This document shows, piece after piece, positions 1-32,890 of a DNA stretch of 32,890 nt. Both the position numbers and the translations under genes were made by a program. Positions within the stretch are counted from its first letter, which is position 1. Each line of letters starts with the position of its first letter. The stretch comes from Burkholderiales bacterium (GTDB lineage Bacteria > Pseudomonadota > Gammaproteobacteria > Burkholderiales > Burkholderiaceae_E), in NCBI GenBank assembly GCA_017307915.1, contig JAFKGG010000391.1, positions 1-32,890 on the forward strand, read 5' to 3'. The notes beneath the pieces are model-generated. The model saw only the letters and a program-made list of their open reading frames with translations, searched no databases and was not told where the DNA came from.

Positions 1-2
1 AG

Positions 3-2327
3 GAAGTGCAGGAGCTGCGCCTGGACGTCGGCGGCCGCACGCTGCGGCTGGGCGACGTCGCCAAGGTGTTCCGCGGCTACGTCGACCCGCCGGTATACAC
101 GATGCGTTTCGGCGGCCACCAGGCGATCGGCCTGGGTGTGTCCATGGTCGGCAAGGGCGACGTGCTGCAGCTCGGCCGCGACCTGGATGAGACGATGGCG
201 CGGCTGCGCGCCGACCTGCCGGTGGGTATCGAATTCGCCAAGGTGTCGGATCAGCCGCGCATCGTGCGCGACGCCGTCGGTCTGTTCATGCGGGTGCTGG
301 CCGAAGCGGTGGCGATCGTGCTGGCGGTCAGCTTCCTGAGTCTGGGGCTGCGCGCCGGCGCCGTCGTCGCCTTGACCATCCCGCTGGTGCTGGCGGCCAC
401 GTTCGTGGTGATGGCCTGGTTCGGCATCGACCTGCATCGCGTTTCCACCGGCGCGCTGGTCATCGCGCTGGGCCTGCTGGTCGACGACGCGATGATCGCC
501 ATCGAGATGATGGCGCGCAAGATCGAAGAAGGGCTGGACAAGTTCTCGGCGGCCACCTACGCCTATTCGAGCACCGCGTTTCCGATGCTTACCGGCACGC
601 TGATCACGATGTCGGGCTTTCTGCCGATCGCGCTGGCCAAGTCGACCACCGGCGAATACACCTTCGACATCTTCGCCGTGGTGACGATCGCGCTGCTGGT
701 GTCGTGGCTGGCCGCGGTGGCCGCCACGCCGTTCATCGGCACCTGGCTGCTCAAGGAAAAGCGCGGCGAGCACCACGAGGTGTTCGATACGCGCTTCTAC
801 AAGCGCTTGCGCGGCCTGATCGAAGCCTGCATGCGCCATCGCTGGCTGACCATCCTGGCCACTGTCGGCGCGTTCGCGCTCGGCGTGGTCGGCATGGGGC
901 TGACCGAGAAGCAGTTCTTCCCGGCCTCGAACCGCACCGAGATCCTGATCGAACTGTGGCTGCCCGAAGGCGCCAGTTATCGCGCCACCGAGACGCAGGC
1001 GCGCCGGCTCGAAGCCATCCTGGCCAAGGATACGGACGTCGCCACTTTCGTGTCCTACGTCGGCAATGGCTCGCCGCGCTACTACCTGTCGCTCGACCAG
1101 CAGCTGTTCCGCAGCAATTTCGCGCAGTTCGTGATCCTGACCCACGACGTGGCCGGCCGCGATCGCGCGCTGCTGCGCTTGCGCGAAGTGCTGGAGGAGC
1201 AGTTCCCCGGCGTGCGCGCCCGCGCGTTTCGCACGCCGCTGGGCCCGCCGGTGGCCTATCCGGTGCAGTTTCGCGTGATGGGCGACGATGCTGCGCGATT
1301 GAAGGAGATCGCCGCCCAGGTCGCCACCGTCGTGCGCGCTGACGCCGCCACCGTCGATACGCATCTGGATTGGGGCGAACGCTCGCCGGCGGTGCGCATC
1401 GAGGTCGACCAGGACAAGGTGCGCGCCATCGGCCTGACGTCGGCGCAGATCGCGCGCTCGCTGGGCGGCTCGCTGTCAGGGGCCACCATCGGCCAGTTCC
1501 GTGAGCGCGACCAGTTGATCGACGTGGTGCTGCGCGCGCCGCCCGGCGAGCGCGCCTCGCTGTCGAACCTGCGCAACCTGCAGATCCGCACCGGCACCGG
1601 CCGTTCGGTGCCGCTGGCGCAGATCGCCAACATCAGCGAGGTGATGGAAGAGCCCATCGTCTGGCGCCGCAGCCGCGTACCGGTGATCACCGTGCGCGCC
1701 GACATCATCGACGGCGTGCAGGCGCCCGACGTGATGATGCGCATCGACCCGCAACTGAACGAACTGCGCCGGCAGCTGCCGCCCGGCTACCGGATCGAGG
1801 CCGGCGGCCCTTACGAAGACAACACGCAGGCGCAGGCTTCGATCAACGCCGGCATGCCGTTCCTGCTGGCGGTGGTGCTGACGCTGCTGATGATCCAGTT
1901 GCGCAGCTTCTCGATGACCGCGATGGTGCTGCTGACCGCGCCGCTGGGCGTGATCGGCGTAGCCGGCGCGCTGTTGGCGTTCGGCCAGCCGTTCGGCTTC
2001 GTCGCCATGCTGGGCATGATTGCGCTGGGCGGCATGATCATGCGCAATACGGTGATCCTGGTCGACCAGATCCGCCAGGACATCGAAGACGGCGCCACCC
2101 GCTGGCAGGCGGTGCGCGAATCGGCGGTGCGGCGCTTCCGGCCGATCACGTTGACCGCCGCCGCCGCCGTGCTGGCGATGATCCCGCTGTCGCGCGACGT
2201 GCTGTGGGGGCCGATGGCGATGGCCATCATGGGCGGCCTGATCGGCGCCACCGTGCTTACGCTGTTGTTCGTGCCGGCGCTGTACGTCGCCTGGTTTCGG
2301 GTCAAGCCGGACGAGCAGGGCGCCTGA
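3..2327 (+). CDS. RND efflux transporter, inner-membrane pump subunit (5'-truncated by window edge)
   Basis: C-terminal three quarters of a resistance-nodulation-division pump, a proton-driven inner-membrane exporter that works with a periplasmic adaptor and an outer-membrane channel. The frame is open to the left edge, so the GTG at 6 is not taken as the start. Counting from that GTG, residues 94-250 hold hydrophobic TM segments, including the TM4 stretch GLLVDDAMIAIE with the paired acidic residues (160-161) that match AcrB Asp407/408. That alignment implies about 247 missing N-terminal residues and a full length near 1020, normal for the family. A large periplasmic loop (about 300-610) and a second TM block (about 615-765) follow. 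The short hydrophilic tail ends with TGA at 2325. The subfamily (HAE1 multidrug or HME metal) cannot be fixed without the N-terminus. Confidence 0.9.
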   Translation, partial: EVQELRLDVGGRTLRLGDVAKVFRGYVDPPVYTMRFGGHQAIGLGVSMVGKGDVLQLGRDLDETMARLRADLPVGIEFAKVSDQPRIVRDAVGLFMRVLAEAVAIVLAVSFLSLGLRAGAVVALTIPLVLAATFVVMAWFGIDLHRVSTGALVIALGLLVDDAMIAIEMMARKIEEGLDKFSAATYAYSSTAFPMLTGTLITMSGFLPIALAKSTTGEYTFDIFAVVTIALLVSWLAAVAATPFIGTWLLKEKRGEHHEVFDTRFYKRLRGLIEACMRHRWLTILATVGAFALGVVGMGLTEKQFFPASNRTEILIELWLPEGASYRATETQARRLEAILAKDTDVATFVSYVGNGSPRYYLSLDQQLFRSNFAQFVILTHDVAGRDRALLRLREVLEEQFPGVRARAFRTPLGPPVAYPVQFRVMGDDAARLKEIAAQVATVVRADAATVDTHLDWGERSPAVRIEVDQDKVRAIGLTSAQIARSLGGSLSGATIGQFRERDQLIDVVLRAPPGERASLSNLRNLQIRTGTGRSVPLAQIANISEVMEEPIVWRRSRVPVITVRADIIDGVQAPDVMMRIDPQLNELRRQLPPGYRIEAGGPYEDNTQAQASINAGMPFLLAVVLTLLMIQLRSFSMTAMVLLTAPLGVIGVAGALLAFGQPFGFVAMLGMIALGGMIMRNTVILVDQIRQDIEDGATRWQAVRESAVRRFRPITLTAAAAVLAMIPLSRDVLWGPMAMAIMGGLIGATVLTLLFVPALYVAWFRVKPDEQGA

Positions 2328-2441
2328 GCGGGCGTGCAGGGCGCCGGCGGCCCGGCCGGGTTTGCCGCCTCGGCGGGGCTGCGCCAAAGCCCGCCGCTAC
2401 CCCGCGCCGCGGTCGGCGCGGAGATGGTCTCGCGCATCGTT

Positions 2442-2447
2442 TAGAAT
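2442..2447 (+). promoter_or_regulatory. Candidate -10 box for tRNA-Leu
   Basis: TAGAAT (5 of 6 to TATAAT) lies 10 nt before the mature tRNA-Leu 5' end, a good distance for transcription starting just ahead of the tRNA. I see no convincing -35 at 16-18 nt upstream. The rest of 2328-2441 is GC-rich and holds no gene I can support. Confidence 0.4.
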
Positions 2448-2457
2448 GCGCGTTTTC

Positions 2458-2542
2458 GCGGCCGTGGCGGAATTGGTAGACGCACCAGGTTTAGGTCCTG
2501 GCGCTGCAAGGCGTGAAGGTTCGAGTCCTTTCGGCCGCACCA
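2458..2542 (+). tRNA. tRNA-Leu (anticodon UAG)
   Basis: An 85-nt class II tRNA. The acceptor arms GCGGCCG (2458-2464) and CGGCCGC (2532-2538) pair perfectly, followed by discriminator A and an encoded CCA (2540-2542). The anticodon stem CCAGG/CCTGG encloses the loop TTTAGGT, giving anticodon TAG at 2492-2494, which reads CUN leucine codons. An extended variable arm and the T-loop TTCGAGT are present. The gene sits 51 nt upstream of tig. Confidence 0.97.
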
Positions 2543-2593
2543 CGGCATAAGGCGGTTCGCCCCCTGCCACTCCTTCGATTTTTGGAACCAGAA

Positions 2594-3898
2594 ATGGCAA
2601 CGCAACTGGAAACGACCGGCACGCTCGAGCGCAAGCTGCAAATGGCTGTGCCCGTAGCTGAGATCAACAAGGCAGTGGCCGACCGGCTGCGCAATCTGTC
2701 GCGCAGCGTGAAGATGCCCGGCTTTCGGCCCGGCAAAGTGCCGATGAAGATGATCGAGCAGTCGTATGGCCCGCAGGTGCACTCCGAAGTGCTCGGCGAC
2801 GCCGTCTCCAAGGCGTTCAGCGATGCCGTGGCCGAGCACCAGCTGCGCGTGGCTGGCCAGCCCCGGATCGAAGCCGGGCAGGGTGGCAGCGACGCCGAGC
2901 TGGCCTTTACTGCCGTGTTCGAAGTGTTCCCCGAGATCCAGATCGGCGACCCCACCACGCTCGAGGTCACGCGCGTGGCGTGTCCGGTTGGTGATGCCGA
3001 ACTGCAGAAAATGATCGACGTGCTGCGCAAGCAGCGCACCCGCTGGGATGCGGTCGAGCGCGCTGCGCAAGACGGCGACCGGCTGACCATCGATTTCGCC
3101 GGCACGCTCGACGGCACCGCCTTCGAGGGCGGCAGCGGCACTGATTTCGCGTTCACGCTCGGCGAAGGCCGCATGCTGCCCGATTTCGAGACCGGCCTGC
3201 GCGGCGCCGCGCCCGGTGAGAAAAAGACCTTCCCGGTCACCTTCCCGGCCGACTACGGCGCGGAGCACCTGGCCGGCAAGACCGCCCAGTTCGAGGCCAC
3301 GCTGAAAAAGGTCGAGGCCCCGGCCCTGCCTGAAGTCAACGCCGATTTCGCGCGTGAGTTCGGCATCGCCGACGGTGACGTGGCCAAGCTGCAGGCCGAC
3401 ATCCGCGCCAACCTCGAGCGCGAGGTGTCGCAACGGCTGCGCGCGATGACCAAGGCCAACGTGATGGAATCGCTGGCCGGCTTCGTGCAGTTCGAGCTGC
3501 CCCAATCGCTGGTGCAAAACGAGAGCGAAGCGCTGGCCGAGCGCGCGCGCGAAGACCTGAAGCAGCGCGGCATCCCGGCCGACAAGGCCGCCTCGATTCC
3601 GCTCGATGCCTTCCGCGAGCAGGCCGAAAAGCGCGTGCGGTTGGGCCTGGTGGTCGCCGAGGTCGTCAAGTCGCAAGGTCTGCAGGCCAAGCCCGACCAG
3701 ATTCGCAAGCAGATCGAAGAATTCGCGCAGTCGTACGAGAACCCCGGCGAGGTGGTCCGCTACTATTTCAGCGACCGCGATCGGCTGGCCGAAGTCGAGG
3801 CGCTGGTGGTCGAGCAGAACGTCGTCGACTGGGCACTGGCCAAGGCCAAGGTCACCGACAAACCGCTGGCCTTCGACGACCTGATGGCCGCGCGTTAA
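2594..3898 (+). CDS. tig: Trigger factor, ribosome-bound chaperone and peptidyl-prolyl isomerase
   Basis: Trigger factor binds near the ribosomal exit tunnel and shields nascent chains. The 434-residue product matches the family length (E. coli 432). The N-terminal ribosome-binding signature GFRPGK is at residues 43-48. An FKBP-type PPIase domain spans about 155-240 ([20 protein letters not shown]). The rest is the helical C-terminal chaperone domain. The start is ATG 2594, because the in-frame upstream ATG at 2513 lies inside tRNA-Leu and its extra 27 residues do not resemble the family. clpP follows after 31 nt, consistent with co-transcription. Confidence 0.97.
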
Positions 3899-3929
3899 GG
3901 CGCGCGCCCGGTATTTCACGGAGCATCGG

Positions 3930-4592
3930 ATGACATTCAACAGTCTGGTCGAAGATCTGGTCAATGCGCACCTGACGCAGCAGCGCGAAACGCAGGCGCT
4001 GGGCATGGTGCCGATCGTGATCGAGCAAAGCGGCCGCGGCGAGCGCGCCTACGACATCTACTCGCGGCTGCTGCGCGAGCACGTGATCTTTCTGGTGGGC
4101 CCGGTGATGGACCAGGCGGCCAATCTGATCGTGGCGCAGATGCTGTTCCTGGAATCCGAGAACCCCGACAAGGACATCTCGTTCTACATCAACTCGCCCG
4201 GCGGATCGGTCAGCGCGGGTCTGGCGATGTACGACACGATGCAGTTCATCAAGCCCGACGTCAGCACGCTGTGCATGGGTATCGCGGCCAGCATGGGCGC
4301 GTTCCTGCTGGCGGCCGGCACCAAGGGCAAGCGCTTTGCGCTGCCCAACGCGCGCATCATGATTCACCAGCCGTCAGGCGGCGCGCAGGGCCAGGCCTCC
4401 GACATCGAGATCCACGCCAAGGAAATCCTGTACACGCGCGAGCGGCTCAACCGCATCCTGGCCGAGAAAACCGGCCAGCCGATCGAGCGCATCGCGACCG
4501 ATACCGACCGTGACAACTTCATGTCCTCGGAAGATGCGGTAAGCTATGGCCTCATCGACAAGGTTTTGTCAAGACGGGGCGAGGGTGCCTGA
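3930..4592 (+). CDS. clpP: ATP-dependent Clp protease proteolytic subunit
   Basis: Serine peptidase of family S14 that forms a double heptameric barrel and degrades substrates fed by ClpX or ClpA. The 220-residue product has the full catalytic triad: Ser121 in GIAASMGAF, His146 in IMIHQPSGG and Asp195 in DTDRDNF. Spacings of 25 and 49 residues match E. coli ClpP. The oxyanion-loop sequence SPGGSVSAG is at 89-97. A Shine-Dalgarno-like CGGAG (3919-3923) precedes ATG 3930. The gene lies between tig and clpX in the standard proteobacterial order. Confidence 0.98.
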
Positions 4593-4658
4593 TCCGGGGC
4601 ACTCAGTGCGGCGGACCGATCGGCGGTCACCGCGAGCCGCCGGGCGGTCGGAGCAAAT

Positions 4659-5924
4659 ATGACGGACAAGAAGGGCTCAAGCGAAAAACTCCTGTACTGC
4701 TCGTTCTGCGGCAAGAGCCAGCACGAGGTGCGCAAGCTGATCGCCGGTCCGTCGGTGTTCATCTGCGACGAGTGCATCGAGCTGTGCAACGACATCATTC
4801 GCGATGAAACCCAGAGCGATGCCGGCCCCGGTGCGCAAAAAGGCGGCCTGCCGACGCCGGCCGAGATCTGCGGCATCCTCGATCAATACGTGATCGGGCA
4901 GGAAAAAGCCAAGAAGATCCTGTCGGTTGCCGTCTATAACCACTACAAGCGGCTGCGTCACAAAGGCAAGAAAGACGAAGTCGAGCTGGCCAAGAGCAAC
5001 ATTCTGCTGGTCGGCCCCACCGGCTCGGGCAAGACCCTGCTGGCGCAGACGCTGGCACGGCTGCTGAACGTGCCGTTCGTGATCGCCGATGCCACCACGC
5101 TCACCGAAGCGGGCTACGTCGGCGAAGACGTCGAAAACATCATCCAGAAGCTGCTGCAGAACTGCAACTACGAAGTTGACAAGGCGCAGAGCGGCATCGT
5201 CTACATCGATGAGATCGACAAGATCTCGCGCAAGTCCGACAACCCGTCGATCACGCGCGACGTGTCCGGCGAAGGCGTGCAGCAGGCGCTGCTCAAGCTG
5301 ATCGAAGGCACGATCGCGTCGGTGCCGCCGCAGGGCGGCCGCAAGCATCCGAACCAGGATTTCGTGCAGATCGACACCACGAACATCCTGTTCATCTGCG
5401 GCGGCGCCTTCGACGGCCTGGAGAAGGTCATCCGTGCCCGTTCCGAGCGTTCGGGCATCGGCTTCGGCGCCGCGGTGCGCAGCGCCAATGACCGAGCCGT
5501 CGGCGAAGTGCTGCGCGACGCCGAGCCTGAAGATCTGGTCAAGTTCGGCCTGATCCCCGAGCTGGTCGGCCGCCTGCCGGTGGTGGCCACGCTCGACGAG
5601 CTGAACGAAGACGCGCTGGTGCAGATCCTGATCGAACCCAAGAACGCCCTGATCAAGCAGTATCAGCGGCTGTTCGCGATGGAAGGCGTCGATCTGGAAG
5701 TGCGGCCGGGCGCGCTGCTGGCGATCGCACGCAAGGCCCTGAAGCGCAAGACCGGCGCGCGTGGCCTGCGCTCGATCCTCGAGCAGACGCTGCTCGACAT
5801 CATGTTCGACCTGCCCAGCCTGCAGAATGTGCAGAAAGTTGTGGTCGACGACAACGCTATCGAAGGCGACGGCAAGCCGCTGGTCATCTACGCCGACGCC
5901 CCGCGGGTGGCCGGCTCGAACTGA
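4659..5924 (+). CDS. clpX: ATP-dependent Clp protease ATP-binding subunit ClpX
   Basis: AAA+ unfoldase that recognises, unfolds and threads substrates into ClpP. The 421-residue product has an N-terminal zinc-binding domain with Cys14, Cys17, Cys36 and Cys39. It also has Walker A GPTGSGKT (119-126), pore-1 loop GYVGED (152-157), Walker B IVYIDEID (180-187), an RKH pore loop (228-230) and the ClpP-docking IGF loop (267-269). A small AAA+ C-terminal domain follows. CGGAG at 4649-4653 serves ATG 4659. The gap to clpP is 66 nt without an obvious terminator, so clpP and clpX are probably co-transcribed. All key residues are intact. Confidence 0.98.
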
Positions 5925-5954
5925 AGCGATCGTCATTGCGGCGCCCGCCCTGCA

Positions 5955-5986
5955 TACCGCGCGCCCGGTTTCGGCCGGCCGCGGTA
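5955..5986 (+). other. Stem-loop downstream of clpX
   Basis: TACCGCG (5955-5961) pairs with CGCGGTA (5980-5986), and CCGG repeats could pair inside the loop. No run of T follows, so it is not a canonical intrinsic terminator, though it could end or stabilise the clpPX transcript. The 354-nt clpX-lon gap shows no gene; apart from this hairpin I see only the candidate lon promoter. Confidence 0.3.
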
Positions 5987-6233
5987 CGCTTCTGCTGAAC
6001 ATCGTGTCAGCGCAGGCTTGCCGCCGCACCCCGCAGTCCGCCTTCCCAGGCCCGCTTCCAATACCCCCGCCGGATTTGCACCGCTTATACGCGTTTAGCG
6101 AACCGCCTCGTTCCCCGAAGATGAGCAGCGATCGGCGTCGCGGACCGCAGCGGCCGCCCGGCGCATCGCCCCTGGCGCCGCACCGGTACCGCAGGGCCGA
6201 TCGGCGGAATCGGCGTATGCTCGAACCCGATTA

Positions 6234-6261
6234 CTTGAATTCGCTGCGCATGGCGCCACAT
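6234..6261 (+). promoter_or_regulatory. Candidate sigma32 (heat-shock) promoter of lon
   Basis: CTTGAAT at 6234-6240 differs by one base from the sigma32 -35 consensus CTTGAAA. After a 13-nt spacer, CGCCACAT (6254-6261) matches 5 of 7 defined positions of CCCCATNT. lon is a classical heat-shock gene, which makes the match plausible. Transcription would begin near 6268, only about 11 nt before ATG 6279 but about 23 nt before ATG 6291. Confidence 0.4.
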
Positions 6262-6278
6262 CGACCGGGAAGTCCTGA

Positions 6279-8702
<2,424 letters not shown>

Positions 8703-8774
8703 GCCTCTGAGATGCCGCACCGGCGTGCCATCGATGCGAGAATCGATGGCATGTCGCGTGCCTGGCTTTATGAT

Positions 8775-8809
8775 GACGGCGCGGCGCAAGTCGCGCCGTC
8801 GTTTTGTTT
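8775..8809 (+). terminator. Rho-independent terminator of lon
   Basis: A perfect 9-bp GC-rich stem, GACGGCGCG (8775-8783) with CGCGCCGTC (8792-8800), encloses an 8-nt loop. It is followed by GTTTTGTTT. It lies 72 nt after the lon stop and before the hupB promoter, separating the two transcription units. Confidence 0.85.
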
Positions 8810-8845
8810 GCGGCCACGCGGCGCAGTGCCGCGCAGTCGCTCGGC

Positions 8846-8874
8846 TTGACACTCGCGTGCTCGGGCGATTTAAT
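8846..8874 (+). promoter_or_regulatory. Sigma70 promoter of hupB
   Basis: TTGACA (8846-8851, perfect -35) and TTTAAT (8869-8874, 5 of 6 to the -10 consensus) are separated by an optimal 17 nt. Predicted transcription start is near 8881, giving a leader of about 100 nt before the GTG start. A strong constitutive promoter fits an abundant nucleoid protein. Confidence 0.75.
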
Positions 8875-8984
8875 ACGCGCTCCGTTTCGCTCTCCTGTTC
8901 GCTTGCAGCAGCGACGAGTTCTACCTGTGTGTGCCGCTCGGCACGCTGATTCAAAATCCAGATTCCTGATGTGAGGGGGTTCTA

Positions 8985-9257
8985 GTGAACAAGACCGAAT
9001 TGATCGACCACATCGCGAAGCAAGCCGACATTTCGAAGGCTGCCGCGGGACGCGCACTCGATGCGCTGGTCGGGGCCGTCAGAACGACCCTGAAGAAGGG
9101 CGGCACGGTCACGCTGGTCGGCTTCGGTACTTTCGCCGTCGGCAAACGTGCGGCACGCAGCGGTCGCAATCCGCGCACCGGCGCCACGATCAAGATCAAG
9201 GCCGCCAAGGTGCCGAAGTTCCGTCCCGGCAAGGCACTGAAAGACGCCATCAACTGA
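8985..9257 (+). CDS. hupB: DNA-binding protein HU, beta-type
   Basis: A 90-residue histone-like nucleoid protein that bends and compacts DNA as a dimer. It begins with the typical HU N-terminus ([11 protein letters not shown]) and carries the HU/IHF signature GFGTF at about 46-50 leading into the DNA-binding arm GRNPRTG (about 60-66). It ends [12 protein letters not shown] as most HU proteins do. The start is GTG 8985, preceded by the purine-rich GAGGGGG at 8973-8979; no ATG start gives a family-like N-terminus. Position between lon and the Val/Asp tRNAs is the usual betaproteobacterial context. IHF subunits are excluded by the N-terminal sequence. Confidence 0.96.
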
Positions 9258-9268
9258 AGCTTGCAAAC

Positions 9269-9298
9269 TTGCACAGCTCAGTTTTTCTGTAGTAGAAT
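9269..9298 (+). promoter_or_regulatory. Candidate promoter of the tRNA-Val/tRNA-Asp unit
   Basis: TTGCAC (9269-9274) and TAGAAT (9293-9298) are 18 nt apart. The -10 matches 5 of 6, the -35 only half. Transcription would start near 9305, about 40 nt before tRNA-Val. I see no terminator between hupB and the tRNAs, so read-through from hupB is also possible. Confidence 0.45.
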
Positions 9299-9344
9299 CT
9301 TTGTCTTCGCAGATCGCTGAGCGAACTACTGGTGGCAGTTACCG

Positions 9345-9420
9345 GGGTGCTTAGCTCAGTTGGTAGAGCGGCGCCCTTACAAGGCGTAGGTCGGGAGTTC
9401 GAGCCTCTCAGCACCCACCA
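9345..9420 (+). tRNA. tRNA-Val (anticodon UAC)
   Basis: A 76-nt tRNA. Acceptor GGGTGCT (9345-9351) pairs with AGCACCC (9410-9416), then A and encoded CCA. The anticodon loop CTTACAA gives TAC at 9378-9380. The T-arm GGGAG/CTCTC with loop TTCGAGC and the D-arm GCTC/GAGC are intact. Confidence 0.97.
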
Positions 9421-9472
9421 GCCGAACCGTCGTCAGTAGCAAGGCGATCTGCATAGCAGTAATGCATTACCT

Positions 9473-9549
9473 GGAGCGGTAGTTCAGTCGGTTAGAATAC
9501 CGGCCTGTCACGCCGGGGGTCGCGGGTTCGAGTCCCGTCCGCTCCGCCA
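9473..9549 (+). tRNA. tRNA-Asp (anticodon GUC)
   Basis: A 77-nt tRNA. Acceptor GGAGCGG (9473-9479) pairs with CCGCTCC (9539-9545), then discriminator G and encoded CCA (9547-9549). The anticodon loop CTGTCAC gives GTC at 9507-9509. It lies 52 nt after tRNA-Val and is probably processed from the same transcript. Confidence 0.97.
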
Positions 9550-9557
9550 AGAAGAAG

Positions 9558-9588
9558 AAAAAGCCACCTTCGGGTGGCTTTTTTGTTT
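9558..9588 (+). terminator. Rho-independent terminator after the tRNA pair
   Basis: AAGCCACC (9561-9568) and GGTGGCTT (9573-9580) form a perfect stem around a TTCG tetraloop, with an A-run before and TTTTGTTT after (9581-9588). The flanking A and T tracts could let it work in both directions, including for the convergent Bug gene ending at 9655. Confidence 0.9.
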
Positions 9589-9654
9589 GCGCAGACGCGA
9601 ACGCCGCAGTCGCGCGAGGCGTCGATGCCGCAGGCAGGTTTCCTGCGCCGGCTC

Positions 9655-10644
9655 TTAAGAGAGCTTGAGCTTCAGATCCGGAACGATTTTCTTCCAGGCG
9701 GCTATTTGGTCATGGAAACGTCTCTGGAAGTCCTGCTGGGGCATTGGGCGCGCTACAAGGCCATTCTGCTCGTAGTAGGTGCGCATTTCCTGCGACCCCG
9801 CGCCAGCCTGAACTTCGCGATCGATACGATCGATGGCGTTACGCGGCACGCCGGCTGCTGAAAAGAAGCCATGCCAGACGGTGATGTCCACGCCGTTGAT
9901 GCCATGCTCGGTGAACGTCGATACATTCGGCAGTTGCGCCGAGCGCTCAGGCGCGGCCAGGGCCACGATGCGTACGCGGTCCAGAAGCTGCCGGTACAGC
10001 GCGAAGTTGGTGAAGGCCATCTGCACCTGTTCTCCGACCACGGCCTGGAATGCCTGCGCATCGCTCTGGTAGGGCACGTGCGTGATGTCGACGCCGGCAT
10101 TGCGTTTGAACAGCTCACCCAGAATGTGCTGGGTCAATCCTGTTCCCGGTGAACCGAAGTTGTACTTGCCCGGATTCGCCTTGAGCTTGGCCACGAGTTC
10201 CGGCAGCGTGCTCACGCCCAGCGACGGCGATACCGCCAATGCGAACGCCTGCTCGCCGAGAAACGCGACCGGCATCAAGGCCGACTCCGGCCTGAACGGG
10301 AACGCGGGATTGAGCAGCGGGTTGAGCACCAGGGTGGAGAAGCTGCCATAGCCGATCGTATAGCCGTCGGGCGCTGCGCTGGCCACTGCATTCAAACCGA
10401 TCGCACCGCTTGCGCCGACGCGGTTCTCGACGACGAAGGCCTGGCCGAGCCGGTCGCTCAGATGCTGTGCCATCTTGCGCGTGAGAACGTCGCTCAGGCC
10501 GCCGGCACCGAAGGGGCAGATCACCTTCACCGGTTTGACCGGGAATTCCTGCGCGGCAGCGATGCGGGGCAAGCCGACGGCGGTCGCGGCAATGGCGGCT
10601 GAACCACGCAGGGCGAATTGACGACGGGTGAGAGTGCTGGGCAT
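9655..10644 (-). CDS. Bug/TctC-family periplasmic solute-binding receptor (first of three)
   Basis: A 329-residue Bug-family extracytoplasmic receptor. Family members bind small carboxylates or amides in the periplasm, often for TctAB-type transporters. The N-terminus carries a twin-arginine-like motif (TRRQF, residues 6-10), a hydrophobic stretch and an AAAQ cleavage region near residue 32, suggesting Tat or Sec export. Family landmarks include the glycine-rich CPFGAGG loop near 45, GSPGTG mid-protein, THVPYQ, and the LPNV segment. The start is ATG 10644, 23 nt after the upstream SDR stop; the much longer open frame upstream is antisense to that SDR. It is the last gene of the six-gene IclR-linked operon. 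No tctAB partner lies in the window, so it probably shares a transporter encoded elsewhere. Ligand unknown. Confidence 0.9.
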   Translation of the reverse strand: MPSTLTRRQFALRGSAAIAATAVGLPRIAAAQEFPVKPVKVICPFGAGGLSDVLTRKMAQHLSDRLGQAFVVENRVGASGAIGLNAVASAAPDGYTIGYGSFSTLVLNPLLNPAFPFRPESALMPVAFLGEQAFALAVSPSLGVSTLPELVAKLKANPGKYNFGSPGTGLTQHILGELFKRNAGVDITHVPYQSDAQAFQAVVGEQVQMAFTNFALYRQLLDRVRIVALAAPERSAQLPNVSTFTEHGINGVDITVWHGFFSAAGVPRNAIDRIDREVQAGAGSQEMRTYYEQNGLVARPMPQQDFQRRFHDQIAAWKKIVPDLKLKLS

Positions 10645-10667
10645 GAGGTGTCTCCTTCGATTCGTGG

Positions 10668-11426
10668 TCAGTTCATGTAGACGCCACCGTTCACGTCGAG
10701 AACGGCACCAGTGACGTTGGAAGCGCCGTCCGAGACCAGGAAGTCGATCGCGCACGCGATGTCGTCGGGCACGCCGAGCCGCCCCACTGGAATGCCGGCG
10801 GCATACGACTTCTGCACGTCCTGGCCTGATTCGCCGGACATTGGCGTTTCGATCCGGCCGGGGGCGATGCAATTGACGGTGACGCCGAATCGGCCGATTT
10901 CTTCTGCGAGCACGCGTGAGAAGCCGAGCACCCCTGCCTTGGATGCGGCATAGGCGGTCGATGGAAAGCGCGAACCGGTGCGCCCCGCTAGCGACGAGAT
11001 GCTGACGATGCGACCCCATTGGCGCTCGCACATCAGCGCCACGCAGGCGCGCGCCATGAGAAAAGGGCCTTCCAGATTGATCCGCATCACCTCATGCCAT
11101 TCGGCCAGCGGCGTCTCGACGGTGAGGTACTTCGCACCCTTGTGCTTGGGCGAGATGCCGGCGTTGTTCACGAGGATCTCGACGCCGCCGAAGGCGGCTT
11201 TGGCGGCGGACACGGCGGCCTCGGCACCGGCCGGCGTGGCGGTATCACCGACGTGGGAGACGGCAGCCAGACCCTGATCCCTCAGCGCCTGTGCGCTCTG
11301 GTGCACTTCTTCCAGACGGTCGGCCAGCAGCACGCGGTGCCCTGCGCTGGCCAGGCGCAAGGCGGTCGCGAAGCCGATGCCGCGCGCGGCGCCGGTGACC
11401 AGAGCGTTTCGCTGGGCAACTGCCAT
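10668..11426 (-). CDS. SDR-family NAD(P)-dependent oxidoreductase (SDR1)
   Basis: A classical short-chain dehydrogenase/reductase of 252 residues, interconverting an alcohol and a ketone on an unknown substrate. Visible: cofactor motif TGAARGIG (11-18), Asp36 after beta-2 favouring NAD(H), NNAG (87-90), catalytic Ser144/145, Tyr159 and Lys163 (YAASK), and a C-terminal VNGG. It resembles SDR2 two genes upstream (shared PGRIxTPM, VGRxGVP and DVNGG blocks), so the two are probably paralogues. It begins 18 nt after the flavoprotein stop and is followed 23 nt later by the Bug receptor. FabG-like ketoacyl-ACP reductases share these motifs, but the catabolic context argues against a lipid role. Confidence 0.9.
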   Translation of the reverse strand: MAVAQRNALVTGAARGIGFATALRLASAGHRVLLADRLEEVHQSAQALRDQGLAAVSHVGDTATPAGAEAAVSAAKAAFGGVEILVNNAGISPKHKGAKYLTVETPLAEWHEVMRINLEGPFLMARACVALMCERQWGRIVSISSLAGRTGSRFPSTAYAASKAGVLGFSRVLAEEIGRFGVTVNCIAPGRIETPMSGESGQDVQKSYAAGIPVGRLGVPDDIACAIDFLVSDGASNVTGAVLDVNGGVYMN

Positions 11427-11444
11427 GGCAATCTTCCTTGTTGT

Positions 11445-12845
11445 TCAACGTGCCGCACGCGCGGCATTGGCACCCGCAAGACGGCCGAAGATCGCCGCCT
11501 TGGCCAGCGAGCTGCCGCTCAGGTAGGCGGTGCCGTGCAGTCCACCGGTCACTTCTCCTGCGGCGAACAGGCCCGCGATCGCTTGCCCATGCACGTCGAG
11601 CACACGGGTCTGGTCATCGACTGCGATACCGCCGTAGGTCGAGAGCAAGGCGGTCGTACATGGATAGATGTAGAACGGTGCGCGTGCGATCGGCGTGAGT
11701 TCGCCGATCGCGCCGATCAGATGCATGCGTCCGAATTCAGGATCGTGACCTGCCTGAACGAAGCCGTTGTAGCGTGCGACGGTTGCCTCCAGTGCATCCG
11801 GATCGAGGCCAACGGTCTGCGCTAGCTCCGCTATCGTGCCGGCCGTGCGTACCAAGCCCTTCTCGAAGCCCGCGCGGAAGTCGCGCGGCATCATGCCCGG
11901 CACCGAGGCGTCCATGGTGTTCTGGTCGAATACCTGGAAGGCGACGGCGTCGGGCTGTTCCAGGCACAGGCGCCCGGTGATCTTGTAGGAGCCCGACTCG
12001 TCGGCGAAGCGGCGCGCATGCCGGTTCACGGCGATGCCGCCCTTGAAGATCGGATGCATGAGGATGCTGCCGCGACCCGAACGGTCGGCAAGATCAGGGT
12101 AGTGATTCAGCGATGCGCCGAAGGTGCCTGACAGCCAGCCGGTATCGATGAGGTCTGCACCCAATGCCCAGGCCATCAGCAGGCCGTCGCCTTCATTGGC
12201 CATGCCGCCCATGCGCACGGCATTGACGAACTCCGGCGCGAACTTCTCGATCAAGCGATCAGAGCGCGCGAAGCCTCCGGTACAGATGACCACGCCACCG
12301 TTGACGGCCGTGCGAAGCTCGTCGCCGCCGTGTTGATACGCCACGCGGCGCACTCGGCCATCCGTATCGCGCTCCAGGCGCAAGCCTCGCGCATCGGCCA
12401 CGAAGCAGGCCTTGTCGCAGCCAAGCAAGCGATCATGCAAGACCGTGACCACGTGCGCGCCGCTGATCGGGTGGCTGCGCGGAACGCTTTGGTAAGTGCT
12501 GGCCTCGACGCGCTCGAAGCGGAATCCGAGCCCCACCATCCACTCATAGGTGGCGAGTTGCAGCCGCACGTAGGCATCGATGAGATCTTCGCGCGCCTTG
12601 CCGCCGCCGGCATCGATCAGGTCGCGGCGCAGCCGCTCCAGCGAATCGTCGATGCCCAGCTTTTTCTGCAGCGGCGTTGCGGCAAATGCGAAGGAGCCTG
12701 GGCCGCTGGCCGTGCTGCCGCCGAAGTTGTCAGCCTTTTCCAGCAGCAGCACGCTGGCGCCGTTTTCGGCCGCGCTCAGGGCGGCGCAATGCCCGGCGAG
12801 CCCCGCGCCCAGCACGACGACGTCGACGGTTTCAGGAATGCTCAT
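11445..12845 (-). CDS. FAD-dependent oxidoreductase of the FAD_binding_2 (fumarate reductase/ketosteroid dehydrogenase) family
   Basis: A 466-residue flavoprotein. Residues 8-36 form the dinucleotide-binding fold with GAGLAG (13-18) and Glu36 at the end of beta-2. The mid-region NEGDGLLMAWALGA and the C-terminal FAD segment with GEVTGGLHG and YLSGSSL (about 424-450) are hallmarks of the family that includes fumarate reductase flavoproteins, 3-ketosteroid Delta1-dehydrogenase and tricarballylate dehydrogenase. These enzymes introduce or reduce a C=C bond next to a carbonyl or carboxyl group. No haem-binding CXXCH and no signal peptide are seen, so it is a cytosolic single-domain form. It sits between two related SDRs (gaps 12 and 18 nt), suggesting successive redox steps on one substrate. 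Exact reaction unknown. Confidence 0.88.
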   Translation of the reverse strand: MSIPETVDVVVLGAGLAGHCAALSAAENGASVLLLEKADNFGGSTASGPGSFAFAATPLQKKLGIDDSLERLRRDLIDAGGGKAREDLIDAYVRLQLATYEWMVGLGFRFERVEASTYQSVPRSHPISGAHVVTVLHDRLLGCDKACFVADARGLRLERDTDGRVRRVAYQHGGDELRTAVNGGVVICTGGFARSDRLIEKFAPEFVNAVRMGGMANEGDGLLMAWALGADLIDTGWLSGTFGASLNHYPDLADRSGRGSILMHPIFKGGIAVNRHARRFADESGSYKITGRLCLEQPDAVAFQVFDQNTMDASVPGMMPRDFRAGFEKGLVRTAGTIAELAQTVGLDPDALEATVARYNGFVQAGHDPEFGRMHLIGAIGELTPIARAPFYIYPCTTALLSTYGGIAVDDQTRVLDVHGQAIAGLFAAGEVTGGLHGTAYLSGSSLAKAAIFGRLAGANAARAAR

Positions 12846-12857
12846 AGCTGGCGCACC

Positions 12858-13625
12858 TCAGTTCATTGAATAGCCGCCGTTCACGTCGACGGTGGCACCG
12901 GTCATGAAGGCGCTGCCTTCCGAGGTCAGATACATGACGGCAGCCGTGACGTCCGCCGGCACGCCGACGCGGCCGACGGCGGATTTCGCTGAATAAGCCG
13001 CATCGACGTCGGCGCCTGTCTGTACGGTCATCGGCGTGGCGATGCGCCCGGGCGCGACACAGTTGACCGTGATGCCCGAGCTGGCGACCTCATGCGCGAG
13101 GCCGCGCGAAAAGCCGAGCACGGCGCTCTTCGATGCCGCGTAGTGGGCATTGGAGCGCTCGGTGCGCGCTCTCGCGGCCTGCGAAGCAATGTTCACGATG
13201 CGGCCCCAGCGCGCGCGCTGCATGCCCGGAATGCAGGCGCGGCACAGCAGGAATGCGGACGCGACGTTGGTCGTGATGACGCGCCGCCAATCGGATGGGT
13301 CCATGTCGACCACCGCAGTTTTGTGCGCGCCCTTGCGGCCGGTGATGCCGGCGCCGTTGACCAGAATGCCGACGTCGCCCCATGCCTCCTCGATGGCGGC
13401 GATCGTGCGCTGCACGGCGGCCTCGTCCGTCACGTCCAGACAGTGCGCTGCTGCCGTGGTGCCGCGCGCTTGCAGCGTTGCCGCCGACCTTGCCACGTCA
13501 TCGGCACGATCCAGCAGCGCAACCCGGTGCCCCAGCGACGCGAGCGCTGCCGCGATGTCGTATCCCAAACCCTGCGCAGCGCCGGTGACCACCGCAACGC
13601 GCTCGATGCTCTTGTCTGGTGTCAT
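12858..13625 (-). CDS. SDR-family NAD(P)-dependent oxidoreductase (SDR2)
   Basis: A classical SDR of 255 residues with TGAAQGLG (14-21), Asp39 after beta-2 (NAD(H) preference expected), NGAG in place of NNAG (90-93), Ser148, Tyr162 and Lys166 (YAASK), and a C-terminal DVNGG. It is the closer relative of SDR1 within the window and may have arisen by duplication, with the flavoprotein gene now between them. The upstream hydrolase stop is 13 nt away and the flavoprotein start is 12 nt downstream, so it is firmly inside the operon. Substrate unknown; a hydroxyacid or cyclic alcohol is a guess from context only. Confidence 0.9.
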   Translation of the reverse strand: MTPDKSIERVAVVTGAAQGLGYDIAAALASLGHRVALLDRADDVARSAATLQARGTTAAAHCLDVTDEAAVQRTIAAIEEAWGDVGILVNGAGITGRKGAHKTAVVDMDPSDWRRVITTNVASAFLLCRACIPGMQRARWGRIVNIASQAARARTERSNAHYAASKSAVLGFSRGLAHEVASSGITVNCVAPGRIATPMTVQTGADVDAAYSAKSAVGRVGVPADVTAAVMYLTSEGSAFMTGATVDVNGGYSMN

Positions 13626-13638
13626 GTTCGATCGCTCG

Positions 13639-14769
13639 TCATCGGGCCTGTGCGGACATCCAATCGGCCATCGCGGCGGCGGCTTGGGCGACCAGATGTT
13701 CCTGACCCTTGAGGTAGTGATTGCCGCCCTTGAGCTGCAGGTTTTCGACGCGGCCTTCGGCCGCGCGCGACCAGCGTGCGATGGTGCTGGGGAAGACCGA
13801 TCCGTCGGCCGTATGCTCGATCTGCAGCACCGGTACCGTCGTGCGTTGCAGATTGGCGGGGCCGTCGGCGCGGCTCAGCGGCGACCATTGACTGAGCCAT
13901 GAGGTAAGCGTGCAGAAGCGGCCGAGGCAGTTCGGCCCGTAGTTCACGCTGCGCGCGTCGTCGCCCCGGTTGCCGCCGGGCTGCCTGTCGTTGGCATCCA
14001 GGTGCAGGTCGATGTAGCGCGGGTCGGCATAGGTACGATGCACGATGAAGGCTTCGTCGCGTGCGCTGTCGGTCTCGCGCAGCCATGCGAGCCGCGCCTG
14101 CACTCGCGCCGTGATGCGATCCATGCGATTCGCCTGGGCCGTGCGCACGCGCTGGACGAAATCGTCATCGAAGGGTGGGCTGCGGTCTGCCGCGTAAATG
14201 TCGAGCGCAGCAGCGGCCGCGAGCGGATCGCTCTCATCGATGACCGATGCGTCAAGCATGTCGCGCAGCAACTGCGAGCGGCCAAGATGCGCGGCATTGA
14301 GCGCGATGCCGTCGACGGGGGGCAGGTGGGCGGGTTCGATGGACACGGGGTCGCCGGCCGGCGTGTCCGTGATCGTCAGATCTTCTGCTTGCGCCTGGTA
14401 GAAAGCGCACAGCGCCGCGCCGCCCGAATTGCCGATCAGGTAGACGGCTGCATAGCCGCGCTCGCGCAGCATTCGCACGCCCGCGCCGAGATCCTGAATG
14501 ACGCGCTCCATGATGAGCGTGCTGTCGTTGTTCACGTAGCGCGAATTCAGCGCGAGCAGGTCGACGCCGCGGGCCGCCAATGGGTCGACGAGGTAGTGGC
14601 CCATGAAGTTGCTGGCCGGATGCATCACGATGGCGGCGACGCGGTTTCCGGCGGCATGGCCCAACACGCCGTACACGCGCGGCCAGTTCATCTGAAGGCC
14701 GGATTGGCTCTCCAGCGCCGTGCCGGGAGGCACCGGCAGGCTGACGAATTCGCGCGCAGCCGCCTTCAT
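13639..14769 (-). CDS. Alpha/beta-hydrolase fold protein
   Basis: A 376-residue predicted serine hydrolase. The nucleophile elbow GNSGG (113-117) places Ser115 as nucleophile, with likely partners Asp322 (EHTADGSVF) and His351 (GGNHYLKG). An HPAS sequence (50-53) probably forms the oxyanion region. It resembles acyl- or C-C-bond hydrolases more than lipases, but I cannot name the substrate. A long insert (about 125-300) probably makes a lid. Its ATG overlaps the TGA of the upstream VOC gene by 4 nt (14766-14769), a sign of translational coupling and shared function. SDR2 follows after 13 nt. No signal peptide, so cytosolic. Confidence 0.85.
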   Translation of the reverse strand: MKAAAREFVSLPVPPGTALESQSGLQMNWPRVYGVLGHAAGNRVAAIVMHPASNFMGHYLVDPLAARGVDLLALNSRYVNNDSTLIMERVIQDLGAGVRMLRERGYAAVYLIGNSGGAALCAFYQAQAEDLTITDTPAGDPVSIEPAHLPPVDGIALNAAHLGRSQLLRDMLDASVIDESDPLAAAAALDIYAADRSPPFDDDFVQRVRTAQANRMDRITARVQARLAWLRETDSARDEAFIVHRTYADPRYIDLHLDANDRQPGGNRGDDARSVNYGPNCLGRFCTLTSWLSQWSPLSRADGPANLQRTTVPVLQIEHTADGSVFPSTIARWSRAAEGRVENLQLKGGNHYLKGQEHLVAQAAAAMADWMSAQAR

Positions 14770-15323
14770 TTCCGATACTTCCTCAGCACGGAGGCCATCT
14801 GCTCATGCGCCGTCTGTGCGGCATGCTCAAACACCTCGGGCGGCGACTTTTCCCACGCCAGTTCGAGACGGATGCCGTTGGGGTCGAAGAAGTAGATCGA
14901 ATCGAAAGTGCCGTGCTGGCTGGGGCCCAGCACATCCACCCCGGCAGCCTCGAGCCTGGCCTTGGCCTGGTGCAATGCTTCCCGACTGTCGACCTGGAGC
15001 GCGAGGTGATTGACCCATGCCGGCGTGTCCGGGTCGGGCGTGCAACTTCTGCCGTCGAACAGATCGAAGAAGGCGAGGTAGGAACCGTCCCCCATTTCGA
15101 AAAAGATGTGCAGATAAGGCTGGTATTCCCCGGTGCTCGGCACGTGCTCATGGCTGACGACGCAGGCCAGTGGCAATCCGAGCACGTCCTCGTAGAAGCG
15201 CACCGTTTCTTCGGCGTCGCGGCACCGGTATGCGAAGTGGTGCAGACGATGAATGATTGGAAAGCCCGAGTCGATCCGCCGTGCGGCAGGCGCTCTCGGA
15301 CTGAATCTTGAAGGAGTGATCAT
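14766..15323 (-). CDS. VOC-superfamily protein (glyoxalase/extradiol dioxygenase fold)
   Basis: A 185-residue vicinal-oxygen-chelate protein with two beta-alpha-beta3 modules. Module 1 (about 25-90) begins HRLHHFAY and contains FYEDVLGL; module 2 (about 103-158) begins VNHLALQV and ends FFDPNGIRLELAW. Candidate metal ligands are His28 or His29, His106 and Glu154. Such proteins act as ring-cleaving dioxygenases, lyases, isomerases or glyoxalases; the sequence does not decide which. The start is ATG 15323, with GAGG a few nt upstream on the minus strand. It is the first gene of the operon, and the IclR-type operator pair lies directly upstream. It overlaps the hydrolase by 4 nt, so the hydrolase may act on its product. 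Confidence 0.85.
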   Translation of the reverse strand: MITPSRFSPRAPAARRIDSGFPIIHRLHHFAYRCRDAEETVRFYEDVLGLPLACVVSHEHVPSTGEYQPYLHIFFEMGDGSYLAFFDLFDGRSCTPDPDTPAWVNHLALQVDSREALHQAKARLEAAGVDVLGPSQHGTFDSIYFFDPNGIRLELAWEKSPPEVFEHAAQTAHEQMASVLRKYRK

Positions 15324-15333
15324 GTTTGCCTCG

Positions 15334-15350
15334 TATTCATTGTATGAATA
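15334..15350. promoter_or_regulatory. Operator palindrome upstream of the VOC operon (strong site)
   Basis: A perfect 17-bp palindrome, TATTCAT-TGT-ATGAATA, 11 nt upstream of the VOC start codon. The same architecture recurs before the divergent racemase gene. Its position over the presumed 5' leader suggests repression. The neighbouring IclR protein is the likely binder (inference). Confidence 0.7.
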
Positions 15351-15353
15351 AGT

Positions 15354-15370
15354 TATTTTTTGTATGAATA
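15354..15370. promoter_or_regulatory. Second, degenerate operator copy of the VOC operon
   Basis: TATTTTT-TGT-ATGAATA. The right arm and centre, TGTATGAATA, repeat the first site exactly, 20 bp away, about two helical turns. The left arm matches 5 of 7. The spacing puts both copies on one DNA face, as expected for cooperative dimers. Confidence 0.6.
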
Positions 15371-15598
15371 ATCATGGCGCAACGAGTTCTGCGTGTCAAC
15401 GCACATGCCGTGTTCGATGGCGTGCGAACCCGAGCGGGGTCGCGCGACATCAAGCGCGGTATGAGGTGGAAAAGGGGGCGATCACCCGAGCAGGGTGACC
15501 GCAATGTCGGGCGCGAGCGGGGCTGCGCAGTCTCGGCTCTGCGAGCTCTTGGCGAGCGCGCTCGACACCGCGTCGCTGAAGCTGTACGTGAGCCTGCG

Positions 15599-15618
15599 CT
15601 GCCCCTGGTTTGGGGCAG
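15599..15618 (-). terminator. Hairpin downstream of iclR (weak terminator candidate)
   Basis: CTGCCCC (15599-15605) pairs with GGGGCAG (15612-15618) around 6 nt, 33 nt beyond the iclR stop. No T-run follows on the minus strand. The remaining 280 nt between the VOC operators and the iclR stop hold no gene I can support. Confidence 0.35.
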
Positions 15619-15651
15619 GAATGTGTTCGTTCAGCGGGACGAGCTGTGTGC

Positions 15652-16446
15652 TCAGGCGATGGAGAGTGACTGCGCCAGTTCCACCAGTTGCGGGCCAATC
15701 TCCCGATCGAGAAGCTGCGGCGAAAAGCGCGAGCGCGATCCTCCGAAACTCAGGCTCGCTACCGGTGTACCGCCGGGCCCCATGACGGGCACGGAAATCG
15801 CGTTGATCTCGGGATGCAGCACGCCTTTATTGAGGATCCAGCCTTTGGACGGAAAGCGTGCCAGAGCGGCAGTCAGCGGCTTCTGCACGCGTTCGTATTC
15901 CTCGGGCATGCGCTGCCTGGCGGTGCGCAGCAGCGCGGCACGTTCCTTTTCCGGCAGACCTGCGAGAAGACCCCAGCCCATGGCGGATGCCAGCAGCGAT
16001 ACGTGCGATCCGATGCGCAGATCGGAAAAGATGATGGCACCGCCCTCGACGCGGTGGATGTAAACCATCTCAAGTTCCTGCCGTACGCCCAGCGAAACGG
16101 CGCCGGGGTAACGGCGAGCCAGCGCATCCATCCCCGGTTTGGCGAGTTCGGCGAGCGGCCGGCGCGCGATGGCTGCGTGCCCGAGCCTGAGCACGGCCAG
16201 CGCCGGGCGCATGCGATCTTCGTCGGTCCGCTCCAGAAAGCCCAGCTTGATCATCGTATGGCACAAGCGCCAGACCGTCGGTTGCGGCAGCCCCGACGCC
16301 TTGGCGATCTGACTCACGGTCAGCGCCGCCGGCGATTCGCCGCAAAGAAGCAGGATGTTCAAGCCGCGCGCCAGCGCGGTCACGAAAAGCGGGTCTTTTT
16401 CGTCGAGATCGTTGCCGTCTTCCGTTTCGATCTTCTTCCTGATCAT
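15652..16446 (-). CDS. IclR-family transcriptional regulator
   Basis: A 264-residue regulator with an N-terminal winged helix-turn-helix (about 22-80: ALARGLNILLL, LTVSQIAKASGLPQPTVWRLC) and a C-terminal effector-binding domain (about 95-260, ending with the conserved GPQLVELAQSLS region). IclR proteins bind as dimers or tetramers to paired palindromes and respond to small carboxylates or aromatics. The gene lies between the catabolic operon and a divergent racemase-like gene, and both flanking promoters carry matching tandem palindromes. One set is 48 nt upstream of this gene's start, so autoregulation is likely. ATG 16446 is the only start before the conserved domain. Confidence 0.93.
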   Translation of the reverse strand: MIRKKIETEDGNDLDEKDPLFVTALARGLNILLLCGESPAALTVSQIAKASGLPQPTVWRLCHTMIKLGFLERTDEDRMRPALAVLRLGHAAIARRPLAELAKPGMDALARRYPGAVSLGVRQELEMVYIHRVEGGAIIFSDLRIGSHVSLLASAMGWGLLAGLPEKERAALLRTARQRMPEEYERVQKPLTAALARFPSKGWILNKGVLHPEINAISVPVMGPGGTPVASLSFGGSRSRFSPQLLDREIGPQLVELAQSLSIA

Positions 16447-16473
16447 TGCCGATTTCCGTATTGTTTTAAACTT

Positions 16474-16490
16474 AATTCATTATACGGTTT
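16474..16490. promoter_or_regulatory. Degenerate operator half-site in the iclR/racemase intergenic region
   Basis: AATTCAT (6 of 7 to the TATTCAT arm) followed by TAT and a poorly matching right arm. Its centre is exactly 20 bp from that of the better site at 16494-16510, repeating the layout of the VOC promoter. Confidence 0.5.
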
Positions 16491-16493
16491 ATT

Positions 16494-16510
16494 TATTCAT
16501 CAGACGAATA
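16494..16510. promoter_or_regulatory. Operator palindrome between iclR and the racemase-like gene
   Basis: TATTCAT-CAG-ACGAATA is identical in layout to the VOC-operon site, with one arm mismatch. It ends 7 nt before the racemase start codon and touches its AAAGG, so a bound regulator would block expression. It is 48 nt from the iclR start, allowing control in both directions. Confidence 0.65.
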
Positions 16511-16517
16511 AAAGGCC

Positions 16518-17315
16518 ATGAAGATCTTCTACCAATCGATGACGCCGGTCGGCGACCTGGCGGGTTATGCCTCGGCCCTGCAGCAGCATGCCGCGCTGCT
16601 GTGCCCGCAGGCCGAGCTTCGGCTGAACGGCATGCCTGCGGCGCTGTTCGAAGGCAGCAGTCCTACCGAGGTCTACCGTTATCCCTATGCCAAGCACAAG
16701 ATCGCGTCCGCTGTGCTCGACATCGCCCGGCAGGTCGAAAAGGAAGGATACGATGCTTTCGTACTCGGCAGCTTCAGCGAACCCTTTCTGCCCGAGCTGC
16801 GCTCGATCCTGGACATTCCGGTCACCTCCATGGCGGAGAGCAGCGCGCTCGTCGCGTGCTCGCTGGCCGACAAGTTCGCCTTCGTCTCGCTGTCGGCCGT
16901 CAGCGCACGCCGCCTGAAGCCGATCATCGACAAGCATGGCCTGGGCGCGCGGGTGTGCGGCTTTCACGCGCTGCCGCGGCCGGTCAACGAACATGCGCTG
17001 AACGCCGCGTTCGACGATTCGGCGGCTTTGGTGGCCAACTTCACCGAGGCGGCGCGCGTGGCGATCGACGGCGGCGCCGATCTGGTCGTTCCGGCCGAGG
17101 GCGTGCTCACCGAAGTGCTTTTTTTCGCGGGCGTACGCGCGATCGATGGTGCGACGGTGATGGATTGCGTGGGCGCCACCCTGTGCCACACCGAGATGCT
17201 GGTCAATCTTCAGCGGCGCGGCGGGCTCGGCGTCGGTCGCCGATGGGCCTGGTTGAAGCCGCCGGCCGCTCTGCTCGAGCGTATTGACGGCGATCTGGGT
17301 GGGCGTGTCTCCTGA
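16518..17315 (+). CDS. Asp/Glu/hydantoin racemase-fold protein lacking the catalytic cysteines
   Basis: A 265-residue protein with the two-lobed Asp/Glu racemase-superfamily layout: MKIFYQSMTPVG start, then EGYDAFVLGSFSEP (76-89), IPVTSMAESSA (100-110) and GGADLVVPAEGVLTEV (185-200). Typical members carry one Cys at each of the two strand ends, about where Ser85 and Ala193/Glu194 stand here, so ordinary two-Cys racemase chemistry is unlikely. Relatives include hydantoin racemase, maleate isomerase and arylmalonate decarboxylase. The start is ATG 16518; AAAGG is only 2 nt away, so initiation may be weak or controlled. It is transcribed divergently from iclR across shared operators and is probably part of the same catabolic regulon. 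Confidence 0.75.
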   Translation: MKIFYQSMTPVGDLAGYASALQQHAALLCPQAELRLNGMPAALFEGSSPTEVYRYPYAKHKIASAVLDIARQVEKEGYDAFVLGSFSEPFLPELRSILDIPVTSMAESSALVACSLADKFAFVSLSAVSARRLKPIIDKHGLGARVCGFHALPRPVNEHALNAAFDDSAALVANFTEAARVAIDGGADLVVPAEGVLTEVLFFAGVRAIDGATVMDCVGATLCHTEMLVNLQRRGGLGVGRRWAWLKPPAALLERIDGDLGGRVS

Positions 17316-17501
17316 TAGAGCACTGGATCCTTTCATGGCTTGTGTTCACGGTTGATCAGGGGCTTGTTGCGCTTGGCCCAAGCTCGCATCTTGCGAGAGC
17401 GGGGGGCCGGTTCGGAGCGCATTCTCGCGGCGCTTCACGGGGCTCATAGCCCATCTCCTGGCCTGTTCGGGTGGGCCAAACACCGGGGAAATTCTGAATC
17501 G

Positions 17502-17738
17502 ATGCGGGCCGAGCTGCGCATTGAACGCTTGCGTCGACTCGATGCTCAACGCTTTGCGCTAGCCGTCGCCGAGCTTTCCGGCGATGTGTTGCAACTGGAA
17601 GTCGCTGAAGGCCGCGCCATCCTCAAGATCGAGAGCAACCGGTTCTGGAAAAACATCGAAACCTATGAGCCCGCGGTCGACGACGCCTTCGCTTCAGCCT
17701 GGTCCGCCGTGCTGGCGCTTCATCGCGCGATACCGTGA
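17502..17738 (+). CDS. Small hypothetical protein
   Basis: A 78-residue ORF that I do not recognise. From ATG 17502 it reads as a compact, charged, non-membrane protein (MRAELRIERLRRLDAQRF; then VLQLEVAEGRAILKI). Codon choice looks fairly coding-like, with many G/C third positions. GGGGAA lies about 10 nt upstream. The frame is open back to a TTG at 17340, but that stretch looks non-coding. It sits alone between the racemase-like gene and a TetR regulator and may be a genuine small gene or the tail of a decayed one. The 185 nt before it hold no other feature I can support. Confidence 0.4.
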   Translation: MRAELRIERLRRLDAQRFALAVAELSGDVLQLEVAEGRAILKIESNRFWKNIETYEPAVDDAFASAWSAVLALHRAIP

Positions 17739-17799
17739 ACGAACGAGTCGCGTGGGCGCTATAGTGTTCGACGAATGCGGCCCCGAGTAGCCATCACCC

Positions 17800-18426
17800 A
17801 TGATTCCCAGTTCGACAACCGCGGCGCCAGCGGCAGCTCCCGAGGCCATCCCCGGCGGGAAATCGGCCCAGACCCGAAAGCGCATCCTCGATGCTGCAGC
17901 GCAAGTCTTTGTCGCCCGCGGGTACAAGGCTGCGAGCCTGTCGGAGATCGCACAGGCCGCTTCGATGAAAGCCGGCAGCCTGTACTTTCACTTCGGATCG
18001 AAAGACGAACTGATCTGCGAAGTACTTCAGGAAGGCGTGATGCGGACCTTGAAGGCAGTTAGTGATGCGGTCGATGCCCAGGGCCCCGAAGCAACGGCAC
18101 GGCAGCGTCTGTGCACCGCGATCGATTCCCACATCGCCGCTCTTCGGGGCCACGCCAATTACGGTGCGGCCGTGATCCGCATCGTCGAGGAAATCTCGCC
18201 GGCGGTTCGCGACCGGTTCATGAGCCGCAACAAGGCCTACACGGACTATTGGAACGGCTTGATCCGGCAGGCGCAAAGGGAAGCTTGTCTGGCACCTGGC
18301 ATAGAACCCAGGATCATCCGCCGCATTCTATTTGGCGCGATGAACAGCTTCGACATCCGGAACATGTCCGCTGAAATGGAAGCGGAGGCGAGAAAGGCAC
18401 TGTTCCTACTCCTTGGCCTGGATTGA
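17800..18426 (+). CDS. TetR-family transcriptional regulator
   Basis: A 208-residue regulator with a TetR DNA-binding domain at about 25-72: RKRILDAAAQVFVARGY, then SLSEIAQAASMKAGSLYFHFGSKDEL. The C-terminal ligand domain (about 80-205) is all-helical. An Ala/Pro-rich N-terminal tail of about 20 residues is disordered-looking. There is no adjacent divergent target gene, so what it controls is unclear; it may act at a distance or have lost its partner in rearrangements around the neighbouring insertion-sequence remnant. It converges on vapC with a 37-nt gap. Confidence 0.9.
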   Translation: MIPSSTTAAPAAAPEAIPGGKSAQTRKRILDAAAQVFVARGYKAASLSEIAQAASMKAGSLYFHFGSKDELICEVLQEGVMRTLKAVSDAVDAQGPEATARQRLCTAIDSHIAALRGHANYGAAVIRIVEEISPAVRDRFMSRNKAYTDYWNGLIRQAQREACLAPGIEPRIIRRILFGAMNSFDIRNMSAEMEAEARKALFLLLGLD

Positions 18427-18463
18427 CGTCGCGTGATTTCGGCAGGCGGCTTGGTAAGCTGCG

Positions 18464-18868
18464 CTACCTTTCCAGCCAGTTCTCTACCTTGAGGCCACCG
18501 ATCCGGCCGAATTCGCGCGTGTTGTCCGTCACCAGCGTGAGGCCGAGCGCATAGGCGTGCGCGGCGATCAGCAGATCGTTCATGCCGATAGGCTGGCCAG
18601 CAGCTTCCAATTCAGCGCGGATGCCGCCGTATTCGGCATCAGCCGGAATGTCCAGCGGCAACACCGGGATCGTTTCAAGCAGGCCTTCCACTTTGGCGAG
18701 CAGCTTGGGCGAGCCCTTCTTTGCGCAGCCATAGCGCAACTCTGCCGCGACGATGATGCTGGTGAAGATGTCCTTCGGCCCGACCTGCTCGACTCGCCGT
18801 GCGGCTGACCCGTCCGGGTCGCGGATCAAGTCGCTGAGGATGTTTGTGTCCAGCAGGTAGCCGTTCAA
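18464..18868 (-). CDS. vapC: VapC-type PIN-domain ribonuclease toxin
   Basis: A 134-residue PIN-domain endoribonuclease, toxin of a type II toxin-antitoxin pair. It cleaves RNA when not held by VapB. The acidic active site is complete: Asp7 (YLLDTNILSDL), Glu43 (AAELRYG), Asp98 (MNDLLIAAHA) and Asp115 (TDNTREF). No ATG or GTG fits the N-terminus. TTG 18868 gives the exact family start and overlaps the vapB stop as TTGA (18865-18868), implying translational coupling. The larger frame running through it to 19195 is a shadow of vapB. The full active site suggests a functional toxin. Confidence 0.88.
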   Translation of the reverse strand: MNGYLLDTNILSDLIRDPDGSAARRVEQVGPKDIFTSIIVAAELRYGCAKKGSPKLLAKVEGLLETIPVLPLDIPADAEYGGIRAELEAAGQPIGMNDLLIAAHAYALGLTLVTDNTREFGRIGGLKVENWLER

Positions 18869-19137
18869 AATATGTCCTCCGACCGGGAGGGCGTGTCCTC
18901 GATGGTCGGGAACTGATCTTCTGGCCCGAGCGGCGCTTCCTTCTTCCACTCGGCCAGCAGTTCGACGATGTTCGTGGGCCGGGTGACTGGCTCGATGATG
19001 AGCTTGCTGCCTTCGCGGTGGATCAGCACGCGATCCCCAGGCAGCTCGAACTCCACAGGAATCCGCACCGCCTGGCTGCGGTTGTTGCGAAACAGCTTGG
19101 CCTCCTTGGGCCTGGATGGCGTCAGGTGTACAGGCAT
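18865..19137 (-). CDS. vapB: VapB-type antitoxin (AbrB/SpoVT fold)
   Basis: A 90-residue antitoxin. Its swapped-hairpin AbrB-like DNA-binding domain (about 13-50) carries the typical KLFRNNRSQAVRIP stretch, and LPGDRVLIHREG completes the fold. The acidic C-terminal tail (about 60-90, ending EDIF) would occupy the VapC active site. The first 12 residues extend beyond the usual VapB start, but no later Met precedes the domain, so ATG 19137 is kept. It is the first gene of the pair and probably represses its own promoter through the repeats at 19155-19181. Confidence 0.88.
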   Translation of the reverse strand: MPVHLTPSRPKEAKLFRNNRSQAVRIPVEFELPGDRVLIHREGSKLIIEPVTRPTNIVELLAEWKKEAPLGPEDQFPTIEDTPSRSEDIF

Positions 19138-19154
19138 GGCATGACCCTCTGGTT

Positions 19155-19181
19155 TGTATATGCCAAACTGTATATGTCAAA
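19155..19181. promoter_or_regulatory. Tandem repeats in the vapBC promoter (autoregulatory operator)
   Basis: TGTATATGCCAAA (19155-19167) and TGTATATGTCAAA (19169-19181) are direct repeats with a 14-bp period, 18 nt upstream of vapB. On the minus strand a TTGACA (19195-19190) precedes TATACA by 15 nt, a usable if short-spaced promoter overlapping the repeats. VapBC complexes typically bind such sites. Confidence 0.55.
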
Positions 19182-19231
19182 ATGCGCAGTGTCAATCGGG
19201 TGGGCGGGTGAGACGTCTACGCAACCGTTGC

Positions 19232-19446
19232 GGGTGCCTTTACCTGGCCATCGTGCTCGACGTCTGGAGCCGACGGATCGTCGGTTGGTCGATCGCAGAG
19301 GAAATGACAGCAGACCTCGTGCTGGCGGCGCTGCCTACGACAACGCGATGGCCGAGAGCTTCTTCGCCAGCCTGGAATGCGAACTGATCGACCGACGCAG
19401 CTTCCAGACCAAGACCGAGGCCCGCCTGGCCTGCTTCACCTGGATT
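19232..19446 (+). pseudogene. Remnant of an IS3-family transposase (OrfB, DDE integrase core)
   Basis: Two fragments of an IS3-type transposase in different frames. The first (about 19232-19332) reads LYLAIVLDVWSRRIVGW, containing the first catalytic Asp. The second (about 19333-19446) reads AYDNAMAESFFASLECELI, containing the catalytic Glu region. In full-length relatives these are separated by roughly 80 residues including the second Asp (HSDRGSQY); here they abut at about 19332 with a frame change, so an internal deletion destroyed the gene. The conserved tail after FTWI is also missing. I found no terminal inverted repeats. It marks past transposition next to vapBC. Confidence 0.8.
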
Positions 19447-19461
19447 CGAACAGCCGGCACA

Positions 19462-20367
19462 TCAGGCTGCCTGCGATATGGCGCTTTGTGTAACCTCGAC
19501 AAACCTCTGTGCTGCAGGCGAAAGAGACCGACCCGAGCGGGTGATGACGGCTATGGTGCGCTTGACCACCGGCGCTGCAAGCGGAACGGCCACCAGCGAC
19601 GGACGGTCGAACATGGGTAGCAAATGCGAGGGCAGGATCGAGGCGCCGAGCCCGCGTGCGGTCATCGCAAGCGACGTCGTGAACAGCGAGACTTCGTAAG
19701 TGGGCTCGAATTTGCGATTGGCTCTCGCCATGGCTTCGTTGATCACCGCTCGCAGGTCTGAGCCGATGCGCAACGAAATGGTTGGATGGCTGGCGAGCTG
19801 TGCCCACTCAATCACCTTGTAGCTTGCCAATGGACTTCCCTTGAGGCAGATCACGCACAGCCGATCGGTGAACAGCGTGGTCAGATTGATGTCGGCACGC
19901 TTTGAACTGTTGACCGTGGCGACGCCGAGCGAGAACTCGGCCTCGCCGCTCAATACGATAGGAACCAGTCTGTCGGGCCCCACATCAAGGATCACTACCT
20001 CGATTCCGGGGTACTCGCGTGAGAAACGCTGCAGGATCGCCGGGAGCACCGTGAACGCCAGGCTGGACGTTATGGCGAACCGAACTCGCCCCTGAGCGAG
20101 TTTGGCGACTGCGCGCATGCTGGTGTTCAGCTGTTCGGCATCCACCAAAAGACGCTCGGCCAGAACGATTGCCTCTTCAGCGGCCGTGGTGGGGTGCAGC
20201 GATCGCGTGCTGCGGTCGAAAAGGCGGGTGTTCCACGTGTCTTCCAACTGTCGTATCAGCAAGCTCACTGCCGATGACGTCAAGTGCATTTCACGCGCAG
20301 CAGCCGCGACACTGCGCTGCCGATAGACGCGAACGAAAGCATGAAGTTGGTGCAGACTGGGATTCAC
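19462..20367 (-). CDS. LysR-family transcriptional regulator (LysR1)
   Basis: A 301-residue LysR-type regulator. The winged helix-turn-helix spans about 1-60 (LHQLHAFVRVYRQRSVAAAAREMHL is its start) and the periplasmic-binding-like effector domain about 88-295. GTG 20367 gives exactly the family N-terminus and length. The open frame continues upstream, but the extra 141 residues look like translation antisense to the neighbouring SDR. The gene follows SDR3 with a 73-nt gap on the same strand, so it may be the last gene of the ABC/ligase operon and respond to its substrate or a CoA ester. No strong ribosome-binding site precedes the GTG. Confidence 0.87.
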   Translation of the reverse strand: MNPSLHQLHAFVRVYRQRSVAAAAREMHLTSSAVSLLIRQLEDTWNTRLFDRSTRSLHPTTAAEEAIVLAERLLVDAEQLNTSMRAVAKLAQGRVRFAITSSLAFTVLPAILQRFSREYPGIEVVILDVGPDRLVPIVLSGEAEFSLGVATVNSSKRADINLTTLFTDRLCVICLKGSPLASYKVIEWAQLASHPTISLRIGSDLRAVINEAMARANRKFEPTYEVSLFTTSLAMTARGLGASILPSHLLPMFDRPSLVAVPLAAPVVKRTIAVITRSGRSLSPAAQRFVEVTQSAISQAA

Positions 20368-20440
20368 GAGTAATGCGCGGCCAATCTTGAAGAAACATCC
20401 AGCTCTATTATGCGCAATCCTCGTTGTTCCGAGCGCTGCG

Positions 20441-21214
20441 TTACGGCATGTAGCGCCCGCCGCTGACATGCACATTCTGACCCGTGATGAAGTTCGACCG
20501 GTCAGAGGCGAAATAGGCGATGGCTTCAGCGACTTCCGCAGGGCAGGCCAGGCGCCGCATTGGCGTATCGGCCGAAATGCCCTGGCGTTTCCGCTCCAAT
20601 GCGCGTGGATCGTCTCCCGCGGCCGCCTCGGCGCCAGGCGTCTCGGTCGGCCCCGGTGACACGGTGTTGACCCGTACGCGTGGCGCCAACTCCAGGGCGA
20701 GGGAGCGGCTGAACGAGAGCAGCGCTGCTTTGCTGGCCCCATAGACCGAGAGTCCGCGAATCGGGCGGGAGGCAGCGCCTGATCCCACATTGACGATCAC
20801 GCCGCCGGAGTCCGGAAAGACCTGCAGCGCGGCCATGGCGCAATGCACGGCCCCATAGAAATTGACCGCCATCACCTTCTGCAGCAACGCTTCCGTCGTT
20901 TCTGCAACGGGCGAGGACGGAAAGATGCCGGCACAGTTGACCAGCACGTCGACGCGCCCGAAGTGAGCTGCTGCCATGGCAATGGCGTGCTGCGCTTGCT
21001 CGCGCGAACTCACGTCACAAGCAAATGCGCGCGCGCGGCCCGAGCCCTCCGCCGAGCATTCCTTTGCAACGTCGCGGGCACGGGCCACATCCAGGTCGAG
21101 CAACGCCACCGAGCCACCGCGCGAAGCGAGCAGCCGCGCCGCGGCAGCCCCGATACCGCTGGCTGCTCCCGTGATGATCAGTACCTTGTTCTCGAGTTCG
21201 CCTTGAGCATTCAC
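20441..21214 (-). CDS. SDR-family NAD(P)-dependent oxidoreductase (SDR3)
   Basis: A 257-residue classical SDR: TGAASGIG (15-22), Asp40 after beta-2 (NAD(H) preference), NCAG (93-96), Ser145, Tyr158 and Lys162 (YGASK), and a C-terminal SGG. It resembles the SDRs of the first operon only at family level. It begins 14 nt after the acyl-CoA ligase stop, so it is in the same operon and plausibly oxidises a hydroxyl group of the CoA-activated intermediate, for example a beta-hydroxyacyl-CoA or a cyclic alcohol. A FabG-like assignment is the main alternative. Confidence 0.9.
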   Translation of the reverse strand: MNAQGELENKVLIITGAASGIGAAAARLLASRGGSVALLDLDVARARDVAKECSAEGSGRARAFACDVSSREQAQHAIAMAAAHFGRVDVLVNCAGIFPSSPVAETTEALLQKVMAVNFYGAVHCAMAALQVFPDSGGVIVNVGSGAASRPIRGLSVYGASKAALLSFSRSLALELAPRVRVNTVSPGPTETPGAEAAAGDDPRALERKRQGISADTPMRRLACPAEVAEAIAYFASDRSNFITGQNVHVSGGRYMP

Positions 21215-21228
21215 GCGCCGCGTTCCCC

Positions 21229-22821
21229 CTATGCCTTATGCGAACCGGCGGCCATCTGTTTGGCCACCAGACAAGCCTCATCCTTCAACTTGTGCTTCTC
21301 CACGCGACCGCTCACGGTCAGGGGTAGGCCGTTTCGTATTTGAACGTAGCGTGGCACTTTGAAGTTGGCCAGATTCGCTCGGCAGTACGCCTGTAGATCA
21401 GCAGGCTGTACGTCGTGGCCCGAACGCGGCTCGATGTAGGCAAACCCCACTTCGTCCAGACGCGGGTCGGGCACGCCCAGCACGGCCGCATGCAGCACGG
21501 CGGGATGACTTCGAAGGAACTCCTCGACCTCCGCGCAGGCGACATTCTCGCCCCCGCTGCGATACATATCCTTTTGCCGCCCGACGAGCACCACGTTGCC
21601 GCGGCCGTCCATGTAGCCGATGTCGCCGGAACGAATCCAGCCGTCATCGGTGAGTACGGCCGCTGTCGCGGCCGCGTCTGCGTAGTAGCCCTGCATGACC
21701 GACTCTCCGCCGATCTCGATCAGGCCATGCACTGCCTGCGCCACCGGCGCGCCTTGGGCATCGACGATGCGGATGGCGGTGCCGGGAAGCGGCTTGCCGT
21801 TCGTGTTGAGCTGCTCGTCCATGGAATCACCGGGACACGTCAACGTAACCGCTGCGGTCGATTCGGTCATTCCGTAGAGGCTGAACAGCATGGGGTGGCC
21901 GAACGCTTCCCAAATGCGGCGGCGCATGTCGGCCGGCCCGGTCACGCGGGCGGCGCGGATGCTCGTGAGGTCTGTCGAGGCCAGCTTGGGGCTGTCCAGC
22001 ATCATGACGAACATGGTGCCGACACCACCCGCGATCGTGCAGCGCTCTCGCCCTATCGTCTCGAGCGTATAGTCGGCGTCGAACTTCGGCTGCGTGTAGA
22101 GGGTGCAGCCCGCCATCATGCAGCTGAGCAACGTGGGAATCAGCCCACCGTTGTGATAGAACGGCATGGCGCTGGCCATGCGGTCGGAAGGGCTGATCTC
22201 CATGCGCACGGCGACTTCGCGCGCGATGTGGACAACGCTCCGGTTCGACAGCACGGCTGCCTTGGGCGAAGACGTGGTACCCGAGGTGAAGTTCAAGGCG
22301 GCAGGAGCATTCTCGTCCACCTCCGGCAGCGGGGCAGGGTGGGCAGCATCCAGCCAGCGCTGCAGGCAGACGAGGCTTCCCCGTTCAAGCGATCCGACGT
22401 TGACCACGCGCCGAAGCTGGGGGAGCTGGCCACTGGAAACCAGCGTTTCCACCATGGCCAAGTAGTCCACGCCCAGGAAGGATTCCGTGAAAAACAGCGC
22501 CTTGGCGCGGCTCTTGGCCAAAGCATCGGCGGCATCGCTGGAACGCAGCCGCGTGTTCAGCGGCACGATCACCAAGCCCGCCATTGCGCATGCAAAAGTG
22601 AGCTCGGTGAAGGCGAAGTCATTGGGCAGCCAGAGGGCGACGTGGTCGCCCGGCTCGAGACCGTCACCCAGCAGCGCGGACGCCGTGCGGCGAGCGCGCT
22701 GGTACAACTCCTCGTAGCTCAGCGATTTGTCATAAACGACCAGGGCCGGCTTCGAGCCGTAGGTTCGGGCCGCAGCTTCAACCAATGCTGCCAGCGTCTT
22801 ACTTGGAAGCTCGATCATCAT
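21229..22821 (-). CDS. Acyl/aryl-CoA ligase (AMP-forming, ANL superfamily)
   Basis: A 530-residue adenylate-forming enzyme that would activate a carboxylic acid with ATP and then transfer it to CoA. Motifs: P-loop TSGTTSSPK (179-187), YGMTES (316-321), SGDIGYMDGRG (398-408) and the hinge GRQKDMY (414-420). At the C-terminal A10 site the usual Gly-Lys is Gly505-Arg506 (SGRVEKHKL), so the lysine that normally drives adenylation is replaced, although Lys509 and Lys511 are near. The start is ATG 22821, overlapping the amidohydrolase TGA by 4 nt. The open frame upstream is antisense to that gene. Operon context suggests the acid arrives through the adjacent ABC importer. Substrate unknown. Confidence 0.92.
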   Translation of the reverse strand: MMIELPSKTLAALVEAAARTYGSKPALVVYDKSLSYEELYQRARRTASALLGDGLEPGDHVALWLPNDFAFTELTFACAMAGLVIVPLNTRLRSSDAADALAKSRAKALFFTESFLGVDYLAMVETLVSSGQLPQLRRVVNVGSLERGSLVCLQRWLDAAHPAPLPEVDENAPAALNFTSGTTSSPKAAVLSNRSVVHIAREVAVRMEISPSDRMASAMPFYHNGGLIPTLLSCMMAGCTLYTQPKFDADYTLETIGRERCTIAGGVGTMFVMMLDSPKLASTDLTSIRAARVTGPADMRRRIWEAFGHPMLFSLYGMTESTAAVTLTCPGDSMDEQLNTNGKPLPGTAIRIVDAQGAPVAQAVHGLIEIGGESVMQGYYADAAATAAVLTDDGWIRSGDIGYMDGRGNVVLVGRQKDMYRSGGENVACAEVEEFLRSHPAVLHAAVLGVPDPRLDEVGFAYIEPRSGHDVQPADLQAYCRANLANFKVPRYVQIRNGLPLTVSGRVEKHKLKDEACLVAKQMAAGSHKA

Positions 22822-23660
22822 GCGGCAGGTATCTTCCATACCTTCATGGCGTTCTCGTAGAGAAACTTCCGTCGCACGGCGGCAGGCAACTCGAGCATGT
22901 CCACCTCGCGCAGCGCCCGCTGGATGGACGGCAAGGTTGCCGGATATGACGTGCCGAAGATCACCTTGTCCTGGCCGTACGTCTTGAGGAACTTCACGAA
23001 CTGCGACTGGAAATTCTTGGGGAAGTGCGCCGTGGTGTCGATGTAGACGTTCGGATGCTTCCAGGCCACGGCGATCATCTCGTCCGTCCAGGGGTAGCCG
23101 ATGTGAGCGCCGACGATCTTCAGCTCGGGAAAATGCGCCGCCACATCGTCCAGATAGATCGGACGACCCGGATCCGACGGCAGCATCGCTGCCGTGTGCC
23201 CCACCTGCAACTGCACCGGGACGTCCAACTCGATGCACTTGGCGTAGAGCGGATAGAACACGGCGTGGTTGGGCGGCATCTTGTGGCCATATGGGAAGAT
23301 GCGCAGCCCGCGAAAGCCCTTTTCCTTGACCAGGTACTCGAGCTCGCGCACGGCCGTCATCCCGAGTTCGGCATTGACGCCGGCGATCGGGATCAGCCGA
23401 TCCGGATACAGAGCCGCCTGCTCGCCGACCCAGTCATTCGGAGTGTAGCTGTTCGGATGGTGGCATCCACCGATCATCCCCCATCGCACACCCGCCGCAT
23501 CCATCTCCTTGATGGCTGCGTGCGTGTCGATGCTCGGCCCTTCCTTGTTTGAAAACAGATTGGAGACGTGCGCATAGCGGGGATTGCCGCGCCATGCCTC
23601 TCCCTTGGCGGGGAAAAATGGCGCCACCCATGAATCGACGATGGGTTCAGTGACGGACAT
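22818..23660 (-). CDS. Amidohydrolase_2 (ACMSD-like) fold protein with missing metal ligands
   Basis: A 280-residue TIM-barrel protein of the Amidohydro_2 type, whose members include ACMSD, resorcylate decarboxylase and lactone hydrolases. The late-barrel His is present (GAHIGYPW, His186) and IDTTAHFPKN follows. The usual N-terminal His-x-His is instead Asp9-Ser10-Trp11, and the active-site Asp of the FG-[ST]-D-[YW]-P motif is Ser238 (FGTSYP). It may be metal-free, use another site, or have a non-hydrolytic role. ATG 23660 has GGAG upstream and is preferred to the longer open frame. It overlaps the ligase start by 4 nt and follows the binding-protein gene by 37 nt. Confidence 0.85.
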   Translation of the reverse strand: MSVTEPIVDSWVAPFFPAKGEAWRGNPRYAHVSNLFSNKEGPSIDTHAAIKEMDAAGVRWGMIGGCHHPNSYTPNDWVGEQAALYPDRLIPIAGVNAELGMTAVRELEYLVKEKGFRGLRIFPYGHKMPPNHAVFYPLYAKCIELDVPVQLQVGHTAAMLPSDPGRPIYLDDVAAHFPELKIVGAHIGYPWTDEMIAVAWKHPNVYIDTTAHFPKNFQSQFVKFLKTYGQDKVIFGTSYPATLPSIQRALREVDMLELPAAVRRKFLYENAMKVWKIPAA

Positions 23661-23697
23661 GAGGCTTCTCCTTGAAAGTAGAAAATCAGTGGGCGAC

Positions 23698-24789
23698 TCA
23701 GTGCTTGGACTCGTCCCATGGCAGGCCCAGGCTTTCGTAGGCGCGCCGCAACGGCCGGATGTCCACCACCTTCGCGTAGTCGGTGTCGATGTCGGGCTTG
23801 ACCAGGTTGACTGCCTTGAGGATCTCGAACTGGCGGGCAATCAGGCGTTTGGGAACGTCCAGCAGATTCACATAGTCGAGTTCCTTGCCGTAATACGAAC
23901 CCCGCGTCTCCCAGAAGAAGTCGGAACGTTGCGGCGTGAACTTCATGTTCTTGGCAACCACTTCCTTGATCTCGGTCTTGCCCGCCGCGATGGATTCATT
24001 CATGTATAGCCGCGCCTTGAGCATGGCGCGAAGAAAGCGGACGACCACATCCGGATTCTTCTGCAAGTAAGCGGTGCTGACGCCGATCATGGAAGACAGG
24101 CCCACGTCCAGCTTCTCCATGCTGGTGTGCGTTCCGATCACGTCCACCGGCATGCGTTGCTTGGCTTGCGCCAGCCCGTCCGCGACGGTGATGACGGCGT
24201 CCACCTGTTTCTGCACCAGCGCGCCAGCCATCTGCGAAAAGGGCATCGCCAGGATCGTGAGATCCTTGTCCGGATTGTCGCCCTTCTTCAGGAAGTGCTC
24301 ACGCAGCAGGTAGTTGTAGATGGAGCCATAGTCGTTGACGGCGACTCGTTTACCCTTCAAGTCGTCCAGGTTGCGGATGCCTTCGCCGCTACGGACCACC
24401 ACCGATACCGCCTCCCAGGATTTGCCGGCTTTATCCGTGAACGTGTATTCGTAGCCGGACACCCCCAAGGTGCGAGCCCCCTTGGATGCGGCGAGCACAC
24501 TGGTCGTCGGTGCGGTGTTTCCCATGTCGATGTTGCCGGCTGCGAGTGCCTCCGATACGGCGCCGCTGCCGTTCAGAAACACTTTCTCGATGGTGATGCC
24601 CTCGTTCTTGAAATAGCCCAAGTCCTCGGCAACGATGAATGTCGGAAATGCGATGCCTGAGATGTACCCGAAGCGCACGGTGACCGGCTTGGTGTCCAGT
24701 GCCTGCTGGGGCGTCTGACTCTGGGCGCCTGCGCTCAGCGACACGAGCGAAAAGGCGCAGAGCGTCAACACGGCTTTACGAAAGTTCAT
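23698..24789 (-). CDS. ABC transporter substrate-binding protein, NitT/TauT (SsuA-like) type
   Basis: A 363-residue periplasmic binding protein. Residues 1-23 form a Sec signal peptide (MNFRKAVLT, hydrophobic core, AGAQ cleavage region). The mature part has the NMT1/SsuA-like pattern: FGYISGIAFPTFIVAEDLGYF, NEGITIEKVFLNGSG and the LKGKRVAVNDYGS lobe-hinge region. Family members deliver nitrate, sulfonates, taurine, thiamine precursors or aromatic acids such as phthalate. It is the third gene of the importer operon, with the permease 36 nt upstream and the amidohydrolase 37 nt downstream. Linkage to an acyl-CoA ligase points to an organic acid ligand (inference). Confidence 0.9.
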   Translation of the reverse strand: MNFRKAVLTLCAFSLVSLSAGAQSQTPQQALDTKPVTVRFGYISGIAFPTFIVAEDLGYFKNEGITIEKVFLNGSGAVSEALAAGNIDMGNTAPTTSVLAASKGARTLGVSGYEYTFTDKAGKSWEAVSVVVRSGEGIRNLDDLKGKRVAVNDYGSIYNYLLREHFLKKGDNPDKDLTILAMPFSQMAGALVQKQVDAVITVADGLAQAKQRMPVDVIGTHTSMEKLDVGLSSMIGVSTAYLQKNPDVVVRFLRAMLKARLYMNESIAAGKTEIKEVVAKNMKFTPQRSDFFWETRGSYYGKELDYVNLLDVPKRLIARQFEILKAVNLVKPDIDTDYAKVVDIRPLRRAYESLGLPWDESKH

Positions 24790-24825
24790 GATCTGTTTCC
24801 TGGGAAATGGTTGCGACCGAAGAGA

Positions 24826-25572
24826 TCACCGGACGGCCGTGTCTTGCCAGGCCAGCAATTTGCGACCGAGCAGACCGATCAACCGGTCAACCGCGAAACC
24901 GAGGGTTGCCACCAGCAGAATCGCCGCGTACATCGTTTCAGAGTCGAAGCTGCGCTGTGAATAGAGGATGCGATAACCCAGCCCGCCGTTGGCGCTGAGC
25001 ATCTCCGCAGCGACGACCAGCAGGAACGAGAACGATGTGGCGACGCGGAATCCCGTGAAAATGAAAGGTAGCGCTGCCGGCAGCATCACTTGCATCAACA
25101 ACTGGAATGCATTGGCGCCCTTGCTGCGTGCGTTCCAGATCAGGAACTTGTCCACGTTGCGCATGCCCGCATAGGTATTGATCGCCACCGGAAAGAATGC
25201 GGTGATGGCAACCAACCCGATCTTGGAGGCCTCGCCCAATCCCAGCCACACCATGAGCAAAGGGAAGAGGGCAAGCTTGGGAGTAGGGAAGATGGCGGCG
25301 ATCAGAGGATCGACGAAGCTGTCGATCACGCGGTAGCGGGCCATGAGCATGCCCACCGTCAGGCCGGCCGAGGCACCGATGAACAAGCCCGTGAATGCGC
25401 GCATCAGCGACATACCTGCGTCACTGGCCAACATGCCCGCGTTGGCCAGCATGCTCTGGAGCGCGGCGGTCAATGACGGCAGAAACAGCGGGTCGACCCA
25501 ACCGGCCCGGGCCGCCAACTCCCAGGCGGCCAGCACCAGAGCCAGCGGATAGAGGGATAGAACCGCTTTCAT
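24826..25572 (-). CDS. ABC transporter permease, SsuC/TauC type
   Basis: A 248-residue inner-membrane permease of the BPD_transp_1 fold with about six TM helices (first near 5-23, last near 215-235). The ATPase-coupling EAA loop is seen at about 148-175 ([16 protein letters not shown] then FTGFR). It forms the membrane channel for the neighbouring binding protein and ATPase. Its ATG overlaps the ATPase stop by 4 nt (25569-25572), indicating translational coupling. Similar to nitrate/sulfonate/taurine permeases; the substrate cannot be read from the permease alone. Confidence 0.92.
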
Positions 25573-26333
25573 GTGACGCCCTCTCGCACCAGGTTCCAGA
25601 TTTCCGAGCGCAGTTCGGTGGCGATGGACGATGTGCGCATTTCACGCGTACGCGGAAAGGGCAGCGGCACGTCGAAGATCTTCAGCACCCGGCTCGGGCG
25701 CGGCGACATCACCACGACTCGATGGCCCAGGTAGATCGCCTCTTCGATACTGTGGGTCACGAGCAGTATCGTCTTCTGACTGGCCTCCCACATCTTCAGT
25801 ACTTCGTCCTGCAGAGTCTCCCGCGTCAGCGCGTCTACGGAGCCGAGCGGTTCATCCATCAGCACTACCTCGGGTTCGCAGGCGAAGGTCTGCGCAATCG
25901 CCACGCGCTGCTTCATTCCGCCCGACAGCTCTTTGGGAAGGTGGTTCTCGAAGCCGGTCAATCCGACCATCTTGATGTAACGGCGGGCACTCTCGCTGCG
26001 TTCCTCCTCGCTGCCGACGCGCTTCAGATCCAGGCCGAATCGCACGTTCTTCAGCACGTTCATCCAGGGGAAGATTCGGAACTCCTGGAACACGATGCCG
26101 ATACGCGGATCGGGTTTGACGATCTGCGAGCCACCAACGTGGATGGTTCCGGCGCTTGGTGGCAGCAATCCCCCGATCATGTACAAGAGCGTGCTCTTGC
26201 CGCAGCCGCTGGGGCCGATGATTGACAGTATGTTGCCGCGCTCAACAGCGAGGTCCACCTCGCCGACTGCATCGACTGCGTTACCCGCCACGCCTTGGAA
26301 CGTCTTGCTGACGCCCTTGAGGTCGACCATCAT
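25569..26333 (-). CDS. ABC transporter ATP-binding protein, SsuB/TauB type
   Basis: A 254-residue ABC ATPase that energises the importer from the cytosolic side. All motifs are intact: Walker [10 protein letters not shown] (40-48), Q-loop Gln83, signature LSGGM (136-140), Walker B VVLMDEP (156-162) and the switch His194 (LVTHS). It is the first gene of the operon. Start ATG 26333 or 26330 (tandem ATGATG); neither has an obvious Shine-Dalgarno. The 302 nt upstream, to the end of LysR2, contain no gene I can support and no clear -10/-35. An imperfect dyad, TATT-N7-AATA around 26570-26584, is the only regulatory hint. Confidence 0.94.
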
Positions 26334-26635
26334 CGCGCGGCACCGTATTCAATCAGGCTGTATTCCGGGACCGGAAGACACACTTCGCCGAGCGCCTCAC
26401 GAAGGCTCTTTTCAGAAAATCTACGCCGTTCACCATACGGCTGTTTCATTGTCTATGGTCTCCATCGTCTCTTATGCTCCCCAACGCTCGCACGGCATCA
26501 CGGTCAGCACCGACTGGGCCGCAGTTTAGGGACTGTCGAGGTGAAGAGAAATCGAGTTTTTCTTGAATATTGCTGAAAAATACTTGCGAATCGAGGCCGA
26601 GTCGCACCGCGCCATCGACCGTATCCCGGGCTCGA

Positions 26636-27592
26636 CTAACCGACCTGTGACACGGTTACCGATGGCACGTGCGGCGCGTTGCGCTGGAGATCCCGGGCGC
26701 ATTCCACGATCGCCGCCTGGAGTGAAGAGAGGGTCGGGTCTTCAAGCAACTCACTGCGATGCCATAGATGGATGTTTCGAGGCGAGGCCGGGGCGTCCAC
26801 GTTGATTTCGACCAGTTGGAATCGATTGGCCAGGATTCGAGTGGGAAAGCGCGGCAGCACTGCGAGGTAATGTCCGCGAGACAACATGCCGAGCAGCAAT
26901 TGTGCGTCACCCAAGAACGTCATTCTCGTACGTGTCGTGCCGATCCCAATCGCGTTCAGCATGGCGCGCACGTTCTGATCGAACGGCGAAGCAGTACCCA
27001 GGCTGAGCCATTCGAGTTCGTCATGGTAACGGGCCGTGCCGGCACGCTGCGCGGTGACGACCCATGGATGCGTGTTGCCGCAGAAGATTGCCAGCTCGTC
27101 TTCGATGAGGGCGGTGCGTTCGATTCCGCGAGGCGCCCGCTCAAGCCATGATGGCGCCACCACGAAATCGTGGCGCTTGTCTATCAGTTGCTCAAGCAGA
27201 GCCTGAGGCCGATCGCTTTGAACGGTGAGTGCGACGCTCGGGTGCTGAGTGAATAGCGCTGCCGCCAGATCAGGGAGGATGGCAGCGCCGACCAGCGGCC
27301 CGATGCCGAGCCGGAGTTGATTCTGGAGTCCGCCGAGATACCGAGCGCTGACTTCAGCTGCGCTTTGAAGAGTCTGCGCGATGTTGCGCCCCTCCCGGGC
27401 GAGCATTTCCCCGAGCGCCGTACTTCGGACGCCAAAACGACTGCGCTCGAAAAGCACGCCACCGGCCTGCATTTCGAGGATCTGCATGTTGTGAGTCAGC
27501 GTGGGCTGCGTCAGATGAAGGTGCCGGCTCGCCTGGGTGATTGAACCCTTTTCGAGAATCACGCTGAGCTGCACCAAGTGGCGTGGATCCAT
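26636..27592 (-). CDS. LysR-family transcriptional regulator (LysR2)
   Basis: A 318-residue LysR-type regulator with an N-terminal winged helix-turn-helix (about 1-60; GSITQASRHLHLTQPTLTHNM) and a substrate-binding-like effector domain (about 90-300). It is divergent from a Bug receptor gene across a 149-nt gap, the classical arrangement for control of the neighbour and itself. It could also act on the ABC/ligase operon that follows downstream on the same strand. The ATG at 27592 lies directly after an AT-rich stretch without a clear ribosome-binding site, but gives the standard N-terminus. Confidence 0.92.
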   Translation of the reverse strand: MDPRHLVQLSVILEKGSITQASRHLHLTQPTLTHNMQILEMQAGGVLFERSRFGVRSTALGEMLAREGRNIAQTLQSAAEVSARYLGGLQNQLRLGIGPLVGAAILPDLAAALFTQHPSVALTVQSDRPQALLEQLIDKRHDFVVAPSWLERAPRGIERTALIEDELAIFCGNTHPWVVTAQRAGTARYHDELEWLSLGTASPFDQNVRAMLNAIGIGTTRTRMTFLGDAQLLLGMLSRGHYLAVLPRFPTRILANRFQLVEINVDAPASPRNIHLWHRSELLEDPTLSSLQAAIVECARDLQRNAPHVPSVTVSQVG

Positions 27593-27741
27593 AGAAAATT
27601 TTTAGTTTGACGAGGCAATTTGCAATTTTACGACGAATGGCGGCGCACTTACTCTCTTTGACGACGCGCTCGTGAGCCTTGGCCGTTCAGCCGGCGATAT
27701 GTGCCGAGCGCTGACGCCGATCACCAAATGGAGACACATCA

Positions 27742-28722
27742 ATGACATTTCGTTTGCCCGTTCCGGTGCGCTTGGCTTTCACCATGGTGGTGATCTGTAC
27801 CGCGTGCAGTGGCTACGCGCAGAGTTGGCCCGAAAGGCCGATCAAGCTGCTTGCACCTTCTGCCGCCGGCGGCCCGCCTGACGCCTATGCGCGCGCGCTG
27901 GCCGAGCAACTCGCCAAGGAATTCAGCCAACCCGTGGTAGTCGAGAACGTGCCGGCTGCCGGCGGAATGATTGCGGCACAGAGCATCTTGCGTGCACCCG
28001 CCGATGGCTACACCCTTTTGGTGAACACCGCCGGCATGATGACCATCACGCCGAACGCCAATCCAAAGGCGCAGTACAAGGCGGCCGACTTCGTCAACAT
28101 CTGCCAAGGTGTCGAGGCGGGCCTGGTACTCGCGACAAACTCGAGCATCAAGGCGGCCAACTTCGCGGAGCTAACGCGCTGGATTCATGCCGAGAAGACG
28201 CCTTCCACCTACTCGTCGTATTCGCCCGGTTCGCCGGCGCACTTCCTGGGCTATCAACTCGGAGAATTGCTGAAGGTCGAAATGACCCACATTCCCTACA
28301 AGAGCAGCCCGCAGCAGATCTCGGACATGATTGGCGGCATTGCGCCACTGGGCTTCGTGCAGATCGCCACCGCCGCACCGCACATCCAATCCGGCAAGCT
28401 GAGGGCATACGCCACGACGGGCAGCCAACGGTCGGCCCAACTGCCCAATGTGCCTACGGTAGCCGAGGTGGGCATGCAGCAGCTGGAAACCACGGTGTGG
28501 TTTGGCCTCTCGGCCCCGAAGAACGTGCCGCCTGGGATCGTCAGACGGCTGACGGATGCGCATCAGAAGGTCGTGGCATCGGCTGAGTTCGCGGCACGCA
28601 TGGCGACTTCCAGCCTCAATCCGACACCCAACGTGTGCGGAAACGCCTTCACAAAGAAGATGGAGGACGAGGCGGTTCGTTGGGCGCGTATTGTCAAAGC
28701 CACGGGCTTCGTGGCCGACTGA
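27742..28722 (+). CDS. Bug/TctC-family periplasmic solute-binding receptor (second)
   Basis: A 326-residue Bug receptor with a Sec signal peptide (residues 1-27, ending SGYAQS). The mature protein begins WPERPIKLLAPSAAGGPPD, the usual first-domain strand and carboxylate-binding loop, and contains MTHIPYKSSPQQ and the LPNVPTVAEVG segment. GGAGAC ends 7 nt before ATG 27742. It is divergent from LysR2, its likely regulator. No tctAB genes are nearby. Unlike the first receptor in the window, it lacks a twin-arginine motif. The ligand may be the acid processed by neighbouring enzymes, but this is inference only. Confidence 0.9.
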   Translation: MTFRLPVPVRLAFTMVVICTACSGYAQSWPERPIKLLAPSAAGGPPDAYARALAEQLAKEFSQPVVVENVPAAGGMIAAQSILRAPADGYTLLVNTAGMMTITPNANPKAQYKAADFVNICQGVEAGLVLATNSSIKAANFAELTRWIHAEKTPSTYSSYSPGSPAHFLGYQLGELLKVEMTHIPYKSSPQQISDMIGGIAPLGFVQIATAAPHIQSGKLRAYATTGSQRSAQLPNVPTVAEVGMQQLETTVWFGLSAPKNVPPGIVRRLTDAHQKVVASAEFAARMATSSLNPTPNVCGNAFTKKMEDEAVRWARIVKATGFVAD

Positions 28723-28792
28723 GCACGGTCGTTCCATACGCGCGGGCAAAACCGGATTCATGCGGGCAGAGGCGCGCCACCATGGCATAGAA

Positions 28793-28810
28793 TATGCATA
28801 ATAATGCATA
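28793..28810. promoter_or_regulatory. TGCA-N6-TGCA palindrome upstream of boxB (candidate BoxR/BzdR-type operator)
   Basis: An 18-bp perfect palindrome, TATGCAT-AATA-ATGCATA, contains TGCA-N6-TGCA. From memory, BzdR and BoxR, which control benzoyl-CoA pathways in Azoarcus, bind TGCA-N6-TGCA elements. It lies 150 nt before boxB in a conspicuously AT-rich leader. No boxR is in the window. Confidence 0.55.
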
Positions 28811-28821
28811 CATCTATTGAA

Positions 28822-28834
28822 AATATCTGATATT
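28822..28834. promoter_or_regulatory. Second palindrome in the boxB leader
   Basis: AATATC-T-GATATT is a perfect 13-bp dyad 11 nt after the TGCA palindrome. Its role is unknown. A TATAGT at 28863-28868 could be a -10 box but has no good -35. Apart from these sites the 238-nt leader of boxB shows nothing else. Confidence 0.35.
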
Positions 28835-28960
28835 CCTCAAGCTCTCACGCATTATTACTCTCTATAGTCGCTGGCGTTGACGTATTAAAGTGCAACTTCA
28901 GATTGCCACGGCAACTTCCATTGCGCCCGGCAAGAGCGGCGTCGAACCAGGAGAGAAACT

Positions 28961-30454
28961 ATGAGTGAGACCTTGGAAACCCTCGTCGAGGACTCGGCAA
29001 GCGTACGGGGCGAGAACTTCATCGAAGTGAAGCTCGATGAGAGCATTCCCAACAACGTCGATCTGTCATCCGACAAGCAGCTTTTGCGGGCTCTGGAAAC
29101 CTGGCACCCCAAGTACCTCGAATGGTGGACGGACATGGGGCCCGAGGGTTTCCAGAACGCCGACGTCTATCTGCGCACGGCGGTGGGCGTCGATCCGACC
29201 GGCTGGGCCAAGTTCGGCCATGTGAAGATGCCCGAATACCGCTGGGGCATCCTGCTGGCGCCCAAGGTGGAAGGCCGCACGATCCCGTGTGGCGAGCACA
29301 AGGGCGAGCCGGCCTGGCAAGAGGTGCCGGGTGAACATCGCGCGCTGCTCAAGCGGCTGATCGTGGTGCAGGGCGATACCGAGCCGGCGTCGGTCGAGCA
29401 GCAGCGCTACCTGGGCGCCACGGCACCCAGCCTGTACGACATGCGCAACCTGTTCCAGGTCAACGTCGAAGAAGGCCGCCATCTGTGGGCGATGGTCTAT
29501 CTGCTGGTGAAATACTTCGGCAAGGACGGCCGTGAAGAGGCGCAGGCACTGCTGGAGCGCCGCAGCGGCCAGCAGGACAATCCGCGCATCCTGGGCGCCT
29601 TCAACGAGCGTACGCCCGACTGGCTGTCGTTCTTCATGTTCACCTACTTCACCGATCGCGACGGCAAGATGCAATTGGCGGCGCTGGCCGAGAGCGGCTT
29701 CGATCCGCTCAGCCGTTCCTGCCGTTTCATGTTGACCGAAGAGGCGCACCACCTGTTCGTCGGCGAGACCGGCGTGCAGCGTACGATCGAGGCCACCTGC
29801 GCCGCGATGAACAAGGCCGGTATCACCGATCCGTATGACGTCGAACGCATCCGCGCACTCGGCGTGGTGGATCTGCCGCTGCTGCAGCGCAAGGCCAACT
29901 TCCACATGAGCGTGACGCGCGACCTGTTCGGCAGCGAGATCTCGAGCAATGGCGCGGAAGCCTTCTCGGCCGGGCTCAAAGGGCGCTTCAACGAGGCGCA
30001 GCTCAAGGACGATCACCAGTTGCAGGATGCTCTCTACACCGTCACTCGCGTGATCGACGGCCAGCTGGTCGATGAGCAGGTGCCGGCGTTGCGTGCGATC
30101 AATTGCCGTTTGCTGGACGACTACATGGCCGACTGCCAGGGCGGTATCGACCGTTGGAACAAGACGATCGAAAAGGCGGGCATCAACTTCAAGATCCGCC
30201 AGCCGCACAAGGGTTTCAATCGGCGGATCGGGGAGTTCAAGGGCCAGCGCATCAACCCCGACGGCCAGTTGCTGACCGAAGCGCAATGGCAGGCCGACGT
30301 GGGCCAGTGGCTGCCCAACGATGACGACATGAAGTTCATCGCGTCGCTGATGCAGCCATGCCACGAAGCGGGCAGGTTTGCGAGCTGGATCGCACCGCCG
30401 CGCGCGGGCATCAACAATCAGCCCGGTGACTTCGAGTACGTGAAGATCGCTTGA
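28961..30454 (+). CDS. boxB: Benzoyl-CoA 2,3-epoxidase, subunit B (diiron oxygenase)
   Basis: BoxB is the diiron component that, with reductase BoxA, converts benzoyl-CoA plus O2 to 2,3-epoxybenzoyl-CoA; BoxC then opens the ring. The 497-residue product has two ExxH pairs (Glu171/His174 in NVEEGRHLW, Glu261/His264 in TEEAHHLF) plus Glu141 and Asp232. All six are offset by exactly 21 from the Azoarcus evansii BoxB iron ligands as I remember them, so the active site looks complete. The N-terminus is about 20 residues longer than usual, with the conserved part beginning near IPNNVDL (29-35). GGAGAG precedes ATG 28961. No boxA, boxC or boxR lies nearby; this is an orphan copy. Confidence 0.93.
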   Translation: MSETLETLVEDSASVRGENFIEVKLDESIPNNVDLSSDKQLLRALETWHPKYLEWWTDMGPEGFQNADVYLRTAVGVDPTGWAKFGHVKMPEYRWGILLAPKVEGRTIPCGEHKGEPAWQEVPGEHRALLKRLIVVQGDTEPASVEQQRYLGATAPSLYDMRNLFQVNVEEGRHLWAMVYLLVKYFGKDGREEAQALLERRSGQQDNPRILGAFNERTPDWLSFFMFTYFTDRDGKMQLAALAESGFDPLSRSCRFMLTEEAHHLFVGETGVQRTIEATCAAMNKAGITDPYDVERIRALGVVDLPLLQRKANFHMSVTRDLFGSEISSNGAEAFSAGLKGRFNEAQLKDDHQLQDALYTVTRVIDGQLVDEQVPALRAINCRLLDDYMADCQGGIDRWNKTIEKAGINFKIRQPHKGFNRRIGEFKGQRINPDGQLLTEAQWQADVGQWLPNDDDMKFIASLMQPCHEAGRFASWIAPPRAGINNQPGDFEYVKIA

Positions 30455-30460
30455 GCGTGC

Positions 30461-30496
30461 AGCCCCTGGCGGCCGTTGGCTGGTCGATCAGGGGCT
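30461..30496. terminator. Bidirectional terminator-like hairpin between boxB and the third Bug gene
   Basis: AGCCCCTG (30461-30468) pairs perfectly with CAGGGGCT (30489-30496) across a 20-nt loop, between two convergent genes. There is no T-run on either side, so it is a plausible but not canonical terminator. Confidence 0.5.
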
Positions 30497-30506
30497 CTTC
30501 GATGAA

Positions 30507-31475
30507 CTACTCAGCCGCGATGTTCTCTTTCTTCACCACTTCAGCCCAGCGTTGAGCGTCCTTGGCAATCAGGGCGCCGAATTCGGCCGGCGTCGAGGTC
30601 GTCGGCACCATGCCCTGCGATTCGAAGGCTTGCGCGGTCTCGGGCTGCTTCAGGATCCTGGTGATCTCCTGATTGAGCCGGGTCACGATGTCGGCCGGCG
30701 TGCCCTTGGGAGCCAGCACGCCGAACCACATGTCGACGTTGTCGGCCGTCACCTTCGCTTCGGCCAGCGTCGGCACGTTGGGCAATTGCGGTAGCCGCTT
30801 CGGGCTGCCGGTGGCGATCGCCTTCAGCTTGCCGGCCTGGATGTGCGGCAAGGCCACGTGCACCGGCAGGAACATGTAGTCGATGCGACCGCCCAGCAGG
30901 TCGGTGAGCGCGCCGGCAGTGCCTTTGTAAGGAACGTGCAGCATCTCGGTGCCGGTGCGCTGCATGAACAGGGCCATCGACAGGTGATGCGGCGTGCCGA
31001 CGCCCGGCGTGGCGTAGGTGAGTTCGCGCGGCTTGGCCTTGGCGGCATCGATCACCTCGCTGACGGCCGTGGTCTTGCGCACGTTCGGATTGGTCACCAA
31101 CAACAGCGAGCCCCATGAGGTGAGCGAGACCGGTTCGAAGTCGCCGACCGGGTCATAGGGCAGGCTCTTGAACAGGCTCTTGTTCATCACCAGCGTGCTG
31201 ACCTGCACCAGCAGCGTGTGGCCATCGGGTTTGGCCCGGGCCGCCTTCTCGCTGCCGATGTTGCCGCTGGCGCCGGGCACGTTGTCGACCACTACCGGCT
31301 TGCCGAGTGCGCTGGTCAGGCGCGGCGCGAGCTGGCGCGCGACCAGGTCGATGCCGGTGCCGGGCGTGTAGGGCACGATCAGCGTGATGGGCTGGGTGGG
31401 CCACGCCGATGCCGATGCGGCGGCCACGGACAGGGCCAGCGCGGGCAGCAGTTTCGTGATTGGAAGTTTGAACAC
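30507..31475 (-). CDS. Bug/TctC-family periplasmic solute-binding receptor (third)
   Basis: A 322-residue Bug receptor with a Sec signal peptide (residues 1-24, ending SASA before WPTQP). Family landmarks: IVPYTPGTGIDLVAR, DNVPGASGNIGS, YATPGVGTPHH, LHVPYKGTAGALTDLLGG and LPNVPTLAEA. It lies 94 nt downstream of a class A flavin hydroxylase on the same strand and is probably co-transcribed, so the receptor may bind that enzyme's substrate or a related aromatic acid. It converges on boxB. No tctAB partners are visible. Confidence 0.92.
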   Translation of the reverse strand: MFKLPITKLLPALALSVAAASASAWPTQPITLIVPYTPGTGIDLVARQLAPRLTSALGKPVVVDNVPGASGNIGSEKAARAKPDGHTLLVQVSTLVMNKSLFKSLPYDPVGDFEPVSLTSWGSLLLVTNPNVRKTTAVSEVIDAAKAKPRELTYATPGVGTPHHLSMALFMQRTGTEMLHVPYKGTAGALTDLLGGRIDYMFLPVHVALPHIQAGKLKAIATGSPKRLPQLPNVPTLAEAKVTADNVDMWFGVLAPKGTPADIVTRLNQEITRILKQPETAQAFESQGMVPTTSTPAEFGALIAKDAQRWAEVVKKENIAAE

Positions 31476-31569
31476 GTGCAGTCTCCTGATATCGATCTAG
31501 AGAGTGATCTAGAGAGCCATCGCGCAGCGGCAAGGCTGCGCGGCCTGGTTTGATGCAGGCCGGCGCGTC

Positions 31570-32745
31570 TTATTCCAGCGCCACCGTCAGCGGGTCATAC
31601 GGATACAGCCAGTTGTTGCGCGAGGCGGCGATGTTGCGGTCGCGAAATGCCTGGCGCATCTCGGCCGCATCGGAGATGTGATAGAGATCGGCCATCTCGG
31701 TCGATTCGTCGACCACTCGCGCGGCGCGCGGTGCGCGATGCTGCTCATAGATGTGCAGCGCCTCGGCAAGCGGTTTGCCCAGATCTATCGCGCGGGCCAG
31801 CACGGCAGCGTCTTCGATCGCCATCGCCGCGCCTTGCGCCATGTAGGGCAGGGTGGGGTGCACCGCATCGCCCAGCAGCGTCACGCGCGGCGTGCTCCAG
31901 GTCATCACCGGCTTGCGGTTGTTCAAGGCCCAGCGAAAGCATTGGTCGCGGTCGGCGCTCTCGATGACGGCGCGCACCATCGGGTGCCAGCCGGCATAGT
32001 CATGGTCGAGTTCGCTCCACGGCTGGCGCGTGGTCCACGATTCTTCTTCCCAGGGGCGCTCGACGCAGCCGACGAAGTTCAGCAGCGTGCCGGCGCGCAT
32101 GTAATACATGACGGCATGGTTCTTCGGGCCGCACCAGATCGTCGAGGCCAGCGGCGGACGCAGCGCCTCAGGGATGCGTTCGGTTGGAATCGCCAGTCGC
32201 CAGGCCACCTGGCCGGTGAACACCGGCGGCTCGGCGTCGACGACGTGCTGGCGCACCACCGACTTGATGCCGTCGGCCCCGACGAGCAGTTCCGAACGCA
32301 CCGTCGAGCCGTCGCCGAACTGCACCTCGACATGCTCGGGCGTCTCGCGCACCTGCTGGGCGCGTTGCCCCAGCCGCACGGCCTGCGGGTCGAGCCTGGC
32401 GACCGCGTCGAGCAGCGCTGCATGCAGGTCGACACGATGGATCTGATAGTAGGGCGTGCCATGCTGGGCTTCGTGCGCGGCGCCGAGCTTGACCTCATGC
32501 AGCAGCTCGCCGTCGTCGAAGCGGCGGAACTCGAACGCCCTGGGCTTGACGCCCGTCGTTTCCAAGGTGGACTTCAGGCCCAGTTCGTACAGCACCTTCA
32601 CGGCGTTGGCGCTCATCTGCACCGCTGCGCCGACTTCGCCGAGTTCCGCAGCCTGCTCATACACGCGTACGCGATGCCCGCGGCGAATCAGGCTCGCGGC
32701 AGCAGCCAGGCCGCCGATGCCGGCGCCGATCAGCGTGATTTCCAT
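31570..32745 (-). CDS. FAD-dependent aromatic monooxygenase, class A (salicylate / 3-hydroxybenzoate hydroxylase-like)
   Basis: A 391-residue single-component flavoprotein hydroxylase that would use NAD(P)H and O2 to hydroxylate a phenolic acid. Motifs: GAGIGG (7-12) with Glu30 for FAD, the DG motif VGADGIKSVVR (155-165) and the GD motif LLGDAVHP (290-297). The closest remembered relatives are salicylate 1-hydroxylase and 3-hydroxybenzoate 6-hydroxylase; the sequence cannot separate these. ATG 32745 gives the family N-terminus at once. TATAAG lies only a few nt upstream, and GTCTTATAT occurs at 32749-32757 and again at 32819-32827. The third Bug receptor follows 94 nt downstream. The 145 nt to the window edge hold no gene I can support. 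Confidence 0.9.
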   Translation of the reverse strand: MEITLIGAGIGGLAAAASLIRRGHRVRVYEQAAELGEVGAAVQMSANAVKVLYELGLKSTLETTGVKPRAFEFRRFDDGELLHEVKLGAAHEAQHGTPYYQIHRVDLHAALLDAVARLDPQAVRLGQRAQQVRETPEHVEVQFGDGSTVRSELLVGADGIKSVVRQHVVDAEPPVFTGQVAWRLAIPTERIPEALRPPLASTIWCGPKNHAVMYYMRAGTLLNFVGCVERPWEEESWTTRQPWSELDHDYAGWHPMVRAVIESADRDQCFRWALNNRKPVMTWSTPRVTLLGDAVHPTLPYMAQGAAMAIEDAAVLARAIDLGKPLAEALHIYEQHRAPRAARVVDESTEMADLYHISDAAEMRQAFRDRNIAASRNNWLYPYDPLTVALE

Positions 32746-32890
32746 GATGTCTTATATGGACGCCTCCCGTGTGGCAAGCGAGTTCTTGAAGTTCTGACTG
32801 AGCGGTAAACGGCTGCGGTCTTATATCCGGCCTGTTTGTGCGGATCGGACCGAAGCCCGCCCGCTGGCCTTGATGGTCATGCGCGGGGCC

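Follow-up and report, generated by a model that had tools for sequence, protein, structure and literature searches.

Tandem operator sites and the very probable control of an iclR gene and its neighbours by the encoded regulator in a Burkholderiales bacterium

Gene content of the locus

The window analysed here is a stretch of 32,890 nucleotides from a Burkholderiales bacterium (contig JAFKGG010000391.1, positions 1 to 32,890). It contains an iclR gene flanked by a divergent gene for a racemase family protein on one side and by six genes for a VOC protein, an alpha/beta-hydrolase-like protein, two short-chain dehydrogenases/reductases, a flavin-binding oxidoreductase and a TctC-type receptor on the other (Table 1). 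The six genes follow each other with gaps of at most 23 bp, and the hydrolase-like gene overlaps the VOC gene by 4 bp. The best NCBIfam matches of the FAD_binding_2 oxidoreductase are the flavocytochrome c and tricarballylate dehydrogenase models, both below cut-off. The best solved relative of the VOC protein is 9u42_A, which is named only Glyoxalase (E 2.6e-41), with much weaker matches to catechol dioxygenases. Relatives of the racemase at E<=1e-50 were absent from the 73 other genomes of the family. Elsewhere in the window, an open reading frame on the minus strand (18464-19195) encodes a PIN domain (E 1.9e-19) and is presumably VapC-like; transposase-like residues were seen, by eye only, in an overlapping frame near it.

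Table 1 Features of the locus, with positions in the window
Feature	Position	Strand	Remarks
TctC-type solute-binding receptor	9655..10644	-	start set at ATG 10644-10642
Short-chain dehydrogenase/reductase	10668..11426	-	profile match
FAD_binding_2 oxidoreductase	11445..12845	-	profile match
Short-chain dehydrogenase/reductase	12858..13625	-	profile match
Alpha/beta-hydrolase-like protein	13639..14769	-	no Pfam match; plasmid homologues mostly annotated alpha/beta hydrolase
VOC protein (glyoxalase/extradiol dioxygenase fold), first operon gene	14766..15323	-	profile match
Strong operator palindrome, VOC operon	15334..15350	.	TATTCATTGTATGAATA; centre 19 bp before VOC start codon
Weaker tandem site, VOC operon	15354..15370	.	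outer box ATGAATA intact, inner box TATTTTT degenerate
Sigma-70-like promoter TTGACA-17-CATGAT, VOC operon	15371..15399	-	consensus match only
iclR, 264 aa, HTH_IclR + IclR_C	15652..16446	-	profile matches
Half-site, iclR/racemase region	16474..16490	.	AATTCATTATACGGTTT; AATTCAT good, ACGGTTT poor
Near-perfect palindrome, iclR/racemase region	16494..16510	.	TATTCATCAGACGAATA
Asp/Glu/hydantoin racemase family protein	16518..17315	+	divergent from iclR

The combination of a VOC gene with a Pfam-less hydrolase gene recurs outside the window, on plasmids as well as in several genomes. Among 13 scanned loci with relatives of the hydrolase, two of which (L113 and L125) are one place, a VOC relative accompanied the hydrolase relative in 10 of the 12 distinct places (L094, L069, L113, L116-L120, L123 and L124), as it does in the window (13639-15323); no VOC match was found near the hydrolase relatives of L114 and L115 in the DNA examined. 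The recurring pair is possibly a ring-cleavage module. At C297 and C188, a FAD_binding_3 flavoprotein is encoded between the VOC and hydrolase relatives, the one at C297 also bearing an aromatic-ring hydroxylase C-terminal domain, and in Variovorax an FAD-dependent oxidoreductase is annotated after the two genes. These associations suggest that the operon in the window may serve to break down an aromatic or hydroaromatic compound.

The regulator itself is a member of the IclR family according to both of its domains (N-terminal PF09339, 52.0 bits, cut-off 22; C-terminal PF01614, 76.7 bits, cut-off 24). Its nearest NCBIfam model is PcaR/PcaU/PobR (TIGR02431), with 134.3 bits and thus under the cut-off of 284.75. 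The genome encodes 81 IclR_C stretches, which were merged to 76 gene places by joining the fragments of four genes and dropping one 51-residue fragment. About 76 IclR genes are strikingly many for a 6.1-Mb draft genome, and several of them adjoin TctC receptor genes.

Paired operator sites at two promoters

The initial annotation had described four sites related to TATTCAT-N3-ATGAATA, arranged as two pairs with centres 20 bp apart, one before the VOC operon and one between iclR and the racemase gene. Both the sites and their spacing were borne out. The strong VOC palindrome has no mismatch to this pattern and its tandem partner has two, while the near-perfect palindrome in the iclR/racemase region has one and the half-site next to it retains 6 of 7 positions in its left box and 3 of 7 in its right box (by-eye count). 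Centre-to-centre distance is 20 bp in either pair, and the better-kept box of each weaker site is the outer one. The centre of the weaker VOC site lies 39 bp before the VOC start codon. Seen from the racemase start, the near-perfect palindrome and the half-site are centred 16 and 36 bp upstream, respectively; seen from the iclR start, 56 and 36 bp. The better site is consequently nearest to the regulated start codon at the VOC and racemase genes, as had been proposed, but at iclR this place is taken by the weaker site.

The best promoter match before the VOC gene directly abuts the far operator site, a second, weaker match lies inside the operator, and with both matches the operator either overlaps the -10 box or lies downstream of it. 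A promoter scan of the iclR/racemase region listed none for either gene. The half-site in this region includes TATAAT on the minus strand (16479-16484), a candidate iclR -10 box with no good -35, and this position inside the weak site fits autorepression of iclR.

Occurrence of the pattern across the genome

Within the window, TATTCAT-N3-ATGAATA has three matches at <=3 mismatches versus 0.24 expected, a number reached by none of 100 shuffles. In mononucleotide shuffles of the operator stretches themselves, the observed tandem dyad score was reached in 0 of 20000 cases for 15324-15380 and in 1 of 20000 for 16447-16517, figures that flatter the score, as the dyad consensus was shaped partly by the same window sites. 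We scanned the genome, a 6.1-Mb draft in 521 contigs with a contamination of 4.75%, and found the single palindrome at eight places at <=2 mismatches, three of these in the window, and at 34 places at <=3 mismatches, compared with seven for a reversed control. The single palindrome is therefore not unique in the genome. The three-box pattern, i.e., outer half-site plus palindrome, was found at <=3 mismatches in the window only, with no mismatch at the VOC promoter and two at the iclR/racemase promoter (two additional hits read the VOC operator again in overlapping positions), and the reversed control had none in the 6.1 Mb. Random recurrence, which the initial annotation had named as an objection to a shared operator, thus concerns the single palindrome and not the paired pattern.

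Low-GC promoter stretches could give rise to AT-rich palindromes by chance, and both operator stretches are indeed AT-rich (25% and 31% GC versus 63% for the window), with other near matches to the single palindrome in the genome. Yet shuffles of these very stretches hardly ever reach the observed score, and the paired pattern is confined to the window within this genome and recurs in homologues, so that we regard an origin by chance as extremely unlikely.

We considered and rejected the idea that one spacing holds for every IclR gene in this genome. TTC-N7-GAA occurs at 0.395 per kb in the 76 IclR upstream stretches versus 0.175 in all fetched loci, but it is no genome-wide IclR signature because other gaps rise about as much (4, 10 and 13 about equally, gap 1 nearly so). 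TATTCAT-N3-ATGAATA at <=3 mismatches is present upstream of 5 of the 76 IclR genes, the window locus counted.

Recurrence upstream of homologous regulators

No close orthologue of the window IclR or of the whole locus was found in the family, order, class and phylum genome sets searched. Matches in 74 family genomes (E<=1e-40) were limited to own paralogues and one in G071. Of the broader sets, in which 6 or 7 candidates were scored per genome and weaker relatives may be missed, 399 order genomes (E<=1e-55) returned the own paralogue C254 only, 369 class genomes (E<=1e-42) own paralogues only, and 398 phylum genomes (E<=1e-38) four others with 34-38% identity. A scan of genome contigs contributed three distant IclR loci. 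The resulting set comprised 16 loci with 31-45% identity to the window IclR: paralogues C254 and C174, the three genome contigs, five other genomes and six plasmids. The plasmids are 6 of 15 matches (one of two Variovorax, two of five Azospirillum, one of six Roseibium/Labrenzia, Comamonas and Indioceanicola).

Scanning of the iclR upstream regions of these homologues for TTCRY-N3-RYGAA, scored out of 10, gave a best site of 9 or 10 in nine of the 16 loci, 8 in six and 7 in one. With the window excluded, the highest mean score of a second dyad at any non-zero offset was obtained at +20 bp, i.e., towards iclR (5.69 out of 10, all 16 loci). The same offset was best among the nine loci whose best site scores at least 9 (mean 6.67 versus 3.41 over offsets), while 400 shuffles of their upstream regions, which preserve local composition but not relatedness, reached at most 5.44 at any offset >5 bp. 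Individual +20 scores of these nine (5, 5, 5, 8, 8, 8, 5, 7 and 9) correspond to a clear partner (7 to 9) in five loci and a weak one (5) in four. Seven of the nine unused plasmid matches were added later, with two Labrenzia records left out; they represent four new loci and three Roseibium/Labrenzia records with the same upstream region as L104. Both sites of the first Variovorax record recur in the second (scores 9 and 8). In the three added Azospirillum loci, the best sites reach 9, but the +20 positions score only 4, 3 and 3. The 20-bp partner is therefore common but not universal among homologues, and weakest in Azospirillum. The added Azospirillum loci concern the spread of the tandem and not the window's own sites. 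Conservation at related loci, which the initial annotation had looked for, thus exists as an architecture upstream of homologous iclR genes, not of all of them, and without an orthologue of the whole locus.

The annotated plasmid homologues of the regulator adjoin differing genes. Among the 13 loci with hydrolase relatives (12 distinct places), for which only full scores were listed, no full-score (10/10) dyad was present. As far as this shows, the operator would appear to accompany the regulator and not the enzymes.

Recognition helix and operator flanks

The recognition helix is of the VWRL type in nine and of the SRL type in seven of the 16 homologues. Three IclR places in the genome have a VWRL helix, namely the window, C254 and C174; as only 41 of the 76 places gave a recognisable helix-like pattern, further VWRL cases may be missed. 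Sites for the comparison of flanks were picked by their core score without the flank bases. An A before TTC and a T after GAA (or variants) occur at the best core site of seven of the nine VWRL-type loci, the other two, L100 and L017, having no clear site. Such flanks were found at no listed site of the seven SRL-type homologues (0/7; G085 has no site of at least 8) and in none of three further SRL-type Azospirillum loci (0/3). The second Variovorax record repeats the site of the first. Unseen VWRL regulators were sought in 228 genomes of the family of G953, where none except G953 itself was found, and on plasmids, which yielded no record beyond the 15 already found. Tentatively, and from a correlation among few, related sequences, VWRL-helix IclR proteins might represent a specificity subclass with the outer motif ATTCRY-N3-RYGAAT, often with a +20-bp partner, beyond the four published peripheral subgroups.

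This clade consensus, ATTCRY-N3-RYGAAT, is found at four places in the 6.1 Mb (reversed control, 0): both window promoters, upstream of C254, the nearest IclR paralogue, and at C96:5299. The last is an exact match (C96:5299-5313; L075 4120-4134) upstream of a gene pair for a short-chain dehydrogenase/reductase and an ABC receptor; its partners at +20 and -20 score only 6/10, and it remains a candidate for a third regulon promoter.

The C254 protein is 44% identical to the window IclR and has the same 13-residue helix stretch, LPQPTVWRLCHTM. Its operator is related, with the same core but of the TTCGC type, and the specificity is therefore not fully explained by the helix stretch. Cross-regulation of the window sites by C254 is possible from this likeness. 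Taken further, the sites could be common to two or more IclR paralogues, with C254 competing for them in a cross-regulated network instead of one regulon, and the identical helix stretch, the same-core operator at C254 and the 76 IclR gene places in the genome all point in this direction. However, the RY positions differ (AT or GT in the window, GC at C254) and each palindrome adjoins its own iclR gene, and we consider such sharing improbable. The proposal of one defined regulon in the initial annotation is nevertheless too tidy, because of the likeness of C254 in helix and operator and the fourth exact consensus site at C96. Its local part, a paired operator shared by the two promoters of one IclR locus, is supported, and the regulon may not be exclusive.

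Comparison with known IclR systems

In the parts of the survey by Suvorova and Gelfand 2021 (PMC8222616) drawn on here, tandem IclR sites 18-22 bp apart, mainly 19-21, are given for 94 of 181 orthologous groups, and binding as tetramers is described. Regulogs are mostly small, the regulator acting on its own gene and on one or two operons next to it. The core of IclR group 1 reads YCRY-W3-RYGR (PMC8222616). Like the group 1 tandem type, the window has YCRY and RYGR boxes 3 bp apart, fully matched at both strong sites, a second site at 20 bp at both promoters, and predicted autoregulation plus adjacent operons. The centres of the strong sites are not A/T-only, with one non-W base in the VOC palindrome and two in the near-perfect palindrome. 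They lie 16 and 19 bp before the racemase and VOC start codons, respectively, compared with a commonest published position of -22 (PMC8222616). Four outer-base subgroups are printed in the same source (WTT, GTT, TGT and NGT), and the WAT...ATW of the window falls outside these four, supplementary site lists apart. These outer bases occur at three of the four window sites, the half-site ending in TTT. In all four sites, position 2 is A and position 16 is T instead of WTT...AAW; of the 17 positions, 12 to 14 agree with the WTT-11-AAW subgroup.

PcaU and PobR are activators, and the same IclR and operators could in their manner constitute an activator or dual regulator. The nearest NCBIfam model of the window protein points to PcaR/PcaU/PobR (E 4.5e-39, below the curated cut-off, 134 against 285 bits), and the similarity to PcaU, PobR and PcaR, which is at the family level, includes a palindrome plus a third half-site. 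Sites of PcaU, PobR and HmgR have an additional external half-site, and the boxes of published three-box sites alternate in direction (PMC8222616, in the parts cited). The intact third box in the window differs from the described ones in being the outer half of another palindrome, which is degraded and has a poorly kept inner box. The position of the VOC operator relative to the -10 box is typical of repressors, and we judge activation or dual regulation to be unlikely.

Proposed mechanism and implications

Control of iclR and the adjacent genes by the IclR protein is very probable. We propose that the window IclR is probably a local autoregulated repressor that binds as paired dimers to tandem sites and is released by an effector. 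Each strong palindrome would be occupied by one dimer, and the weaker site, at a distance of two helical turns on the same face of the DNA, by another. The operator pair at the VOC promoter would span approximately the transcription start and leader, just past TTGACA-17-CATGAT, and protein bound there would block RNA polymerase or initiation, whichever promoter match is used. In the iclR/racemase region, the weak site would cover the candidate iclR -10 box and the strong site both the -35 region of iclR and the DNA leading up to the racemase start. Repression would be lifted by an effector, probably a substrate or intermediate of an aromatic or hydroaromatic pathway. We infer binding, repression rather than activation and the effector from sequence features, and cooperativity from the spacing and published precedent. 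TtgV reportedly acts as a tetramer on its operator. Our proposal resembles TtgV in placing two dimers on one operator, the oligomeric state of the window protein being part of the model only.

The window locus clearly exemplifies an arrangement that has been reported before in the IclR family and is in no way exceptional, and the general picture, with paired sites two turns apart in over half of the orthologous groups (PMC8222616, in the parts cited), is unchanged. The A...T flank that seems to track the VWRL helix would be a mild novelty, and this correlation of helix and flank could sharpen the prediction of IclR motifs. A previously uncharacterised catabolic operon gains a predicted switch with exact operator coordinates.
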